64,000 nt of DNA from a virus. The position numbers and the translations under genes are program-made. The stretch lies in IMG/VR virus record IMGVR_UViG_3300017917_001151, positions 18,852-82,851 of that record. One strand, given 5' to 3'. The notes under the pieces are model-generated. The model was given only the letters and a program-made list of their open reading frames with translations. It did no database searches and was not told the DNA's origin. The first letter of the stretch is position 1; each line of letters starts with the position of its first letter. This document shows, piece after piece, positions 1-64,000 of the stretch.

Positions 1-2442
1 ACGAACAGCATCGTTAGCTAGGAATACGTCCATGTCTTGGTTTTCTTTAGGATAGTTTACACTTCCTGAACCGTCGATAACATCTTTTAGGGAAGTAATC
101 AGATCTGTTATAACAGCATCAGCACCGACTTCTGACTGATATGCTGGGTCAATAACCTGAGGATATATGTTATTTTTAGTATTAGTTATGGTTGCATTAT
201 TAATAACTTCCTGCATCAGATCTTCAAGATGTGTCAATACAGCTAGATATTCTGACAGTTGTGTAGTGATTGCTATTCTTGCACTATTGCTTTCATAATA
301 TTTTAAACCTGCAGAAATAGTCCTGTTATATCCTCCGTATTTCAAATCGAACACAAAAGAATCGACTAATAATCCAACGTCTCTTTTACATAGTGCTTGA
401 TTATAGACAAATGTAGGAGTAAACGGTGCTACAGAATTTTGTATATTATAATTCATCCATGCAACAATTTCTTCTGACAAGAATGATCGGTTTAGATCTA
501 TTAATGCAGCAGCGCCGGTAAACCCTCCTTTATTGTCTATCTTGGGATAAACCGGCTGACTTGGATTTTGTAAGTAATGATATCCAAATTCTCTAGAAGC
601 ATCGGTTACAGGTATTCCGTCTATGACTAAATCTCTGCGGAATTTTTGGAAGGCCCATGGAGAACTCGATGTTCCTGGTTTTGGTCTAAAAATAACTCTA
701 CGGAATTCATCACCAACGATAGACACGTTAGCTGGTACTCTTAGAGGATAGTTTTCATAGTACTCGCCACTTTCCACCAAAATAGAAATTTGTATATCTT
801 TAGAAATGTCACCGTATGAAATAGCTTCGCCTAATTCGAAAGTTCCTGATTTAATATCAACATCAAAAATTTCGTTACCGTTACTGTCTAATGCTCCTTG
901 GTGTGAAAGGATCTGAGCGAGAGCTCCTGAGTTTTCACCTCTTAGATATAGACCTTCTCGAATATCTCGACCTCTGGCAGCTTCTGCAGTATTAGTTGTT
1001 ACGTCGCCGGTGAAGTCAGTTCTTTGGCCTGCTGTATAAATTAAGAATCGAGGAAGGTCAACGTTTAGAGTAGGCAGGGTAGTAAATCCAGTACCTTTGT
1101 CAGTAATGGTAATACTAGTAATAACGCCTGCGGTAACAACAGCAGTACCAAACGCACCAGTTCCGCCACCGCCTGAAATTCTAACAGATACTAAAGAATA
1201 TCCTGTACCGCCATTGAGAATCGTTACAGAGTTGACTCTATAAGTAACATCAAATGTTGCCCCGTCTCCAATCGCTCCAATACCTGCCGGTGCAGCAGAT
1301 GTTGAGATTACAGTGGCAACAGCAGTCGATCCGGGTAATACTGTGTATGAACCTGAAGAAATGATCTTGTAAGTTAAGATAGCACCGGGTGTTGTTATGG
1401 TAGAAAGAACTTCAATGTAACATCTGCCCCCACCAGTAGGAACAGCACCGCCCTGTATTTCTAATATATCGCCTGGATAGTAGTTAGTACCAACACTGTT
1501 GATATTAACAGTGTCAACGCTCATTCTTAAGAAGCCATCGAATCCAGCACCGGAAGTTGGTGATGATTCAATAGCAGATAGGCTACATTCGTTAGCACCA
1601 TCGCCGTAGGTTAAGACTTTCTTATATGGGCCGATTTGTACTTTAGCATCTAAAACTAATTCTTCAGCTTTCTTTAAAGCTGCCTCTAACGTTCTATAAG
1701 CATAGGCTAGTGCTCGACCTTGAATAGCTTTTGATACTCCTGGTCTTGAATCCTGACCTGATAGCGAAACATATAAGTTTGCCACGCTACCGAAAGCAGA
1801 ACCGTCAACATATCGTTTGGTAACTGCAATCAATCCGTCGTAAACTTCGTCGTCACCTGGTTCGGGGTCTCTAGAAAGAATAAGTGGACCGCTCATGCGT
1901 CCAAAAGCAGAATCTGCCTGACCTGTTGCAGGATCTATAGCTTCAGTACCTGCTCTGGCAATTTTAGAATCTGCATAGGCTTTGTTTACTAATTCGTGTT
2001 TGTAAATAGGCTGCAACGGAGTGATAGTAGTACCTGCATCAATAACCCTCCATTGATTTCCGCCCGAACGTAAGGATAAATCGCCGCCTAGTTGTGGACT
2101 AGGATCAGAAGCGATAGAAGCGAAATCTGAATTGATTGTTATTTCGTTAGGATTTGAAATAAAATCAATGCTAATACCGTTACCTGGTACTAGTCTTTTA
2201 AATGTTAATCCGGATTCTGTATTGTTTACAGTTACAACAGGAGTACTACCGGTTGCTGGATCGTTTTGGCCAGTATAAGATGCGGGAGCATCGTCAAGTC
2301 CTATAAAGGTGAGCTTATCACCTAATCCTAAAGAACTGTATAGTTCGCGAAAGTTATCATTAACTTTACGGAAGGAATCTCTTATACTATCACCAGTACC
2401 ATCATTACCTACGGTACCAATATCAATTATTCTACGTGCCAT
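1..2442 (-). CDS. Large virion structural protein (3' end beyond window)
   Basis: An open reading frame runs from the ATG at 2442 to the left edge, so the C-terminus is missing. The N-terminus (residues about 5-40) has the NDGTGDSIRDSF...VNDNF pattern that I associate with large structural or fibre proteins of T4-like marine phages. The rest is rich in Gly, Ser, Thr and Val with beta-type repeats such as GGGGTGAFG and a long hydrophilic tail. A late promoter GCTAAATA lies 31 bases upstream. Likely a baseplate, neck or fibre component of the virion; the exact part cannot be named. Confidence 0.75.
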   Translation of the reverse strand, partial: MARRIIDIGTVGNDGTGDSIRDSFRKVNDNFRELYSSLGLGDKLTFIGLDDAPASYTGQNDPATGSTPVVTVNNTESGLTFKRLVPGNGISIDFISNPNEITINSDFASIASDPSPQLGGDLSLRSGGNQWRVIDAGTTITPLQPIYKHELVNKAYADSKIARAGTEAIDPATGQADSAFGRMSGPLILSRDPEPGDDEVYDGLIAVTKRYVDGSAFGSVANLYVSLSGQDSRPGVSKAIQGRALAYAYRTLEAALKKAEELVLDAKVQIGPYKKVLTYGDGANECSLSAIESSPTSGAGFDGFLRMSVDTVNINSVGTNYYPGDILEIQGGAVPTGGGRCYIEVLSTITTPGAILTYKIISSGSYTVLPGSTAVATVISTSAAPAGIGAIGDGATFDVTYRVNSVTILNGGTGYSLVSVRISGGGGTGAFGTAVVTAGVITSITITDKGTGFTTLPTLNVDLPRFLIYTAGQRTDFTGDVTTNTAEAARGRDIREGLYLRGENSGALAQILSHQGALDSNGNEIFDVDIKSGTFELGEAISYGDISKDIQISILVESGEYYENYPLRVPANVSIVGDEFRRVIFRPKPGTSSSPWAFQKFRRDLVIDGIPVTDASREFGYHYLQNPSQPVYPKIDNKGGFTGAAALIDLNRSFLSEEIVAWMNYNIQNSVAPFTPTFVYNQALCKRDVGLLVDSFVFDLKYGGYNRTISAGLKYYESNSARIAITTQLSEYLAVLTHLEDLMQEVINNATITNTKNNIYPQVIDPAYQSEVGADAVITDLITSLKDVIDGSGSVNYPKENQDMDVFLANDAVR

Positions 2443-2472
2443 ATTTTATCCTAGAATGAGCAAGTGCTCTAA

Positions 2473-2480
2473 TATTTAGC
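2473..2480 (-). promoter_or_regulatory. Late promoter GCTAAATA
   Basis: T4-type late promoter octamer upstream of the large virion protein that starts at 2442. It lies in the divergent gap shared with the plus-strand zinc-ribbon gene at 2519. Confidence 0.6.
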
Positions 2481-2518
2481 CCAAAGTTTTATAAGCCTAA
2501 TGTAAATAACTTATGTTC

Positions 2519-2800
2519 ATGAAAATAGAAACACAAGAAAATCAATACACTAGGCTCAGTAAGTGCGGCCGTGAACATGTATACAAAAGAAAAAAGACCT
2601 TAGCGGTCTTTAGATGTGATAGTTGCGATAGTATTTTTACTAGAGATTTAAAACACGTTCAGAGAAAACGTTTGAGCAACAATTATTTTCACTGCTGTTC
2701 TAATTGTGATGCTAAGAGATTTGCTCAAAGAAAGGGAGTTGAGCAAAAGAAAATTTGGGATTTACCTGCTAGTACAGAACTACCAGTTGGAAAGTTTTAA
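2519..2800 (+). CDS. Small zinc-ribbon-like phage protein
   Basis: A basic protein of 93 residues with two cysteine pairs, FRCDSC and HCCSNC, spaced about 25 residues apart. This is the pattern of a zinc ribbon or a truncated HNH-type fold. I start it at the second ATG (2519) because the two codons before it look like leader. It is convergent with iscA and overlaps its stop codon by four bases. It resembles small conserved proteins of marine T4-like phages. Possible DNA or RNA binding is inference only. Confidence 0.6.
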   Translation: MKIETQENQYTRLSKCGREHVYKRKKTLAVFRCDSCDSIFTRDLKHVQRKRLSNNYFHCCSNCDAKRFAQRKGVEQKKIWDLPASTELPVGKF

Positions 2801-3123
2801 ACTCTGAAACTTTCTCCGCAGCCGCAGCGATCGCGCTCGTTGGGATTTATAAATTCGAACCCTTCATTTAGACCGTTACGAACCCAGTCTACAGTAAGCC
2901 CGTGCATATAAACTAGAGATTTTTGATCAACTAAAACCACAAAATCTGGATGAGCAAAATTAGTAACTCCTGGTTCTGAAATGTACTCGTCTACATATTC
3001 AAGAGTATAGGCCAAACCACTGCACCCAGTGGTTTTTACACCTAGTCTTATGCCAACACCTTTACCTCGACGTTCAAGCAGTTGCTTGATCTTCAGTTGA
3101 GCTGTTTCGCTTACGGTAATCAT
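2797..3123 (-). CDS. iscA: A-type iron-sulfur carrier, IscA/SufA family
   Basis: Protein of 108 residues with the three family cysteines: C34 in TTGCSG and C100 and C102 in the C-terminal CGCGESF motif. A-type carriers accept Fe-S clusters from the IscU scaffold and pass them to apoproteins. The start overlaps the end of the iscU-like gene by 50 bases, so the two are translationally coupled. Length and motif spacing are normal, so it is probably active. In a phage it most plausibly serves the many radical SAM enzymes encoded 14-51 kb away; that link is inference. Confidence 0.93.
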   Translation of the reverse strand: MITVSETAQLKIKQLLERRGKGVGIRLGVKTTGCSGLAYTLEYVDEYISEPGVTNFAHPDFVVLVDQKSLVYMHGLTVDWVRNGLNEGFEFINPNERDRCGCGESFRV

Positions 3124-3475
3124 CTATAGCAGCCTTAATGGCGTCCTCTGCAAGAATACTGCAATGTATCTTCACTGGCGGAAGGGCAAGTTCTTCAGCA
3201 ATTTCGCTATTTTTAATAGTACTCGCTTCGTCCAGCGTTTTTCCTTTAACCCACTCTGTAACGAGTGAACTAGAAGCGATTGCGGAACCACATCCGTATG
3301 TCTTGAAACGAGCATCTCTAATAATACCATCTTCAACCTTTATCTGTAATTTCATTACATCGCCGCAGGCAGGAGCTCCTACCATACCAGTACCAACACT
3401 GGTGTCGTTTTTGTCAAAGCTGCCTACGTTGCGGGGGTTTTCGTAATGATCTATAACTTTATCGGAATAAGCCAT
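3074..3475 (-). CDS. iscU: Iron-sulfur cluster scaffold, IscU/NifU-N family
   Basis: Protein of 133 residues matching the IscU scaffold. All cluster ligands are present: C37 with D39 in APACGD, C62 in YGCGSA, and H104-C105 in the LPPVKIHCSILAEDA motif that is also the chaperone-binding region. IscU builds [2Fe-2S] and [4Fe-4S] clusters with sulfur from a cysteine desulfurase. No desulfurase is seen here, so host IscS would be needed. Immediately downstream of the SOD gene and overlapping iscA. The short Ser/Thr-rich tail after residue 125 is extra. Confidence 0.94.
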   Translation of the reverse strand: MAYSDKVIDHYENPRNVGSFDKNDTSVGTGMVGAPACGDVMKLQIKVEDGIIRDARFKTYGCGSAIASSSLVTEWVKGKTLDEASTIKNSEIAEELALPPVKIHCSILAEDAIKAAIDDYRKRNSSTEDQATA

Positions 3476-4036
3476 TTAACCTCCTTGTAGTCTAATATCA
3501 ACAACTTCCCAATTAATGATACGCCAAATATTAGCAAGATATTTGGCCTTGTCCTGCTGATAGTCTAGGGCCCATGCGTGTTCCCAGGCATCTATCAATA
3601 GAGCAATTTTCATACCTTTGCGGTATTCGTGATTGTGAATAGTATGTAGTTTACTATCGTAGTCCATATAGATCCAATTAGAACCCTGTGCTGCCATGAA
3701 CTCTTTTTCAAAAGCTTCTTTGAATTTGTCAAAGCTGCCGTGTACATCATCTATCAAACTTTTACTGAGTCCCTCGGGTTTGTTAGCAGCTCTAGGTGGG
3801 GTCAAGTTTGCAAAGAAGATGTTGTGCAACATAGCACCACCGTAGTTAAAATCTGCATCACCCTCGCCTGCATTATAGCGATCAAAATACTTAGATGCTA
3901 GACCGTCGTAGTGATATTTGAGAGTAGCTTCACTCATAACAGGATCTAGCTCGTCTTTTTTGAATTTAAGACGATCTTGACGAATTTCGCGCTTATCAGC
4001 GGATTCAGTTAAACTTTTAATAAAATGTAGGGCCAT
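3476..4036 (-). CDS. sodB: Fe/Mn superoxide dismutase
   Basis: Protein of 186 residues with the four metal ligands of the Fe/Mn SOD family: H42 in YHYDG, H71 in MLHNIFF, and D149 and H153 in DAWEHAW. It converts superoxide to oxygen and hydrogen peroxide. It heads an operon SOD-iscU-iscA, so oxidative protection is coupled to Fe-S assembly. The late promoter GGTAAATA ends six bases before the ATG, predicting a leaderless transcript. Fe versus Mn preference cannot be fixed by eye. Confidence 0.92.
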   Translation of the reverse strand: MALHFIKSLTESADKREIRQDRLKFKKDELDPVMSEATLKYHYDGLASKYFDRYNAGEGDADFNYGGAMLHNIFFANLTPPRAANKPEGLSKSLIDDVHGSFDKFKEAFEKEFMAAQGSNWIYMDYDSKLHTIHNHEYRKGMKIALLIDAWEHAWALDYQQDKAKYLANIWRIINWEVVDIRLQGG

Positions 4037-4041
4037 AACAA

Positions 4042-4049
4042 TATTTACC
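4042..4049 (-). promoter_or_regulatory. Late promoter GGTAAATA for sodB-iscU-iscA
   Basis: T4-type late promoter octamer whose end is six bases from the sodB ATG at 4036. It forms a back-to-back pair with GCTAAATA on the other strand. Confidence 0.6.
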
Positions 4050-4057
4050 GCTAAATA
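4050..4057 (+). promoter_or_regulatory. Late promoter GCTAAATA
   Basis: T4-type late promoter octamer on the plus strand, followed by a strong Shine-Dalgarno sequence AAGGAGG and the ATG at 4080. Confidence 0.6.
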
Positions 4058-4079
4058 AAAGTCCTAAGGAGGATATTCC

Positions 4080-4325
4080 ATGTTAAAACTATTGGCAAAA
4101 CTTTTTGGTGTTAAGAAAGAGGAAACACCTCAAGCAGAAGCACCATACAAGGTAGAAACCCCTGCACCAGCAGCTGAACCAACACCAGTTGCAGTTCAAG
4201 CTACCGAAGCAGCGGTTAAATCTGTTGCTGCCAAAGCTCCGGCAAAAAAGGCTCCTGCCAAGAAGCCTGCTGCTCCTAAGAAAGAAGCAGCCCCGAAGCG
4301 TGGTCGTAAGCCAAAGGCGAATTAA
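4080..4325 (+). CDS. Small Ala/Lys/Pro-rich histone-H1-like protein
   Basis: Protein of 81 residues. A short amphipathic N-terminus (MLKLLAKLFGVKK) is followed by a Pro/Ala-rich linker and an AKKAPAKK-type basic tail ending in RGRKPK, an AT-hook-like motif. Composition is that of histone-H1-like DNA-binding tails. A strong AAGGAGG lies before the ATG and a late promoter before that. The last 50 bases overlap the convergent UV-endonuclease gene. Function (DNA condensation or packaging) is inference. Confidence 0.75.
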   Translation: MLKLLAKLFGVKKEETPQAEAPYKVETPAPAAEPTPVAVQATEAAVKSVAAKAPAKKAPAKKPAAPKKEAAPKRGRKPKAN

Positions 4326-5340
4326 TCTTTTTCGCTTCTTCGTAGAGTGCAAAACTGGCTAGATTCTTAGCCTTGCTTTCGCACATGATATCGAAGTTAT
4401 CCCAGAAACTCAGAGCCCATTCGTTGACTGCTGTGTTCCAGTAGAAATCGGAGTGCGCTCTGAGTTTCGCTTTTTTATGTCCGGATTCTAAGAGGGTCGG
4501 AAGAGCGGGACGTAATCCGGTGGAATGGCCTCTGAGTATATCTTCGCGAGATACACTGTAGTGGCAAACAGGACGAACGCCGCGCCAACTATCAATAACC
4601 TTTTTAACACGATCGTCATTAGGGTCAATGTATTCGCCAGAGTTAATCCAGTGGTGATGGATGTCCATAACGATTGGAACCACATCAGCGAGTTCCAAAC
4701 AGGTTTCAAGGTTGTGTGTAATTTCTTCATTTTCGATTGTGAGTGTGTTTCTAGCTTCGGGGGTTAACCGGCCCAATACAGCACGTATGCCATTTGGTCC
4801 CCTACGTCCGGCAATGTGGACATTGATCTTAAAATCTTGGAAAGTTTTTCCGTAACCCATCCAACGAGCCATGTCCGCATGATATTCAAATTCTTCAATT
4901 GATCTGTTTACAATATCGTCGCTATCGCTAGCAAGGACAGTAAACTGGCCGGGATGAAAAGACAGGCGAACGCCACGCGAGCGAGCCACATCTCCGATCT
5001 GCTTAAATCCTCTTTCGCAATAGTTTCGTGTATCGGGAAGCCGCCAAAACCAGCTCCAAGTTGGCTCAGTGTAGACAGGGAGTATATCACTACTGAGTCG
5101 TACCATTCTAAGATTTTCATCGAGTTCTCCTACTCGTTCGACTAGCAAACGTGTGCTTTCGATATTTTGTTCCATTAAGGACCAAAGCTTCTCTACAGCC
5201 ACGTCTCTAGTTTGTCTATTTAACCAGGCTACAGTGGTAGCGCCGGTATTATATTTTTTACAGTCGTCCTTGGGTTTGATCCCATCTACTTGGTCGGGAC
5301 GGTCGATCCATTTGCAGGCGAAGCCGATTCGTTTAGTCAT
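4276..5340 (-). CDS. uvsE: UV-damage endonuclease, UvsE/UvdE family
   Basis: About 354 residues with the TIM-barrel UvdE pattern: RIGFACKW at the start, VRLSSDILP, GVRLSFHPGQFTVL, IENEE, and VMDIHHHW, which carry the His/Asp/Glu metal ligands. The enzyme nicks DNA 5' to UV photoproducts. I start it at the ATG before TKRIGF (5340) because family members begin just before this motif; an ATG six codons upstream (5358) abuts the glycosyltransferase stop and is possible. The 3' end overlaps the convergent H1-like gene. Confidence 0.9.
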   Translation of the reverse strand: MTKRIGFACKWIDRPDQVDGIKPKDDCKKYNTGATTVAWLNRQTRDVAVEKLWSLMEQNIESTRLLVERVGELDENLRMVRLSSDILPVYTEPTWSWFWRLPDTRNYCERGFKQIGDVARSRGVRLSFHPGQFTVLASDSDDIVNRSIEEFEYHADMARWMGYGKTFQDFKINVHIAGRRGPNGIRAVLGRLTPEARNTLTIENEEITHNLETCLELADVVPIVMDIHHHWINSGEYIDPNDDRVKKVIDSWRGVRPVCHYSVSREDILRGHSTGLRPALPTLLESGHKKAKLRAHSDFYWNTAVNEWALSFWDNFDIMCESKAKNLASFALYEEAKKINSPLAYDHASGLLLS

Positions 5341-5358
5341 AGTATTATTATATGACAT

Positions 5359-6156
5359 TTAACGCCAGTTGTCAAGTACGAATTTATCCTGAACATCTAA
5401 AGGATTGGGTTCACCGTGAAACACAGCCACAGCACAATTAGTAGGAATTTGGACATCGTCTCGAATCGTTCTAAATATTCTACGACCATTGTTTACAGTT
5501 AATTCGTCTCTAGATCTAAGTTCCCATTTGTAACTCATGATCCAATCCTTTGGCCAAAATTTTATTCGATCTCTGGCCAACTTCCAAATCCAATCTTGAT
5601 CACCCTGGAGGCGTTGTGCGTCTGCGGGTTTTTCTTTAAATTTATTCCAAATATAACTTTCCGATCCGTGATTCCATGCTAGAACCGAACTGTTAAGATA
5701 TTGCCAAGAGGGATAGAACTTCCTATTAAAATCGTGTATCCCCATAAAAGAATCTGTTTTGTGATATGCTAGTTTATCTATATTATTACAGATAACAACA
5801 TCGAGATCAAAATACAATATGCGTCCTGCTAAAGGTAAGTTAGGATCGAACATATGTACTTTGTGCCACCAACCTTTTTGATAGTTGGCATTAGACTGGT
5901 ATACAGTTCTTACACCGTCGATGGGGTGTTGATCGTCTGTAAGACAGGCAAATTCATAAGGAACAGTCATATGTCTAGCAACCATGTTGCGTAGACGTTC
6001 TACATATTCTCTGCCGTATTTGTTACCAAACCTTACACAAAGAACAGTAATTTTTTCATCAGTGATGATTGTTGGAATCTGTTCGATTCGAGAAGCTTCT
6101 TTGGCTGCACGTTTTTCTTCTTTGAGACGTTTACGTTCTTCTTTTGACAATTCCAT
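5359..6156 (-). CDS. Glycosyltransferase-like protein with DxD motif
   Basis: Protein of 265 residues. A highly charged, probably helical N-terminus (residues 3-25, [17 protein letters not shown]) precedes a GT-A-like domain. YFDLDVVI (about residue 118) is the DxD nucleotide-sugar and metal motif, QGDQDWIW resembles the later acidic site, and [10 protein letters not shown] the C-terminal His site seen in GT8-like enzymes. It follows kdsA with a 26-base overlap, suggesting work on a Kdo-type or other surface glycan. Donor and acceptor are unknown. Confidence 0.7.
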
Positions 6157-6961
6157 CTATAGCCACCAAATCTTCTAGTATTTCTTTTAATCCGTTTAAG
6201 GGTATCATGTTAGGGCCGTCGCTAGGTGCATTGTCGGGATCTTCGTGTGTTTCCATAAACACTCCTGCGACACAGCCAGTGGCTACAGCAGCCCTCGCCA
6301 GGTAGGGCACCATTTTGCGATCTCCGCCTGATTTTTCTCCCATGCCTCCAGGTTGCTGTACAGAATGTGTTGCATCAAAGATAACGGGATAACCAGTGCT
6401 TGCCATAATAGGTAGACTGCGCATGTCCACCACAAGATTATTGTATCCATGTGTATAACCTCTTTCACATAACATAACACGATTGTTACCTGTAGAAGCA
6501 ATCTTCTCGGCAACATTTTTCATATCGTGTGGTGCAAGGAATTGTCCTTTTTTAACATTAACGGCAAGACCTGTTTCTCCTGCGGCTAATAATAGATCAG
6601 TTTGTCTGCATAAGAATGCAGGAATTTGAATTACATCTATGCCTGCATCTGCAACTAAACTGGCTTGATAACTTTCGTGTATGTCGGTGAGTACCGGTAT
6701 TCCAAATTCGTGTTTAATAGAATTTAAAATTTTTAAACCTTCGTCTATGCCAACACCTCTTTTGGTTTTGATACTAGATCTATTGGCTTTGTCAAAACTA
6801 CTTTTATAAACTAAGTCAATGTCTAATTCATCGCAGATTTCTTTTATAGAACCTGCTACATGCTCGGCATGATCTTGGCTTTCGATCTGACAAGGTCCAG
6901 CTATAAGAAAGATTTTATTTTCGTTGCTGGCGACGATTCTGTTAATATTAAATGTACGCAT
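6131..6961 (-). CDS. kdsA: 3-deoxy-D-manno-octulosonate-8-phosphate synthase
   Basis: About 276 residues. KdsA condenses phosphoenolpyruvate and arabinose-5-phosphate to Kdo-8-phosphate, the first step of Kdo synthesis for lipopolysaccharide and capsules. Diagnostic motifs are present: [64 protein letters not shown] and [16 protein letters not shown]. The start is taken at the ATG (6961) before RTFNINRI, six bases after a GGTAAATA late promoter. Followed by a glycosyltransferase. Late expression suggests use in modifying envelope or virion sugar, which is inference. Confidence 0.95.
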
Positions 6962-6966
6962 ATTAT

Positions 6967-6974
6967 TATTTACC
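6967..6974 (-). promoter_or_regulatory. Late promoter GGTAAATA for kdsA
   Basis: Octamer six bases upstream of the kdsA ATG at 6961, predicting a leaderless late transcript. Confidence 0.55.
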
Positions 6975-7128
6975 AGTGTCTTATAACACCAGCAATAATA
7001 AAACAATTTGTGATGATATAAGAAAGTACGATAAGAGTTCGGACTAGTGCCACCTTATCAGCTTCCTGACGAGTAGCACCAGCCTTTTCTCCTAGGGCCT
7101 TAGCCCAGATGCGCCATATCTTACGCAT
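6970..7128 (-). CDS. Small membrane protein
   Basis: About 52 residues from the ATG at 7128 ([15 protein letters not shown]). A basic amphipathic N-terminus precedes one hydrophobic segment ([20 protein letters not shown]). Two upstream ATGs at 7137 and 7164 overlap the QueD end. The gene lies between queD and kdsA and overlaps the kdsA promoter. I do not recognise a family; a single-pass inner-membrane protein is the visible property. Confidence 0.5.
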
Positions 7129-7651
7129 CGCCCTCATAGACTGCGGAATTACCAGCGTGTTCAAATACTTCAGCTGAACGTAGCTTTACGCCTTGGCCAA
7201 CTGGATAACGTGCTTCAAAAATACGACCATCTGGATGTGTCCATCCGCGGCTTTCTTGATAGGCTGTTAGTATTTCGTGCATCGTACGATAAGCTAGCTC
7301 AGCAAACTTTTCGCAGCCTACTGCTTCTACAAGACGAAGGTCAGCAACACCGCCCTGATCTTGTTTGCCTAGTGCAGCCATTTGTTTGAAAAGATCTAGA
7401 TGAGGATCATCTAGTGCGATACACAGTGTATGATCAAATTGCCATTCTGACCATTCTTTGAATGCTTTGAGTCCACCAAAATCCATGACCCAATTGCGAT
7501 CATCTAGTGTTTCTGATTCAAAGATTAGTTTGATACCGATGGAATAACCATGAAGTAATGAGCAATGGCTATGTGTAGAACGCCACTGTCTAAAGCAGCA
7601 ACTAAGTCCTCTGTCGTTGCCGTATGTTTTTGTTGAAAGATATTTCGCCAT
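7121..7651 (-). CDS. queD: 6-carboxy-tetrahydropterin synthase-like protein (QueD/PTPS family)
   Basis: About 176 residues. QueD converts dihydroneopterin triphosphate to 6-carboxy-tetrahydropterin on the 7-deazaguanine route. Visible zinc-site histidines are in STHSHCSLLHGYS and the FDHTLCI motif follows. Start chosen at 7651 because AGGAGG lies seven bases before it. A TATAAATA late promoter sits about 120 bases upstream. The usual catalytic Cys/His/Asp arrangement is partly altered and FolE is not seen, so substrate is uncertain. A QueC-like PP-loop protein lies at 27617. Confidence 0.78.
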   Translation of the reverse strand: MAKYLSTKTYGNDRGLSCCFRQWRSTHSHCSLLHGYSIGIKLIFESETLDDRNWVMDFGGLKAFKEWSEWQFDHTLCIALDDPHLDLFKQMAALGKQDQGGVADLRLVEAVGCEKFAELAYRTMHEILTAYQESRGWTHPDGRIFEARYPVGQGVKLRSAEVFEHAGNSAVYEGDA

Positions 7652-7769
7652 CTCTTGCCTCCTGTAAATCAAGCGAGTAAGTTTGATGACATGCAGAATT
7701 TATAAAGCGGGTTGAATGCCATGTAAGACCGCTGTGCCTCTGTGTGTATATGTAATTATATTACAATGA

Positions 7770-7777
7770 TATTTATA
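7770..7777 (-). promoter_or_regulatory. Late promoter TATAAATA upstream of queD
   Basis: Perfect T4 late consensus on the minus strand, overlapping the stop of the upstream gene and followed by a roughly 115-base leader with AGGAGG before the queD ATG at 7651. Confidence 0.55.
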
Positions 7778-8366
7778 ACGCAAGGAAAGACACATTATTT
7801 TTTTGCCATTCCTCGGGCATTTCCCAATCTTGTCTATTACGTATTATAAATTGAGCTTTGGAATATTTGAATATCTGACCAATTTGATAAATCCAATAAC
7901 TGGGATCCACCGGTTTTGAATCTGATCTACTATAGTTAGCGGTACCTTTATAGACATTGTTTACAGATTGTCCCATAGGATAAAGATCAAAACCAACCAA
8001 TTCGATTTCTTTAAACTCTAGAACAGCGGCTAATAAAACAGCATACCCTCCGCTACCCCAATGATCAGGTTGATCTCTTTTCAGTTCTCCAGTATAAGGA
8101 AGTTCCGGTAAGTGTCTTATGTTTTTATTTTTTTGTATTTTTCTAAAATAGTGAAACCAATGATCTCTAACATAGATTAGTGTATCCTTGGTAAGAGGAT
8201 TTTCGGTTGCTTCGGCGGCCATACGCCTATCACAGCAGATTAGATGATCTACGATCATATCCCTGTGGATAGCGTTGCAGCCTATAAGTGTGTGAGTTTG
8301 TCTGTATTGTTCTAAATTAGTATCGCGACGACTTTCACCGTTACCAATTACCACGGCCTTGGACAT
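7773..8366 (-). CDS. DUF115/Maf-like nucleotide-sugar or glycan-related protein
   Basis: Protein of 197 residues with a Rossmann-like beginning (KAVVIGNGESRRDTNL), then TLIGCNAIH, HLICCDRRM and a GSGGYAVLLAA...IELVGFDLY motif. This order resembles DUF115/motility-accessory-factor-like proteins that act on glycans such as sialic-acid relatives. It directly follows two fibre-like structural genes. Assignment is by motif pattern only. Confidence 0.45.
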   Translation of the reverse strand: MSKAVVIGNGESRRDTNLEQYRQTHTLIGCNAIHRDMIVDHLICCDRRMAAEATENPLTKDTLIYVRDHWFHYFRKIQKNKNIRHLPELPYTGELKRDQPDHWGSGGYAVLLAAVLEFKEIELVGFDLYPMGQSVNNVYKGTANYSRSDSKPVDPSYWIYQIGQIFKYSKAQFIIRNRQDWEMPEEWQKNNVSFLAL

Positions 8367-9196
8367 TATTCAATTCTTCCAAATCCGCTCCAAATGCCAG
8401 GACTACCTGACTGTGTACATACCCAACCTATAAATTTTCCAGGATGTGGATAGTTGTTCCAAACTATGTCGCCTTCGTTAAATGCACCACCGGATGGAGG
8501 TTCGTTGCCGCTAAGGTGTAATTTATCGTTAAATTTAAGAGCACCGTTAACGTGTAGTTTACTTCTAGGATCTGGATTTTGAACATTGATGCCTAGACTT
8601 CCTATAATAGAAACTTTTGAATCACCTGTAGCAGGATTTCCTAGAGTGATATTTCCACCTGCTGTAATAGATATTCTAGGCGTGTTATCAGTGGATAGTT
8701 CTAAGTCTGTATAATTGTAAGTGCCAATCCTTGCGGTGTTTATGTCAGAAGCGCCTATAACTAAATCTACATTTTGGTCGATAAGGTTAATGGTCGCTTT
8801 AGGTTGATCAGTCCCTATGCCTAGTCTATCAGTATTAGAATCATATATTAAGTATTGATTTACACTCAATCCACCGTCGACAATAAGACCTTTTAAGTGT
8901 CCAACTTCTCTAAGATTACTTTTTGTAACTGTTGGTCCTAGTTCTTGATCATCGAGTAATTTGATACCGTTTACAGAAATGCTTTTACCTTTTGCTAGGT
9001 CGAGATTTTCTGATAAAAATATTCTATCTGGTTTACTAAAGTAAACTAGTTGTTTATTATATCCTTGTCCGGCCCAAAGAATTCCTTTCCCTTCGATGTC
9101 GCCTTCGATTTTAATATAGGGAACACTTCCTGTAATGGAAGAACTTTCTTCGTGTAATTCTTTTATTAGTGTTGCTAATTGTTCAATTTTAGACAT
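8366..9196 (-). CDS. Tail-fibre-like structural protein, paralogue 1
   Basis: About 276 residues from the ATG at 9196 (SKIEQLATLIKELHEE). It lacks a region present in the upstream paralogue but shares the middle block GKGILWAGQGYNKQLVYFS and the C-terminal GDIVWNNYPHPGKFIGWVC domain. The C-terminal GDIVWN...GWVC...GxW pattern is common in fibre tips of marine T4-like phages. One base separates it from the paralogue, which points to tandem duplication. Confidence 0.75.
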   Translation of the reverse strand: MSKIEQLATLIKELHEESSSITGSVPYIKIEGDIEGKGILWAGQGYNKQLVYFSKPDRIFLSENLDLAKGKSISVNGIKLLDDQELGPTVTKSNLREVGHLKGLIVDGGLSVNQYLIYDSNTDRLGIGTDQPKATINLIDQNVDLVIGASDINTARIGTYNYTDLELSTDNTPRISITAGGNITLGNPATGDSKVSIIGSLGINVQNPDPRSKLHVNGALKFNDKLHLSGNEPPSGGAFNEGDIVWNNYPHPGKFIGWVCTQSGSPGIWSGFGRIE

Positions 9197-9197
9197 A

Positions 9198-10292
9198 TTA
9201 TGAGTTTCCAATCTTACCAAACGGTTCCCATAAGCCAGGAGCTCCTGCCTGTACACAAATCCAACCCACATACTGATTAATTCTCGGATTTGAATTCCAC
9301 ACTATATCGCCTGAATTATATGCTCCACTAGTAGGATATGTTTCTCCTACGGTTTGTAGTTTGTTACTGAATCTCACTGGACCGTTTACATGAAGGTCTA
9401 CTTCGGGATCCGGTGTTGAAACTCTTATAGATAATTTTCCGTGTACAGATACCTGCACAGGAGCTATCTTGGGATTACCTAAATTAATATTTCCGCTAGA
9501 GCTAATGATAATTCTAGCTGTGTTATCTGTGCCAATTTCTAAATTATGACTGGCATAGGTTCCGATAAATCCTTTTACTGTATCTTTAGATCCGAGTATA
9601 AGTTCTACATCGCCTTCTACAATACTGAGTGCGGCATTCGGATCTTCTGTACCTAGCCCTAGTCTGTTTGTATCTGATCTAAATGAAACGTATTGACTTA
9701 TAGATACATCACCGTCTACGATTAATCCTTGTAGTCTTCCTACCTGTTTTAGATTACTTTTTGTAATAGTAGGACCTAATTCTTGTTCATCTATGAGTTT
9801 AACATTATTGACGGTTATACTTTTGCCTTTGCCTAAATCTAAATTTTCAGACACAAAAATTCTATCTGGATTACTAAAATAAACTAATTGCTTGGTGTAA
9901 CCTTTTCCGGACCATAGCAGACCTTTGCCGTCGAGAACATCTCCGCCGAACGATATAGGAACATCTTTTTCAAACTTAATGTCGGCTTTGATTTCTTCTA
10001 CTTCTAATATCTTAGTTTTTAGGGTGCCGTTTACTGTTAGATTATCTAAGTTTTCTACAAAAAGATTTTTTGCGTGTACGCCAAATTCGTCTAAGGTTAA
10101 CTGTGTTTTTGATGCTGTATCTTTGATACCGGTACTGGCAAAATTAGTAATAGTACCGCCGTTGATATGATCTCCTGTTAGGGATCTAAGAGGTAATTTA
10201 CGTGCTATTTCTTTAGCATCGGGAGCACCTCGCTGGGCTATTCCTTGGATTTCGTCAGCTAATGCGGCTAGGATTTGGTTGATATTGCTCAT
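9198..10292 (-). CDS. Tail-fibre-like structural protein, paralogue 2
   Basis: About 364 residues from the ATG at 10292 (SNINQILAALADEIQG), eight bases after a GATAAATA late promoter. Contains the block GKGLLWSGKGYTKQLVYFS, a beta-rich middle and the C-terminal GDIVWNSNPRINQYVGWIC domain shared with the next gene. It carries about 90 extra residues at the N-terminus compared with its neighbour. A virion fibre or adhesin role is likely from the repeats and context. Confidence 0.78.
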   Translation of the reverse strand: MSNINQILAALADEIQGIAQRGAPDAKEIARKLPLRSLTGDHINGGTITNFASTGIKDTASKTQLTLDEFGVHAKNLFVENLDNLTVNGTLKTKILEVEEIKADIKFEKDVPISFGGDVLDGKGLLWSGKGYTKQLVYFSNPDRIFVSENLDLGKGKSITVNNVKLIDEQELGPTITKSNLKQVGRLQGLIVDGDVSISQYVSFRSDTNRLGLGTEDPNAALSIVEGDVELILGSKDTVKGFIGTYASHNLEIGTDNTARIIISSSGNINLGNPKIAPVQVSVHGKLSIRVSTPDPEVDLHVNGPVRFSNKLQTVGETYPTSGAYNSGDIVWNSNPRINQYVGWICVQAGAPGLWEPFGKIGNS

Positions 10293-10299
10293 AGTATTG

Positions 10300-10307
10300 T
10301 ATTTATC
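10300..10307 (-). promoter_or_regulatory. Late promoter GATAAATA
   Basis: Octamer eight bases from the ATG at 10292 of the fibre-like gene. Confidence 0.5.
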
Positions 10308-10314
10308 CGCCAAC

Positions 10315-10340
10315 AAAAAAGCAGGCCGAAGCCTGCTTTT
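10315..10340 (-). terminator. Rho-independent terminator
   Basis: GCAGGC-CGAA-GCCTGC stem with flanking A and T runs. On the minus strand it ends in six Ts and sits 18 bases after the stop of the gene at 10358. The hairpin is symmetrical, but no plus-strand gene reads into it. Confidence 0.85.
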
Positions 10341-10357
10341 ACTGAGTATTTACTTTG

Positions 10358-11530
10358 TTATTGTACTTTAAGTAGGATAGTATCTTCGTTGATACGTCCG
10401 TTGAGCTTAATATCTACTGCTTTAATGTCCTCTAGGAACTTACGCAGAGCAACTTTACCTGCATCTTTAAATGCTTTGAGTTGTTCTTCTGGCTTACGCA
10501 GAGTCTTTTGTACGCTCTTGATCGTGTCGTAGCCAGTGATCGTAGTACCTTTAACTCCGAGCTCGTTAAACTCACCAGCAACATATTTGCCCAACTTACG
10601 AGTTTTGGTATTGTAGATCCAAAGCTCTTTAGCACCAATAATGTCCGTAGGATTAATAGACACTAGTTTTAGAGTCTGCTCGGTTTTCATGTACTTGAGC
10701 TTGCCTACGATCTTCTCAGCAGGTACAGCTTTGCGAGCACGTGGCTTCTTGTTAACCTTAGCTTCCTGCATGAGCATGTCACAGGCAGTAAGAATATCAT
10801 TATAGAAAGCTACGATCTTCTTGACCTGTGCTTTGCTCAAATGGCTGTAACCTTCTTTGAGCTGATCGCACTTGCCTTCTTGAAGCTCAAGGTATTCATC
10901 ATACTGACGCTTGTAAACGTCTTTGATAATACGAGCGTGTGCGGCTTTAGCCTGTTTTCCTTTAAGAAGGTTAAGTACCTTAAATACTTTAGGATCAAAG
11001 GATTCTGGATCTGTAGCAAACGATTCGATAGCATCTTCGATTTCTTCAGTCATCTTATAAGAAGCTTCACGAACACGATCCTGGATGCTAGGCAGTTGGA
11101 CAGCGGGTTTAACTTCTTGACTGTCTTCGGGCTCTTGCTCGTCATCCTTGCCTTCTTCAATAATCTTAGCAATTGATTTGCTCAACCATTCTGCGGTACT
11201 ACGACCTTCGTTAAAGTCTGCACGTTGAGCAGGCATACCTTTAAGGAGATTGGCCGCAACTGCACCAACAGTTACAGAACAGCGATTATCTTTGGTATCC
11301 TTGAATGCTTTGATAACATCCTTAGGATAATTCTGGCTGCTCATCCAATTAATGACTTTGGGCTTGAGTTCTTTACCAGAGCTTTCCAAACGGTACCACT
11401 CCATAGAAACTCGGAAGTGTTTATTAAACTGTTCAGCAGTCATCGATTCGTGATCGTCCCACTTTGGACTTAGATCACGCCCTTTATTCTGACGAATAGC
11501 GATAGCTGCTTTTTTGAGTTTAGTTGCCAT
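10358..11530 (-). CDS. Conserved phage protein of unknown function, 390 aa
   Basis: Protein of 390 residues, basic at the N-terminus (MATKLKKAAIAIRQNKG), with an acidic low-complexity stretch around residues 130-142 (EEGKDDEQEPEDSQE) and a helical, Lys-rich C-terminal half. No enzyme motif is visible. Single gene ended by a strong terminator. Similar uncharacterised proteins occur in marine T4-like phages as far as I can judge. The composition suggests an intracellular or packaged nucleic-acid-associated protein, which is a weak inference. Confidence 0.7.
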   Translation of the reverse strand: MATKLKKAAIAIRQNKGRDLSPKWDDHESMTAEQFNKHFRVSMEWYRLESSGKELKPKVINWMSSQNYPKDVIKAFKDTKDNRCSVTVGAVAANLLKGMPAQRADFNEGRSTAEWLSKSIAKIIEEGKDDEQEPEDSQEVKPAVQLPSIQDRVREASYKMTEEIEDAIESFATDPESFDPKVFKVLNLLKGKQAKAAHARIIKDVYKRQYDEYLELQEGKCDQLKEGYSHLSKAQVKKIVAFYNDILTACDMLMQEAKVNKKPRARKAVPAEKIVGKLKYMKTEQTLKLVSINPTDIIGAKELWIYNTKTRKLGKYVAGEFNELGVKGTTITGYDTIKSVQKTLRKPEEQLKAFKDAGKVALRKFLEDIKAVDIKLNGRINEDTILLKVQ

Positions 11531-11589
11531 TTAGATTCACTCCTAACTGTTTAACAATACTTATATTATACGGCCAAAAGATCATTTTG

Positions 11590-11784
11590 TCAACCTTGTT
11601 CAAACCGATCTATCTCAACCAAATCGCCTTCTTCATTTTCTCTGTATACTATAGTTTGAAGATATCCTAGGCCTAAATTGGCTTCGGCAATTTCGTATGC
11701 TTCTTTCTTACTGCTGGTTGTTTCTAACAGCTCTTCGTGGAACGATTCGTCCACGCCCCAGACCTCGTAAAGTTCCCAGGTCAT
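11590..11784 (-). CDS. Small acidic protein, 64 aa
   Basis: MTWELYEVWGVDESF... is a short acidic protein with alternating strands and one helix. No family recognised. It is the last of a run of co-directional small acidic genes from 15092 down and has similar composition to them, which supports it as real. Confidence 0.5.
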   Translation of the reverse strand: MTWELYEVWGVDESFHEELLETTSSKKEAYEIAEANLGLGYLQTIVYRENEEGDLVEIDRFEQG

Positions 11785-11806
11785 GATAAATTATTAATCT
11801 CCTAAG

Positions 11807-12343
11807 TTAAACAAATTTTTCCCAATCTCCACCGGGCGCCACTGCCCAGCCAAGACGTTGGAGATCATTCCGAATCTCGTCGGTGATGCAACCTTCTGGT
11901 ACTAGATCAACTGCAAGTTCTTCGTCGTAGCTCATACCGCCACGGATGCCAGAACAGTACCAATCTATATAGTCACCTTCCTGTCGCATGTCTGCGATTA
12001 TGCCTCCGGCATAGCGCCAAGAGCAACTCCATTCCTCTTGTTTAAGCACAGGAATAACTTCCAATCTAATAAATCCGTTATTACACATAGCCGCATATAA
12101 GTTTTGGGCATAGATTTCGGACGAACGAACTTTCTCCAAAACCCAATCAGTGGTTAGGAGATCGTACTCCATATTGTTTATTCTGCTTTCGGGATCATCA
12201 AATCTTTGATCGTATTGTTTGAGATGTTTCTCAAACATTTCTAGATAATCGGGATTAGGTTCTTCACCTTTTTCTTCGCACCGTTCAACATAACCCTCTT
12301 TTTGGAAAGTCATTCTTTCAGGACTCTTGCTGATCTTTTTCAT
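11807..12343 (-). CDS. Acidic protein of unknown function, 178 aa
   Basis: Acidic protein with a charged helical N-terminus (residues 1-60) and a Trp-rich C-terminal half (EEWSCSWRYAGG, GDYIDWYCSG). Starts 26 bases inside the upstream gene, so likely coupled. No known domain. Part of the operon of small acidic genes. Confidence 0.6.
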   Translation of the reverse strand: MKKISKSPERMTFQKEGYVERCEEKGEEPNPDYLEMFEKHLKQYDQRFDDPESRINNMEYDLLTTDWVLEKVRSSEIYAQNLYAAMCNNGFIRLEVIPVLKQEEWSCSWRYAGGIIADMRQEGDYIDWYCSGIRGGMSYDEELAVDLVPEGCITDEIRNDLQRLGWAVAPGGDWEKFV

Positions 12344-12818
12344 GGTCGTAAGGTTCTACGTTTTCTTCTATAACAGCAGTATCACCGTAGCCGTTGGCAT
12401 CGACTAGATCGATCTTAACTGGTCCTAGGATAGCCACGTGATCGTCCTCAATTTCCCAATTGTGGTCTCCGTCGTAGAGCCACGCAGTGCCCCAACGTCC
12501 TTCGTCATCTTCCTTTTCGCCACGTAGTATAGCTTCGATATCTTCTTTTTCTTCTTCTGTAAATCCATCACCGAAGTTTACATAAACACCGCAGAGATCG
12601 TCTAGCTCACAGCCCCAACCTACCTGCGGATTACAATGCACACGATCTGTTTCAGTTTTCCATACAGGTTCGTCTTCTTCTCGGAAGGCCTGTCCCCATC
12701 GCCATATTTCAGTTACATCAAAACCTCGAATAGTTCCGTCGGGCATACGCTCGAATACGTCAACAAAATATTCAACAGATTTCTTTTCTAACGGAGTGAT
12801 GCGATAGAGCTTTTCCAT
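12318..12818 (-). CDS. Acidic protein of unknown function, 166 aa
   Basis: Strongly acidic protein with DGDHNWEIEDDHVAILG near residue 120. The start overlaps the stop of the gene before it by one base. No known domain; resembles its two neighbours in charge and aromatic content, suggesting related small acidic folds or common function. Confidence 0.6.
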   Translation of the reverse strand: MEKLYRITPLEKKSVEYFVDVFERMPDGTIRGFDVTEIWRWGQAFREEDEPVWKTETDRVHCNPQVGWGCELDDLCGVYVNFGDGFTEEEKEDIEAILRGEKEDDEGRWGTAWLYDGDHNWEIEDDHVAILGPVKIDLVDANGYGDTAVIEENVEPYDHEKDQQES

Positions 12819-13312
12819 TATTCTTCCTTGAATTCTACACAGTTACCATCTTCGTCTGCAACAACAATCTTAACTTGATTGCCATCGGCATCTTCAATAA
12901 CAATAGGACCCCAGCACCAAGCTTCGCTTTCGTCGAGCATCCAACCTTCTTGGTCTTCTAGGACTTCGTAGGCACCTTCCTCGGCGATGAGTTCCTCTAG
13001 ACGTTCAATCTCTTCTTCGTCCATATCCTCGGGCCATTCCCAATCTTCCCAGCAGCCGTCATTCATGCCTTCTAGCTCTGAGCTCTCGATATTTGGTCCA
13101 GACAGGCTGTACATATTAACACTGTCTTTCTTACCATCGCCACCTGGAACGAATTCGAATTCAAACTCTGGCGGATTATCATCAGTGGTCTCTACATAAA
13201 AACTAGCCCAACGGAAACCAGTCTTGCGACGGATAGTCATGCCATCTTTGACATAGAGCTCGTGTTCTTCACAGGACTTTTTATAGTAGGTTGATACTTT
13301 CCAATTAGCCAT
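12818..13312 (-). CDS. Acidic protein of unknown function, 164 aa
   Basis: Begins with ANWKVSTYYKKSCEEHELYVKDG and is acidic from residue 80 on (EDWEWPEDMDEEEIERLEEL). No catalytic motif. Overlaps the upstream gene by eight bases and the downstream gene by one. Very acidic phage proteins can mimic DNA or bind basic host proteins, but nothing here proves that. Confidence 0.6.
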   Translation of the reverse strand: MANWKVSTYYKKSCEEHELYVKDGMTIRRKTGFRWASFYVETTDDNPPEFEFEFVPGGDGKKDSVNMYSLSGPNIESSELEGMNDGCWEDWEWPEDMDEEEIERLEELIAEEGAYEVLEDQEGWMLDESEAWCWGPIVIEDADGNQVKIVVADEDGNCVEFKEE

Positions 13313-13655
13313 TTTTCTTCTCCAGACGTTGTTTACGGAATGCCTTTGAATCTTCGATTGCCTTTTTTAAAGTTTCTGCATAGTTAAGAGCTGTCTGCTC
13401 GTTCATTGTCAGAACTGTTTCATGCTGTAAGTAACCTTTGGTTAGCAATGTCCAAATTTGTTTAAACCGATTTATTGACCACCAAGGGCTTTTTACATCA
13501 GCATAAATTGTTACAGTGATGCCTGTGTCCTCTGCTTCTACCCACAGATTGTGTGAGTGATCGGGTTGTCCACAATCACATACAACGTGGTAAGACTTGG
13601 AATCTCCCCAGTCGTTGCTTTTTAGAATACCTTCTGCAGGTGTTTGCAATTTCAT
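13305..13655 (-). CDS. Small phage protein, 116 aa
   Basis: Contains a CDCGQPDHSHNLWVE motif (about residues 27-41) that could bind a metal through two Cys and two His. The rest has a beta-sandwich-like pattern and a C-terminal Lys-rich helix. Overlaps both neighbours by a few bases. Family not recognised with certainty. Confidence 0.6.
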   Translation of the reverse strand: MKLQTPAEGILKSNDWGDSKSYHVVCDCGQPDHSHNLWVEAEDTGITVTIYADVKSPWWSINRFKQIWTLLTKGYLQHETVLTMNEQTALNYAETLKKAIEDSKAFRKQRLEKKNG

Positions 13656-13915
13656 TGTAGAGTTCTACCTTTTGCGTTTTGTTCTTGTTGATCTAATCGT
13701 TCTAACATCTCGATGTCGTCTTCATCGAGATCATCTAGGTCCAGAGGACGAGCATTCTTTTGAAACTCGCCGCTTTGAAACATTTCTTTGATCTGTGCAA
13801 CTAGTTCGTCGAGTTCTTCTTGGGTACCTTCGAAATTGTCAAAGCAACCGGGAGCGAACTGGATCTTAAGTTCTTTAACTTCGTCTGCTGTAAGGTCTTG
13901 TAATTTTTTAGTCAT
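13652..13915 (-). CDS. Small acidic protein, 87 aa
   Basis: MTKKLQDLTADEVKEL... with an acidic C-terminal segment LDLDDLDEDDIEMLERLDQQEQ. No family recognised. Overlapping stop and start with both neighbours (four bases each) supports translation as part of the operon. Confidence 0.55.
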   Translation of the reverse strand: MTKKLQDLTADEVKELKIQFAPGCFDNFEGTQEELDELVAQIKEMFQSGEFQKNARPLDLDDLDEDDIEMLERLDQQEQNAKGRTLQ

Positions 13916-14124
13916 AGTGTTTTTACCTGATCTCGTTTATCGTAGATGCTTTGGACTATCTTTTGATAATCTTCTTCGTCCATGATTGTTTTATAAAAAG
14001 TTAGTCCTTGGATTACTAGGATTGATGCTATTTCTAACGCACTGTGTTCTTCCAACATAATACGGTTAAAGGCCATATATTTTTCGTATAGGTCTTCTAC
14101 ACCTTTGCCTTCTTCAAACAGCAT
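13912..14124 (-). CDS. Small helical phage protein, 70 aa
   Basis: I place the start at the ATG at 14124 (LFEEGKGVEDLYEKYMAFNR), inside a longer open frame, because the upstream part of that frame overlaps a better supported small gene in another frame. All-helical pattern (HSALEIASILVIQGLTFYKTIMDEEDY). I have seen similar short proteins in marine T4-like phages; function unknown. Confidence 0.65.
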   Translation of the reverse strand: MLFEEGKGVEDLYEKYMAFNRIMLEEHSALEIASILVIQGLTFYKTIMDEEDYQKIVQSIYDKRDQVKTL

Positions 14125-14281
14125 CTCTGGTCCTTTGATGTTTATACTCTCTTTTAAGCCACCACTTAAATTTACTAAAATATTCTTCGTAGGTGTACTT
14201 AGGAATATTAGTTTGAAAATGTTCTTCACAATTTTCATACCAAAGTTCTCGAACCCAAGTTCTAAAAGCAGAAGATTTCAT
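14114..14281 (-). CDS. Small conserved phage protein, 55 aa
   Basis: Reading from the ATG at 14281 gives MKSSAFRTWVRELWYENCEE at the start and ends FKWWLKREYKHQRTRDAV before a TGA. The pattern AFRxWVRexWxEN...WLKREYK is one I associate with a short conserved protein of marine T4-like phages. One base separates it from the upstream stop and it overlaps the next ATG, so it fits the operon exactly. Function unknown; basic and Trp-rich. Confidence 0.7.
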   Translation of the reverse strand: MKSSAFRTWVRELWYENCEEHFQTNIPKYTYEEYFSKFKWWLKREYKHQRTRDAV

Positions 14282-14282
14282 T

Positions 14283-15092
14283 TTATGTCCATAGTGATTG
14301 ACGAACCTTAATAAGACGAATCATCATTTCTTCGTCCTCTTTATCATATTGTGCTTCCAACTCACGGCTCTTGTCAAGAGCTGTGCGGCACATTTCGGCT
14401 TCTTCTGAAGTCTTATCTTCCATATCTAGAAGATGATAGCCCTTTTCTCTGCGCATATTGCAGTAGGCAGTCCACCCGCTGGCATCGTGTACATCGGGAC
14501 GATTTGGATAAACTTCTTTCCACCAAGTGTAGAGTTCTAGGATTTCTCGGGCAGCTTTGGCCTGATAGGTAGGTTCAGGAGTTTGACCTTCTTCGATAAA
14601 GTCTTTGTTGGTCAAAGTCATCGCCCATTTTAAGTGTTCGATGCCTGCTTCCGGACAACGCCATTGACGATACCAACGGCGCCACCAAGGGTAATTATAC
14701 TTTTTACGGGCAGCTTCGTCCCAAAGACAGTGATGCCACGCCTGTTCTATTTCAACGAATTCAACAAGTTCGTTAAAAAGGCATGGCAGGAATCGATTCC
14801 CAACATCGCACCAAGTGCCACGGTGGATATCGCGAGGGTGAGCAGAAAGACAATGAGTGCGAGTAATAAAGCGATTGTTGATATAATATCGAACATTATC
14901 GATCCTTTCTGGTATCCAACACCAAACGTTTTGGATATAATCCAATCCTTCTTCAGCCAGCCACCAACGAATGGGGTACTTGGCTTTAGCAGCCTTTTCC
15001 CATTCAGACCACTCCTTGCCTGTACCGCACTGAAGCTTAGTGGTGCCGCGGATCCAATCCGCAAATTTTGAACAAGTCCAATAATTTCTCAT
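14283..15092 (-). CDS. Conserved phage protein, 269 aa, unknown function
   Basis: Trp- and Tyr-rich protein starting MRNYWTCSKFADWIRG, with WWLAEEGLDYIQN, WWRRWYRQWRCPEAG and a C-terminal charged helix. Proteins with this N-terminal pattern are widespread in T4-like phages without assigned function. It heads an operon of at least nine small genes running to 11590. No catalytic motif is visible. Confidence 0.75.
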   Translation of the reverse strand: MRNYWTCSKFADWIRGTTKLQCGTGKEWSEWEKAAKAKYPIRWWLAEEGLDYIQNVWCWIPERIDNVRYYINNRFITRTHCLSAHPRDIHRGTWCDVGNRFLPCLFNELVEFVEIEQAWHHCLWDEAARKKYNYPWWRRWYRQWRCPEAGIEHLKWAMTLTNKDFIEEGQTPEPTYQAKAAREILELYTWWKEVYPNRPDVHDASGWTAYCNMRREKGYHLLDMEDKTSEEAEMCRTALDKSRELEAQYDKEDEEMMIRLIKVRQSLWT

Positions 15093-15165
15093 ATAATTTT
15101 CTTTCTGTCGAACACTTTAATTATACTAGAAATTTAAAAACCTGTCAATATGATTCAAAAACGAC

Positions 15166-15549
15166 TCAAAATTTTCTTTGGTAGCCTGCTAGATTGAGCA
15201 TGATTGAATACTGCTCATAGGCTTTTTGGACAGCAGGATTTGTATTACGATAGTATGACTCTTCTCGTTCCTTTTCCATTAGGATTTGGAACATATCAAC
15301 TTCGCCCTGACTGTGCCGTTGCATCCTAAAGAAACGTCGTTCGAGTTCAATTAGAGCCCTTAGACGACCTTCAGGGATTTCCATAGTAAACACTCTTTCA
15401 GTTTCGTACTCAATAACATCGTTTCTTATGATATCAGCACGTTCTGGATCTGTAAAGAACTTAGGAGGATGATACCGTGCCCTACGCTTTTGATCGTTTA
15501 GGACACGGACCTCGTAGTTTTCACAAAAATCTTTTAGTTCTTCATTCAT
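15166..15549 (-). CDS. Phage protein of unknown function, 127 aa
   Basis: Charged helical protein (MNEELKDFCENYEVRVLN) with an Arg-rich first third and FFRMQRHSQGEVDMFQIL in the middle. Its ATG overlaps the thyX stop (ATGA type), so it is co-translated with thyX. No family recognised. Confidence 0.6.
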   Translation of the reverse strand: MNEELKDFCENYEVRVLNDQKRRARYHPPKFFTDPERADIIRNDVIEYETERVFTMEIPEGRLRALIELERRFFRMQRHSQGEVDMFQILMEKEREESYYRNTNPAVQKAYEQYSIMLNLAGYQRKF

Positions 15550-16228
15550 GTGACACTAGACTTTCCGTCATAGGAAATATAGCAGCGATGGCCTTAGCAC
15601 AGGCTAGAGCAACTAGCTGATGTTCTTTTTGTGTACCGTTACCTGAACGTAGTTCAATGAAGTGTACCCACGAACGCAGTGTACCGTTCATATACAGTTT
15701 GCTTTCGATATTGCCTTCTGGTAGTACTGAGCGAGCCTGTTCTTTTGCTATGCCGTTCGTGACAGCCCAAGTGTAGGCTTCACGAGAGGCTCTAATAACA
15801 GCCTGTTGTTTTTCTTCCCATAAACGTGCAAGCTCTCTCTGCTCAGGGTCTGCCAGGTCCAATTCGACAGAATTCTGTCTGTTTTTTGTGTCCTGCAATC
15901 GTGCTTCTCTAGTGACGAAGTTAAGATCTTTTGTAGGGTCAGCGTATCGTTGACTAAATTCCTGGAAGGAAAAACTTCTGTGTCGAAGAATTTGTCTTGC
16001 GATATCTCTGGTGGTGGTGATTTCCACACACGCTGATACCATTTCAAGGGGGCTCCAGTGGGCGTGTTTGACCAGGTATCGAATAAGTTTCTCTGATGTT
16101 TCGGAGTTAAATTGATTGCTTGGATTGCTGACACGGGCGCAGTACGCGATGAGTTCCTGTGCATCATCGATGCCCAAGTCTGCAAATTCTTTTGTTGGTT
16201 GTGAATAGGATACGAGTCGAACATCCAT
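15542..16228 (-). CDS. thyX: Flavin-dependent thymidylate synthase
   Basis: Protein of 228 residues. ThyX makes dTMP from dUMP using methylene-tetrahydrofolate and FAD/NADPH. The signature motif is RHRSFSFQEFSQRY at residues 82-95, preceded by HAHWSPLEM and followed by the RSVLP and LRSWVHFIELR dUMP-binding blocks. Normal length. The stop is TGA overlapping the next start, which also shows that UGA ends translation normally in this phage. Confidence 0.95.
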   Translation of the reverse strand: MDVRLVSYSQPTKEFADLGIDDAQELIAYCARVSNPSNQFNSETSEKLIRYLVKHAHWSPLEMVSACVEITTTRDIARQILRHRSFSFQEFSQRYADPTKDLNFVTREARLQDTKNRQNSVELDLADPEQRELARLWEEKQQAVIRASREAYTWAVTNGIAKEQARSVLPEGNIESKLYMNGTLRSWVHFIELRSGNGTQKEHQLVALACAKAIAAIFPMTESLVSHE

Positions 16229-16674
16229 TATGATTCCTTTAATATCTTCATTAACTTCTCTTTTTCGAGAAGATCTTTTTCTAGCTCTATATATTGTTGC
16301 CTAAGTTCTTTAAGTTTTTCCCAACGACCTTCTAGTTCGGGATTGGGTTTAAGAATGCCTAGACGCTCTTCGATTTTTTCTATAGCTTCGGTTAAACTTT
16401 TCCCGCCTATCTTTATATCAGCACCTTCTTTCATAGTCAGTCCGTCAGCATCAATATGTACATTAGAAGGTTGATAATATTGACTAGATGTCCAACTAAC
16501 AGTGCTAGAAGTTCCTGACGATAGTGTATAACCATTAGTAGGTAAGGTCACCGAACTAGTCGTCCATGTAGAAGGATCTAAAGTAATAGTATCAACGCCG
16601 GCACCACCTATAGAATAACTGGTGCCAGCGCCGTAACCTGAACCAAGAACAACTGTGTTGTCTTGATCGGACAT
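16228..16674 (-). CDS. Virion-associated structural protein, about 148 aa
   Basis: Starts at the ATG at 16674 (SDQDNTVVLGSGYGAG), just after the stop of the H1-like gene. A Gly/Ser/Thr-rich beta part is followed by DIKIGGKSLTEAIEKIEERLGIL and a long coiled-coil tail to the end. This arrangement is typical of small fibre or baseplate-linked proteins in marine T4-like phages. An upstream ATG at 16731 would add a basic stretch but overlaps the neighbour heavily. Confidence 0.65.
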   Translation of the reverse strand: MSDQDNTVVLGSGYGAGTSYSIGGAGVDTITLDPSTWTTSSVTLPTNGYTLSSGTSSTVSWTSSQYYQPSNVHIDADGLTMKEGADIKIGGKSLTEAIEKIEERLGILKPNPELEGRWEKLKELRQQYIELEKDLLEKEKLMKILKES

Positions 16675-16675
16675 A

Positions 16676-16873
16676 TTACTTGCCTGCTGCTTTGGCTTCT
16701 TTGCGGGCGTTCTTTTCTTCGGTGATTTCATTACGACGAGCCTTTACTAGTTTGGCTACCTCTTGTAATGCCTTACGAGCACGAGTACCTGCTGCGCCGT
16801 TGCCTGATGTAAATTTAGCATCTTCTGCTAGAAACTCTTCAAACTGTGATTTTAATTGTTCTACTGTTGACAT
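16676..16873 (-). CDS. Small basic phage protein, 65 aa
   Basis: STVEQLKSQFEEFLAEDAKF then GNGAAGTRARKALQEVAKLVKARR and a Lys-rich tail. Helical, basic C-terminus suggests nucleic-acid or histone-like association. Conserved-looking in marine T4-like phages. Two bases before the structural gene that follows. Function unknown. Confidence 0.65.
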   Translation of the reverse strand: MSTVEQLKSQFEEFLAEDAKFTSGNGAAGTRARKALQEVAKLVKARRNEITEEKNARKEAKAAGK

Positions 16874-16894
16874 ATATTATTTCCTTATAATAAT

Positions 16895-17006
16895 TGGTGT
16901 GGTCGGTAGGTTTCGAACCTACAAAGGCTGCGTCTAAGACTGCGCCCCATCACCAGCTTTTCCTTTCGGAAGAAGCGGCAGGTCTGCCAATTCCACTCAC
17001 GACCAC
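16895..17006 (-). tRNA. tRNA-Leu(UAG)-like, unusually long (112 nt)
   Basis: A perfect 7-bp acceptor stem (GTGGTCG with CGACCAC) plus discriminator A and encoded CCA, a Leu-type D region (TGGAATTGGCAGAC) and a perfect T arm (GTAGG-TTCGAAA-CCTAC). The only good anticodon loop is CTTAGAC, giving UAG, on a stem with one A-A mismatch and a following variable loop of only four bases. About 35 extra bases lie between D and anticodon arms and fold as a GAAA-capped hairpin. Normal Leu tRNAs are 85-90 nt with a long variable arm. Confidence 0.7.
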
Positions 17007-17051
17007 AAGTGTATTATATAACCTTGTTTGTTGAAACACAACCCCTTAGTG

Positions 17052-17059
17052 ATTAAATA
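17052..17059 (+). promoter_or_regulatory. Late promoter ATTAAATA at left edge of island
   Basis: Octamer 11 bases before the ATG of the first radical SAM gene at 17070. It marks the start of a plus-strand operon that runs to 25487. Confidence 0.5.
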
Positions 17060-17069
17060 GTAGCATATT

Positions 17070-18050
17070 ATGTCTACCAATTTTCAAGAAATTCCATTTC
17101 AAAACATAGTTCGATTTGGTCAACGAACAATGTTAACCAAACCCTTGTTTGCCGTAAGTTGGATCCTAGGTAGGTTCTGCAACTACAAATGTAGTTATTG
17201 TTGGCCATATGCAAGGTCAGACAAACCTGATCACGAAAGTTTAGAAACTTACAAATCTACTATCAACGAAATCAAAAGACAGGCTAGACAAAATGGATTC
17301 ACAGAATTCCACTGGAGCTTTAGTGGCGGCGAACCAACCGCTTACAAACATTTAAATGATCTCATCAAACACCTCGACGAACAGGAAAGTCCTTACCAAA
17401 GTGTTCACATGACTACTAATTTGAGTCCCGGTAGTAGTTGGTGGAAAACATGGTGTAACAATACTAGCTTATTGCAAAGAAGAAGTATTACTGCTAGTTT
17501 TCACGAGGAATTTGCCAAAGAGACAGAGTTTGGAGACAAGTGTCTGCAACTGTTAAATGAATATGTACACGTGACTATCAATCAGGTTATGGTTCCGGAA
17601 AAATTTTACGAAACATATGAACAGTGCCAACGATTTCATAAGAGGGGTATTAATGTTACTCTTAAACCACAAAGTGATCCTACAGCCAGTTTTATTGTAG
17701 ATGGCTACACAGAAGATATGATTAATCTTATGCAAACAGGATTTCCTCAGGAATCATTTGGAGAAGAAGTTTATCAAATAGCGTTATACGACACAGAAGG
17801 TAGAGAATATTTGTTTGACCAGGCAGAACGATTTAATACTTTTGGATTCAATAAATTTCAGGAATGGTCTTGTAATTCTGGATATCAAAGTGTTATAATA
17901 AGAGGCAACGAAGTTAAGCGTTCTTATAGCTGCCACGATCAGCCGTTAGGAAATATTTTAACAGGATTTAATTTGTTCGCTGAACCTAAAAAATGTATCA
18001 CACCTAGTTGTGTTAGTTCAGCAGACAGTAAGATACCAAAATGCAAATAG
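17070..18050 (+). CDS. Radical SAM protein with C-terminal SPASM-like cysteines
   Basis: Protein of 326 residues. The radical SAM triad is C37-C41-C44 (CNYKCSYC), followed by the SGGEPT motif near residue 93 that binds the methionine of SAM. The C-terminal part has further cysteines (SCNSGYQ, SYSCHDQ, CITPSC, PKC) consistent with an auxiliary Fe-S cluster as in SPASM/twitch proteins, which often modify peptides or sugars. First gene of the island operon; overlaps the methyltransferase gene by ten bases. Substrate unknown. Confidence 0.9.
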   Translation: MSTNFQEIPFQNIVRFGQRTMLTKPLFAVSWILGRFCNYKCSYCWPYARSDKPDHESLETYKSTINEIKRQARQNGFTEFHWSFSGGEPTAYKHLNDLIKHLDEQESPYQSVHMTTNLSPGSSWWKTWCNNTSLLQRRSITASFHEEFAKETEFGDKCLQLLNEYVHVTINQVMVPEKFYETYEQCQRFHKRGINVTLKPQSDPTASFIVDGYTEDMINLMQTGFPQESFGEEVYQIALYDTEGREYLFDQAERFNTFGFNKFQEWSCNSGYQSVIIRGNEVKRSYSCHDQPLGNILTGFNLFAEPKKCITPSCVSSADSKIPKCK

Positions 18051-18631
18051 ATACAGAACATTTACATCACTGGATGCAGGCAATACGCCAAAGTCCGGAT
18101 CCTATGCGTACTATGGACGCATTCTGGTCGGGGCAACTTAAAAGCAAAGAGTGGTTGATCACAAATCTACGTAAGCACGTTAACAAGTTTGTTACTGTAG
18201 ATATTCATGGAGGTTGGGTAGGAGTATTGGCTAGTATGCTGTTCCAGAGCGATGTTCCTATTCTTAATATTCGTAGCATAGACATAGATCCTAATTGCGA
18301 ACCAATCGCTATCAATATGAACAAGATAGAAGAGATGGTGGGAAAATTTCAGGCAGTAACATCTGATATGTGTACCGTTAGCAGTAATGCTGATGTTGTT
18401 ATCAATACTAGCTGCGAACACATAACACAAGAACAATATGATCTATGGCTGACTGGTCTTCCTCATGATAGGTTATTGGTACTACAGAGCAACAATTATA
18501 ACATTCCAGAGCACGTTAGAATAGCCAATGACCTAGAAGAATTTAAACAACAATGCCATGTTAGTGTGTTATGGGCAGGTGAACTAGAACTACCATTGTA
18601 TAAGCGGTTTATGATTATAGGAAAAAAATAA
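18041..18631 (+). CDS. Class I SAM-dependent methyltransferase-like protein
   Basis: Protein of 196 residues. TVDIHGGWVGVLASMLF (about residues 52-68) is a variant glycine-rich motif I, and IRSIDIDPNCEPIA gives the acidic residue that binds the ribose of SAM. VINTSCEHITQEQYD resembles motif IV. The glycine motif is atypical (HGGWVG), so activity is probable rather than certain. It lies between two radical SAM genes in one operon and may methylate an intermediate. Confidence 0.7.
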   Translation: MQIDTEHLHHWMQAIRQSPDPMRTMDAFWSGQLKSKEWLITNLRKHVNKFVTVDIHGGWVGVLASMLFQSDVPILNIRSIDIDPNCEPIAINMNKIEEMVGKFQAVTSDMCTVSSNADVVINTSCEHITQEQYDLWLTGLPHDRLLVLQSNNYNIPEHVRIANDLEEFKQQCHVSVLWAGELELPLYKRFMIIGKK

Positions 18632-18654
18632 TATGTAATCATATTATTGATAAA

Positions 18655-19647
18655 ATGGAATTAATTGAAATAAAACAAGACGGATGGGATCCAGAAACAT
18701 TGTGGGTCGAACTAACTATCGGAAATATCTGCAATTTTAAATGTTGGTATTGTTTTCCGGGGTACAACGACGGCAGTATAAAGTGGCCGGACTACGATCT
18801 GTTGATTTCTAATCTTTCTCATTTGTTGGATTATTATCAAACACATACAGATAAGAAAAAATTTGCTATTCATTTATTAGGTGGCGAAATTATTTTTTGG
18901 AAGAGATTCGTCGACCTTTCTAAATTTTTAAAAGAAAATTATAACTGTGTAATCATATTAACAACAAATGCTTCTAAAAATATAGATTGGTGGGAAGAAT
19001 CTGTTGGATGGTTAGACATTGTTCATATAAGTGTTCATCATGAATTTTCAAATCCTAAACATATAATCGATGTAGCAGATTTTTTATACGACAAAAAAGT
19101 AGAAGTTGAGGTAAATGTATTCATGGATCCCTTTAAATGGGAAACATGCGCCGACATAGTTGAAGCGTTGAAAAACAGCAAAAATGTTTGGGATATAAAT
19201 TACAAAGAAATCCAATTTGATATACATAGAAGATATAACAAAGACCAAGATGAGTTACTCAATAAAGTAAACGCAAGGTCGTCAAACAAAGACAAAAAAT
19301 TTGTCATAGCACCGATGTCTCATAGACATTTTGTAAAAGGTGTTGATGTTAACGGAAAAGAACAATCCTACGGATTTAATGATTTACTTTCTCAAAGAAA
19401 CAACGAATTTAAAGGTTGGGACTGTAATGTTGGAGTAGATTGGATTGCCGTTCATGCAGACGGAACAGTTTCTGGAATTTGTAGAAATGGTTTATACAAA
19501 GATGGAAAAACTTATAATATTTTTGATCTAAATTTTAAAGAACAGTTCAACCCATCTATTACCAGTTCTATTTGTACAACTGATCGTTGTTGGTGTATAT
19601 TTGAAGTTAATATGCCTAAAAGAAAAATCATACCAATTTTATCATGA
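18655..19647 (+). CDS. Radical SAM protein with C-terminal auxiliary cysteines
   Basis: Protein of 330 residues. Triad C26-C30-C33 (CNFKCWYC) then a GGE motif (LLGGEIIFW) lacking the usual proline. The C-terminus carries GWDCNVG, GICRNG and CTTDRCWC, matching the auxiliary-cluster layout of the proteins at 24450 and 25467, so these three form one subfamily. Ends in an ATGA overlap with the B12-type radical SAM gene. Confidence 0.9.
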   Translation: MELIEIKQDGWDPETLWVELTIGNICNFKCWYCFPGYNDGSIKWPDYDLLISNLSHLLDYYQTHTDKKKFAIHLLGGEIIFWKRFVDLSKFLKENYNCVIILTTNASKNIDWWEESVGWLDIVHISVHHEFSNPKHIIDVADFLYDKKVEVEVNVFMDPFKWETCADIVEALKNSKNVWDINYKEIQFDIHRRYNKDQDELLNKVNARSSNKDKKFVIAPMSHRHFVKGVDVNGKEQSYGFNDLLSQRNNEFKGWDCNVGVDWIAVHADGTVSGICRNGLYKDGKTYNIFDLNFKEQFNPSITSSICTTDRCWCIFEVNMPKRKIIPILS

Positions 19648-21194
19648 AGCATCACGTTTTATTTTTTTCATTATCCGGTAAACGATGGGAACGAGCTCTA
19701 TGGTCTCATAGAGTCGCTACCTTTTTGCGAATGAACGATTGGGATGCCGAAGTAATTGATTTTGCTTCTTTTTGGAAACTAATAGAACTTCAAGAACTTG
19801 TTAGAAGTCGTGTCTCGAATAAAACTGTGATGTTTTGTTTTGGAACTGCATTTTTAAATCCGTGGAGCCCCTATATGAATGAATTTATAGCGTGGCTTAA
19901 AACAGAATATCCAACCATTCCTGTGGTAGTGGGTGGAAATAATGCATTGGTAACTCCTGCTGTTGGTGTAGATTATTGGGTTGACAGTTATGGAGAGAAC
20001 GCTGTTCTTTCTCTTTGCAGACACCTTATTGGAACATTAGGCGCACCTTTACTAACTGATCCCGCATTCTTCGGTTCAAAGAAAGTTATTAGAGGACTTT
20101 ATCATTATCCTAGTGCTCCGTTAGACAGTTATCTAGTAGATTACGAAGAACGTGATTTCATGAGTCCCTATGAATGTCCTCAGATAGAAACTGCACGTGG
20201 TTGTATGTTTAGTTGTTCTTACTGTAACTTTCCTATTATAGGACAAGCTAAAGACGTAAGTGTGAGCAAAGAAGAATTTAAACGTCAGATGCAGACAGGC
20301 TATGAAAAGTGGGGTATTAAGAATTGGCGGGTAATGGATGAAACATTTAATGACCGTCCAGAGAAATTGCAAAAGTATGCAGACGCAGTAGACGAGCTAG
20401 GATACAATCCGTGGATATGTGGTTTTGCTCGCGGCGACCTAGTTGTTAAACATCGAGAGCATTGGGACACTTATATTAGATTAGGATTCCTTGGCCACAG
20501 CATGGGCATTGAAACTTTTAACAAAGAAGCAGGTCGACTTGTACGCAAGGGCATGGATCCAGATAAACTTAAAGAAGGTCTGCTAGAATTTCAAGCATAC
20601 ACAGACATACATGCACCTAGACGTTATAGGGCAAACATACAAATGATCTGTGGTATCCCGGGTGAAAGTACCGAATCATGGAACGACTCGTTGCAATGGC
20701 TCAACACATATTGGTTAAGACAAAGCGCCAGCGCACATATACTAGAAGTTCCAGATTATGATGAAACATTAACTAACCAAAGTCGTTTTACTAAAGAATT
20801 AGTTAGCAATGGTCTAATTAAATTAGATTCTAGGCAGAATCCCGGATATGAAGTTTCTAAAGATAATAACGGAAATGTAATATTTAAATCTACAACCCCA
20901 CGTGGAGGCGGCGTTGGTTCGACTAGAAACGATGTTGTGATATGGAAACACAACAATATGGATTGGTATCAGGCTCAGCAACTAGTAAGTGATTTTTATT
21001 CTGAAAACGGATTTAAGGGTCTTAGAGGCTGTAACCCTTTTCTATCAGATAGGTTATTTCCGTATTACCAAACAGATGTCTATGAAGATGTATACGATAT
21101 TAGATTAAGTGATATTGATACAGCTGATCAAAAATATAATGACATTCTACAAAATTATATTAACAAAAAGTTAAGTTGGAGTCCCAGTGTTTAA
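19644..21194 (+). CDS. B12-binding-like radical SAM protein
   Basis: Protein of 516 residues. Residues 1-130 form a Rossmann-like domain of the cobalamin-binding type (VLFFSL...VATFLRMNDWDAEVIDF...IPVVVGGNNAL). The radical SAM triad is C187-C191-C194 in ARGCMFSCSYCNFP. The DxHxxG cobalamin motif is not visible, as in several class B members. Such enzymes perform methylations or ring rearrangements. Paralogues lie at 37388 and 40621. Shares a GTG start overlap with the next gene. Confidence 0.88.
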   Translation: MKHHVLFFSLSGKRWERALWSHRVATFLRMNDWDAEVIDFASFWKLIELQELVRSRVSNKTVMFCFGTAFLNPWSPYMNEFIAWLKTEYPTIPVVVGGNNALVTPAVGVDYWVDSYGENAVLSLCRHLIGTLGAPLLTDPAFFGSKKVIRGLYHYPSAPLDSYLVDYEERDFMSPYECPQIETARGCMFSCSYCNFPIIGQAKDVSVSKEEFKRQMQTGYEKWGIKNWRVMDETFNDRPEKLQKYADAVDELGYNPWICGFARGDLVVKHREHWDTYIRLGFLGHSMGIETFNKEAGRLVRKGMDPDKLKEGLLEFQAYTDIHAPRRYRANIQMICGIPGESTESWNDSLQWLNTYWLRQSASAHILEVPDYDETLTNQSRFTKELVSNGLIKLDSRQNPGYEVSKDNNGNVIFKSTTPRGGGVGSTRNDVVIWKHNNMDWYQAQQLVSDFYSENGFKGLRGCNPFLSDRLFPYYQTDVYEDVYDIRLSDIDTADQKYNDILQNYINKKLSWSPSV

Positions 21195-22239
21195 GTTTGA
21201 TCAATTAGAACAAATCCATTTAGAGATTACAAATAATTGTCAGGCGTCTTGTCCTATGTGTACAAGAAACATTAACAGCGGATTAGAGAATCCATTAATT
21301 AAAATACAGAATTGGACACTAGGCGACTTTAAGACCATAATGTCTGAAGAAGTATTGAAACAAATTAAGAGTTATTATTTCTGCGGAAACTTTGGTGATC
21401 CGATCATTAATAATGACCTTATTGAAATGTGTAGGTATACAACAGAAGTATCTCCAGATGTTCGAGTCGCTATTCATACAAACGGTGGCGCAAGAAGCAA
21501 AGCATGGTGGACACTATTAGCTCACGCACTTCCAAAAAATCATTCAGTGATGTTCGCCATAGACGGGTTAGAAGATACTCATCAGCTGTATAGGGTAGGA
21601 ACGACCTATGACGATGTTGTTGAAAATGCTCGTGCTTTTATTCTAGCAGGCGGTAATGCCGAATGGGTGTTTATTAAATTTAAACACAACGAACATCAGG
21701 TAGACGAAGCAAGACGTAGAGCTAACAAATTAGGGTTTTCTAAATTTACATTAAAAAATAGTAGACGTTTCATTGTAGAACCTTTTGTAAAAGTATTGGA
21801 TAGAAACGGAAACTTAACACACGTCATTGAACCTTCAACTGAAACTCCTCTGAAGTTTATCGATAGAAAAATAATAGATTCTTATAAACAGATAGTTGAT
21901 AGTTCTGTCATAAGTTGCGAAGTCCAAAAAAATAAAGAAGTGTATATAGATGCTTACAAAAATTTATATCCGTGTTGTTGGTTAGGCAATGTACCTTATA
22001 GTTCTGGAAATTTAGAATTCGAAGTACAGAAAGAAACTAAACAACAGCATCTAGAACTTGTAAAAAAATTAGGAAATACTAATACGATAGATAGATCTAT
22101 AAAAGACATTATCAACAGTAACGAATATCAAACTGTTTGGCATGATTATTGGAACATAAACAAACTAATTGTTTGTGCTAGAACCTGTAGTGTCAACACT
22201 AGTTTTTCTAAACCAAAGGATCAATTCGTATGCGAATAA
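21187..22239 (+). CDS. MoaA-like radical SAM protein, copy 1
   Basis: Protein of 350 residues starting at a GTG that overlaps the previous stop. Triad C18-C22-C25 in TNNCQASCPMCTRN, then YFCGNFGDPIINNDL in place of the GGEP motif. A cysteine pair near YPCCWLG suggests a second cluster site. Strong resemblance to the protein at 30905 (same TNxCQASCPMC, CGxFGDPIxNNDL, IKFKHNEHQVDEAR blocks), so the two are duplicates. Neighbour of a PLP-enzyme-like gene with a ten-base overlap. Confidence 0.9.
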   Translation: MFKFDQLEQIHLEITNNCQASCPMCTRNINSGLENPLIKIQNWTLGDFKTIMSEEVLKQIKSYYFCGNFGDPIINNDLIEMCRYTTEVSPDVRVAIHTNGGARSKAWWTLLAHALPKNHSVMFAIDGLEDTHQLYRVGTTYDDVVENARAFILAGGNAEWVFIKFKHNEHQVDEARRRANKLGFSKFTLKNSRRFIVEPFVKVLDRNGNLTHVIEPSTETPLKFIDRKIIDSYKQIVDSSVISCEVQKNKEVYIDAYKNLYPCCWLGNVPYSSGNLEFEVQKETKQQHLELVKKLGNTNTIDRSIKDIINSNEYQTVWHDYWNINKLIVCARTCSVNTSFSKPKDQFVCE

Positions 22240-23075
22240 AAATTGCTCCTGAATACTCTGCAGACTATTTAGAAATAGAACGACCACAACCATTGTCGGA
22301 CAATCTTTTAGAAAAGACAATACAAGATGTAATGTCTGGAAAAATTAATTCTAAGTTTGATTTAGTCTACGACGAATTTAAAAAAGAAATGCCAGGGTGG
22401 TTATTAAAAAGTAGAGTAAATCATTTAACCGGATTAGATACCTTTACACGTTTAGACATTATAAATGGTTGCACTCAGTTTATCGACAACCTGTATATGC
22501 AGGGACCTGTGCAAGTACTTCGCGGTGATTATAGATACCACCAAAGATTAGGATTAGCGTATGTTAAGGATGTGGGCTCGCTGATTCCAGATATTCCTTT
22601 AATCGTAGCAATGCCGTTTCCTAGCATTGGTGCTCCACATCAAGACATGGAGGAAATACTATATGAATGCAAACTTAAAAATATTAAAGTGCATATTGAT
22701 GGTGCTTGGATCAGTTGCTGCAGGGATATTAATTTTGATTTTAGTAATGAAGTTATTAGATCCGTTGGCATCAGCCTTAGTAAAGGTCTTGGTTTAGGTT
22801 GGAACAGAATAGGCTTACGTTGGACTAAAGACACTGAAGCAGATAGTATTACAATCATGAATGACTTTAACATGAACCTACGTGCTACTGCTATGATCGG
22901 TCTTCACTTTATTCGAAATATAGAAGTAGATTATCTTTGGAATACACACAAAGATAGATACTATAAAGTTTGTAAAGATTTTGAGCTAACACCTACTAAG
23001 GCTATATATCTAGCATTAAAAGATAATCAACCAGTCGGTGTTAGCCCATTAATAAGATATTTAGAAAATGAGTGA
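22230..23075 (+). CDS. PLP-dependent aminotransferase-like protein
   Basis: Protein of 281 residues with the large-domain pattern of fold-type I PLP enzymes. D157 in KVHIDGAWIS would bind the pyridine nitrogen and K185 in SLSKGLGLGWNRIG would form the Schiff base. It lacks roughly 70-100 residues of usual aminotransferases, mainly at the C-terminus, so it may be a minimal enzyme. Embedded between radical SAM genes with overlaps at both ends, it may install or remove an amino group on the same substrate. Confidence 0.7.
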   Translation: MRIKIAPEYSADYLEIERPQPLSDNLLEKTIQDVMSGKINSKFDLVYDEFKKEMPGWLLKSRVNHLTGLDTFTRLDIINGCTQFIDNLYMQGPVQVLRGDYRYHQRLGLAYVKDVGSLIPDIPLIVAMPFPSIGAPHQDMEEILYECKLKNIKVHIDGAWISCCRDINFDFSNEVIRSVGISLSKGLGLGWNRIGLRWTKDTEADSITIMNDFNMNLRATAMIGLHFIRNIEVDYLWNTHKDRYYKVCKDFELTPTKAIYLALKDNQPVGVSPLIRYLENE

Positions 23076-24453
23076 AAAGATCAAAAGCTACATTAAGTTA
23101 ATTGAAGAACGTACAGGTTCTCCTACGTTCTGTGTTTTGCCATGGGTGCATATGGCTACCAGACCAAATGGAGATTGCAGATTATGCTGTGTAGCTAATG
23201 CCAGCGGTGCTCAAACGGGCGACCATGCAGTTGGCCTCGTTAGAAAAGAAAATGGACGACCAGCTAACTTCGGAGTAGATACACCCGTTGAAGCATTTAA
23301 TAATGAGTACATGAAGAATGTAAGATTAACGATGCTAGATGGAAAAGTTCCTGCAAGTTGTACAAAATGTTTTGAAGAAGAAAGCAACGGCGTTGTTAGT
23401 AAACGTTTGTGGGAAATGTACGATTGGAACAATGATGGCTTTGACTTTAATAAGGTCATCGATGAAACAGCAGAGGACGGAACAGTTCCTCCTGTAATTA
23501 GATACCTGGATCTAAGATTAGGTCATACCTGCAATTTGAAATGCGTTATGTGTAGTCCTCATGACAGCAGCCGTTGGGTACAAGATTATGACAAGGTTAT
23601 GTCATCAGTTAAAAGTCCTATCGTATTAAAACAAATTAATTGGGACGGAAACGAATTTAACAATTACTGGTATGAAAAGCCAGAATTCTGGGACGATATA
23701 TTTGCACAGATTCCAAACATAAAGAAACTATACTTTGCAGGCGGCGAGCCTTTGATGATTAAAGAACATCAAAGATTCTTAGAAGAAATTATTGCTAGAG
23801 GATATGCAAAAGAAATAAGTCTAAGATATAACTCTAATGGTATATTGTTAACAGAAAAAATGATAGAGTTGTGGACTAATTTTAAACACGTAAAGTTTAA
23901 TGTTAGCATTGATGCCGAGGGTGATCGTAATTACTATATTCGTTATCCTACAGAATGGAATGATGTAATCCGTGTGTTGAAACGCTTAGACGAAACACCC
24001 GATAATATTTCTTCTAGTATTGAAGTAGCAGTCCAGGCATTGAATGCAGAGCATTTACCTGACTTTGCTAAATTTGTTTTAGGACAAAATTTTAAAAAAG
24101 TCAATAAACATTATCTATCAGAGTATCAAGCAGGTGGCGGAATATTCAGTATGCACCTGTTATTCATTCCTACATTTTTATCTGCACGTATTCTTCCTAA
24201 GGAACATAAAGAACGTATTCGTAAAAAGTTTATGGAATTTAAACAATGGCTATGGGACAACTATAGACAAGACGATGACTTCTGGGTCAATAATCCTTAC
24301 GGCTGGGCACGTTGGGAAGCCATATTAAAATTTATCGAAGCAGAAGATCACAGTTATATGCTTCCAGACTTTAAAGATTATTTTAACAATTTAGATAATA
24401 TCAGAAGTTTAAATGCATCAACAACATTTCCGGAGTTAGGAGATATACTTTGA
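23068..24453 (+). CDS. Twitch-domain-first radical SAM protein, copy 1
   Basis: Protein of 461 residues. The N-terminal 120 residues have cysteines at 22, 37, 40, 41, 98 and 101 (FCVLPWVH, CRLCC, CTKCFEEE), an auxiliary-cluster domain placed before the core. The core triad is C155-C159-C162 (CNLKCVMC) with FAGGEPLM. This order is the twitch-domain radical SAM type found in many phages and bacteria. Its paralogue is at 26365. The TGA stop overlaps the TTG start of the next gene. Confidence 0.92.
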   Translation: MSEKIKSYIKLIEERTGSPTFCVLPWVHMATRPNGDCRLCCVANASGAQTGDHAVGLVRKENGRPANFGVDTPVEAFNNEYMKNVRLTMLDGKVPASCTKCFEEESNGVVSKRLWEMYDWNNDGFDFNKVIDETAEDGTVPPVIRYLDLRLGHTCNLKCVMCSPHDSSRWVQDYDKVMSSVKSPIVLKQINWDGNEFNNYWYEKPEFWDDIFAQIPNIKKLYFAGGEPLMIKEHQRFLEEIIARGYAKEISLRYNSNGILLTEKMIELWTNFKHVKFNVSIDAEGDRNYYIRYPTEWNDVIRVLKRLDETPDNISSSIEVAVQALNAEHLPDFAKFVLGQNFKKVNKHYLSEYQAGGGIFSMHLLFIPTFLSARILPKEHKERIRKKFMEFKQWLWDNYRQDDDFWVNNPYGWARWEAILKFIEAEDHSYMLPDFKDYFNNLDNIRSLNASTTFPELGDIL

Positions 24454-25487
24454 AACCTATTAAGATAGTGTCAACTCAACGAGAAAACTTATTAGATATT
24501 CGTTGGACTCCTAACAATGTTTGCAATTTTAAATGCCGATATTGCTTTCCTAACAGTAATACAGGAGAGTATACTAGTCCAAAAGATCTTGATTTAATCG
24601 TTAACAATTTTAATTTTTTATTAAAAGAATACAAAGAAAAGTTAGGTAAGACCAGAACACATTTAAAAATTGCAGGAGGAGAGCCTACTCTATGGAAAGA
24701 TTTAGATGTGTTCATCGAACGTATTAAAAAAGAAAACGAAGTATATGTGTCTTTGATCACTAACGGTTCTAGAACACTTCGTTGGTGGAAAGAACACGGG
24801 CACATGTTTGATAATGTACATTTAACACATCATGTTGCACAGGGTAAATTAGATCATACGATAGCTGTTGCTGATACCATGTATGACTTTGGTAAGAAGA
24901 TTACTGTTAAGGTGTTAATGGATTTAGAATGTTGGGACGAATGTGTCGCCGCAGTTGAATATCTAAAAACAAATAGCAGAAACAGATTCTTAATAATGGT
25001 TGGTGAAGTTATCGAACCGGAAGTATCCGACCTAGCAGGCATTAGAGTTGTCAACGCAGAAGATTTAAAGTATACACAAGATCAAAAGAAGTATCTCAGT
25101 AAAGGTCTAAGACGGATTCCGGGACCGTGGTGGTTCTGGAAAAATAGACATTTGATCACCTCTGGTGAAATTAGATTGTATGAAAGCGTGGCTACCTTAG
25201 AAGATGGTACTACGATCAAAGCAAAATCAGAAACTTATATTAATAAAAATTGGAATAACTTTAAAGGTTGGAGTTGTAATATAGGCATTGAAGGTATCTT
25301 CATTGATTGGAAAGGAGATATCAAAGGTTCATGCAACGAACACCTATTTGGATTAGACTACGATTACAACATATTAGATTCTGACTTTTCAAAAAAATTT
25401 AATTTAAATCCTGTTCCTGCAATCTGCACAAAGTATAATTGTCTTTGCACACCAGAGACACATATATCAAAGGTTAAACTTAGTTAA
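24450..25487 (+). CDS. Radical SAM protein with C-terminal auxiliary cysteines
   Basis: Protein of 345 residues with a TTG start overlapping the previous TGA. Triad C25-C29-C32 (CNFKCRYC) and IAGGEPTLW. The C-terminus has GWSCNIG, KGSCNEH, ICTKYNCLC, the same layout as the proteins at 18655 and 25467. Convergent with the latter; their ends overlap by 21 bases, an unusual tail-to-tail arrangement of two paralogues. Confidence 0.9.
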   Translation: MKPIKIVSTQRENLLDIRWTPNNVCNFKCRYCFPNSNTGEYTSPKDLDLIVNNFNFLLKEYKEKLGKTRTHLKIAGGEPTLWKDLDVFIERIKKENEVYVSLITNGSRTLRWWKEHGHMFDNVHLTHHVAQGKLDHTIAVADTMYDFGKKITVKVLMDLECWDECVAAVEYLKTNSRNRFLIMVGEVIEPEVSDLAGIRVVNAEDLKYTQDQKKYLSKGLRRIPGPWWFWKNRHLITSGEIRLYESVATLEDGTTIKAKSETYINKNWNNFKGWSCNIGIEGIFIDWKGDIKGSCNEHLFGLDYDYNILDSDFSKKFNLNPVPAICTKYNCLCTPETHISKVKLS

Positions 25488-26372
25488 CGGTATATCAGCG
25501 GCACATGTACACCAGTCTCGTGTGCATATAACTGGATCGCTAGGAGCAACAAACGTACCTTGGTATATGTTGCCTAGGCTACCACCTACCCTACAGGTAG
25601 CACGATGCACTTCCCCATTCCAATTAATCATGAGGCTTTCGAGACCGGCGTTACATGTCCATCCCTTGAATTGATTTAGATGTTTCTTAATAACATCGTT
25701 GGCATGAAAATAAACAGGTTCTTCGTTATGATTATGAATCACAGTATTTGGTTTTGCGGTTGACTCATGATCTAATATCCATTGTAGATCTTTTCCGTCG
25801 TATCTAAGGTCGTCGAATACGTTATGATCTCCCTCGGTCCATCGTATTCTACGAACAGCATACTTAATACCTATTTCGTTAAATTTGTTAACCACAGTTT
25901 TTACCTTAGGCATATAACTGTGATGAGCCATTACATTAACAAAGAAATCACGTTCTGTGCTATCATAAAATTTTAATATCGTGTCGACGATTCTTGTGTA
26001 ATCGTGTTCAAAGTGTAGACTGAAAACGAGATGATTAAAATACATTTCGTTATCTAAATACCAACGATATCCCCTAGTGCCATTTGTTGTAACATTAACC
26101 CAGAACACATTTTTACGTTTTAGGTAATCAAACAAATCTTCGATGTCCGGATGTACACAGGGCTCACCTCCGGTTAGACTAATGCGTAAAGGTTTACCTA
26201 TTTCGCACAATCTGTCTACAGCAGATTCTAAAACATTGATGTTTGTATGAGGACTAAAATTATCATGAATACTGCTAGGACAATAACTGCAATCGTAGTT
26301 ACAACGTTTACCTAGATTCCATTCTATCTTAATTTGGTCTTGGTGCGGCCATGAACTTGTAACCTTATACAT
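25467..26372 (-). CDS. Radical SAM protein with C-terminal auxiliary cysteines
   Basis: Protein of 301 residues. Triad C24-C28-C31 (CNYDCSYC), SLTGGEPCVHP, TTNGTRGYRWY, and a C-terminal block GWTCNAG, RATCRVG, ICTRDWCTC. The GGEPCxHP wording resembles QueE-like and anaerobic-activase-like enzymes, but the auxiliary cysteines place it with the 18655 and 24450 proteins. Overlaps the twitch radical SAM gene by eight bases. Confidence 0.9.
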   Translation of the reverse strand: MYKVTSSWPHQDQIKIEWNLGKRCNYDCSYCPSSIHDNFSPHTNINVLESAVDRLCEIGKPLRISLTGGEPCVHPDIEDLFDYLKRKNVFWVNVTTNGTRGYRWYLDNEMYFNHLVFSLHFEHDYTRIVDTILKFYDSTERDFFVNVMAHHSYMPKVKTVVNKFNEIGIKYAVRRIRWTEGDHNVFDDLRYDGKDLQWILDHESTAKPNTVIHNHNEEPVYFHANDVIKKHLNQFKGWTCNAGLESLMINWNGEVHRATCRVGGSLGNIYQGTFVAPSDPVICTRDWCTCAADIPLTKFNL

Positions 26373-27630
26373 AGGGCCTAAACTCCGGTGTCACATCAAC
26401 AAATGATTGATCTCGAGTCATATCTAACCTGCGATTAAATTCAATACAGTCATGCCAGCGATGGCTTTCATTTTCTGAGTTTAAGAAATTAATAACTCCT
26501 TGTATTTGTCCGTAGGTTAAATTTTCTAACATAGGATGTTCTTTAACTAGTTTAAAATCTTTAACACGAGATTTAACTTTTTCTAATCTTTCTATGGCCA
26601 CTAGTTGAAGTTCTCGAGGCATCACTTGTATAGATAAAACATCGGGATATCTAACCATATTTGTATAGAATACTATTCCTAGATCATCTAAGAAATATTC
26701 TACCATTTTATCTAATATCATGATGTTGCTGACCTGAACAGCAACAGCACCTACTATACGACTGATGTTTGGTATAGTTTGTATTTGCTTGATGTTGTTG
26801 ATAAGTTCGGCCCAACTAGCATTTCCTCGTATGTATTCATAACTAGTACCGATACCGTCAATGCTTACATTAACTGCTACTGATTTAAATTTAGGCCAAT
26901 ATTGCCAAACAGTTCGATTATTTTTTCCTAGCATACTCAGGTTAGTAGCATACTTAATTTCAATTTGATGACCGTATGGTGCTAACATATCTAATATGCG
27001 ATAATGTTGCGGATCCATTAAAGGTTCACCGCCTGCAAATTCTACTCGACGAAAATGCGGTAAATTATTTTCTAAGCTAGACCACCAATTGGGATTATCT
27101 TCAAATTTATCTAATAGAGGCTTACGCTCTAAGTTATGGTCTTCTACTAGATTATAAATTACTTTACCTGTGTCTTTATAAAAATCTTTTACCTCTGACC
27201 AATCGTTCCAGCTCGTACTATCTCCTGGATGGCACATACGACACTTTAAATTACACAGGTTATTAAGTTTTAATTCCATTGTAGGAATTTCAAACGGCAT
27301 TGTGAAATCGCTGCGCATGGATTCTGTTGCTCGTGGATACAACTTAATACGTGCTTCTGGTATCTCGCCCTTAACGTGGCGCTGCCGTAGACTTTCTACT
27401 CCCTGATCCTCTAAACTAAAACATGGTTCGCACTCTGGCGGACGATATCCTGTAAGAACCTGCTTACGGATACGTTTCATATTATCTCCGTTCCAGATTT
27501 CTTCTAATGTTTCATTTTGTATCCATCCAATGGGATGACTGCGACAGCATACCTGAATGGCTCCGTCTTCTCTAGTTGCAAGACCAGTAAACGGATGCAT
27601 ACAGAATGTAGGAGGATTAATGTTGTTCAA
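26365..27630 (-). CDS. Twitch-domain-first radical SAM protein, copy 2
   Basis: Protein of 421 residues. N-terminal cysteines C10, C28, C29, C67 and C70 (TFCMHPF, QVCCRS, ECEPCFSLE) form the auxiliary domain; core triad C126-C130-C133 (CNLKCRMC) with FAGGEPLMD. Clear paralogue of the 23068 product on the opposite strand. Overlaps the PP-loop gene by 14 bases, so these three minus-strand genes are one unit from the promoter at 28350. Confidence 0.92.
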   Translation of the reverse strand: MNNINPPTFCMHPFTGLATREDGAIQVCCRSHPIGWIQNETLEEIWNGDNMKRIRKQVLTGYRPPECEPCFSLEDQGVESLRQRHVKGEIPEARIKLYPRATESMRSDFTMPFEIPTMELKLNNLCNLKCRMCHPGDSTSWNDWSEVKDFYKDTGKVIYNLVEDHNLERKPLLDKFEDNPNWWSSLENNLPHFRRVEFAGGEPLMDPQHYRILDMLAPYGHQIEIKYATNLSMLGKNNRTVWQYWPKFKSVAVNVSIDGIGTSYEYIRGNASWAELINNIKQIQTIPNISRIVGAVAVQVSNIMILDKMVEYFLDDLGIVFYTNMVRYPDVLSIQVMPRELQLVAIERLEKVKSRVKDFKLVKEHPMLENLTYGQIQGVINFLNSENESHRWHDCIEFNRRLDMTRDQSFVDVTPEFRPYV

Positions 27631-28345
27631 TTGCCCACGCCCTCTCTTTACACCAAAAACATGTTCCGCAGATTGGAACTTCTTGACCTTTTGTATATGT
27701 CATATAATTTATATTATCTATCTCACCTTCGCAGCTTCGAGTAAGGTTGAATAGATCCATGATGTCAAGCCTTTTATATTGTTTCAATACCCAAGACTTA
27801 TCGACGAACCTAAAAGGATGACTCGCTACTACTCCCATATGTATCATATATTCTAAATGTCTATTGTTGTTATTAGGTTCTATATCTCTTTCAGACATTC
27901 CACCTAGATCAACTAAAGGATTTTTAGTTACAGCATTATAGTATGCATCTATATTTTGAGATTTACAAATATATTCAGCATAGGCACGTTGCTGTATATT
28001 ATCTCCACTTACATGTTTTCCGTATTCGTCAACTAGATTTGGCCCCATGTTAGCATATTCTAATTCCGGAGCAATAAAATTTGTATGCCTTTTAAATTTG
28101 GTATGATAGAATCTTTGAAACAGCCAACCGAATACTTTATCGGCATCGTGTTGTTGCCACGGTTTGGTTTTCCAACATCTAACATGATTCACGATATGAA
28201 TAGTAGTATCGGTTTCACGAGTTAGATCACACAGTAGATAGGCCAACAATGCAGAATCTGCACCACCACTAAGAGCGATGCCTATGTTTTTCCAATTACG
28301 ATTGTAAGGAATTTGGACGCCTTCTATGTCGTGGAAATAACTCAT
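27617..28345 (-). CDS. PP-loop ATP pyrophosphatase, QueC-like
   Basis: Protein of 242 residues. SGGADS at residues 26-31 is the PP-loop that adenylates a substrate. C205, C226, C229 and C232 (SCEGE and CGTCFWCKER) resemble the zinc site of QueC (preQ0 synthase), though the first gap is longer than in QueC. QueC-like enzymes make nitriles or amides; other PP-loop enzymes make thio or amide bonds. The ATG lies five bases from a GTTAAATA late promoter. Exact reaction unknown. Confidence 0.75.
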   Translation of the reverse strand: MSYFHDIEGVQIPYNRNWKNIGIALSGGADSALLAYLLCDLTRETDTTIHIVNHVRCWKTKPWQQHDADKVFGWLFQRFYHTKFKRHTNFIAPELEYANMGPNLVDEYGKHVSGDNIQQRAYAEYICKSQNIDAYYNAVTKNPLVDLGGMSERDIEPNNNNRHLEYMIHMGVVASHPFRFVDKSWVLKQYKRLDIMDLFNLTRSCEGEIDNINYMTYTKGQEVPICGTCFWCKERAWAIEQH

Positions 28346-28349
28346 GAAA

Positions 28350-28357
28350 TATTTAAC
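28350..28357 (-). promoter_or_regulatory. Late promoter GTTAAATA
   Basis: Octamer ending five bases before the ATG of the PP-loop gene; half of a divergent pair with 28372. Confidence 0.55.
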
Positions 28358-28371
28358 CTATAAACTACGCA

Positions 28372-28379
28372 TATAAATA
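28372..28379 (+). promoter_or_regulatory. Late promoter TATAAATA
   Basis: Perfect T4 late consensus; the ATG of the plus-strand oxygenase gene is six bases from its end, leaving no room for a leader. Confidence 0.65.
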
Positions 28380-28384
28380 TTTTT

Positions 28385-29056
28385 ATGCTTACTAAACTCA
28401 ATTATACAGTATCTAGAGAATTAATACAAGAAGCACTTAGTAATATACCATCTGACGATTTTAGATTATCTATCAACGAGCCCACTGGTAGTTTTTTCTA
28501 CGACCCGTGGGAAGTTAAGCAGGAATTTAAAGATACTGTTTGGGACAGACTATTATCAACGTTACCTTTTGCAGTAGGCGAAGCAAGAATAATCATTTTA
28601 AAATACGGAACCTGTTATCAGAGCCACGGTGATATTGACGACAGATATCATCTTAATCTTAGCAGCCATTACGCATACCTAATAAATTTAGAAACCGAAA
28701 CAATGTATCCCTTGTCGGCCGACGGCAATTGGTACGAGATGAATGCAGGATCGAGACACAGTGCTGCAAATTTTGGATACACAAATAGAATTCAATTCGT
28801 TGTTAGAAAGCTATTGACTAGAAATAATTTGTCTAATCCTGTTAGCATTAAAATGTCATACGTGGGTTCGGATAAAGATAGTGTGAGGTTTATATTTGAT
28901 GACACAATAAGTCCTTGGTTAAACAAAGCAAACAAACAACAAATAATAACAGATTTTAATTTTGCACATAATGACGTGAGATTTAAAATAGAAAAAGAAA
29001 ATTTAACAGATATAGAAAAAATACTCCCAACAGACTTTAGGATTGAATTATTATGA
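28385..29056 (+). CDS. 2OG-Fe(II) oxygenase, Asp/Asn-hydroxylase-like
   Basis: Protein of 223 residues. The iron triad is H81-x-D83 (SHGDIDD) and H125 (GSRHSAANFG), with R135 as likely 2-oxoglutarate ligand (NRIQFVV). The wording resembles aspartyl/asparaginyl beta-hydroxylase-type enzymes. First gene of a plus-strand run to 31993. The next gene overlaps by four bases. Confidence 0.8.
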   Translation: MLTKLNYTVSRELIQEALSNIPSDDFRLSINEPTGSFFYDPWEVKQEFKDTVWDRLLSTLPFAVGEARIIILKYGTCYQSHGDIDDRYHLNLSSHYAYLINLETETMYPLSADGNWYEMNAGSRHSAANFGYTNRIQFVVRKLLTRNNLSNPVSIKMSYVGSDKDSVRFIFDDTISPWLNKANKQQIITDFNFAHNDVRFKIEKENLTDIEKILPTDFRIELL

Positions 29057-29727
29057 GTGATTGGTCTTATTGCTACAAAATAAAAGATGGAGAGAAAGAA
29101 ACTACGAATCTGTTATACACTCCTATGAAAAATAATATAGGCGATACACTTTGCATGAAATGGGATCTAAGCGAACCTTATCAGACCAATGAAAGTTTAG
29201 ATGAAGAATTAATAGATTTCTTTTTTGAAAGAGAAGTAAAATATATCAACATTTTTAAAGACAAGCCCTGGACTCCGGAAATTAAAAAAATAGATTTAGA
29301 AAGTAAACACGTATTCTTAGAATGGAATAACGAATCTATAAACGCTATCATAAATGACCCTACTAGAAATTTAGATAACGAATGCCCGACTTGGAAAGAA
29401 CAAATTTTTAAAATTTTACAAGACATAGACGATATGGGCTACTACAAATTAGCATTGTATCCTCATTGCTTTTTTATTAACAAAAACGGAATCATAAAGA
29501 CTATTGATTTTTATTCGGTTATAGAAAAATCCAATCCTTTTATAGAAAGAAAATTAATACAAGGAATGATAGGCAAAGATTCTACCGGCAGATTTGATCA
29601 GGCAACTAACATAGGAGTAATTAATTTTAAAACATTTTTTGAAATAACAATGTTGAATCATCTCGGTAAAACATGGATAACTGATAATCCATTTCCAGAA
29701 TTTTACAGGAGATTAAACAATGATTGA
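29053..29727 (+). CDS. Kinase-fold-like protein, copy 1
   Basis: Protein of 224 residues. FFEREVKYINIFKD..PEIKKIDLESKHVFLEW resembles the N-lobe end of small kinase-like folds, and YPHCFFINKNGIIKTIDFYSVI looks like a catalytic loop plus DFG region with altered residues. No HRD is present, so catalytic activity is doubtful. A paralogue lies at 46859. Both sit among oxygenase genes. It could bind nucleotide or serve as a scaffold; the fold call is by pattern only. Confidence 0.45.
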   Translation: MSDWSYCYKIKDGEKETTNLLYTPMKNNIGDTLCMKWDLSEPYQTNESLDEELIDFFFEREVKYINIFKDKPWTPEIKKIDLESKHVFLEWNNESINAIINDPTRNLDNECPTWKEQIFKILQDIDDMGYYKLALYPHCFFINKNGIIKTIDFYSVIEKSNPFIERKLIQGMIGKDSTGRFDQATNIGVINFKTFFEITMLNHLGKTWITDNPFPEFYRRLNND

Positions 29728-30211
29728 TTGGAATTCAGTTATCGATAATTTAACAGATGGCAGTGTTGTTACTGTAGATCCTGCGAGATGGAAAATGTCT
29801 AATCCTGAATATACAGAAATGTTAAATCTTTGGGAATCGAATAACTTTAATACAGCCAGCGTGAAGTGGACAAACTATTATAGTTATGGAAATATAGAAT
29901 CGCAGATAGCAAACGAATTAAGTATTACTCCTTTACGCAGCTGGATCAGTTGTGTTGAGCCGGGATATATGACCGGATATCATTATGACATCGACGATAA
30001 CGAACAGGAATATTTAAAAAATGGACCTATTAAACGATATTCTGTATTCATAAGCGAACCGGAGGTAGGTCATGTTTTTATACTAGGAAAAGAATATTAC
30101 TATAATAAACCTCAAGGAACTATTCTTAAATGGGGACATTACAGAGATTGGCACAACGGAATCAATGGTGGATTTAAAAAGAAATATATGTTCCACATCT
30201 TAGGATATTAA
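29720..30211 (+). CDS. 2OG-Fe(II) oxygenase-like protein
   Basis: Protein of 163 residues. H88-x-D90 (GYHYDIDD) and H145 (WHNGINGG) form the facial triad; K153-K155 follow where the 2OG-binding Arg or Lys is expected. EVGHVFILGKEYYY is similar to the PGHIF-Y segment of the 32811-type group. Overlaps the kinase-like gene by eight bases. Confidence 0.7.
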   Translation: MIDWNSVIDNLTDGSVVTVDPARWKMSNPEYTEMLNLWESNNFNTASVKWTNYYSYGNIESQIANELSITPLRSWISCVEPGYMTGYHYDIDDNEQEYLKNGPIKRYSVFISEPEVGHVFILGKEYYYNKPQGTILKWGHYRDWHNGINGGFKKKYMFHILGY

Positions 30212-30212
30212 T

Positions 30213-30896
30213 ATGCTAATTCCGTTGACTAACATAACCTATGATATCCAAGAAGCGATAGATTATTATGAAACTCTTAAGAGAGATCATAGTGATCTAA
30301 TGTGGACTAAAGATGAAATGACAGATTATTTGTCTCCCGAGGAGATGGTCATAACATCGAACAACAACAAAAATTTAGATACCCAATATCAAATGTTTCT
30401 AGCGGCAGTTGATTATAAAGAGCCTTTTACTAGTTGGACTAAAGAAAAATGTTTAGAAGTAAGCAATAATAGATTTAGGGAAATGACCAAGGGCGTCAAG
30501 ATGTGGAACATAAAATATTACGACAACGGAGTAGCCCATCCTAAACTAGATCGTCAACAGGAGTTGCAATTTGGAATAGCAAAAAAAATTATAGATATAT
30601 TTCCCGAAGTAGATGTATTTGAGTTATTAGTTAACCCTGTAGGAACGAAATATAACAGGCACACAGACGATAGCGATTCTATAAGAATTATTATTCCGAT
30701 AATATCTGATCAAGGAGCAGTATGGCATTTTGATGATGCAGATAACGTGACTCAGTATCCCGGAAATGCTTATCTTCTGTTAAAAGAATTTCCGCATGCC
30801 ACAGATGTATTTGGTCCTAATAAAAGAGTGTCTATGCATTTTTTAATAGATGCTAAACATAGGGACTGGGTACAATCTTTAAAATTGCATATCTAG
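30213..30896 (+). CDS. 2OG-Fe(II) oxygenase, YY-helix group
   Basis: Protein of 227 residues. N-terminal DIQEAIDYYETLKRD is shared with the products at 34347 and 35391. Facial triad H150-x-D152 (RHTDDSD) and H195 (EFPHATDVFG), with R205 as likely 2OG ligand. One base after the previous stop. Substrate unknown. Confidence 0.8.
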   Translation: MLIPLTNITYDIQEAIDYYETLKRDHSDLMWTKDEMTDYLSPEEMVITSNNNKNLDTQYQMFLAAVDYKEPFTSWTKEKCLEVSNNRFREMTKGVKMWNIKYYDNGVAHPKLDRQQELQFGIAKKIIDIFPEVDVFELLVNPVGTKYNRHTDDSDSIRIIIPIISDQGAVWHFDDADNVTQYPGNAYLLLKEFPHATDVFGPNKRVSMHFLIDAKHRDWVQSLKLHI

Positions 30897-30904
30897 GATA
30901 TCGA

Positions 30905-31993
30905 ATGTTTTCATTTAGCGAATTAGAACAAGTACAAATCGAAATTACAAATAGATGCCAGGCTAGCTGTCCCATGTGTCTAAGAAATATACATGGAGGA
31001 ATCGAAAATCCTTCATTGATTCCCAATGACTGGACCTTAGATCAATTTAAGAAAATTTTTAATTCAGAAGTTCTTGATCAAATTAAAAATGTAATTTTTT
31101 GTGGAGACTTTGGGGATCCTATTCTAAATAACGATCTAATTGACATGTGTCAATACGTAAAAGAAAATAGTACCGCAGGCATTCAGATCCATACCAACGG
31201 AAGTGCTAGAAATCTATCATGGTGGAAAGAACTTGCCGCTGCAATGCCAACTAATCATATAATAGAATTTGCCTTAGACGGGCTCGCCGATACTCATGCT
31301 TTGTATAGAATTGGCACAGATTATCATAAAATTATTCAGAATGCTAAAGCATTTATGGATGCCGGCGGCAAAGCACGTTGGATGTACATTAAATTTAAAC
31401 ACAACGAACATCAGGTCGACGAAGCTCGCAGTGTTGCTAACGAGCTAGGATTCGAATCATTCCTTGTTAAGACTAGTAAAAGATTTGGAAAGAAATTTCC
31501 TGTCCTTGATAAAACAGGAAACGTAACGCACTACATAGAACAACCTATCAGTAGTAATATTAAACCTGTTGAATTTGTCGATTTAAAAGATTATAAACAA
31601 TGGCAAATTGATGTTAGTTGTTTTGCACTAGAATCTAAAGAACTATACATAGATGCGAACGGTTACCTAATGCCCTGCTGTATAATAGGTTCTTTCCTTT
31701 ATGCAAATTATGATACGATGTTATATGAAAAATATAATCTCTTAGACAGCACAAGCATCACAGGCCTTGCTAGAGAAGTACAATTAGAAGTATTTGATTT
31801 AATCGAAGAATTTGGAGGCTTCGGTAAATTAGATGCAAACATTCATGGAATCAAACAAATAATGCAGCAACGTATCTGGCAAGAGTTAGTTCAAAAAAAG
31901 TGGAAAGAACGATCACTGTCACCCTGTAAAATTTTATGCGGGTCGAGCTCTCCGTTCATTAAAATACATGAACAGATAAACTATCAATCATAG
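30905..31993 (+). CDS. MoaA-like radical SAM protein, copy 2
   Basis: Protein of 362 residues. Triad C18-C22-C25 in TNRCQASCPMCLRN, then FCGDFGDPILNNDL instead of GGEP, and a YLMPCCIIGSF pair matching YPCCWLGN in copy 1. C-terminal LSPCKILCG adds two cysteines. Near-duplicate of the gene at 21187, about 9 kb away. Convergent with the TauD-like gene, overlapping it by six bases. Confidence 0.9.
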   Translation: MFSFSELEQVQIEITNRCQASCPMCLRNIHGGIENPSLIPNDWTLDQFKKIFNSEVLDQIKNVIFCGDFGDPILNNDLIDMCQYVKENSTAGIQIHTNGSARNLSWWKELAAAMPTNHIIEFALDGLADTHALYRIGTDYHKIIQNAKAFMDAGGKARWMYIKFKHNEHQVDEARSVANELGFESFLVKTSKRFGKKFPVLDKTGNVTHYIEQPISSNIKPVEFVDLKDYKQWQIDVSCFALESKELYIDANGYLMPCCIIGSFLYANYDTMLYEKYNLLDSTSITGLAREVQLEVFDLIEEFGGFGKLDANIHGIKQIMQQRIWQELVQKKWKERSLSPCKILCGSSSPFIKIHEQINYQS

Positions 31994-32821
31994 ATAGTTA
32001 AATGTTGCTCGGTGAACTAGTCTAGAAGACATTTTTGAAAATGCTAGCCTTCTATGGACACCTAGCCATTGATCGCTAATTGATACATCGCCATCTTCCC
32101 AATCGTGGCGATAACAATATTTTTCCTGTGTGATAAACTTAAACAAAGGAATCGCGATTTCTAAACTTTCTTCTCTAGACATTCCTACAAATCGTTCAAA
32201 CTGATCTATACTCAGATGTATCCCAACTTTTCCGATATGATTTTTATAAACTAACGGAACCGGTTTGTCCTCATAAACAGTTCTGTTATCGAAACTTTCT
32301 TGAGATCGCATAACACTATGATTTACTCCGCCGTAAAATATACCTTGTAGATTATTAATTTTTTCTTTTGTAGAAGAATCTAAATCATTATAGGCCAACA
32401 CAGTATTATTCCATTCAGTTATAGATCCGCTAGTTCCTTGAACAGCATACAAATATGCTATGCTAGATTTTCCTCTAACATGAGGTGATTCGTTGTGCCA
32501 AAGTCCTTCTTCGTCGTGCCCGGCTACTCCCGGTTCTCCGGTTTCATTTTTTTCTCCGGTGACTCTTTGTATGTAACCTTCTTGATCTAGATTAAAACGT
32601 TTTGATAGAGGATGATTTGGTTCATATAATTTATGTGGATCGGGCCACATCTTTATAAATTTTATTTCATCTTCTATACTAAGATTTTGATTCTTTATTT
32701 TTACACAGGTATAATTTGCACAAAGGTTAGATAAGAGTTCGATGTCTGCAGGAGTGGCAGCTTTTACGTCAAAGTCTTCTACAATCACAGTCCATCCGTT
32801 GTTGTGTAATTTATATTTCAT
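31988..32821 (-). CDS. TauD/TfdA-like 2OG-Fe(II) dioxygenase
   Basis: Protein of 277 residues, the normal size of TauD-type enzymes. Iron ligands appear as H109-x-E111 (LWHNESPH) and H256 (LGVHRR), with a downstream Arg (RLVHRATF) for 2-oxoglutarate. The acidic ligand is Glu rather than Asp, which occurs in some members. Contains QGTSGSITEWNNT, like the TauD GG-TxF region. Different family from the smaller oxygenases around it. Confidence 0.85.
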   Translation of the reverse strand: MKYKLHNNGWTVIVEDFDVKAATPADIELLSNLCANYTCVKIKNQNLSIEDEIKFIKMWPDPHKLYEPNHPLSKRFNLDQEGYIQRVTGEKNETGEPGVAGHDEEGLWHNESPHVRGKSSIAYLYAVQGTSGSITEWNNTVLAYNDLDSSTKEKINNLQGIFYGGVNHSVMRSQESFDNRTVYEDKPVPLVYKNHIGKVGIHLSIDQFERFVGMSREESLEIAIPLFKFITQEKYCYRHDWEDGDVSISDQWLGVHRRLAFSKMSSRLVHRATFNYL

Positions 32822-33338
32822 CGTAGTAGGTAATTTGTAATGTATATCGTATATTGTTTGAAGTATTAATTACTCCGTGAACGCACATAGGGTCTGACCA
32901 TTCATATACGTCTCCGGCTTTATAACCAGTAAGCATTGTGTTATCGTAGACAAATATGTGACCCGGTTCCCAGTCTTGTAAAAATAAAGAATACCTTACA
33001 GGATTGTTTACTTCAATTAAATGAGGATCTATGTGCATGGCCTGTTGTTCACCGGGAAGAAGTTTAACAAACCACCATGCTGTAACTTTTCTAGTTTTGG
33101 GAAGTACAGGAAGTGTAACTTCGAATCCCTGCATATCTTTACTCTTAGGATTGAACTGATGAAATACCGGACCATTATTTGAATACACAGGTCTTGCACG
33201 TTCTTTGTATTCTTCTAATAAAGGATGACCAGTCCAGCGTTCTGGTTGCCACACAGGAACCTGATCCCCATCATTTAAACTTAAATGATTTAATATTTCA
33301 GGAGTAATCCAAGAACGGTAGTTACCTATGTAATCCAT
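32811..33338 (-). CDS. Small 2OG-Fe(II) oxygenase, tandem group member A
   Basis: Protein of 175 residues. H102-x-D104 (MHIDPH), H154 (CVHGVINTS) and R164 (NIRYTLQI). The frame around them, WWFVKLLPGEQ...YSLFLQDWEPGHIFVYDN...YKAGDVYEW, is shared at the same residue numbers with the next gene. One of four tandem paralogues between 32811 and 35391. Confidence 0.85.
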   Translation of the reverse strand: MDYIGNYRSWITPEILNHLSLNDGDQVPVWQPERWTGHPLLEEYKERARPVYSNNGPVFHQFNPKSKDMQGFEVTLPVLPKTRKVTAWWFVKLLPGEQQAMHIDPHLIEVNNPVRYSLFLQDWEPGHIFVYDNTMLTGYKAGDVYEWSDPMCVHGVINTSNNIRYTLQITYYDEI

Positions 33339-33904
33339 TAATATCCTGCTTCCTTATTAGGAACTAAAAATTCACCGTCGATCTTATCTTGCATTGAGAT
33401 TTGTAATGAATAACGTATCACATGACTAGTATTAATAACAGCATGTTCCATCAACGGACTATCCCATTCGAAGAGATCACCTGCCTTATAATCAGAAATA
33501 GTTTTGTTATTGTAGATAAAAATATGTCCTGGTTGCCAATCTTGTAGGAACATTGTATATCTGACAGGTCTTATAGAAGTATACAGATGTGGATCTTGAT
33601 GGACTGTTTGATATTGCCCAGGTTTTAATTTAACAATCCACCAGAAAATTTCATTTCGAGTTTCTGGAAGCTCTGGTAAATCAATAGGATCATCTCTAAA
33701 AGGATCTGAAACTCTAAAGTATTGTTGAAAAGTATTGTCTTTGTGTTTTTCGTAGACTTTAATTTTTTCAATGTACTGACTTAGTGCAGGATGGCCTTCC
33801 CAGCGACCTGCGCTGTGTAATTTTGTAACTCCCGATTCGTCATGCTCCATCCTTGATAGTAGGTCAGGAGTAAACCACCAGCTATAATTTCCTTTAAATT
33901 TCAT
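33338..33904 (-). CDS. Small 2OG-Fe(II) oxygenase, tandem group member B
   Basis: Protein of 188 residues with the triad at H102, D104 and H154 and R164, the same numbers as member A. Shared blocks are WWIVKLKPGQYQTVHQDPH, FLQDWQPGHIFIYNN and YKAGDLFEWDSP. Stop and start overlap by one base with member A and by four with member C. Recent tandem duplication is the simplest explanation. Confidence 0.85.
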   Translation of the reverse strand: MKFKGNYSWWFTPDLLSRMEHDESGVTKLHSAGRWEGHPALSQYIEKIKVYEKHKDNTFQQYFRVSDPFRDDPIDLPELPETRNEIFWWIVKLKPGQYQTVHQDPHLYTSIRPVRYTMFLQDWQPGHIFIYNNKTISDYKAGDLFEWDSPLMEHAVINTSHVIRYSLQISMQDKIDGEFLVPNKEAGY

Positions 33905-34272
33905 AGTTGATCACCGTCGCATAGTCTAATTTCTAACATACTGGAAGTTGTATATCCTATGTTAGCACAACTGTAAATTACTTCAGGATCTTTATCTAGT
34001 TCGTAAAGATCTCCCGCTTTGTAATCAGCAAGCATAGAACTATTATAGGTAAAGATGTGTCCAATCTCCCAGTCAGTTAAAAACATAATATACTTTACAG
34101 GATTTGGCGAGTTGGAAATAAAAGAATCTTTATGTGTAAGTTCGTATCTGCCTGGCTCAAATGTGCTAATGACCCAAGAAGAACTTTGTCGAGTTTCGGG
34201 TAACGGGGGTAATTCTATATCGTTAACATCATCTTTTGGAATTAAATCTTTATAATTTCCAATATATTTCAT
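33901..34272 (-). CDS. Degenerate small 2OG oxygenase paralogue, member C
   Basis: Protein of 123 residues that aligns with members A and B from FLTDWEIGHIFTYN and YKAGDLYEL but lacks about 55 residues near the N-terminus. H47-x-D49 (THKDS) remains. The distal His is replaced by Y100 (EVIYSCANIG) and the 2OG Arg by Ser. It should not bind iron normally and is probably a pseudoenzyme or a decaying copy, though the frame is intact and translated from overlapping signals. Confidence 0.7.
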   Translation of the reverse strand: MKYIGNYKDLIPKDDVNDIELPPLPETRQSSSWVISTFEPGRYELTHKDSFISNSPNPVKYIMFLTDWEIGHIFTYNSSMLADYKAGDLYELDKDPEVIYSCANIGYTTSSMLEIRLCDGDQL

Positions 34273-34297
34273 GATTAAGGTATCCTATTATCTACTT

Positions 34298-34305
34298 CAT
34301 AAATA
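34298..34305 (+). promoter_or_regulatory. Late promoter CATAAATA
   Basis: Octamer upstream of the plus-strand oxygenase that starts at 34347. It overlaps the opposite GTTAAATA at 34304-34311 that serves the minus-strand oxygenase run. Confidence 0.5.
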
Positions 34306-34311
34306 TTTAAC
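34304..34311 (-). promoter_or_regulatory. Late promoter GTTAAATA
   Basis: Octamer 32 bases upstream of the ATG at 34272, with AGGATACC in the leader. It reads into the minus-strand oxygenase run ending at 31988. Confidence 0.5.
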
Positions 34312-34346
34312 GTAGATATAATAAGGGATATGGTAAAGTGGAATCG

Positions 34347-34892
34347 ATGTTTTATAAACTAAACATAGAAATAGATATTCAAAAAGCTCAAGACTATTAC
34401 CGAATATTAGAAGAACAACATCAAGATAAAAAATGGACCTCCCCACTCGGCGATAAAACTATCTACGGTTGGTCTCTACATATCATGAACGGAGAGAGTG
34501 GACCTTTTGGTTTTTATGATATGGAAACTGAACCCCTCGGAGTTGAAAACTATTATAGGTCTGAACTCTGCTTCGGGTGGGCAGAAGAAATATTAAATTT
34601 ATTTCCTTATGGTTACAGAGCAGGCCTTGGTGTTAGCCCTGCAGGTACCGTAGTTCCTCCGCATGTTGACTTCAACTGGGCAGATATGATGAGATTACAT
34701 ATTCCTATCCACACCAACGAAAAATATATCTGGCATACTCATGAACCAGATTTACATATGGAACTCGGCAGTGTGTATCTAGTTGATACATCTAATGTAC
34801 ACTCGACTACCAACGGCGGCGATACAGCGAGAGTACATTTAGGTATGAACATACCTAGAAAAAACTTCGACGATATTAAGAAGTTCTTATAG
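34347..34892 (+). CDS. 2OG-Fe(II) oxygenase, YY-helix group
   Basis: About 181 residues from the ATG at 34347; a GTG three codons earlier is possible. FYKLNIEIDIQKAQDYYRILEEQH matches the N-termini of the 30213 and 35391 products. Iron site HVD in VPPHVDFNW and the distal His in SNVHSTTNGGDTARVHL, with Arg as 2OG ligand. Tail-to-tail with member D, overlapping by 17 bases. Confidence 0.8.
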   Translation: MFYKLNIEIDIQKAQDYYRILEEQHQDKKWTSPLGDKTIYGWSLHIMNGESGPFGFYDMETEPLGVENYYRSELCFGWAEEILNLFPYGYRAGLGVSPAGTVVPPHVDFNWADMMRLHIPIHTNEKYIWHTHEPDLHMELGSVYLVDTSNVHSTTNGGDTARVHLGMNIPRKNFDDIKKFL

Positions 34893-35391
34893 TATAAGTG
34901 GAAAAATGAAAAGTTAGCCTAGTAGTATTTCCGATATTACAGGCACAGTGAATTGCCTGAGGATCTGGATAACAATAGATATCGCCTTTCTTATAATTTA
35001 CTAGGGTTTGATCTTCGTACATAAAAATATGTCCTGGCTCCCAATCTTGTAATGCCATCCAGTAACGTTTAACATCATAAAACTCCGGATCATAAGTATG
35101 TGGATCTCTATGAATAGGCATAAAGTTTCCAGGTTTCATTTTAATAAACCACCACATATGATCTTTGTCGTTATCAAACGGCAGTTCTAACGATAGAGGA
35201 AATGAATCATTATCGTTTGTATAATGATACCAATAGACCTGACTAAGGTCGTAGCCATGTTCTTTGGCTTTTCTAAATTCTTCTGAATCAGGATTATGAC
35301 CACCACCCGGTCTAGGTATGCCAGGATTGTTTAATACATATTCAAGATACTCGTCTTTGATCCAGTCTGCAAAGTTCCCAACGTACATCAT
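34876..35391 (-). CDS. Small 2OG-Fe(II) oxygenase, tandem group member D
   Basis: Protein of 171 residues with H94-x-D96 (IHRDPH), H148 (AIHCACNIG) and R158. Shares WWFIKMKPGNF, LQDWEPGHIFMYED and NYKKGDIY with members A-C. Separated from them by the opposite-strand oxygenase, so the tandem group has been split by an insertion or inversion. Overlaps the next gene by one base. Confidence 0.83.
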   Translation of the reverse strand: MMYVGNFADWIKDEYLEYVLNNPGIPRPGGGHNPDSEEFRKAKEHGYDLSQVYWYHYTNDNDSFPLSLELPFDNDKDHMWWFIKMKPGNFMPIHRDPHTYDPEFYDVKRYWMALQDWEPGHIFMYEDQTLVNYKKGDIYCYPDPQAIHCACNIGNTTRLTFHFSTYTIRTS

Positions 35392-35972
35392 TATTTTATT
35401 CTTCCTGTAATCTTTTTTGTAAGTTCAAAATCTGATCTTCTGATATCAAACACCATGCCAACACCGTCTTCACTGCCTTCATTTATAAATTCATGTTCTT
35501 CGCCGATGTCGATTATATAAACATTTCCGGGCTGTAAGTCTGCTACACCTTCTTTAGTGATCCATTTGATAGTAGGATTGTTTATGAAAGGTATCCATCC
35601 TCTCATAGCATCTCTTTCTTCGTTAGAATCAGCATGAGGAGGTGCATATACTCCGGGCGGTGTGACTCCAACAGCAAATCGATATGCCATAGGAAACAGG
35701 TCCATTAACGCTCTTCCGAAACCAAACGCTGCATCTGTATCGTGATAGTTTTCTTTGCCCATTAATTCAACACTTCTATATAGACCGTATGGCTTTTTAG
35801 GATCTTCGCTTTTCGGAATAGATAAAGACCAACCGTAAATGTCTTTGATAGTTTCAAAAGCAGGTTGATCCGGCATGTTCCATTTAAGATAGGGACATGT
35901 TTTTTCTACTTCTCTGTAATATCTAATTCCGTCCTCTGGATCAAATGTAACATCTAACTTAGTAACTATCAT
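35391..35972 (-). CDS. 2OG-Fe(II) oxygenase, YY-helix group
   Basis: Protein of 193 residues. FDPEDGIRYYREVEKTCPYLKW parallels the 30213 and 34347 products. HAD in APPHADSNEERDA gives two ligands and H in IGEEHEFINEGSED the third; a later Arg in VFDIRR may bind 2OG. Four-base overlap with the upstream gene. Substrate unknown. Confidence 0.8.
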   Translation of the reverse strand: MIVTKLDVTFDPEDGIRYYREVEKTCPYLKWNMPDQPAFETIKDIYGWSLSIPKSEDPKKPYGLYRSVELMGKENYHDTDAAFGFGRALMDLFPMAYRFAVGVTPPGVYAPPHADSNEERDAMRGWIPFINNPTIKWITKEGVADLQPGNVYIIDIGEEHEFINEGSEDGVGMVFDIRRSDFELTKKITGRIK

Positions 35973-36592
35973 AATAAATCCTTATAGTCAAATAGTTCTT
36001 CTGGTGTATCGTAAATTTTCTTTTCTTCTTTTAATCTAACAATAAACACCATACGAGTATTTGGTCCGTAGTTCACAGAAGTATGATATATGTCTGATTT
36101 AATAAAAGTTATTTTATCAATTGTTGTAGAACCTATAGGTTCTAAATTTAATTCTGGATTGGCAAATGAAACCCAAAAATTATAAGGCGGCTCTGGACGA
36201 ATTCTATTAACAATTATTTCGTTATCGTCAGATACATCTTCATTTCTAAACCAATAATTAGTTGTTTCTTGAGTATTAGCTATAGGAATAACTATTACCC
36301 ATTGGTTAGCAATCATCCTATCTTCCGGTACCTTACCGTTATCTTTTTTAAGACCGTCGATGTGAGTCATTAGACTTTTATTTCCGGGCAAAAAACATGA
36401 ACTTGTTTCTACTACTTCAGTAAGGCATCTCGAAAAAACAAAATCATGCAAGGTTGGAAAATTAGAATAGTCCATTTGCACGAAATATTCTTCTTCTGCA
36501 TCCGGCCTAAGGATAGAATTTTTATCAATATATTCTAATACTTCTCGTTGTATTTGTTCGAGCTGAGGAACGTTTATTTTTTGATAAAGCAT
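35969..36592 (-). CDS. 2OG-Fe(II) oxygenase-like protein
   Basis: Protein of 207 residues. H-I-D in SLMTHIDGLKK and distal H in DIYHTSVNYGPNTRMVF with Arg ten residues later give a full facial triad and 2OG site. The N-terminal 60 residues differ from other island oxygenases. Sits in a minus-strand run with overlaps of four and one bases. Confidence 0.75.
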   Translation of the reverse strand: MLYQKINVPQLEQIQREVLEYIDKNSILRPDAEEEYFVQMDYSNFPTLHDFVFSRCLTEVVETSSCFLPGNKSLMTHIDGLKKDNGKVPEDRMIANQWVIVIPIANTQETTNYWFRNEDVSDDNEIIVNRIRPEPPYNFWVSFANPELNLEPIGSTTIDKITFIKSDIYHTSVNYGPNTRMVFIVRLKEEKKIYDTPEELFDYKDLL

Positions 36593-37395
36593 TAGTATGT
36601 GTCCAAGTGATCTATGCCTAACTTTTTACGGAAATCTTCTGTAAATTTTCCATCAATGCGTAGACTGTAACTTTGTTCCATGATACGTTCTCCACCATGC
36701 CAGTCTACATCATTCCACCATGCAGCTCGTGTATTGAGATATGTTTTGTTTTTTGTTTCGGGATCCCACAGATAGAATGCTTTCTTAGTGTTAGGACGTA
36801 TGTGTATAAATTCGTTGCGATGAGGCGTAACAACATTAACACCATTCTTGGCATCTAAGTCTCGGTGTTCGAAAGGAATACCGTCTGCCTCGCAATGAAA
36901 GAATATAACACGGCCGATGTCTACAAAGATAGTACCTACTAGACTTTCAACCCACTTAACGACATTAGGAAAGTACTCCGCTTCGGGTGTAAGTTTACGT
37001 GGTGCAGTTCGATCATCCCACGAACCTTCTTCCCATAGGTAATAATAAATGTATGGATCATAAGACCCCATAGCCATCTTTAGATAGCGTGTAAAGACAT
37101 TGCGTTCTTGAAAGTTCTTAAAGTCTTTAGGCATAAGTTTCATGCCTGCTTCCTTTATAGGATCGCTGTCGGGCAGTGCCATGAACTCCTGCATGGCTTC
37201 GTAGATGGGCTTCCAGTGTACACGATAACTCATATCGTCGAAGGTAAATCCAGGAGCCATCCAAGTGCCTTCTTTGGCATGCTGTCTAGCTAATGCAAAA
37301 CCTGTAAGGATTTCCGGCTGCATTTTTTCAAAGGCAGACATGTCAATATACGGTTCCATGTCTATATATGTGTTGCCGTTAATTCCCTTAATCAT
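36592..37395 (-). CDS. 2OG-Fe(II) oxygenase-like protein, 267 aa
   Basis: Protein of 267 residues. HRD in IPFEHRDLD and the distal H in DWHGGERIMEQSYSLR, with Arg 12 residues later, form an oxygenase site. The first 150 residues are helical and specific (EGTWMAPGF, YIYYYLWEEGSWDD). It overlaps the B12-type radical SAM gene by eight bases, linking oxygenase and radical chemistry in one transcript. Confidence 0.75.
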   Translation of the reverse strand: MIKGINGNTYIDMEPYIDMSAFEKMQPEILTGFALARQHAKEGTWMAPGFTFDDMSYRVHWKPIYEAMQEFMALPDSDPIKEAGMKLMPKDFKNFQERNVFTRYLKMAMGSYDPYIYYYLWEEGSWDDRTAPRKLTPEAEYFPNVVKWVESLVGTIFVDIGRVIFFHCEADGIPFEHRDLDAKNGVNVVTPHRNEFIHIRPNTKKAFYLWDPETKNKTYLNTRAAWWNDVDWHGGERIMEQSYSLRIDGKFTEDFRKKLGIDHLDTY

Positions 37396-38944
37396 TATTT
37401 TTCCTATCTTCTAACATTTTTATAAGTCTTGGGTAATAATCTAATTCAACAATTTCATAAACTACTTGCTCAGGTATGTATGATTCTAGATTAAATTTAG
37501 TTCTCAATCTTGAAACCTGGAATCCCATAACTTTCATAAAATGTCCTAGGTATTGAGGTCCAAATATTTTCTTTTGTATTTCTACAATTTTTTCGTGATA
37601 CTCAACTGCTAGCCTTTCTGCTTGATTCCTATCACGGATATCTCCAGTATCTTTTTCAGTTTTCTCCCATAGGCCACCGTGAAAATCGATATGCTCGTCT
37701 GATAGCTCCTCGCTGGAAAATTTATATCCAAAATCGCTAATTCTATTATCCATATCTGATACGAATATTCTATATGGATCGTGTTTTCTATTTTCTAATG
37801 ACAAAAATAAAGGATTGATATTTGCGAAGTCTATGTAGTTGTGTCCTTCTTCTTCGTACCAAGAAATAAAGTTCTCAAAAGATTCAGTTGTATCGTTAGG
37901 TAGACCTACAATTAAATTTGCCACTACCATAACATCTTTGCCCCAACATTCTTTAGCGATTTTCAAAGCCTGAATCTTTCGATCTCTCGACCCGCCTTTT
38001 TTAATAATTTTAGCTGTTTCTGGGTTCCATGTTTCTAATCCGTACATCACATACTTAACACCAATCTTTTTCAATAGAGGCGCCATTTCAGGGTGGGCAC
38101 CTATTAGATCGATTCTTGTATACGCAGCGAAATCGGGTTGGAAAGGAAGTTTCTCTATAACTTCGCTGAGTAGTTGAAGTTTATATACACTGTCATTAAA
38201 GGTATCGTCAACAATGAAGTAGGTAGTTACTCCCCATTTTTCATAATTAGACAACAGTTCATTATAAACAACTTCTTGATATTTTAGATAATCTATTGTT
38301 TTAGATCCTATCATAGGAAATGAACAAAATGCGCACTTAAAAATACAGCCTCTAGCGAATTCAACTGACAGTAATTCCTCAGCGTGTATTAAATCGTATT
38401 CAGTATATTCAATAGAAGAAGCATTAAAGTTAAAGTCCTTGGCCTTAACATCATGACTAATGATTCTAGGCAGGTTAAAGAAAGGTATAGACATACTGTC
38501 TAAGTAAGTTTCAATTTGACCTTCACTATAGCCAATAAAAATGTTGTCAATTGATTCCTGATCTATATACTTGTGCGCAGTAAATCCACCTAAGATTATT
38601 TTTACATTAGGATTTATTGATTTAATATAATCTGCGAAGGGTTTTACGTTTTTATTTTTAAAATTAATGCTGACTGATTTTTCTTTCCAGTCGTCCGTAT
38701 CAGGAAATATATCTACCTGAGAATCAAACCAGTTGGCACTAAAACCAACAATTAAGGTTTCTTGGTCTACAGACAAATCGATAATGTTTTTAAACTTTTC
38801 CCAGTTCAGTGCAAACGAATAATTTACAACTAGTGTTTCATAGCCTTTATTTCTGATGGCCGAAGCAATACTGTATGTTCCGGCAGATCGTGTAAAGCCG
38901 AACCTTACTTCCGAGTCGCTGAATAAAATAACTTTAAATGTCAT
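37388..38944 (-). CDS. B12-binding-like radical SAM protein
   Basis: Protein of 518 residues. Residues 1-150 form the cobalamin-binding-like domain (KVILFSDSE..., KIILGGFTAHKYID); triad C200-C204-C207 in ARGCIFKCAFCSFP. The following barrel has DDTFNDS and YGLETWNPE, shared with the 19644 and 40621 products (DETFNDR). This wording is typical of B12-radical SAM methyltransferase and cyclase families. Overlaps the Tes-like gene by 11 bases. Confidence 0.88.
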   Translation of the reverse strand: MTFKVILFSDSEVRFGFTRSAGTYSIASAIRNKGYETLVVNYSFALNWEKFKNIIDLSVDQETLIVGFSANWFDSQVDIFPDTDDWKEKSVSINFKNKNVKPFADYIKSINPNVKIILGGFTAHKYIDQESIDNIFIGYSEGQIETYLDSMSIPFFNLPRIISHDVKAKDFNFNASSIEYTEYDLIHAEELLSVEFARGCIFKCAFCSFPMIGSKTIDYLKYQEVVYNELLSNYEKWGVTTYFIVDDTFNDSVYKLQLLSEVIEKLPFQPDFAAYTRIDLIGAHPEMAPLLKKIGVKYVMYGLETWNPETAKIIKKGGSRDRKIQALKIAKECWGKDVMVVANLIVGLPNDTTESFENFISWYEEEGHNYIDFANINPLFLSLENRKHDPYRIFVSDMDNRISDFGYKFSSEELSDEHIDFHGGLWEKTEKDTGDIRDRNQAERLAVEYHEKIVEIQKKIFGPQYLGHFMKVMGFQVSRLRTKFNLESYIPEQVVYEIVELDYYPRLIKMLEDRKNND

Positions 38945-40004
38945 CTTTTCTGTGTCCGTAGTTGTCTATATATTCTTGAGGAATAGTATCCCATAAATTT
39001 AAACCTTTATTCACTGCACAATCTCGAAGTATAACTTGGTGTACTAACGGAGATCTTGGTTTTCCTGGTAGTATATCAGCCATGGCTTCGGTCTGAACTT
39101 CTAGTAAGTCCAATGTTTTAGCATCAGGCCACTGAATTATTTTAACAAGGATTCCGTTAATTGTCATTGGATAGTGTGCCCTATTGCCGGTGTAGGGATC
39201 AAATCCCACCTGCCATTTATTTTTTTCAGCAATACGGTTAGCTTCCTTCACTAGATCAGATAAAAAGATTTTCGGACCTCCTGGATAACGACCAATGTCT
39301 GCTCCGCATCTTACTCTATATTGTTCACATATACCTGTACCGAATTGTTGTATTTCTTCTAAGCAATATTCCATCTGATCTAATGTTTCTAATGTATAAC
39401 TAACATTCTTAATACGAAGACCAACGTCTTGCATATTCTTAATGCCTTCCATCTGCTTCATACGAACAGTGCGTCCTTGGTAATCGGGGTGGTTAAGGCC
39501 GATAGTCCACATGACATTTTTTAAGTCTTTAAACTGTTCTACATATTCTCTTTCGGATAATCTAACTCCGTTGGTTAGAATCATGATGCCACGAGGCTTA
39601 CCGGGCAATGCTTGTATTGCTTTAATAAACTCAGGAAGGTCTTTTCTTACAGTCGGCTCTGCTCCACACAGGGCTACAGGAAAACCGTCATCTGGCCAAC
39701 TTTTAATAATGTTTAAAAAATAATCTATAGGCTTATCTTTGCTCATATTGTCCGGTTCTTGATAGCAGTTTGGACAATTTAAATTGCAACGATTGGTGAT
39801 ATCAATGAGATAACTTTGTAGTGCTTCTCTCGGATAGTTATAATTTAAATAAAAGTCTGCATCTGGTTCAACTAGATGTTCACTGTATCCGTGATGTTTG
39901 CAGGTTTTACCTAACCAAATTTGACCGTCGCGGTGAAACCTTGTAGCAGGTACATGCCTGTAACAATTCTCACATACTGATAATGTGTCTTCTAGTTTAA
40001 TCAT
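38934..40004 (-). CDS. Radical SAM protein with N-terminal zinc-ribbon (Tes/MJ0619-like)
   Basis: Protein of 356 residues. C11, C14 and C35 (CENCYRHVPATRF, KTCKHHG) form an N-terminal metal-binding knuckle as in tetraether-synthase and MJ0619-like radical SAM proteins. The core triad is C73-C77-C80 (CNLNCPNC) with CGAEPTVRK where GGEP is usual. Homologous enzymes join or methylate unactivated carbons. One of four such paralogues here; all have GAE in place of GGE. A CATAAATA late promoter lies 23 bases upstream. Confidence 0.88.
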   Translation of the reverse strand: MIKLEDTLSVCENCYRHVPATRFHRDGQIWLGKTCKHHGYSEHLVEPDADFYLNYNYPREALQSYLIDITNRCNLNCPNCYQEPDNMSKDKPIDYFLNIIKSWPDDGFPVALCGAEPTVRKDLPEFIKAIQALPGKPRGIMILTNGVRLSEREYVEQFKDLKNVMWTIGLNHPDYQGRTVRMKQMEGIKNMQDVGLRIKNVSYTLETLDQMEYCLEEIQQFGTGICEQYRVRCGADIGRYPGGPKIFLSDLVKEANRIAEKNKWQVGFDPYTGNRAHYPMTINGILVKIIQWPDAKTLDLLEVQTEAMADILPGKPRSPLVHQVILRDCAVNKGLNLWDTIPQEYIDNYGHRKDDI

Positions 40005-40020
40005 GTGGGTTCAAAAAATT

Positions 40021-40028
40021 CATAAATA
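40021..40028 (+). promoter_or_regulatory. Late promoter CATAAATA
   Basis: Plus-strand octamer followed by AAAGGAG and the ATG at 40061. Overlaps the minus-strand octamer CATAAATA at 40027-40034, so one palindrome-like element fires both ways. Confidence 0.55.
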
Positions 40029-40034
40029 TTTATG
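40027..40034 (-). promoter_or_regulatory. Late promoter CATAAATA
   Basis: Minus-strand octamer 23 bases before the ATG at 40004; overlaps the plus-strand element at 40021-40028. Confidence 0.55.
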
Positions 40035-40060
40035 GTATAAAATATACTAAAGGAGCCTTT

Positions 40061-40624
40061 ATGAAAGTTGCTATAACAGGACATACCAGTGGTATTGGTT
40101 TGTCATTAGCTGAAAAGTTTTTAGAAAATAAATGTGAAGTTGTTGGATTTAGCCGATCTAACGGATTTGATATTGGAAACGAGGCTCACAGAATGGAAAT
40201 TCTTAACAAGATAGATGACTGTGATGCATTTATCAATAATGCCTTCCACGATGACGGACAATTAAAACTGTTAGAAGGTGTTATGAAAAGATGGGAAGGA
40301 GCCAATAAACACGTTGTTAACATCTCGAGCGTTATTGTTTTGATGCCCGAAAACAATTTTGTGCAATGGCCAAAGGTTCACAGTTATAGATCTGCGAAGT
40401 TAAATCTAAATAATTTTGCAAGAAATTATAAGGGTAGTGTTAGATTACTCAATGTTCTTCCCGGAATTGTAAAAACAAATTTTTATTTAATAGATGAGAA
40501 TCCAGAAGCAATGGTTAATGCTATGGATGTGTCTTTTGTTACAGATAAAATTATAAACGTTTTTTTCAATGAGGGTTATGCAACAAAACAGATCGTGATT
40601 TCAAAAGCAACTCAAGGATTATGA
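40061..40624 (+). CDS. Short-chain dehydrogenase/reductase
   Basis: Protein of 187 residues. TGHTSGIG at residues 7-14 is the nucleotide-binding glycine motif, NNAF replaces NNAG near residue 59, SS lies near residue 90, and YRSAK gives the catalytic Tyr and Lys. Shorter than usual SDRs (about 250) because of compact C-terminal parts. AAAGGAG precedes the ATG. The stop overlaps the next ATG by four bases, so it is coupled to the B12-type radical SAM gene. Confidence 0.88.
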   Translation: MKVAITGHTSGIGLSLAEKFLENKCEVVGFSRSNGFDIGNEAHRMEILNKIDDCDAFINNAFHDDGQLKLLEGVMKRWEGANKHVVNISSVIVLMPENNFVQWPKVHSYRSAKLNLNNFARNYKGSVRLLNVLPGIVKTNFYLIDENPEAMVNAMDVSFVTDKIINVFFNEGYATKQIVISKATQGL

Positions 40625-42096
40625 TTAAAAATTTTCATTCTATAATTTTTAATATGGGGGCTTTGGGCGAATACATTAAAGGTAGAACGTCTGGAGCTTA
40701 TCGTATTGCCACAGAACTACGAACACAAGGTTGGGACGTGGAAGTTGTAGATTTCTTTTATTTTTGGAAATTAGAAGAATTAAAAGAATTATCCAGAAAT
40801 AGAATCAATAAGAACACGAAGTTTATAGGCTTTAGTCATATTTTCAGTGACTGGCCAGAACTAGCTGAAGATTATACTACATGGGTAAAAGAAAATTATC
40901 CCGATATTAAGATTATCTTTGGCTGCAATGCTTATAAAAATTTTAATACAAAAAACATAGATTATTATGTTGCCGGTTATGGAGAGTTGGCTTTACTTAC
41001 ATTATTAGAATATCTGTTTAGCAACGGAACTAGACCTATAATAACTCCCATCGACGGCAACAGAGTCATTGAAGCACAAAAATATTATACTGCAACTCCT
41101 TGGAGAGAACCAAGCATCTTCTATGAAGATAGAGATTTTATCAAAGATCACGAATGGCTTGGTATTGAGTTTAGTAGAGGATGTAAATTTAAATGTGCCT
41201 ATTGTAATTTCCCTGTACTAGGTGTGAGAGGAGATTACGGTAGAAACCTTGACGGTGCGAAACTTCAATTACAAGATGCATACGATAGATTCGGTACAAC
41301 GAAGTATCTAATCAGCGACGAAACATTTAACGATAGAACAGAAAAAATTACTAAGATTGCCGACATGATCGAAACCTTAGAGTTTCAACCGTTCTTTGCA
41401 TCGCATATTAGAGCAGATTTATTAATATCTAGGCCGCACGAAAAAGAAGAACTTCTGAGAATGAATACTTTATTCCATTTTTATGGAATAGAATCTTTTA
41501 ACTACGAGTCTGCCAGAGTATGTGGCAAAGGTATGAAGTCTGAAAGACTAAGAGAAGGTGTTATTAACATTAAAAATTTCTTTAAAAATAACGGCACAGG
41601 TTATTATAGAGGCACCATCGGCCTTATTGCAGGTCTTCCATACGAAACAGAAGAGTCAGTTATAGATACGATTAAGTTTTTGAACGAGCATTGGAAAGGC
41701 GAAAATGTGATGTTAAATCCTCTAGACATTTATAAGTCGTCTTTGGCCAACGTTTCTATATTTGAAGAGAAGTTTGACGAGTTTGGTTATCGAGTGATGA
41801 CTGAAGTTCCGGAAGAATATAGAAACGGATCTAGAGAGTTAGCGACCGGACCTCGATTTACTCCTAATTCTGTTATATGGGAAAATGATCACACCAACTA
41901 TTATAGGATTAGAGAAATCGTTTCTAAGTTAAGAGATACATTTGACGATGTATATAGACTTGCCTGCTTTGAATTGTCCAATGACTTTTCTGATAAAGGA
42001 CTGGAACATACACTAACTATACCATATAGTACATTTGGTGGCGAGTATCAAACAGCGTTTGTGGAAAATTATAAGAAACAAAAATTAGGATTATAA
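40621..42096 (+). CDS. B12-binding-like radical SAM protein
   Basis: Protein of 491 residues. Residues 1-130 are the cobalamin-binding-like domain (IATELRTQGWDVEVVDFFYFWKLEELKEL, IKIIFGCNAYKNF), clearly related to the 19644 product (DWDAEVIDFASFWKLIELQEL). Triad C188-C192-C195 in SRGCKFKCAYCNFP; ISDETFNDR follows. Third member of the B12-type set. Overlaps its convergent neighbour by six bases. Confidence 0.88.
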   Translation: MIKNFHSIIFNMGALGEYIKGRTSGAYRIATELRTQGWDVEVVDFFYFWKLEELKELSRNRINKNTKFIGFSHIFSDWPELAEDYTTWVKENYPDIKIIFGCNAYKNFNTKNIDYYVAGYGELALLTLLEYLFSNGTRPIITPIDGNRVIEAQKYYTATPWREPSIFYEDRDFIKDHEWLGIEFSRGCKFKCAYCNFPVLGVRGDYGRNLDGAKLQLQDAYDRFGTTKYLISDETFNDRTEKITKIADMIETLEFQPFFASHIRADLLISRPHEKEELLRMNTLFHFYGIESFNYESARVCGKGMKSERLREGVINIKNFFKNNGTGYYRGTIGLIAGLPYETEESVIDTIKFLNEHWKGENVMLNPLDIYKSSLANVSIFEEKFDEFGYRVMTEVPEEYRNGSRELATGPRFTPNSVIWENDHTNYYRIREIVSKLRDTFDDVYRLACFELSNDFSDKGLEHTLTIPYSTFGGEYQTAFVENYKKQKLGL

Positions 42097-43218
42097 AAGT
42101 CTTTTAGGTTTCTTTGCAGGACTTTCAAACTTGTATTCTAACTCGCTAATTTCTATAGGTCCGGACCAATTCTTTTTCCAATAGTTGCTTTCAAACTTTT
42201 CTTTTAGCACGTAGTGGTCCGGGACTATATCAAGACGTTTCATTTTATTATTTGTAAACGCATCTCTTAATATAACCTGATGAATGTAATTAGTAATCGG
42301 ACCTTCGTTAAACGCTGCCCAAGGTCCGTTGTTTAATTCTTCCATATCTGCACTTCTAACATCGGGCCATTGGATTACACGAATATTCATACCCTTCCAG
42401 TTGTACATATTATGATATAAATTTTCTTCTAGGGGTGTATGAACAAGCTCGTCGCCTAACAGTTTCTTCAATGCTTTAACTGTAGTGCTTAGATAATTCC
42501 TTCCGCCGGTGCTACGACCAATGCTGGCACCCATTCTAATTCTAACTAGATTAACTTTGTCTCTACCTATCTTATCTAATTCTTCTAATATCTCAGGTAG
42601 GTGATCTAGATCCTCGAGGGTATAACCTATACCATCTAGTCGGCCGTGTTCTTTAATGTTCTCTATACCGCGAAGTTGTTTTTCGTGTACTTTTTTACCT
42701 TGATATGTCCAATGATTTAAACCTACAGCCGGTAATATAGTACGTCCGGTGAGTAGTTCTTTTGCCCAGTCGTTGTCGGCAAATCTAAGACCGTTGGTTA
42801 ACATTCTAACTTTTCCAAAGTCATCTGCTAATTTGTGACTCAATGGAATAATTTCTGAATATAGAGATGCTTCTGCTCCGGCAAGAATAGGAATAAACCC
42901 TTCTGGAAACATTTCAGGTATTCTAATTAAACTACTCATAGGACTGTCTATGTATTTGTTATCCGGAAGTTGATAACAATGAGGACAGTTTAACTGACAC
43001 TTGTTTGTTACTTCAAACATAATCGAAACAAATTCACTTTCGTCGGTTTTAGAAAGACCGTAATAGTATTCCAAATCAATTTCAACTACTTCTTCCATGA
43101 TGCCGTGCTCTGGACATTTTTTAGATAACCAAATTTTATCATCTCTTTCAAAGACAACACCTGGAATGTGTCGATAACATTCATTGCAAAGACCGACTGT
43201 ATTGTGTATAAATTTCAT
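42091..43218 (-). CDS. Radical SAM protein with N-terminal zinc-ribbon (Tes/MJ0619-like)
   Basis: Protein of 375 residues. C11, C14 and C35 in the N-terminal knuckle (LCNECYRHIPG, KKCPEHG); triad C74-C78-C81 (CQLNCPHC); LAGAEASLYS in place of GGEP, the most altered of the four. C-terminal half has RIRMGASIGRSTGG and IRVIQWPDVR shared with the other three. CATAAATA lies six bases before the ATG. Longest tail of the group, ending with a basic stretch. Confidence 0.87.
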   Translation of the reverse strand: MKFIHNTVGLCNECYRHIPGVVFERDDKIWLSKKCPEHGIMEEVVEIDLEYYYGLSKTDESEFVSIMFEVTNKCQLNCPHCYQLPDNKYIDSPMSSLIRIPEMFPEGFIPILAGAEASLYSEIIPLSHKLADDFGKVRMLTNGLRFADNDWAKELLTGRTILPAVGLNHWTYQGKKVHEKQLRGIENIKEHGRLDGIGYTLEDLDHLPEILEELDKIGRDKVNLVRIRMGASIGRSTGGRNYLSTTVKALKKLLGDELVHTPLEENLYHNMYNWKGMNIRVIQWPDVRSADMEELNNGPWAAFNEGPITNYIHQVILRDAFTNNKMKRLDIVPDHYVLKEKFESNYWKKNWSGPIEISELEYKFESPAKKPKRLL

Positions 43219-43223
43219 AGCAT

Positions 43224-43231
43224 TATTTATG
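43224..43231 (-). promoter_or_regulatory. Late promoter CATAAATA
   Basis: Octamer six bases from the minus-strand ATG at 43218; paired with TATAAATA at 43235 on the other strand, separated by three bases. Confidence 0.6.
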
Positions 43232-43234
43232 GCC

Positions 43235-43242
43235 TATAAATA
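43235..43242 (+). promoter_or_regulatory. Late promoter TATAAATA
   Basis: Perfect late consensus with the ATG at 43247 five bases after its end, again leaving no leader. Confidence 0.65.
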
Positions 43243-43246
43243 GTTG

Positions 43247-43993
43247 ATGTTTAAAATATTTGATAACTTTTTCACCGAAGAAGAGTGTAATACCGCTGCT
43301 GAATATGTAAAACAAAAAGAATCTTCATGGTATAAATGCCCGTGGACCGGTATGTATATTCTTGGAAATAGTTTGTTTCGTAAAATTACATTTACAGAAT
43401 CTGGAATAGACTACGGAAATTATTTTGAGATTGGATCTATAGATTCGCCTGCCTCACAAATTCTTAAAAATAAGTTAACAAATAATTTTAATAAAGTTGA
43501 ATTTGTGAATGGCCTTAGTAAGCCCGGATTTCAAATTATTAAATTAAACGAAAGCAAAGATCCTAGCGTCTGGCATTACGATGATATGATTACTTGTTTT
43601 CCTTTTGAAAAATATTTCAAAGACTACACAGGAAATTTTAATGAATATTTTGATCAAAAATTAATTTTTACAGTGCTGTTAAGCGATGGACACTATACTT
43701 TCGACTACTATCCCGAAACGTTATCAGAGTTTGGAAAAGATTATAAAGAAGCACGTAACACAAGTCCTATATGTCCCCAGCATCGAAATCTAATAGGAGA
43801 CGACTGTGCAAATCCGGATTGTACATTAAAGGAATTTAAAACACTTTATTATAAAAAGGGTATGATGTTATTGCAAGACGAAAGATATTTGCATCGAGTC
43901 GGACTAGTAGATTTAAATGGTACTAGTGATCTTAGAATAACTTTGCAGGGATACGGTCTTGTTAAGGACGATATTCTTTATTTGATATGGTGA
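43247..43993 (+). CDS. 2OG-Fe(II) oxygenase-like protein, 248 aa
   Basis: Starts at the ATG at 43247; the preceding TTG is also in frame but less likely. HYDD in PSVWHYDDMIT and distal H in ERYLHRVGLVDLNGTSDLRITLQGYG provide the triad and Arg. An insert of about 60 residues carries CPQH...CANPDC, a possible zinc knuckle not seen in other island oxygenases. Single-gene transcript, convergent with the methyltransferase at 43978. Confidence 0.75.
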   Translation: MFKIFDNFFTEEECNTAAEYVKQKESSWYKCPWTGMYILGNSLFRKITFTESGIDYGNYFEIGSIDSPASQILKNKLTNNFNKVEFVNGLSKPGFQIIKLNESKDPSVWHYDDMITCFPFEKYFKDYTGNFNEYFDQKLIFTVLLSDGHYTFDYYPETLSEFGKDYKEARNTSPICPQHRNLIGDDCANPDCTLKEFKTLYYKKGMMLLQDERYLHRVGLVDLNGTSDLRITLQGYGLVKDDILYLIW

Positions 43994-44637
43994 ACAATCA
44001 ATTTGTTGTATCGGATGTTTTCATCAGGTCCGCAGCTCAAAGAAATAACATTATAATTATAATCTTTAGTTTGTTCTAAGACTTCATCTTTAGTATAAGA
44101 TGCCATAAATGATCGTTTTGTATCTGTAATATACTTTTCATCGAACATTGGCATCATTAGATTAAACAGATTATCTAAAGAAGAAATTTCATCGGGTCTT
44201 TCTAAGTCTACTACAAATACATTATCGCTGAGATTCTTAACAGTTTTCCAAAGGTTTTCGGTGTCGTTAATATGATGTAAAACTCTATTAATTAAAACAC
44301 CGTCGTAGTTCCCTGTTGCAGATAACAGATCACCTTTTATAATTTTTATTCTATCCGACAGGTTGTTATTTTTAATATTCTCCTCGGCTAGAGAAATCAT
44401 AATATCTGACATTTCATAGCAATCAAATGTAAGGTCGGGAAATTCTAAACACAATGCGATTACAAAATTACATGGGCCGGAGCCAAGGTCTGCAATTTTA
44501 CCAGCTGTCACATTAAAATAATTTTTATATAAGGTTATGTAGTCGACTAGATCGTATGAATTTATAAGAGATTGATTATAAAAGTTGCAACCTTCAATGT
44601 CGGTCATTAAATCATAATCTTCTGGAATGCGTTTCAT
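43978..44637 (-). CDS. Class I SAM-dependent methyltransferase
   Basis: Protein of 219 residues. ADLGSGPCNFVIAL (about residues 48-61) is motif I, FDCYEMSD motif II, and IIKGDLLS with GVLINRVLHHIND cover motifs III and IV. Normal size for a small-molecule methyltransferase. Overlaps the Tes-like radical SAM gene by four bases, so a methyl transfer may follow or precede the radical step. Confidence 0.88.
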   Translation of the reverse strand: MKRIPEDYDLMTDIEGCNFYNQSLINSYDLVDYITLYKNYFNVTAGKIADLGSGPCNFVIALCLEFPDLTFDCYEMSDIMISLAEENIKNNNLSDRIKIIKGDLLSATGNYDGVLINRVLHHINDTENLWKTVKNLSDNVFVVDLERPDEISSLDNLFNLMMPMFDEKYITDTKRSFMASYTKDEVLEQTKDYNYNVISLSCGPDENIRYNKLIVHHIK

Positions 44638-45683
44638 CTATATTTCTCCGGTAATGTATCGAATAAAAATTGCTGTTCATTAAACGATCTATCTCTTAAT
44701 ATAACCTGATGTAGTAAAGGACTCATTGGCTTTCCTGGAATCATATCAGCATAGGATTCAGAAAATGTTTCGTTAAAATCTATGGTCTTAACGTCGACCC
44801 ATTTGATTAGTCTATGAACTAAGCCGTTGATCCTTACTAAGAAGTGTGTTCGATTACCCTCTATAGGATCAACGTCCCACGTCCATCCTTTTATTTTACA
44901 GAGTTTCTCTGCTTCTTTTACTAGATCTGATAGGTATAACTCCGGACCGTGGTCTTCGGGAGTCCTTCCTATATCTACTCCGACCTGTATCCTTGCATTG
45001 TCACATATACCTTTTCGATTCCATTCTTGTATTTCTTCTAAAACAAAATCAAGTTGTTTAAGATCTCCGAGGGTGTATGTAAAATTTTTTATTTGCAGAC
45101 CTAATTCAACACAATTTTTAATACCTTGTTCTTGTTTGCTTCGAATAACACCGCCGTTATATTCGGGATGGTTAAGGCCTATGGTCCATTTAAGATTTTT
45201 AATGCCCTGGAACTGCTTTGCATAATCATACTTTCCTAGATTAATTCCGTTAGTTACGATCATTATCATTCTAGGCTTTCCTGGCAAAGATTGAATAGCA
45301 AGTACGATTTCTGCGAGGTCTTTTCTAGTAGTAGGTTCTGCCCCAACCAATGACACCGGCCAGCCGTTATCGGGCCACGACTTAACCTGTGATAAAATTA
45401 AATCTATTGCCGGATCTTTACTTTGATTGTCGGGCATTTGATAACAATGAGGACAGTCTAGATTACATCGATTGGTGATGTCTAGCCAATAAGATCCAGG
45501 TTTTCTCTTTTCATAGATTTGAGATTTGTAAAATTCCGAATCTACCTCTACGAGACATTCGTGGTATCCGTGTACCTTACAAGTTTTTCCTAACCAAATC
45601 GATCCTTCTTTCTCAAATTTAGTTGCAGGAACATGTCGGTAGCAATGTTCGCACATTGATAAGGTGTTGTCTAGAATAATCAT
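44634..45683 (-). CDS. Radical SAM protein with N-terminal zinc-ribbon (Tes/MJ0619-like)
   Basis: Protein of 349 residues. N-terminal C11, C14, C35 (MCEHCYRHVPATKF, KTCKVHG), triad C73-C77-C80 (CNLDCPHC) and VGAEPTTRK. Very close to the 38934 product through the whole length (SLPGKPR, GLNHPEYNGG, VGVDIGRTPE), so a fairly recent duplicate. GTTAAATA is nine bases before the ATG. Confidence 0.88.
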   Translation of the reverse strand: MIILDNTLSMCEHCYRHVPATKFEKEGSIWLGKTCKVHGYHECLVEVDSEFYKSQIYEKRKPGSYWLDITNRCNLDCPHCYQMPDNQSKDPAIDLILSQVKSWPDNGWPVSLVGAEPTTRKDLAEIVLAIQSLPGKPRMIMIVTNGINLGKYDYAKQFQGIKNLKWTIGLNHPEYNGGVIRSKQEQGIKNCVELGLQIKNFTYTLGDLKQLDFVLEEIQEWNRKGICDNARIQVGVDIGRTPEDHGPELYLSDLVKEAEKLCKIKGWTWDVDPIEGNRTHFLVRINGLVHRLIKWVDVKTIDFNETFSESYADMIPGKPMSPLLHQVILRDRSFNEQQFLFDTLPEKYR

Positions 45684-45691
45684 TATGTGTG

Positions 45692-45699
45692 TATTTAAC
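45692..45699 (-). promoter_or_regulatory. Late promoter GTTAAATA
   Basis: Octamer nine bases before the ATG at 45683; adjoins the plus-strand TATAAATA at 45700 with no gap. Confidence 0.55.
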
Positions 45700-45707
45700 T
45701 ATAAATA
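45700..45707 (+). promoter_or_regulatory. Late promoter TATAAATA
   Basis: Perfect consensus 16 bases before the ATG at 45724; heads the plus-strand operon 45724-50109. Confidence 0.6.
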
Positions 45708-45723
45708 GTTTGAGTTCAAAATT

Positions 45724-46314
45724 ATGGAGACCAAGTTGACTGATTATTATGATTACATCTATACAAAAGAATTAAGCATAGATCTCGTTTCTATTAAAAA
45801 TAGTTGTATGGAGATGCATAATATCATAATGGAAAATTTTTCCCATATGCCCGGAGGATATCCTCAAAAAGATCTTTCTTCGACTCATGTATTCAATCAA
45901 TATAATTTGCTAATGTATCCATTGGATCAATTTCATGAGTTGTATTTTGAAATACAAAAAATGTACAAAGAGATTGATAGATCGGATAATCAAATGTACA
46001 TTCAATGTTGGTTAAACTTTTATAATAAAGGGCAATATATAGATTGGCACGGTCACTGGGGTTCGGGGTCCGGAGCATATCATGGATTCTATTGTGTTGA
46101 CGTAGAACCTGACAGTTTTACAAGTTACAAATTCTATGACAAGGCTGTTGATGTGCATAGCAAAAATGGTCTATTGGTCATAGGCAAGACTGATGGTGAT
46201 CAACATAGATCGTCAGAGTGGCAACAAGACTATCCTCGAATAACAATAGCCTATGACATAGTACCAAAACATTATGTACCTTTACAAATGTTAAATCACT
46301 GGATGCCGATATGA
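45724..46314 (+). CDS. 2OG-Fe(II) oxygenase-like protein with HxH motif
   Basis: Protein of 196 residues. WLNFYNKGQYIDWHGHWGSGSGAYHGFYCV matches the phage PF13759-like pattern in which HxH replaces HxD; the distal site is DGDQHRSSEW with Arg at PRITIAY. The missing carboxylate ligand could leave an open iron position. A related protein with HDHWH is at 60856. Four-base overlap with the next gene. Confidence 0.72.
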   Translation: METKLTDYYDYIYTKELSIDLVSIKNSCMEMHNIIMENFSHMPGGYPQKDLSSTHVFNQYNLLMYPLDQFHELYFEIQKMYKEIDRSDNQMYIQCWLNFYNKGQYIDWHGHWGSGSGAYHGFYCVDVEPDSFTSYKFYDKAVDVHSKNGLLVIGKTDGDQHRSSEWQQDYPRITIAYDIVPKHYVPLQMLNHWMPI

Positions 46315-46862
46315 ACCAATATCACTATTATTTGAATCTACCTGTTGAATTTAGACCTAATCCGGTCGATATGTCATCAACACATCATGCTTTATATCCT
46401 TTAGATAGATTAGAAAAAGAATTTGCTGAGTGGTTTTGGCAATTTGATATAGCAGTAGGACACGGAGAACAGTTTTTGTTAGCTCCGGGTCGTCAGGATT
46501 TTCATATCATACACACAGATGATTTTGGTACTGATCCCATAGTTAAACTAAACTATGTATACTGCGATACTCCGCATTATATGAATTGGTATAAATTAAA
46601 ACCTGGAGTTGAGTTAACACAAGCCTATTCTCCTGCAGGAACTCCGTACGGCACATGTACTCCGGAAGAATGTGATAAGGTATATTCGATACAATGCGGA
46701 CAACCTAGTTTGGTTAACGTTATGGAATTGCATGATGTTAGCAAAGTTTCTTCTCCCAGAACCTGCTATTCGTTAGTATTAATACATCGTAGATTGCCTC
46801 CTAACAGATTGTCGTGGAAAGAAGCTGTTGAAATATTCAAAGATTATATAGTTGAAGTATGA
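46311..46862 (+). CDS. 2OG-Fe(II) oxygenase-like protein
   Basis: Protein of 183 residues. H-T-D in FHIIHTDDFG and a distal H in NVMELHDVSKV followed by SPRTCYSLVLIHR (Arg) suggest an oxygenase site. Otherwise divergent from the rest. Overlaps both neighbours by four bases, so it is translated in series with the HxH oxygenase and the kinase-like protein. Confidence 0.65.
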   Translation: MNQYHYYLNLPVEFRPNPVDMSSTHHALYPLDRLEKEFAEWFWQFDIAVGHGEQFLLAPGRQDFHIIHTDDFGTDPIVKLNYVYCDTPHYMNWYKLKPGVELTQAYSPAGTPYGTCTPEECDKVYSIQCGQPSLVNVMELHDVSKVSSPRTCYSLVLIHRRLPPNRLSWKEAVEIFKDYIVEV

Positions 46863-47542
46863 AATACGAATACTATTATAATAATGTTCCAGGACAAGGA
46901 TTATCTAGAAATAATTTAATCTATACGAGCCTAGTCAGCGAAGATAAAAAAGTTTTTGTTCAATGGTATTACAATGATGGAGTATATCATGCTGGCCAAA
47001 ACGAAGTTGTCGATCCAGAAAAAATGGAAGAAAAATGGCAGCGTGAAATTAAGTATCTTAAACTAATGAAAGGTGCCTATCCAGAATTAGTTCCTAACAT
47101 CTTAGATATCGATTATAGTCATAAAAAAATATACTTAGAAATAGACGGATTAGATTTTTGGAATAGAGCAAACTGCACAACAGAAAATTATGATTCAGTT
47201 TTACCCAATTGGCGAGAACAGATGTTAAACATAGTAAAAGCACACAAGAGTTTAGGACTTCACAAATACAGTATGCATCCTAGTAGCTACTTTGTAGTGA
47301 ATGGCGAATTAAAAAGCATCAATTATTTTTTTACATATCATAAATCAGAACCTATTATCAGTATTAAAGAAGTGGAAAGTCATATACACTCTAACCGCCA
47401 AACGGAAATGCGTAAACATCTAGAAACACTAGGAATAGAATGGAGTAAGCCGCAGCCCTGGAGCACCATGGATAAACTATGTTGGGAAAGTTTTAGAACC
47501 AACTACCCTTCAGACTTCATAAATATGGTAGGGGCCATTTAA
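46859..47542 (+). CDS. Kinase-fold-like protein, copy 2
   Basis: Protein of 227 residues. KWQREIKYLKLMKGAYPELVPNILDIDYSHKKIYLEIDG and HKYSMHPSSYFVVNGELKSINYFF line up with the 29053 product (FEREVKYINIFKD, LALYPHCFFINKNGIIKTIDFY). The HRD and DFG residues are changed (SMHPS, INYF), so phosphotransfer is doubtful. Always beside small oxygenases, so a shared carrier or adaptor role is conceivable. Confidence 0.42.
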   Translation: MKYEYYYNNVPGQGLSRNNLIYTSLVSEDKKVFVQWYYNDGVYHAGQNEVVDPEKMEEKWQREIKYLKLMKGAYPELVPNILDIDYSHKKIYLEIDGLDFWNRANCTTENYDSVLPNWREQMLNIVKAHKSLGLHKYSMHPSSYFVVNGELKSINYFFTYHKSEPIISIKEVESHIHSNRQTEMRKHLETLGIEWSKPQPWSTMDKLCWESFRTNYPSDFINMVGAI

Positions 47543-47543
47543 A

Positions 47544-48122
47544 ATGTTTAAAGAAACTATCTATCTCAATGACGAATTGTTTAAAAATGTAAGGCTTAAT
47601 ATCCTTGATAATCCAGTAGCGAATTTAGAAGTTCCAGAAACATGGGATAACGTTACTGAATTTGGGGTATGGTGGGTTAAAGCAGGAATGCCTATTCGAT
47701 TCCCTAACGGAGCTGAGGTTTATAGAACAGACGATGCTACAGCAGTTGCACTATTTCGTCAGGGTAGATTTCAAATAGAGTTATATCTTATCCATCCTCA
47801 CCCTCAATTACAAGATCACGAACATCCGGGAGTAGAGGTTATTAAAGTTCGCATGGGCAATAATAACGAAACTGTAGGATTTACAGATGCATTAACTGAC
47901 GGAAGAGCGCACGGTGCTGGCGTAAGGTTAGAAGCAGAAACTATCGGGTTCCCATTGATTGCTATACAGCATTGGAAAACTAGAGATCCGATTACTATCT
48001 CTGCTATGTGGAAAGGGAAAACTGTTGGCCCTATGCAGGAAAAATTAATCAGACGTTTCCACCCAGATGCATATGTTATTGACGGATACGCGGACATTAC
48101 ACGAAAGATGACTGATGTATAA
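47544..48122 (+). CDS. Cupin-like protein
   Basis: Protein of 192 residues. FQIELYLIHPHPQLQDHEHPGVEVIKV contains the HxH and downstream Glu of a cupin metal site, and a second conserved part is IAIQHWKTRDPITISAMWKG. Cupins include isomerases, dioxygenases and epimerases. Preceded by CATAAATA at 47518 and AGGGGCC in the leader, and followed by an eight-base overlap with the next gene. Confidence 0.65.
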   Translation: MFKETIYLNDELFKNVRLNILDNPVANLEVPETWDNVTEFGVWWVKAGMPIRFPNGAEVYRTDDATAVALFRQGRFQIELYLIHPHPQLQDHEHPGVEVIKVRMGNNNETVGFTDALTDGRAHGAGVRLEAETIGFPLIAIQHWKTRDPITISAMWKGKTVGPMQEKLIRRFHPDAYVIDGYADITRKMTDV

Positions 48123-48669
48123 AATGGTTAGATGGTCTAAAGATTTAGACCTTACAGAATTTTATAAAGATGCAGAACGCAGAGGGTTTGTAAATAACGC
48201 TAGTCAAAAAATGCTAGTAGACAGTCTAGCAAAAGAACGTGAATGGTGCGTATGGATTCTCTATTATAATGATGTAGCTGTGGGCAGTGTAGGAGCACAT
48301 TCATTTCCCGAGATGGGAGAGAATGCATATCGGATAGCTGTTCGTACCTGCATATTCACAGACAAACTACCATTAACTACATTACGTACACGTAACCAAA
48401 TAGTCACTCATCAACACGCCACAAGTCAATTCTTAATTCCTGCCTGTATTGACTGGGCACCAGCGAACTCATCACTATATATTACAAGTAATGAAAGCGA
48501 TACAGGTACCCAAAAATTGGTACACAGAATATTTGGACCAGCAATGGAAGAAACTGGCCAAATGAAACGCATTAAAGAAATTTTTTATCGAGGAACAGAG
48601 CAGACAGTTTGGCAGTTGTTTCCTGAAAAATTTTACGAAGAATTAAACAAATACAAAAGGTGGATTTAA
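48115..48669 (+). CDS. Phage protein of unknown function, GNAT-like pattern
   Basis: Protein of 184 residues (or 181 from the ATG at 48124). CVWILYYNDVAVGSVGAHSFPEMGENAYRIAVRTCIF is the beta-strand order of a GNAT acetyltransferase core, but the acetyl-CoA P-loop is not clear. The rest is helical and Trp-rich. No firm family. Part of the 45724-50109 operon. Confidence 0.5.
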   Translation: MYKMVRWSKDLDLTEFYKDAERRGFVNNASQKMLVDSLAKEREWCVWILYYNDVAVGSVGAHSFPEMGENAYRIAVRTCIFTDKLPLTTLRTRNQIVTHQHATSQFLIPACIDWAPANSSLYITSNESDTGTQKLVHRIFGPAMEETGQMKRIKEIFYRGTEQTVWQLFPEKFYEELNKYKRWI

Positions 48670-50109
48670 ATGAAATATCATAGTGGTGGGCAGCACAACA
48701 TTGCATGGTGCGTACTAGATGTATTAGACAAATGCGACAATCTAGTAGCCAAAGACATTTCTATCAACACTATTGATTTCTTAATTCGCGGATTAATGGT
48801 CAACGAGTATGATGTATTTGTGGGAAAGGATGAACAAGAATTATTGTTAGAAGCTGTAAAAGAAAACAAATATTCTCATGCTGTTATTATATCCACCGGA
48901 ACCTATTTAAGAACCAGTGAAAAATTATTTAAAGAAGTAGAAAATATTTGTCAGCAGGATTTTTTTATTGCAGGTCATGTTCTTAATAGAGGAGATTTTT
49001 ATTTAGAATTACACAAACAATTCTATATAATGAATTTAAAAGATTACCAAGAATTAGGATGTCCCGATATAGAGGAAGGTGCATGGTTTGTTGACGATCC
49101 CCACGAAGAATTTGAACCGAATATTACAGAATTTTCCGACGGCGGCGACGAAGTTATTGAATCAATGTCTATAGGCACAAATAAAAAAGTCTACACATCT
49201 AAATTGCACGGATGGAATATACTTAAACTAGCACTCGAAAACAATAAAAAGACCATAGATGTTGGACAAAGAATTCGTGTAGCAAAACATTATCTATATC
49301 ACGAATACGAGCATGTTTTTATTAACCAATATCCTAAGATCTTTCATCTACAATTATTTGCACACAACGTTGTAGCACCGTGGAACTCTGATCGTGTTTA
49401 TAAAACCCTTCCCTTTGATGGCCCAGTGGAACAATATATTACTCTAGGCACAGGCTTGAACTGGATTAGAAATTTAACGATGATCGGGTATACTGACGAT
49501 ACACGAGTAGTATTCACGGACATAAATCATAACTGTCTTAGATTTATGAAAGAATTAGTTACTACATGGGACGGTGTAGATTACGATCAGTTTTATCATT
49601 CTTTTGAACAATTTTTCCCTAACGGTGTTCCGGACTTTGTTTTTAAAACATTAACTGCTAAAGAAGAGTTTGAAGAATTTAAAAAGTTTTTTGATGACTG
49701 GCCGTCTACTTGGAATAAGGTTAAGAAATTAAATTTTGATTATAAACTAATTGACTACATGGCCGACTACGATCTAACATGGATAGATCCGAATAAGAAG
49801 ACCCTAATGAATTTTAGTGATCTGTTTAATCATTCGCCGTTGATTCCTTTCCAAAGTGTAAAATTTAGAATAGGTGCTGAAAACAGATTAATCAATAATC
49901 TTAATAATATCAATCCCGATATTGTTGCTATATTCACAACTAGATCTGCAACAGGATATAAGTCGTACGACGATACATGGAATGATGATTCTATTGCCTT
50001 TGTCGGAAAAATCAAAGATTTTAAATTGACAAATATCGGTGATTTAAAACCCTTACCGTGGCACGAACACGATTGGAAACCTTTTGGAAGAAGACCATTA
50101 GGTCTTTAA
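48670..50109 (+). CDS. Two-domain protein of unknown function, 479 aa
   Basis: Residues 1-150 have a glycosyltransferase-like or Rossmann pattern (YSHAVIISTGTYLR...DFFIAGHVLNRG). Residues 240-330 include YITLGTGLNWIRNL and RVVFTDINHNCLRFMKEL, resembling a methyltransferase SAM site. The C-terminal 100 residues are unique. No catalytic motif is certain. It is the largest non-radical-SAM protein of the island and ends its operon. Convergent with the oxygenase at 50106. Confidence 0.55.
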   Translation: MKYHSGGQHNIAWCVLDVLDKCDNLVAKDISINTIDFLIRGLMVNEYDVFVGKDEQELLLEAVKENKYSHAVIISTGTYLRTSEKLFKEVENICQQDFFIAGHVLNRGDFYLELHKQFYIMNLKDYQELGCPDIEEGAWFVDDPHEEFEPNITEFSDGGDEVIESMSIGTNKKVYTSKLHGWNILKLALENNKKTIDVGQRIRVAKHYLYHEYEHVFINQYPKIFHLQLFAHNVVAPWNSDRVYKTLPFDGPVEQYITLGTGLNWIRNLTMIGYTDDTRVVFTDINHNCLRFMKELVTTWDGVDYDQFYHSFEQFFPNGVPDFVFKTLTAKEEFEEFKKFFDDWPSTWNKVKKLNFDYKLIDYMADYDLTWIDPNKKTLMNFSDLFNHSPLIPFQSVKFRIGAENRLINNLNNINPDIVAIFTTRSATGYKSYDDTWNDDSIAFVGKIKDFKLTNIGDLKPLPWHEHDWKPFGRRPLGL

Positions 50110-50750
50110 GGTAGATAATCGATAGTTACAAATTCGCCCTCGACTCCTTGACGTTCTGCTGCATCGAGCATTAGTTTTTTCCATTCGGGAAGCGAATCGT
50201 GTCTAGACATAATAACAAAATATCTATCTTCATCGCTGTTATTCCATAATCCGTGATAATAATGAATGTTCATAGCATAGGCATGTCCGGGCTCCATCTT
50301 TAAATCTGGACTGCCATCCTGCCACTTCCACACAAATCCTTCGGGACTATTTAGAACAAAAGAAATATTATCTATTAGGGGACCTTTGCTGTCGCTATGA
50401 TAGTTAATATGGCCGCCTGCTTCTAGTAACATGAATCGAATTCGTCCATACTTATTGCAGGGAAAATGATTTAAAAAATAATTTTTAGTAACTGGTGCGA
50501 GGTCAGATGCTTCAGTCCAGTGCATTAGTCTACTGGCTTCTTGAGGATCGGTAATTCCGTATTGTTTCCATGCTCCGGTCTTATGCTCATCAAGGCCGTG
50601 TAATACTAAACCATGCCATCCTTTACTTTCTGTATCTCTGTGCTGCGAAAATCTGTATCTAAGAGAACGTGCTTCTTCGAGCATTTCTTCGTAGGGAAAT
50701 TCGATGTTTAAATCTAAGTACTTGGCCTTTGATGCAAAATATTCTCTCAT
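50106..50750 (-). CDS. 2OG-Fe(II) oxygenase, Asp/Asn-hydroxylase-like
   Basis: Protein of 214 residues. H-S-D in INYHSDSKGPL, N in NISFVLNSP, and distal H in NIHYYHGLWNNSDEDRYFVIM with a following Arg. This is the aspartyl/asparaginyl beta-hydroxylase wording and the fit is good. The gene follows the acetyltransferase by one base, so these two form a minus-strand pair from the promoter at 51516. Confidence 0.83.
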   Translation of the reverse strand: MREYFASKAKYLDLNIEFPYEEMLEEARSLRYRFSQHRDTESKGWHGLVLHGLDEHKTGAWKQYGITDPQEASRLMHWTEASDLAPVTKNYFLNHFPCNKYGRIRFMLLEAGGHINYHSDSKGPLIDNISFVLNSPEGFVWKWQDGSPDLKMEPGHAYAMNIHYYHGLWNNSDEDRYFVIMSRHDSLPEWKKLMLDAAERQGVEGEFVTIDYLP

Positions 50751-50751
50751 A

Positions 50752-51510
50752 TTAATCCTTTAATGTTAGGGTTTCGATATCGTCCCAAATATCACCTTCT
50801 AACTCTTTAAATGCTGAAATAAAATTAAACACATTATCAACAGGCAATGTTTTTAAAATTTCTAATTTAACATTCCACCATCGTGTGGCTAACAATTCTT
50901 CTTTTATTTTATCAGGAAACCTATCTCTAATCTTTTTAGAAGTTACGCCACCTACTATTGTGTAAGGTTCTACATCTTTGGTAACAACAGCATTGGCAGC
51001 AACTACAGCCCCGTCGCCTATTTTTATGCCAGGCATAACAATAATACCATCGCCGAGATAAACATCGTTTCCAATAACAACAGGTTCGCTATTCATAGCT
51101 CTACTGCTAGTCCTATTTCTAGGAATATCTAAAATTTCAAGCTCGTAATCAGAATAATTTGATTCCCTGGCCATGATGGTATCTGGATTAATACTTACTC
51201 CGGAAAAGTTATGCATGCCTGCAGCGATAGTACAGCGATATCCTATACCGCTATGCCTACCCATAAAGACATTTGATCGCATATAACCACCACTTCGAAT
51301 GCTAGAATATGCACCGATAAAAATTCTATTTGGAGCATCTTGAAAACTCGGACTCCAATTCATAGAACCTTTTTCGAATAATGTTCCTTTTAGATGAGCA
51401 ATATCCTGACGCCTAATTTTGTAATCGTCTAATTGGTTCTCTACCAAATCGATATCTGCAGATATGGTCCTATTTAAAAATTCTTGGAGTTTATCTTCTA
51501 TGTGCTTCAT
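50752..51510 (-). CDS. Left-handed beta-helix acetyltransferase, CatB/XAT type
   Basis: About 252 residues from the ATG at 51510 (KHIEDKLQEFLNR). Hexapeptide repeats run through VFMGRHSGIGYRCTIAAGMHNF, then VVIGNDVYLGDGIIVMPGIKIGDGAVVAANAVVTKDVEPYTIVGG. The H in AGMHNF matches the catalytic His of xenobiotic and sugar O-acetyltransferases. It uses acetyl-CoA to acetylate a sugar or amine. TATAAATA lies six bases from the ATG. Confidence 0.88.
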   Translation of the reverse strand: MKHIEDKLQEFLNRTISADIDLVENQLDDYKIRRQDIAHLKGTLFEKGSMNWSPSFQDAPNRIFIGAYSSIRSGGYMRSNVFMGRHSGIGYRCTIAAGMHNFSGVSINPDTIMARESNYSDYELEILDIPRNRTSSRAMNSEPVVIGNDVYLGDGIIVMPGIKIGDGAVVAANAVVTKDVEPYTIVGGVTSKKIRDRFPDKIKEELLATRWWNVKLEILKTLPVDNVFNFISAFKELEGDIWDDIETLTLKD

Positions 51511-51515
51511 GATGA

Positions 51516-51523
51516 TATTTATA
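51516..51523 (-). promoter_or_regulatory. Late promoter TATAAATA
   Basis: Perfect consensus ending six bases from the ATG at 51510 and used to choose that start. Confidence 0.6.
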
Positions 51524-51537
51524 GGGCAAACTGGATA

Positions 51538-51545
51538 CATAAATA
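51538..51545 (+). promoter_or_regulatory. Late promoter CATAAATA
   Basis: Octamer ending six bases from the plus-strand ATG at 51551; divergent partner of 51516. Confidence 0.6.
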
Positions 51546-51550
51546 GATTT

Positions 51551-52111
51551 ATGGATTTTACTGATATTAAAGCTGCGGCTGTAGATTTAGAAGTTAACGA
51601 TGATCAGTTAACCAACGAATTATTGTCAATACCAGACGACAAATGGAACACTGGTAAAGATCAATATTCTGGACACCTATGGAAAAATATTTTTTTAACA
51701 AAAAATAATAAAGAAGAATTTGATGATTTTAAATCTGCAAAGGCTATCCCTCATTCGGCATGGAAGTGGGACGATGATTTAAATATACCGTACATAAAAT
51801 CTCTAGTTGAGGCATTACCTGTTAAACATATTGGCATGGTTAGAGCATTTATTTTAGATGGACCTCTGGTAATGCATGTTGATAGTAACGAAACAACTCC
51901 AGAAGATATATCTTACAAATTGGGATTAACTATCGCTTCTAAGTTAGAGTCGCCTATGACAATGCCAGGTATAACTGTAGAAGAAAAATATGTGTTATTC
52001 AACGATAGTTTCCCTCACGGATTTCCAGACGGTCAAGGTCAGCAAATTAGTATACGTGTGTTTGGCGACTTTGACTACGACAAATTTAAAATTAAAAAAA
52101 TTTACAAATGA
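51551..52111 (+). CDS. 2OG-Fe(II) oxygenase-like protein
   Basis: About 186 residues from the ATG at 51551 (DFTDIKAAAVDLEVND). H-V-D in LVMHVDSNETTPED and a distal H in SFPHGFPDGQGQQISIRVFG with Arg. The region upstream in the same frame overlaps promoters and is excluded. Ends in an ATGA overlap with the next oxygenase. Confidence 0.72.
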   Translation: MDFTDIKAAAVDLEVNDDQLTNELLSIPDDKWNTGKDQYSGHLWKNIFLTKNNKEEFDDFKSAKAIPHSAWKWDDDLNIPYIKSLVEALPVKHIGMVRAFILDGPLVMHVDSNETTPEDISYKLGLTIASKLESPMTMPGITVEEKYVLFNDSFPHGFPDGQGQQISIRVFGDFDYDKFKIKKIYK

Positions 52112-52563
52112 ACGTAGAATACTTAGACCTTCCAAAAATTCCTGAAAATTTAATAGTTGACATATATCAAACTATTAGAAATACAGAACCTAATCTACGT
52201 CACTCTGTTCCTGAAGGAACAGATGCTGAAAAACACAATGCCTGGAATAGTATAAAGGCCAGCGAACAGTTAAAAGAGTTTACACGTTCTATTTTTAATT
52301 TTGAACACGATGTACATATATTTGTATTATCGGGAGATCTTCCAATACATAAAGACAATACTAGAGATGTTGCCTATAATTATGTTCTGGAAACAGGAGG
52401 TGCGAGTACAAACTTCCATAATGAAAATAAAGAATTGATAGAAGAGCATAATATAGAAACTTTTAAGTGGCACAAATTAAATGTAAAAGAATTTCACAGT
52501 GTGTCTATTCCCCAGCCTCCCAGAGTGTTGGTTAGTGTATCTGTGTTTTGGAAAAATCAATGA
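52108..52563 (+). CDS. Small 2OG-Fe(II) oxygenase-like protein
   Basis: Protein of 151 residues. H-K-D in LPIHKDNTRDVAYNYVLETGG and distal H in VKEFHSVSIPQPPRVLVSVSV with Arg seven residues on. One of the shortest intact members here. Its TGA overlaps the ATG of the Tes-like radical SAM gene. Confidence 0.7.
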   Translation: MNVEYLDLPKIPENLIVDIYQTIRNTEPNLRHSVPEGTDAEKHNAWNSIKASEQLKEFTRSIFNFEHDVHIFVLSGDLPIHKDNTRDVAYNYVLETGGASTNFHNENKELIEEHNIETFKWHKLNVKEFHSVSIPQPPRVLVSVSVFWKNQ

Positions 52564-53711
52564 ACATTCCTATTAATTTTAGAATAAATCAATTTTCAAA
52601 TATTCAATCTGATATATTTGAAAATGCTATTAACAATGTGCATGGACAAATCCTTAAAGAAACTATCAGCATTTGTCATCAATGTCATTATCATATTCCT
52701 GCATATACATATGTTTTAAACAATCAACTATGGTTAGTTAAACATTGTAAGACTCACGGAATTTCTCATCATATGATCGAAAGAGATTATGACTTTTATT
52801 CTAAATTAGTTTACATCACCAAAGAAGATACAAAACAAGACCTGCAGATTATTACAGAGGTAACAGATAGATGTAATATCGATTGTCCTCATTGCTATCA
52901 TATTCCAGATAATAAAATTGTTGATACTCCCATTCCGGAATTGATAGAAAAATTTAGGTCATGGAATCTAGATATGGAGAGGGCGATATTTGTTCTTGCA
53001 GGAGCAGAACCAACCCTAAGAAAAGATTTTCCAGAACTAGTTAAGACATTAAAAGAAACGTGGCCTTCTCGTGTTGTTGTATTAACTAACGGCATTAGAT
53101 ATCATGATAGAGATTTAGTACAGGCGTCTATTGATGCAGGACTAGATTCAGTATGTGTTGGATTAAATCATCCTAGCTATATTAATAATCCGACGATACG
53201 AAAAAAACAAATAGATGGAATTAATAATTGTTTTGAAATGGGATTAACTGTAGAAACTATTTCTTATACAATGTCTAGTGTATCCGAGCTACATGATATC
53301 TTAGAAGAAATTATGTCTAGTAATTGGCCTGCAAGATTTTTTAGAATTAGATACGGCAGCGATATAGGTCGTTATCCTGAACAGGAAAGATTGTATCTCA
53401 GCGACACATATAAACTTGTAAAACAATGGTGTGCGGATCACGGAAAAGAATTTAACGATCTTCCAGGAGATAACAATTTATATCATACGATGGTCGCAGT
53501 TGATGGAAAAGTAATTAGACTAATACAGTGGTGTGACGAAACTGATATTAATATGGAAGAATTAGACTGTGGACCATACGCAGATTTTTCTTCAGATGGA
53601 ATCACTAACTTTTTACATTCAGTTATTAGAAGAGATGTAGAAAAGAATCAAAAAATTATGTTGCCTGATACTGTACCAGAGAAATATAAATTTAAGCAGT
53701 CTTCCATGTAG
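52560..53711 (+). CDS. Radical SAM protein with N-terminal zinc-ribbon (Tes/MJ0619-like)
   Basis: About 383 residues from the ATG at 52560, chosen because it overlaps the previous TGA; an in-frame ATG at 52548 is less likely. A 30-residue N-terminal extension precedes the knuckle C39, C42 and C63 (SICHQCHYHIPAYT, KHCKTHG). Triad C105-C109-C112 (CNIDCPHC), then LAGAEPTLRK. Shares RIRYGSDIGRYPE and VIRLIQWCDE with its three paralogues. Tail-to-tail with the ANL-like gene, overlapping by 20 bases. Confidence 0.87.
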   Translation: MNIPINFRINQFSNIQSDIFENAINNVHGQILKETISICHQCHYHIPAYTYVLNNQLWLVKHCKTHGISHHMIERDYDFYSKLVYITKEDTKQDLQIITEVTDRCNIDCPHCYHIPDNKIVDTPIPELIEKFRSWNLDMERAIFVLAGAEPTLRKDFPELVKTLKETWPSRVVVLTNGIRYHDRDLVQASIDAGLDSVCVGLNHPSYINNPTIRKKQIDGINNCFEMGLTVETISYTMSSVSELHDILEEIMSSNWPARFFRIRYGSDIGRYPEQERLYLSDTYKLVKQWCADHGKEFNDLPGDNNLYHTMVAVDGKVIRLIQWCDETDINMEELDCGPYADFSSDGITNFLHSVIRRDVEKNQKIMLPDTVPEKYKFKQSSM

Positions 53712-54336
53712 ACCCTGTAGATTCTAATTTTCTTCTCAAGAATTTTTTAGATTTTATATCAAACAAATCACCTGTCGGGAATCCGTTGATAAGGCACTCT
53801 CCGTCATCTGCAAATTCTACGGTATATCCCTCTTTGGTAGTAAAGTCAAACTGTTCAGAATTATAACCTAAAAATACAGGAGGTGGTTGCTCAGTCATTC
53901 CGTACCAATTAGCAACTAATTGAACTCCTTTACTTAAGAAGTCATCTATCATGGTTTGAGGAACAGGCCCGCTTCCAGTTACCATATAGCGAACACAGCT
54001 CATATCCATGTTTGACCACATCGGATTTTCTTTTAATATTTCCCAATGCCTAGGAATGAGAGCAATATATGTAGGTCGATGTTGATTAAATCTTTGCAGA
54101 TAATCAATGGCTTCAAATTTGGCAGAAATAAGTTTAGCACCTGCTCTATATGCTGGCATAGCACTAACGGTATAATGTGCAATAGTGTTTCCGGGAAATA
54201 CATCTAAAACAACATCATTGGATGTTAGCCCAATCTCCTTAATCGATCTCTGGATTGATTGTTCGATAAATTTCCACGAATGCACAATTTCTTTTGGGGG
54301 TTTAGTTGTTCCTGATGTTAGTAATGTTAAACTCAT
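53692..54336 (-). CDS. Truncated ANL (acyl/aminoacyl adenylating) enzyme
   Basis: About 214 residues from the ATG at 54336, five bases after an ATTAAATA late promoter. SLTLLTSGTTKPPKEIVHS is the P-loop-like A3 motif of adenylating enzymes and NWYGMTEQPPPV the A5 motif. It lacks the usual N-terminal 150 residues and the C-terminal lid domain with its catalytic Lys. It may bind a carboxylate and ATP without full turnover, or work with a partner. Last gene of the island. Confidence 0.75.
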   Translation of the reverse strand: MSLTLLTSGTTKPPKEIVHSWKFIEQSIQRSIKEIGLTSNDVVLDVFPGNTIAHYTVSAMPAYRAGAKLISAKFEAIDYLQRFNQHRPTYIALIPRHWEILKENPMWSNMDMSCVRYMVTGSGPVPQTMIDDFLSKGVQLVANWYGMTEQPPPVFLGYNSEQFDFTTKEGYTVEFADDGECLINGFPTGDLFDIKSKKFLRRKLESTGSTWKTA

Positions 54337-54340
54337 CACG

Positions 54341-54348
54341 TATTTAAT
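54341..54348 (-). promoter_or_regulatory. Late promoter ATTAAATA
   Basis: Octamer five bases from the ATG at 54336, right after the terminator of the fibre gene, so the island has its own promoter here. Confidence 0.5.
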
Positions 54349-54354
54349 AGCCAC

Positions 54355-54385
54355 AAAAAAAGCCCACCATAAAGGTGGGCTTTTT
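54355..54385 (-). terminator. Rho-independent terminator, bidirectional
   Basis: GCCCACC-ATAAA-GGTGGGC stem with A run on the left and T run on the right. On the minus strand it lies 11 bases after the fibre gene stop and ends in Ts. It separates the structural region from the island. Confidence 0.88.
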
Positions 54386-54395
54386 CGATTATAAA

Positions 54396-55553
54396 TTAAC
54401 TTATATCAATCCAACCAGGTGTACTGTTAGATGGTCCGCCACCAGCGAGTCCTGTATCGGAAACATATCCTTTAAACTTCTTAGTCGTAGTGTCAAAAAT
54501 AATAAGTCCTTCAACTCCCGGAGGAACGGCAGGATATGATCCAGAACCAGCATATCCACCTGCTAAGAACATCGGAGCATAAAATGCTCCTGCAGCATTC
54601 AGAATTGCATAAGAATTAGTTCCTCCACTATTTACAATGAAATATAGATCGGAGCCTGGATTAGGATCATTAAAATCTGCTGTTGGATTCCATGCAGAAA
54701 CAATAGAAGCCATGTTTTGATAGTCACCGTCTCTCCAGCCTGCGAAAGAAAGTCTGGAAACAAAGTCACCGGCTACGGTATTTGTGGGAGAATTGATAGC
54801 TCCTTTACTTCCGTTGATCTCAACAGATGCATTGTTAGTACCTAAAGATCCGTCAGTAAGACCGTGCATTGAAAGACCTGCACTGTTAGAAGATTCAACG
54901 ATGAGCTGGAATGCTCCTGAATTAATTCTGTTACCAGAAATTGTAATACTTGATGTTCTTAATGCTCCGGAAGCCCCGTCAACTAAAATTGTACTATCGT
55001 CACCAACTACAGAACCTTTAACATCACCAGTATGATATCCGGTTGAATTACCAAACAACTCACCTGTAACATTACCAGTTACATCACCAGTTACATTGCC
55101 TGTAACATTTCCAGTTAAATTGCCTGTAACATTACCTGTAACATTACCTGTAACATTACCTGTAACATCTGCAAAAACTGGAGCAACAATTCTTCCGGAA
55201 ATACCATCAACTAAAAGGGTAGAATCATCTGCAAAAACAGAACCTTTTACTGAATTAGCAACAACTGGTCCTTGAAAGTTTGATAAATCTACATTAGCTG
55301 AAATAGTATTTGCTACGGTATTATAGGTAAAAGTAATACCGCTGTGGGTGCCTCCTGTAAAAATAGATGCGGCAGCATCTTTAGCATCGCCATCTGTATA
55401 ACCTGTGATCGGTACTCCGCCTAAAGTAGTTCCATTACCAATGTATAATTTTTCGGATCCCGGATTGGTAACGAATAATAGCTCGCCAACGGCAAGCGGT
55501 TGTATCATGGCATTTCTTTCTGCTTCAGTGCCTCTGCGAATCTGTAAGGGCAT
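54396..55553 (-). CDS. Tail-fibre-like protein with GNVT repeats
   Basis: Protein of 385 residues. It begins MPLQIRRGTEAERNAM...LAVGELLFVTN...KLYIGNGTT, a fibre N-terminus common in marine T4-like phages. Residues about 130-165 have eight or more VTGN or VTGD repeats, then GDVKGSVVGDDSTILVDGASG repeats an earlier segment. The C-terminus is GFKGYVSDTG-like, typical of a fibre tip. CATAAATA lies about 35 bases upstream with an AGGAG leader. A virion adhesin role is likely. Confidence 0.83.
   Translation of the reverse strand: MPLQIRRGTEAERNAMIQPLAVGELLFVTNPGSEKLYIGNGTTLGGVPITGYTDGDAKDAAASIFTGGTHSGITFTYNTVANTISANVDLSNFQGPVVANSVKGSVFADDSTLLVDGISGRIVAPVFADVTGNVTGNVTGNVTGNLTGNVTGNVTGDVTGNVTGELFGNSTGYHTGDVKGSVVGDDSTILVDGASGALRTSSITISGNRINSGAFQLIVESSNSAGLSMHGLTDGSLGTNNASVEINGSKGAINSPTNTVAGDFVSRLSFAGWRDGDYQNMASIVSAWNPTADFNDPNPGSDLYFIVNSGGTNSYAILNAAGAFYAPMFLAGGYAGSGSYPAVPPGVEGLIIFDTTTKKFKGYVSDTGLAGGGPSNSTPGWIDIS
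55040..55172. repeat. Short tandem repeats within fibre gene (GNVT units)
   Basis: About ten copies of a 12-base unit related to acattacctgta, encoding VTGN on the minus strand. Units differ by one or two bases. Suitable for copy-number change by slippage or recombination. Confidence 0.85.
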
Positions 55554-55600
55554 ATTAATAACTCCTGGAAATTTCCTAGCTCATTATATTTATGCCAGCC

Positions 55601-55628
55601 AAAAAAATAGGGCTCCGAAGAGCCCTAT
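55601..55628 (-). terminator. Rho-independent terminator
   Basis: ATAGGGCTC-CGAA-GAGCCCTAT stem followed on the minus strand by seven Ts, 18 bases after the phosphoesterase gene stop. Confidence 0.88.
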
Positions 55629-55645
55629 AAAGTGCGTAGTTAATG

Positions 55646-56251
55646 TCACATAGTAGGACCGTTACCGTTCCTAAAACCCACTGAACCACCTTCTTCTTCT
55701 ATACGCTTTATAACGTCTTCGAACAAAATAGGTGCAAAGTCTGGTGTTTGTTCTACGCAAACGCAATGATATCTTGGATCAATTTCGTCACTGTACAATA
55801 CAGCGCCTGTCTTAGCATCCACACCACGAGCCTTCTTAACACGATTTGCGTGTAAGTGTCCGTGGATGTTAACACCAAAACGACCCAAACTTGCTTCGTG
55901 TACAGGAATATGACTCAATATCATACCGTTCATAACGTGGTAAGCACGTAACTCACGGAAGTATTGACGGTAGTCCTCGTCACGAAAAATGTCGTGGTTT
56001 CCGCGGATTAAAACCTTATCTCCGTTTAATCTACGCAACGTGGCCAAAGCCTTACGGTTAATAACAACGTCACCTAAGTGATAGACCTTGTCAGTAGGCT
56101 TAACCCTTTCGTTCCAAGCCTTGACCATAGCTTCGTCCATTTCTGCAGGATCGTCCCAGGGTCTCAATTTTGTAAAACCATCTTCTCGAGTGAAACGGCA
56201 CACGCCAGCGTGGCCGAAGTGCGTATCACTCACTAAAAATACGCTAGGCAT
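55646..56251 (-). CDS. Calcineurin-like metallophosphoesterase
   Basis: Protein of 201 residues with all metal motifs in order: SDTHFGH (residues 8-14), HLGDVV, RGNHD, LSHIPVH and HGHLH. It hydrolyses phosphomono- or diesters with two metal ions. Small compact form common in phages. Preceded by AAAGGAGGG before the ATG. Substrate unknown. Confidence 0.92.
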   Translation of the reverse strand: MPSVFLVSDTHFGHAGVCRFTREDGFTKLRPWDDPAEMDEAMVKAWNERVKPTDKVYHLGDVVINRKALATLRRLNGDKVLIRGNHDIFRDEDYRQYFRELRAYHVMNGMILSHIPVHEASLGRFGVNIHGHLHANRVKKARGVDAKTGAVLYSDEIDPRYHCVCVEQTPDFAPILFEDVIKRIEEEGGSVGFRNGNGPTM

Positions 56252-56266
56252 AGTGCCCTCCTTTCT

Positions 56267-56635
56267 TTACTTTTTTATTTCATCTAGGACAGAAAACAGT
56301 TCTGACCATTGTTTGCTAGGATTTGCGCCTTCATCTAACCCACGAAGGATCGTCAACAGCTTTTCATCCTCGGGCAGTTTAAAGTAGATGTTAGCATAAG
56401 TGCAGTCGAAATCGTCGTCTGCATCGTGGCTGTACCAAGGGTGTTCTGACATTTCATCAAAAACATCTTCATAGTCCTCACGATTGCCGCCACCGTTTCG
56501 TGTGTGAACAACAATGCAACCATCTTCCATATAAACATTGCGAAAGCGACCAAAGTCCTCTCGTGTTTTGCCCAAAATCTCTAACAGTTTGTCAGAGTCC
56601 GGATTCATACCAAAAACCAGATTGTACAATGACAT
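56267..56635 (-). CDS. Acidic phage protein, 122 aa, unknown
   Basis: MSLYNLVFGMNPDSDKLL... with acidic stretch YSHDADDDFDCTYANIYF. No enzyme motif. Part of the minus-strand small-gene run from 60033 to 55646; has AGGAGTAGGT before the ATG. The N-terminal NLVFGxNP pattern recurs in unassigned proteins of T4-like phages. Confidence 0.6.
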   Translation of the reverse strand: MSLYNLVFGMNPDSDKLLEILGKTREDFGRFRNVYMEDGCIVVHTRNGGGNREDYEDVFDEMSEHPWYSHDADDDFDCTYANIYFKLPEDEKLLTILRGLDEGANPSKQWSELFSVLDEIKK

Positions 56636-56644
56636 ACCTACTCC

Positions 56645-56878
56645 TTACAACTTTAACAGCACCATTGTGGCTGTAGATTCGTTTTTCATTCCGACATAGT
56701 ATGGTCTACCTGTCGGTGTTTGCTTCCCCCAAAAGGTAGAATCCCAACGCCATCCTTCTAATTCTTTTACAGCCTGTTCAATCCTATGAGAATCTCTATC
56801 CCAACGATTTACACGAAAGGCATAGCGATAGCCTTTGTGATACAGATTGTGTCTGCGGTCTAATTTTATTAGCTTCAC
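56645..56878 (-). CDS. Small phage protein, 77 aa
   Basis: Basic protein (MKLIKLDRRHNLYHKGYRYA) with FWGKQTPTGRPYYVG. No family recognised. AAAGGAGGGCA before the start supports it as real. Confidence 0.55.
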   Translation of the reverse strand: MKLIKLDRRHNLYHKGYRYAFRVNRWDRDSHRIEQAVKELEGWRWDSTFWGKQTPTGRPYYVGMKNESTATMVLLKL

Positions 56879-56890
56879 TTTGCCCTCCTT

Positions 56891-57298
56891 TCATCGTTCA
56901 ACTACCTTTCTAAACAGTAGTTCTTGTTTCGAAAATGCTTCGATTTCCCACGGCATGTTCAAATACTTGTGGTTCTTGCGATAGCGTTTGCCTTTCCAAT
57001 AGCTCACTCCGTTAACCTGTTTCAGTGTGCCTTTAGCCAACTGTTTAACATGCACCATTTCGTGAGCTAGTGTAATACCCATGTCCTTGAGACTTTTAGG
57101 TTTGATTAGTACAACATAACTATCGATCACATCCAGCGGAGCAGTAGCACCTTCCATAGTGTCTAGATCTTGGTTAGTGACCTTGATCATAACTGTCTTA
57201 CGGCTACGGCTTAGTTTGAGTTCTTTGATCATCCTAGGGACGATAATATCAAAAAAAGCCTTAGTGCGTTTGCTTCGGGTTACGATGATATAGTCCAT
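56891..57298 (-). CDS. Putative zinc metalloprotease (HEMVH)
   Basis: Protein of 135 residues. H79-E80-x-x-H83 in LAHEMVHVKQ and a downstream Glu in YLNMPWEIEAF (about residue 118) form a zincin or SprT-like site. Short form without a visible zinc ribbon. Comparable small zincins are found in T4-like phages. Substrate unknown; cytoplasmic. Confidence 0.78.
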   Translation of the reverse strand: MDYIIVTRSKRTKAFFDIIVPRMIKELKLSRSRKTVMIKVTNQDLDTMEGATAPLDVIDSYVVLIKPKSLKDMGITLAHEMVHVKQLAKGTLKQVNGVSYWKGKRYRKNHKYLNMPWEIEAFSKQELLFRKVVER

Positions 57299-57329
57299 GT
57301 CGCTCTCTCAGTATGTGTATATTATACAC

Positions 57330-57626
57330 TCAATTGCTCAAATAGTCAAGGACCCTGTTTTTTTGGTGTTGCTCAAAAGCCACACCTCGATTGATCCAAT
57401 CTTGATAGAGATCAGGACTACCGTAGCTGCCTCTAGGCGCTTTGTGGATGATATATTCTACGATGTGTCCTAGTGCTTCTTTGTTCCAACGATCTGCCCT
57501 TCGAACAGCACCGTAGATATCACCGCATAGTAAACTGCTCAAAAAGCCTCCGGGACTGTAGCCGTGGGTCCAATATCTGTCCAACGCTTCTACAGTATGA
57601 CTAGGAACATTACTTTCATCATTCAT
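57330..57626 (-). CDS. Small phage protein, 98 aa
   Basis: Starts at the ATG at 57626, which overlaps the previous stop (TAATG). RYWTHGYSPGGFLSSLLCGDIYGAVRRAD is its distinctive segment. Helical, no known motif. Confidence 0.6.
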   Translation of the reverse strand: MNDESNVPSHTVEALDRYWTHGYSPGGFLSSLLCGDIYGAVRRADRWNKEALGHIVEYIIHKAPRGSYGSPDLYQDWINRGVAFEQHQKNRVLDYLSN

Positions 57627-57817
57627 TACCAATCCTCCACGCCTGCAATATCAACCTTAACTTTAGCAGGTCGATCGTTAATATCCATGTCCATTGTGAG
57701 GGTTAGGATACTACCAATTCCGCTAGAGTTATCCGCTTCAAGTTTATAACTTCTAGCGTCATCAAATTCGTTCATAACTGCTAGAATCTTTTCGACATCT
57801 TTTTTAGTGATATACAT
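57626..57817 (-). CDS. Small phage protein, 63 aa
   Basis: MYITKKDVEKILAVMNEFDDARSY then a beta-rich half. No family recognised. Overlaps start and stop with both neighbours, which supports translation. Confidence 0.55.
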   Translation of the reverse strand: MYITKKDVEKILAVMNEFDDARSYKLEADNSSGIGSILTLTMDMDINDRPAKVKVDIAGVEDW

Positions 57818-58329
57818 CAGATATCTCCTTCACGTTGCGGCGGCACCCAAATCTTTTTGTTGCCTAATTCATCATATTCGAACGGCACACCGTTTATAGT
57901 GTGCGGTTCGTTTTCATCGTAGGTCCAACCCAAAACTTTCATCATCTTGTGTTTAACCATCAAGTTAGGGCTACGATATGTTTCTGTATCACGGAAGCCC
58001 ATCATGACTCCAACTTCACAGACCGCGCCCGAACGACATACACCAGCAACACAATGAACGATAACGTCCATTCTGTTATCCAATGCGTGTTGTAGCAAGC
58101 GAACCAGTTCTGCGGCCTGCTCGTCGGTAATCTTAAATTCCTCACCCCATTTGTCATCACGCTCAAGATCTAGAAATTCAAATTGATAAACTTCACGGAA
58201 TTGATGTTTCGGAGTAGGAAACTCCATAGCAGGATCTACAATTTGGATCAGCATAGAGTTTTCCTTAACAGCCACATGATGACCTTTAGGAATATCTGCC
58301 AGCGATACATTTTGGATCCACGGATTCAT
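57817..58329 (-). CDS. Cysteine-based protein phosphatase-like (DSP/PTP fold)
   Basis: About 170 residues from the ATG at 58329, one base after the upstream stop. H92-C93-x5-R99 (HCVAGVCRSG) is the PTP signature; D53 or nearby Asp in EFLDLERDD may be the general acid. It could dephosphorylate host proteins or nucleotides. C-terminal 60 residues are specific to this protein. Confidence 0.82.
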   Translation of the reverse strand: MNPWIQNVSLADIPKGHHVAVKENSMLIQIVDPAMEFPTPKHQFREVYQFEFLDLERDDKWGEEFKITDEQAAELVRLLQHALDNRMDVIVHCVAGVCRSGAVCEVGVMMGFRDTETYRSPNLMVKHKMMKVLGWTYDENEPHTINGVPFEYDELGNKKIWVPPQREGDI

Positions 58330-58330
58330 T

Positions 58331-58771
58331 TTAAATTCCTTTTCCAAGTTTTGAATATTCTTCTTTTAAAATTTTTAGAATCTCTTCTGACTGGTCAAAT
58401 TCTTGAATAACTTCAACGACATCAAGTTCTTTGCTTACCGGAAACTTTTTGTGCTTCTTCGGACTAGGCTTTTTAAGACCTAGCAGTTCTTTTTCTTCGT
58501 CAGTGAGTCGATCTAGTGCTTCTTGGCGAATTCTTGCTTTTCGTTCTTCTTCTGCTATACGAGCTTTTTCTGCTCGGTCTGCTTTAACGTGAGCTTCCCA
58601 CCAATCGCGGACTTCTTCGTTTTTAAGAACTAGGAAATCTGCTTTGCCTTGACGAACGAGTTCTTCCATAGCCGCACAAGCGATTCTAGCCATTTTGTCC
58701 AGTTCTGCTTTAAGTTTAGGAGCAGAACTGCTGACTCCCCAATCGTCGCTTTCATAGTGTCTGCAGGGCAT
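58331..58771 (-). CDS. Phage protein with coiled coil, 146 aa
   Basis: N-terminal MPCRHYESDDWGVSS is followed by helix, then a charged coiled coil (RAEKARIAEEERKARIRQEALDRL, residues about 74-100) and a Lys-rich linker. The start resembles small phage proteins with a CRHYESD beginning. Function unknown. Confidence 0.6.
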   Translation of the reverse strand: MPCRHYESDDWGVSSSAPKLKAELDKMARIACAAMEELVRQGKADFLVLKNEEVRDWWEAHVKADRAEKARIAEEERKARIRQEALDRLTDEEKELLGLKKPSPKKHKKFPVSKELDVVEVIQEFDQSEEILKILKEEYSKLGKGI

Positions 58772-58781
58772 AACGATCTCC

Positions 58782-58886
58782 TTACATAATTGCTAGAATA
58801 AAGATGAATAGAGCAATGACAGGGCTACCGGTCATTAGAGCAAACATCGCTAGGATAGTTCCAAAGAATACTTTGTCATCGCTCAT
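58782..58886 (-). CDS. Small membrane protein, 34 aa
   Basis: Reading from the ATG at 58886 gives MSDDKVFFGTILAMFALMTG followed by SPVIALFIFILAIM and TAA. Two short hydrophobic stretches suggest a hairpin or single-pass membrane peptide. AGGAGAAG lies five bases upstream and the ATG overlaps the previous gene's TGA. It is too short for most gene callers. Confidence 0.7.
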   Translation of the reverse strand: MSDDKVFFGTILAMFALMTGSPVIALFIFILAIM

Positions 58887-59137
58887 TTCACTTCTCCTGC
58901 GTGTTTGATGATAAACATAGTTACTTCGGGGCCGTCGAGTTTAACACAATCCACAGGATATTTGTTTTTCTCTGAGCCCCAACCGTTTTTACCAATACGG
59001 CGAACGCCAATCATCTTAGGATTAATCTTACGAACAACTCCGATGACTAAACTATTGCTCTGAGGATAGGCAACACAGTCGCCCATGTTTAAGACACGAC
59101 CAAGTTGGTCTCGGTGTTCTGGGAGTTCTTTTGCCAT
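58883..59137 (-). CDS. Small phage protein, 84 aa, SH3/KOW-like pattern
   Basis: MAKELPEHRDQLGRVLNMGDCVAYPQ then SLVIGVVRKINPKMIGVRRIG suggests a small beta-barrel. Overlaps the 3' end of the release-factor gene by about 49 bases. No firm family. Confidence 0.55.
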   Translation of the reverse strand: MAKELPEHRDQLGRVLNMGDCVAYPQSNSLVIGVVRKINPKMIGVRRIGKNGWGSEKNKYPVDCVKLDGPEVTMFIIKHAGEVK

Positions 59138-59805
59138 AATAGATCTAGATTGCCTTTCAGAATCTGTGAGCAGGTTGCTCGTTTGCCTGTTACGTGATCT
59201 TGGACAGAATCATCTTGGAATCTATATGTGCGGATTTTGTCTCCACGCATACCCGATCCTACCTGACGCTTTCTATCGTTTGCTATGTTACTATTATACG
59301 ATCTTTTGACGGTTTCGTCAAGTTGATTTTGGATAGCAGACATAGCCTGATCTAGGCTATTTTGGCGACTACGGCATTCTGCTTTGGCTGTGATACCTGT
59401 GGGAAGGTGTGTGATACGGCAGCTATTTTGGTGCTTGTTCCGATATTGTCCACCAGCACCTGTACCGCTATACCATTCAATCTTTAGATCGTTTTTGGCA
59501 ACAGCAACAGATCCAATTTCTGTTGTGCGGTCTATGACGGCAACAGTAACGGTGCTAGTGTGGACTCGGCCCTTCCTTTCGGTCGGAGGCACTCGCTGGA
59601 TTCTATGACCACCGGGCTCATTGTCTAAGCCGGATAGATCTTTGCCCTCTACAAGTAAACTACACTCGCCAGGACGAACATCTATCAGGCGGGTAGTTCA
59701 ACCCTTTTTGGCTCCGAGTTTCTGATACGCACCCGCGAGATCAGACACAAACAGTTTACTATCTTCTCCGCCCTCTGCGGCACGGATTTCAATCACTCGT
59801 TTCAT
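59089..59805 (-). CDS. Shortened class I release factor with in-frame UGA
   Basis: The ATG at 59805 (KRVIEIRAAEGGEDSKLF) follows AAGGAG and is nine bases after the IF-1 stop. The frame is open to a TGA at 59700-59698, then stays open in the same frame to 59089. The two parts join as one release factor: GGHRIQRVPPTERKGRVHTS contains a PxT tripeptide (PPT), which reads UAA/UAG in RF1-type factors, and GTGAGGQYRNKHQNS contains the catalytic GGQ. UGA stands where family members have Trp. Domain 1 is absent. Readthrough, recoding or mutation are all possible. Confidence 0.8.
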
Positions 59806-59814
59806 AGTTACTCC

Positions 59815-60033
59815 TTATAAACGATATGTAACACGACCTTTGGTTAGATCGTATGCACTAACTTCTACTCTTACTTTGTCACCTAAGATAATTTTAATCT
59901 TGTGCTGTTTAAGTTTGCCACCGGTATAGCAGGTAATTGTACTAGGCATCTCGTTGAGTTTTACCTTATACATACTGCCCGGAAGGACTTCTTCTACTGT
60001 GCCTGTGAGTTCAATTAAATCAGCTTTTGACAT
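59815..60033 (-). CDS. infA: Translation initiation factor IF-1
   Basis: Protein of 72 residues from the ATG at 60033; an upstream in-frame extension lacks a Shine-Dalgarno sequence, while AGAGAAG precedes 60033. ELTGTVEEVLPGSMYKVKL, GGKLKQHKIKIILGDKVRVE and YDLTKGRVTYR match the full OB fold of IF-1. IF-1 binds the A site of the 30S subunit with IF-2 and IF-3. Lies upstream of the release-factor gene and downstream of deformylase and tRNA genes, forming a translation cluster. Confidence 0.93.
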   Translation of the reverse strand: MSKADLIELTGTVEEVLPGSMYKVKLNEMPSTITCYTGGKLKQHKIKIILGDKVRVEVSAYDLTKGRVTYRL

Positions 60034-60244
60034 ATCTTCTCTTGTACCAACTGTAAGTTTCTCCGTTTGGCAATTTGCCTTCTTTGATTTCGTCAGCGCC
60101 AAAGACACCAACTATTTCCATACCGCCACCGTTTATTGTGACCAGTATGCCCAATTCTTTTGCGAAAGCTAGAGCTTCCGATAGATCTTTTACTGCTTCC
60201 TCACAGCCTCTACCCGCTGTGTCTTTCCATTCTACTTTATACAT
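60020..60244 (-). CDS. Small phage protein, 74 aa
   Basis: MYKVEWKDTAGRGCEEAVKDLSEALAFAKE followed by beta-strands and KLPNGETYSWYKRRY. Start at the ATG at 60244 because the frame upstream overlaps the tRNA-Thr. Overlaps IF-1 start by 14 bases. Family unknown. Confidence 0.55.
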   Translation of the reverse strand: MYKVEWKDTAGRGCEEAVKDLSEALAFAKELGILVTINGGGMEIVGVFGADEIKEGKLPNGETYSWYKRRYVKS

Positions 60245-60280
60245 TCTACTATTATATATCCGTTTTGTCTGTGTGTCAAG

Positions 60281-60354
60281 TGGTGCTCCAACCAAGAATT
60301 GAACTTGGATCTGCACTTTACCAAAGTGCTGTTCTACCATTTAACTATAGGAGC
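60281..60354 (-). tRNA. tRNA-Thr(GGU)
   Basis: Anticodon arm GCACT-TTGGTAA-AGTGC with anticodon GGT, D arm GTT...AAC, T arm with TTCAATT, encoded CCA. The acceptor stem has one T-T mismatch at pair 6-67. The body is close to bacterial tRNA-Thr. Confidence 0.9.
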
Positions 60355-60358
60355 ATAT

Positions 60359-60433
60359 TGGCCCGGCTAGCAGGAATCGAACCCACATTCACTCTTTAGA
60401 AGAGAGTTGTATTCTCCATTATACGATAGCCAG
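60359..60433 (-). tRNA. tRNA-Arg(UCU)
   Basis: Acceptor CTGGCTA pairs with TAGCCGG, anticodon arm ACTCT-CTTCTAA-AGAGT (UCU), T loop TTCGATT, encoded CCA. Decodes AGA and AGG, frequent codons in AT-rich genomes. Confidence 0.9.
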
Positions 60434-60434
60434 A

Positions 60435-60872
60435 TTATCTGTCGAACATTGTAAGACCGTTGAGGTGGTCTAGTTCGTGTTGGAAACATCTTGCGGCCCA
60501 ACCATCTAACCACTCTAGGGTTTCTTTGCCCTGTGCGGAATAGTAGCGGACTAAGATTTTCTTTGGCCTGTTTATTTCGCAGAACTGTCCCGAGAAGCTT
60601 AGACAACCTTCTGTGAGGTTTACCTGCTCTTCGCTGGATTCTACAATCTCAGGATTGAAGCAGTGATAAAACTTGTTGTCTACAAACATTACAAACAATC
60701 TAACATTTAAACCGCATTGATTAGCGGCCAAGCCCATGCCGCGTTCTTTCTGCATAGTGCGGATCATTTGATGTGCTAGTTCTAGATTCTTTTTAGGACG
60801 TTCAAAGGTTACTGGCGCACAGACGTCTTTTAATACTGAGCTATCTAGTTTTAAATTAGTAAACTTCAACAT
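60435..60872 (-). CDS. def: Peptide deformylase
   Basis: Protein of 145 residues. GMGLAANQ at residues 45-52, EGCLS at 88-92 (Cys90 metal ligand) and H132-E133-x-x-H136 (QHELDH) are the three deformylase motifs. Removes the N-formyl group from new proteins. Lacks the C-terminal helix, as in other phage-type deformylases. The start overlaps the oxygenase at 60856 by 17 bases. Two bases separate its stop from tRNA-Arg. Confidence 0.95.
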   Translation of the reverse strand: MLKFTNLKLDSSVLKDVCAPVTFERPKKNLELAHQMIRTMQKERGMGLAANQCGLNVRLFVMFVDNKFYHCFNPEIVESSEEQVNLTEGCLSFSGQFCEINRPKKILVRYYSAQGKETLEWLDGWAARCFQHELDHLNGLTMFDR

Positions 60873-61428
60873 CTGCGGCTAGAATAAACCTATATTGATT
60901 ACTTTGTACGATACCTGGTCTATGCCAGGTTTGGCTAGGATAGACGATCCAATGTCCGTCATTTGGACGAACGAAGAATTTACCATCGCCATCTACACCG
61001 TTGGGTGCTATTTCTGTTCCGCAGTAGTCTCGATCTTTTACATCATCGGGAATATGCAGATACCAAATACCACTGAACATACGAGCACCGGGCTGTGTTG
61101 GATGCCAGTGGTCATGCCATAGTTTTTCGCGATCTTCGGCACCCTCGAGATTGGTCATAAAAGACCAAGCCATCATATTACCAACTTTGGCTTCACGACC
61201 TAGGTACATGAATACGGAAAATAGAAAGCTCATACGATACTTTAACCAAACAGCTTCGGGTCTACCAAAAATATTTTCTTTGGTCTGATACTTAGGACTG
61301 TTAGTGAAGTAGTTGCCACCTTCGATTATTTGTTTGATTATTTCGCAGGCTTCAAAGTCATCCTGTTTAGTGATCAAAGAACTAAAATCGTATTTGCGAA
61401 CTAGAGCGTTTTCTTCTATAGCTATCAT
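60856..61428 (-). CDS. 2OG-Fe(II) oxygenase-like protein (PF13759-like)
   Basis: Protein of 190 residues. LWHDHWHPTQPGARMFSGIWYL carries the HxH-SGxYY pattern of the phage PF13759-like family, with distal H in PSQTWHRPG and Arg at QYRFIL. It lies outside the island, between tRNA-Gly and deformylase. It may hydroxylate a protein such as a translation component, which is only context-based inference. Confidence 0.75.
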   Translation of the reverse strand: MIAIEENALVRKYDFSSLITKQDDFEACEIIKQIIEGGNYFTNSPKYQTKENIFGRPEAVWLKYRMSFLFSVFMYLGREAKVGNMMAWSFMTNLEGAEDREKLWHDHWHPTQPGARMFSGIWYLHIPDDVKDRDYCGTEIAPNGVDGDGKFFVRPNDGHWIVYPSQTWHRPGIVQSNQYRFILAADVEVY

Positions 61429-61433
61429 GAATT

Positions 61434-61506
61434 TGGAGCGGGTAGTCGGATTCGAACCGGCTTCATTAGCTTGGAAGGCTAAGTCCTCTCCCAGGAGAAT
61501 ACCCGC
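61434..61506 (-). tRNA. tRNA-Gly(UCC)
   Basis: Acceptor GCGGGTA with TACCCGC, anticodon arm TTAGC-CTTCCAA-GCTAA (UCC), T loop TTCGAAT, discriminator T, encoded CCA. Confidence 0.92.
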
Positions 61507-61557
61507 ATTGTTTGTGACACAGTACTTATCCTATTATACGCCCGTGTCCGGCGAACC

Positions 61558-61631
61558 TGGTTGCGGGAGGCGGAATCGAACCACCATCTGAAGCTTATGA
61601 GACTTCTGAATTACCGTTACTCTATCCCGCG
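61558..61631 (-). tRNA. tRNA-Met(CAU), initiator-like
   Basis: Acceptor CGCGGGA with TCCCGCA leaves C1 opposite A72, the unpaired end that marks bacterial initiator tRNA. The D stem has A11-U24, also initiator-type. Anticodon arm GAAGT-CTCATAA-GCTTC gives CAU but lacks the three consecutive G-C pairs of standard initiators. Encoded CCA. Located near IF-1 and deformylase. Confidence 0.85.
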
Positions 61632-61638
61632 ATAGATA

Positions 61639-62211
61639 TTACAGTAGCTTCTCTGCGGTCAGAGTTGCTACTGTGTCTTCACTGAGAGGAATCTCAGTTT
61701 TGACATTGAACTCAAGGATTTCGTCGTTGAGTTTTTGTTTTTGCTTCTTAAGGTTAAGAACTTCGTTCTTGGCCTGTTCGATCTGCTCTTTGCTGAGCAC
61801 ACTGGTGCTCACTGTGTCGTTGTATCCGTATAGGCTACGACGACCTTCGCCTTTGTCGTTGCGGATCTTATCCAGCTTACCTTTGATGACTTCTAGTTCA
61901 GTCATTACCTGTGCGCTGGCCAACTGCTCTAGTTGTACGATACGCTTATCGATAAAAGCTGCCTTGGCCAGGCTAGTGCTGATACCGCTGGCTGCATTTG
62001 CTGTACCTATCAGGGCACGGATATTGTAGAGAGCCATGGTCAGGCGCTGACGACGACCATCGGCTTCGACGAGATCGTTATTGGCCTTGGCAATAACATC
62101 TTCAACTGTTTGGAACTCGTTGATCTCGACATTGAGATCTACTTTGATGCTTTTGATTACATCTTGGATGCTGTTCTGTAGTGCGTTTGCTTTTCTTAGT
62201 GTGATGTTCAT
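61639..62211 (-). CDS. Coiled-coil phage protein, about 190 aa
   Basis: Starts at the ATG at 62211 after AGAGAGA. NITLRKANALQNSIQDVIKSI is helical and heptad-like; a second coiled coil lies at KEQIEQAKNEVLNLKKQKQKLNDEI. Higher GC and different codon use from the island. No family recognised; a structural scaffold or tape-like role is conceivable. Sits between tRNA genes. Confidence 0.65.
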   Translation of the reverse strand: MNITLRKANALQNSIQDVIKSIKVDLNVEINEFQTVEDVIAKANNDLVEADGRRQRLTMALYNIRALIGTANAASGISTSLAKAAFIDKRIVQLEQLASAQVMTELEVIKGKLDKIRNDKGEGRRSLYGYNDTVSTSVLSKEQIEQAKNEVLNLKKQKQKLNDEILEFNVKTEIPLSEDTVATLTAEKLL

Positions 62212-62510
62212 TTGTGTCTCTCTTTTAAAATAACGGTTTGGTAAAAGGTCAAGTAATAGACCGGACAATTGACAAGACCTATTGTACGACGTCGTCGGTC
62301 TAAGCAATGTGCAATAGACAGGCTACAGAGGCCTGAATATTTCCGATCGGCAATTGACAGGTATATAAGAATCGGTTCACTCAAGCACGGACAGTTTTCA
62401 AGACTGTTTGCCAGGATTAAGTCATTGGCATGAAGCCAATGTTGTCTACCCTCATCTACCTTTTACCTCGCCGGTTGTGCTATTGCTAACACAACAAAAC
62501 AATTATACGA
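62212..62510. other. Intergenic region with hairpins, no gene seen
   Basis: Contains two strong stem-loops, ACAGT-TTTCAAG-ACTGT (62391-62407) and CATTGGC-ATGAA-GCCAATG (62423-62441), and a TTGACA near 62355 followed by TATATAAG. On either strand the hairpins look like anticodon arms (one loop reads UCA or UGA), but no T arm or acceptor stem accompanies them, so I do not call tRNAs. Confidence 0.4.
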
Positions 62511-62511
62511 T

Positions 62512-62538
62512 AAAAAAAGGTGTTTGTCAACACCTTTT
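62512..62538 (-). terminator. Rho-independent terminator
   Basis: AAAAGGTGTT-TGTC-AACACCTTTT stem with seven Ts on the minus strand, just after tRNA-Thr(UGU); it ends the upstream tRNA transcript. Confidence 0.8.
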
Positions 62539-62546
62539 GGTAAACC

Positions 62547-62621
62547 TGGTGCTGGTTGTCGGATTTGAACTGACGACCTACTGCTTACAAGGCAGTTGCT
62601 CTACCACTGAGCTAAACCAGC
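62547..62621 (-). tRNA. tRNA-Thr(UGU)
   Basis: Acceptor GCTGGTT with AACCAGC, anticodon arm ACTGC-CTTGTAA-GCAGT (UGU), encoded CCA. Second Thr isoacceptor of the array. Confidence 0.93.
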
Positions 62622-62640
62622 ATACTACTATATATCTTCT

Positions 62641-62716
62641 TGGTGGAGGTAAACGGGATCGAACCGATGACCTTTAGCTTGCAAAGCTACTGCTCTCCCA
62701 GCTGAGCTATACCCCC
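62641..62716 (-). tRNA. tRNA-Ala(UGC)
   Basis: Acceptor GGGGGTA with TACCTCC (one G-T), anticodon loop TTTGCAA (UGC), T loop TTCGATC, encoded CCA. Confidence 0.92.
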
Positions 62717-62725
62717 TCAGAATAT

Positions 62726-62926
62726 TTACACTTCTGAACGACCCGAAGTACAAGAATCTGACCACAGTGTCTGTGCCTGCTTCTTATATTCGTTTAATTC
62801 CCATTCAGCTTTTTTAGCCTGATACTGTTCTTCGTTTAGTCCGTGCCAACCGATGCAATCACCAGTCGGTGAACGACCGCAACCGCAGGTACCAATTTTA
62901 CCTTCTGGATTTGCTCTGACCTGCAT
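62726..62926 (-). CDS. Small CDGSH-like protein
   Basis: Protein of 66 residues. CGCGRSPTGDCIGWHG has the C-x-C...C..H layout of the CDGSH iron-sulfur finger, with Ile and Trp replacing Asp and Ser. CDGSH proteins hold a redox-active [2Fe-2S] cluster; here zinc is also possible. Similar short proteins occur in marine T4-like phages. TAATG overlap with the upstream gene. Confidence 0.7.
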   Translation of the reverse strand: MQVRANPEGKIGTCGCGRSPTGDCIGWHGLNEEQYQAKKAEWELNEYKKQAQTLWSDSCTSGRSEV

Positions 62927-63105
62927 TATTCGCTCCTATCAGTCTTACGACCTTTTTCACGTTTAGGTTGAATAGCAGCGGCAAGCTCTGCACCGATCAT
63001 TGCACGTTTCCATGCATTACGATCATCTGCATTGCGATATTGACCTAACGCAAGACTGCGTTTAGTCTGAGCACTCATACGATAATTTGGACCTGGTTTT
63101 AACAT
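62926..63105 (-). CDS. Small basic phage protein, 59 aa
   Basis: Reading from the ATG at 63105 gives MLKPGPNYRMSAQTKRSLAL then GQYRNADDRNAWKRAMIG and a Lys/Arg-rich end before TAA. AAAGAGGA precedes it and its stop overlaps the next ATG. The NAWKRAMIGAE segment looks like a short conserved phage peptide. Not long enough for usual callers. Confidence 0.7.
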   Translation of the reverse strand: MLKPGPNYRMSAQTKRSLALGQYRNADDRNAWKRAMIGAELAAAIQPKREKGRKTDRSE

Positions 63106-63127
63106 TTATTATCCTCTTTTTAAAATC

Positions 63128-63215
63128 TGGCGGAGAGTATAGGATTCGAACCTATGCGCCCATTTCTGAACGACGGTTTAGCAAACCGCTGCCTTAACCA
63201 CTCGGCCAACTCTCC
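63128..63215 (-). tRNA. tRNA-Ser(GCU)
   Basis: Class II tRNA of 88 nt with acceptor GGAGAGT/ACTCTCC, anticodon loop TTGCTAA (GCU), long variable arm and encoded CCA after discriminator G. Confidence 0.93.
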
Positions 63216-63220
63216 ATAAC

Positions 63221-63295
63221 TGGTGCATCGACAAGGGATTGAACCTTGGACCTTCGCCTTGTAAGGGCGTTGCTCTACCGCTGAGCTATCGATGC
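63221..63295 (-). tRNA. tRNA-Val(UAC)
   Basis: Acceptor GCATCGA/TCGATGC, anticodon loop CTTACAA (UAC), encoded CCA. Confidence 0.93.
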
Positions 63296-63303
63296 AAATT
63301 CTA

Positions 63304-63417
63304 TTAACTCGGTACTACATGCGGTATATAAGGCACTGCTCTAGGACCGCCATATAGTTGTTCAAAAAGTTTTTTAGCTTCTTGCGGTGTGCGTACTGTT
63401 GTTTCATACATTGGCAT
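63304..63417 (-). CDS. Very small phage protein, 37 aa
   Basis: The ATG at 63417 follows TAGGAG and gives MPMYETTVRTPQEAKKLFEQ then LYGGPRAVPYIPHVVPS and TAA. Good Shine-Dalgarno and codon use. It fills the space between two tRNA genes. No family recognised. Confidence 0.6.
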   Translation of the reverse strand: MPMYETTVRTPQEAKKLFEQLYGGPRAVPYIPHVVPS

Positions 63418-63432
63418 ACCGTACTCCTAATA

Positions 63433-63509
63433 TGGTCCGTGTGACACGATTCGAACATGCGACCACCTGGTCCCAAACCAGGAGCTCTACCAGGCTGAGC
63501 TACACACCG
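63433..63509 (-). tRNA. tRNA-Pro(UGG)
   Basis: Anticodon arm CCTGG-TTTGGGA-CCAGG (UGG), D arm with CCTGG as in bacterial tRNA-Pro, encoded CCA. Acceptor CGGTGTG against CACACGG leaves a G-G mismatch at pair 2-71. Confidence 0.9.
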
Positions 63510-63519
63510 TACTATTATG

Positions 63520-63920
63520 AAACACACTAATCTACCCTATGTAGCTATGTTGATCAGTCAAAACATCAAGCTCAACTAATGTGTTTTATAATAGTGCCTA
63601 AGGTTGAGATTACACCTTAAGCTAATAGTGCTTCTAGCATTATAGTCAGCCTTGCGAGCCAACCTTCTCTAGACATCCACTAAGACCCTTGCGGTATCCT
63701 AGTCCACTATCAGCATCGCCGTTTTTAAAGACAGGCAGTAGTCTTGTCGCCATATGCTATTCTACGCTTTCTTTTCCGTTGAGCTTGCGACCCATTAAGC
63801 CTTGCGGGCTACGAAACTTCCTGCATAAACAGATTTCACCTTGCGAGCTACGTCTGACTGTATTACCTTTCGGCTACAGTATTAGATGCTTTTCACATAC
63901 GACCGAGGCAGTCTTTGCGT
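63520..63920 (-). ncRNA. Candidate structured RNA with repeated GNRA hairpins
   Basis: About 400 bases without a convincing gene, between tRNA-Pro and tRNA-Lys. The plus strand carries CTTGCG or CTTTCG elements at about 63650, 63688, 63784, 63801, 63840 and 63867. On the minus strand most form short hairpins capped by GCAA or GAAA, for example ACC-GCAA-GGGT and CTGTAGCC-GAAA-GGTAATACAG. Two copies share CTTGCGRGCTACG. Open frames here are broken by stops and repetitive. No match to RNase P or tmRNA landmarks that I can see. Confidence 0.45.
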
Positions 63921-63924
63921 TTTT

Positions 63925-63996
63925 GTTCGATAGTTGGAGTTGAACCAACAGTCAAATGCTTAAAAGGCATTCGCATTACCATTATGCTATATCAAC
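63925..63996 (-). tRNA. tRNA-Lys(UUU)
   Basis: Anticodon arm AATGC-CTTTTAA-GCATT (UUU), D stem GCAT/ATGC, T arm GTTGG-TTCAACT-CCAAC. The acceptor stem is imperfect (G1 opposite A72, T3-G70) and no CCA is encoded, unlike the other tRNAs here. Confidence 0.8.
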
Positions 63997-64000
63997 CTAC

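Follow-up and report, generated by a model that had tools for sequence, protein, structure and literature searches.

In Moloney MuLV gag-pol, a stop codon is followed by a short spacer and then by a stable structure, and the late box of phage T4 ends at -6. IF-1, peptide deformylase (PDF) and release factors have already been reported for huge phages (PMC7162821). The known formylation determinants of initiator tRNA are a 1:72 mismatch, G2:C71, C3:G70 and A11:U24 (PMC7949028). Leaderless initiation in E. coli is supported by IF2 and opposed by IF3 (PMC2268962). Furthermore, a review found neither a same-frame UGA in RF2 genes nor a UAG counterpart in RF1 genes (PMC5009743).

In the present study, we describe a viral locus that bears on these systems together. 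Gene identities, their conservation and linkage, the conservation of a UGA codon, RNA covariation and the spacing of promoter boxes were computed here. On balance, we favor as the best overall explanation a phage initiator tRNA, leaderless late mRNAs and an RF1 made by UGA readthrough.

Results

Gene content and linkage

The window, i.e., the whole 64,000-nucleotide stretch of DNA analyzed, corresponds to bases 18852-82851 of the IMG/VR record IMGVR_UViG_3300017917_001151, which is 82.9 kb in length, and runs to the contig end. The order on the minus strand is tRNA-Met(cat), tRNA-Gly, a 2OG-oxygenase-like ORF, PDF, tRNA-Arg, tRNA-Thr, a 74-aa ORF, IF-1 and an RF1-type release factor (RF). The features, including the RNA elements of the RF gene, are as follows.

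61558..61631, minus strand: initiator-like tRNA-Met(CAU) with C1xA72, A11:U24 and encoded CCA; Rfam tRNA, 53.7 bits
61434..61506, minus strand: tRNA-Gly(tcc)
60856-61428, minus strand: weakly 2OG-oxygenase-like ORF
60435..60872, minus strand: PDF, 145 aa; PF01327, 137.5 bits
60281..60433, minus strand: tRNA-Thr(ggt) and tRNA-Arg(tct)
60020..60244, minus strand: small ORF of 74 aa, 5′ of infA and overlapping it
59815..60033, minus strand: infA-like gene for translation initiation factor IF-1, 72 aa; PF01176
59089..59805, minus strand: RF1-type release factor, 238 aa when read through the internal UGA, lacking domain 1; PPT and GAGGQ motifs
59698..59700, minus strand: internal UGA in frame at RF codon 36, where bacterial RF1 has its conserved Trp
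59687..59704, minus strand: short hairpin around the UGA (columns 27-44 of alignment A1), lacking both-side changes
59633..59686, minus strand: main conserved stem-loop (columns 45-98 of A1) with compensatory changes, beginning 11 nt past the UGA; a predicted readthrough stimulator
59616..59630, minus strand: third small hairpin (columns 101-115 of A1)

The IF-1 matched the Pfam eIF-1a family (PF01176) over the full domain (1-64/64; 66.5 bits against a cut-off of 30.2), and the metal/catalytic motifs of the PDF (GMGLAANQ, EGCLS and HELDH) were all intact by eye. The infA, def and tRNA-Met (C1-A72, A11-U24) named in an initial annotation of this DNA were borne out, in identity as well as coordinates. 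Its release factor is also present and RF1-like, at 59089-59805 on the minus strand, just outside the interval 59815-61631 given in that annotation. Two features described below, the in-frame UGA of the RF gene and the late-box spacing, were absent from that annotation. An ORF resembling the 74-aa ORF sits before the RF gene in several relatives.

Relatives of the window IF-1 are encoded on 255 viral stretches, and 80 loci were kept. An initiator-like tRNA was found in 52 of these 80, at 0.7-4.5 kb from IF-1, and 53/53 such tRNAs lie on the IF-1 strand. A release factor occurs near IF-1 in 11/80 loci. The initial annotation had regarded tRNA, IF-1 and PDF as one clustered set acting on initiation and N-terminal processing. 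The linkage and co-orientation of tRNA and IF-1 (53/53) uphold this in part, but PDF lies near IF-1 in none of the 80 loci in relatives, being clustered only in the window contig, and was rejected as a member of a conserved cluster. PDF is encoded in 6 of 11 records, and a phage formyltransferase in none of these 11. T4-type Gp23 capsid protein is present in all ten large relatives and IF-1 in nine. Two of the large genomes, G003 and G006, each carry a tmRNA, with ~31 and 46 tRNAs, respectively (ARAGORN).

The initiator-like tRNA

The window tRNA carries C1xA72, G2:C71, C3:G70, A73, A11:U24, the loop CUCAUAA and an encoded CCA, with A29-U41, G30-C40 and U31.G39 in the anticodon stem. Across the fetched loci, ARAGORN detected 65 distinct CAU tRNAs, 43 of which have an unpaired 1:72 (CA in 34, AA in 5). 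Within this class, G2:C71 was found in 42/43, C3:G70 in 41/43, the loop CUCAUAA in 43/43 and A11:U24 in 27/43, while A73 is almost invariant. Of the three initiator G-C pairs (29-31/39-41), only 30:40 is G-C (42/43); 29:41 is A-U in 36/43 and 31:39 is U.G in 38/43. A pattern scan with the stem and acceptor end recovered 63 more distinct copies, with CA (47), AA (11), UA (4) or GA (1) at 1:72 and A11:U24 in 53/63. A72 and the 29-31 stem were built into the search pattern, which limits the independent evidence from these copies to position 1, the 5′ sides of 2:71 and 3:70, and 11:24. The features go beyond chance, as they recur in the 43 tRNAs, almost all of which come from relatives of the locus, and in the 63 further copies.

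The tRNA has every formylation determinant, among them the C1-A72 and A11-U24 marks of the initial annotation, and the initiator loop CUCAUAA, but two of the three G-C pairs are missing. E. coli is reportedly viable on an initiator without the first and third pairs if the middle one stays, a finding ascribed to Samhita, Shetty and Varshney (PNAS 2012). The loss of two pairs counts against an initiator role, as poor initiation is reported for E. coli initiator mutants in which all three G-C pairs are altered or the middle pair is inverted (PMC2268962). Taken together, the identity elements make an initiator-type tRNA probable.

That annotation had named an elongator or Ile-type identity as the finding that would speak against its reading. 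The identity elements disfavor it: the paired 1:72 acceptor end of an Ile2 (lysidine) or elongator tRNA-Met was not found, and elongator/Ile2-type G1:C72 CAU tRNAs coexist as separate genes in the large relatives, so that the initiator-like gene is not their elongator. A related possibility is an initiator-derived tRNA that now serves elongation, having lost its P-site determinant, and decodes internal AUG codons. The loss of two G-C pairs would fit such a role, as would the U:A at 1:72 of a related tRNA in Salmonella phage SalP219, and initiator tRNA can elongate at low formylation (PMC7949028). However, the 1:72 mismatch, which hinders EF-Tu and favors formylation, is kept over wide divergence, and the same genomes provide separate G1:C72 CAU tRNAs for elongation. 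We therefore consider an elongation role improbable. Related tRNAs with U1 also occur in Synechococcus phage S-CRM01 and Pantoea phage AAS21, as in SalP219, and initiator-derived CAU tRNAs are thus not limited to this lineage.

The stem-plus-acceptor signature was found in at least 120 viral contigs and in 1 of 84,980 cellular genomes, the sole cellular match being a Bacteroidia MAG with U1:A72 in a tRNA array. A recent copy of a host initiator is accordingly disfavored, and a plasmid search with the tRNA found nothing. By this distribution, the tRNA belongs to a phage-specific family.

The altered anticodon stem could also mark a counter-defense replacement initiator, resisting VapC-type host anticodon nucleases and restoring initiation. 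VapC cuts initiator tRNA at the 38/39 region, which the phage changes U31.G39 and A29-U41 adjoin. VapC enzymes cutting initiator tRNA exist (PMC4105405), nuclease-evading changes are frequent in phage tRNAs, and tRNA-fMet is generally avoided by phages of a VapC host (PMC10264068). Against this stand the loop, which is the normal initiator CUCAUAA in 43/43, and the linkage to IF-1 and the leaderless-type promoters described below, which such a role leaves unexplained. We regard counter-defense as unlikely and retain the initiator-type reading.

Spacing of late boxes and start codons

In the window, G003 and G006, we measured how far TAAATA lies from the ATG of ORFs with 80 codons or more. The distances cluster sharply at 4-5 nt, with 10, 22 and 23 cases, respectively, against ~1, 3.5 and 2.6 for control hexamers. 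A second, broad class lies at 16-24 nt, with a Shine-Dalgarno-like motif in 38/66 cases, and no enrichment was seen at 11-12 nt. Predicted leaderless starts in the window include the following.

2503..2515, plus strand: TAAATA-N4-ATG, predicted leaderless start
4034..4047, minus strand: TAAATA-N5-ATG, predicted leaderless superoxide dismutase gene
28374..28387, plus strand: TAAATA-N5-ATG, predicted leaderless start
43216..43229, minus strand: TAAATA-N5-ATG, predicted leaderless start
43237..43249, plus strand: TAAATA-N4-ATG, predicted leaderless start
51508..51521, minus strand: TAAATA-N5-ATG, predicted leaderless start
51540..51553, plus strand: TAAATA-N5-ATG, predicted leaderless start

Among ten IF-1-bearing records, TAAATA-N4-5-ATG occurs 223 times, against 62 for reversed-pattern controls. 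The corresponding values were 6 and 7 in G010, the one relative without a detected IF-1, which may be incomplete. The pattern was not in excess over the control in T4 (10/12), P-SSM2 (6/10), KVP40 (3/5) or CBB (7/22), and was mildly raised in S-PM2 (6/3), S-TIM5 (6/2) and S-CRM01 (7/1). Predicted leaderless genes include those for the terminase large subunit, tail tube and virion proteins. The PDF gene of two relatives, G004 and G005, seems to start at such a site. Shared ancestry alone may account for the co-occurrence of predicted leaderless starts and IF-1.

With the T4 box ending at -6, a 5-nt gap places +1 on the A of the ATG. TAAATA at 4-5 nt before ATG, far above chance, thus implies leaderless late mRNAs, and we consider leaderless late transcription quite likely from the promoter-box spacing. 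The spacing could instead mark an A/T-rich translation enhancer or another non-promoter element, as the transcript starts are predicted from box spacing. However, other A/T hexamers of similar composition give no peak, TAAATA is a known T4 late element and the large relatives carry T4-type Gp23, and the second class at 16-24 nt has a Shine-Dalgarno-like motif in 38 of its 66 cases. An element other than a promoter therefore has little probability. The initial annotation had proposed that the set could favor phage mRNAs, especially leaderless ones; the late boxes 4-5 nt before ATG lend the leaderless part of this proposal unexpected support.

The release factor and its in-frame UGA

The RF1 tripeptide PPT (PxT) and the GAGGQ (GGQ) motif are invariant among the copies, and prfA profiles score above prfB by ~80 bits. 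The match is not that of a full-length RF1, scoring 201 bits against an equivalog cut-off of 423 and starting at profile position 107-115. The read-through product has an RF1-like predicted fold (mean pLDDT 79.5), and the best PDB matches of the model are RF1; with a TM of ~0.5 and an rmsd near 8 Å, its domain arrangement is uncertain. The PPT motif suggests recognition of UAA/UAG by the phage RF. Such a factor should not read UGA, and a direct autoregulatory loop is thus not evident.

The RF gene reads MKRVIEIRAAEGGEDSKLFVSDLAGAYQKLGAKKG-UGA-TTRLIDV... in a single frame. Codon 36 is UGA in every distinct phage copy spanning the site (65/65), down to ~65% identity, and the structure alignment places a Trp of bacterial RF1 at this codon; the remaining Trp codons of the copies are TGG in 140/140. 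This conservation rules out a sequencing error or pseudogene. An RF2-type +1 frameshift was also ruled out: the prfB arrangement has a CUU UGA C slip site with a downstream +1 frame, whereas here the downstream sequence is in frame 0, and the +1 frame meets UGA UAG at once after the UGA. Recoding of this UGA is very probable.

The UGA could be sense as part of a general reassignment of UGA to an amino acid in the phage or its host. Nothing beyond the RF UGA itself points that way, whereas in the window UGA functions as a stop, ending 27/79 ORFs, with <1% of coding gained by ignoring it; Trp in the RF is otherwise always TGG, and a UCA-anticodon tRNA was not seen in G003 or G006. Genome-wide recoding thus has next to no probability. 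Alternatively, the gene may be split, with a stop at the UGA and an internal restart yielding a short peptide and a truncated factor. The first 35 codons do end in UGA, but a conserved in-frame start is absent from codons 37-75, both sides of the UGA are conserved as one RF1 domain, and Trp is expected at the stop. A split gene is very improbable. As UGA is a normal stop elsewhere, programmed readthrough is predicted at codon 36.

The excess of synonymous identity over expectation climbs from ~0.1 upstream to 0.45-0.57 at codons 31-51, peaking around the UGA and shortly 3′ of it, with smaller rises elsewhere in the RF gene. RNAalifold predicted a stem of 20 pairs that begins 11 nt 3′ of the UGA. 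Run on 63 sequences jointly, it gave almost no consensus (-0.4), since subclades pair different bases; the structure was therefore tested on a 14-sequence set and by subclade. Both-side (compensatory) changes occur in 10/30 pairs of the whole RF structure. The covariation score exceeded all 500 shuffles and every slid register, of which the slid registers, together with the codon-permuted control, weigh more because shuffles ignore relatedness. In the main clade, mean folding energy was -36.95 against -33.93 (sd 0.41) in codon-permuted alignments, and the whole-alignment RNAalifold signal was modest (-11.6 against -7.6, sd 1.65). In a divergent subclade, the corresponding position also carries a strong stem, of different sequence. 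Thus, a conserved stop with a same-frame extension (65/65) and a conserved 3′ stem-loop, as expected of structure-stimulated readthrough, were both found, and recoding by this route is likely.

Discussion

The locus may be viewed as the segment by which a jumbo phage lineage of the T4 type (Gp23) controls translation. From the computed features we infer formylation and initiation activity of the tRNA, leaderless transcription, readthrough, and a link among the tRNA, leaderless and RF parts. The phage tRNA would be charged by host MetRS and formylated by host Fmt, to which formylation is assigned as a phage formyltransferase was not found in the 11 records. It would be disfavored by EF-Tu on account of C1xA72, and would act in the ribosomal P site alongside phage IF-1. 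Having only the middle pair (G30:C40), it would be an unconventional initiator. Its activity may be highest under scarcity of the host initiator or on mRNAs not subject to the usual 30S/IF3 scrutiny. Many late genes would be transcribed from a T4-type late box with +1 on or beside the ATG, yielding leaderless mRNAs. The initiator tRNA and IF-1 could support starts on these mRNAs, with PDF, where present, deformylating the products. Such functional coupling of tRNA, IF-1 and leaderless mRNAs is a tentative proposal.

The phage RF1-type factor would be made by programmed readthrough of the early UGA, probably by tRNA-Trp, with the 3′ stem-loop as stimulator. RF output would then rise when UGA termination by host RF2 is slow, following host RF2 rather than the factor's own activity; this sensing of RF2 by the RF gene is possible, with somewhat less confidence than the coupling above. 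In its fullest form, the proposal is a second initiation and termination programme in the host, with promoter-designed leaderless late genes, a middle-pair-only phage initiator tRNA, phage IF-1, and an RF1 switched on by RF2-sensing UGA readthrough, such that termination shifts to the phage. We consider this complete programme doubtful.

For RF2, gating of the gene by same-frame UGA readthrough had been expected at one time, but it was reported to be missing from bacteria (PMC5009743); here, the predicted arrangement is conserved in dozens of phages together with a covarying RNA element. A phage-only initiator tRNA bears on the reach of the three-G-C rule. Furthermore, an initiator tRNA together with predicted leaderless late genes offers a natural system in which to ask about a separate viral initiation route.

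Al-Shayeb et al. (2020) likewise described IF-1, PDF, release factors and many tRNAs in huge phages, read as redirection of host translation; the main text of that survey has no initiator tRNA, and leaderless starts and UGA readthrough were not found there (PMC7162821). Searches of the open-licence literature turned up neither a phage initiator tRNA in linkage with IF-1 nor a phage release factor made by UGA readthrough. The phage tRNA resembles bacterial tRNA-fMet in its 1:72 mismatch, G2:C71, C3:G70, A11:U24, CUCAUAA loop and A73, and differs in keeping only the middle G-C pair and in its shortened D loop. As with T4 late promoters, a TATAAATA-type box occurs in Gp23 phages; unlike them, the ATG follows the box by 4-5 nt in place of a Shine-Dalgarno leader, and T4 is without such a class.

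In bacterial prfB (RF2), an early UGA likewise gates release-factor synthesis, through a +1 frameshift. In contrast, the phage factor is RF1-type, with predicted same-frame readthrough instead of a +1 shift and with a 3′ stem-loop. Moloney MuLV gag-pol shares the stop and the spaced 3′ structure, whereas here the setting is a phage, the ribosome bacterial and the product a release factor. A giant amoeba virus, as cited in a review (PMC5009743), also makes its release factor via stop-codon readthrough, in a eukaryotic host. Unlike that case, the RNA structure of the phage RF is conserved across dozens of phages.

Other genes and RNAs of the window, its relatives and a Bacteroidia MAG

The sole cellular match to the signature of the phage initiator-like tRNA-Met (a pattern for its anticodon stem and acceptor end) lies within a tRNA array on a Bacteroidia MAG contig (L307). 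This dense array holds 18 tRNAs, many of them odd, and it is adjoined by an ORF that, judged from its sequence, looks TROVE/Ro-like. The two 364-kb viral relatives, G003 and G006, each carry a tRNA with the CUA (amber) anticodon, and the window itself bears a GOLLD RNA sharing bases with the tRNA-Lys at the contig end.

G003, 339529-339603 (L297): CUA-anticodon tRNA, called Pyl by ARAGORN
G006, 363408-363482 (L280): CUA-anticodon tRNA, likewise called Pyl
Window, 63601-63987, minus: GOLLD RNA (Rfam RF02032, 179.6 bits)

An ORF with weak likeness to 2OG-Fe(II) oxygenases overlaps the start of the peptide deformylase gene. In the large relative G005, a TAAATA-N5-ATG site precedes a partial second IF-1.

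Window, 60856-61428, minus: 2OG-Fe(II) oxygenase-like ORF, under the Pfam cut-off
G005:C1:128559-128684: second IF-1, partial

Radical-SAM, AMP-binding, and hexapeptide-transferase genes occur in large number at 6000-54400 of the window; the genes of this region perhaps serve surface polysaccharide or metabolite synthesis.

Window, 6131-6961: DAHP synthase

Release-factor genes of other huge phages

In-frame TGA codons were also observed in the release-factor genes of LR745206, LR756501, LR756502, and LR756504 (L432, L434, L435, and L436), phages of 634-735 kb. A simple ORF test gave no clear sign of genome-wide recoding in two of these phages. Their TGA codons are other than the codon occupied by the same-frame UGA of the present T4-type lineage. 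The release-factor gene of a 485-kb uncultured phage (LR745208.1, 63324-64260; L433) contains AGGGG ... CTT TGA C, after which the coding sequence goes on in the +1 frame. This is a predicted prfB-type frameshift site, and it is positioned close to the codon that holds the same-frame UGA in the T4-type phages.
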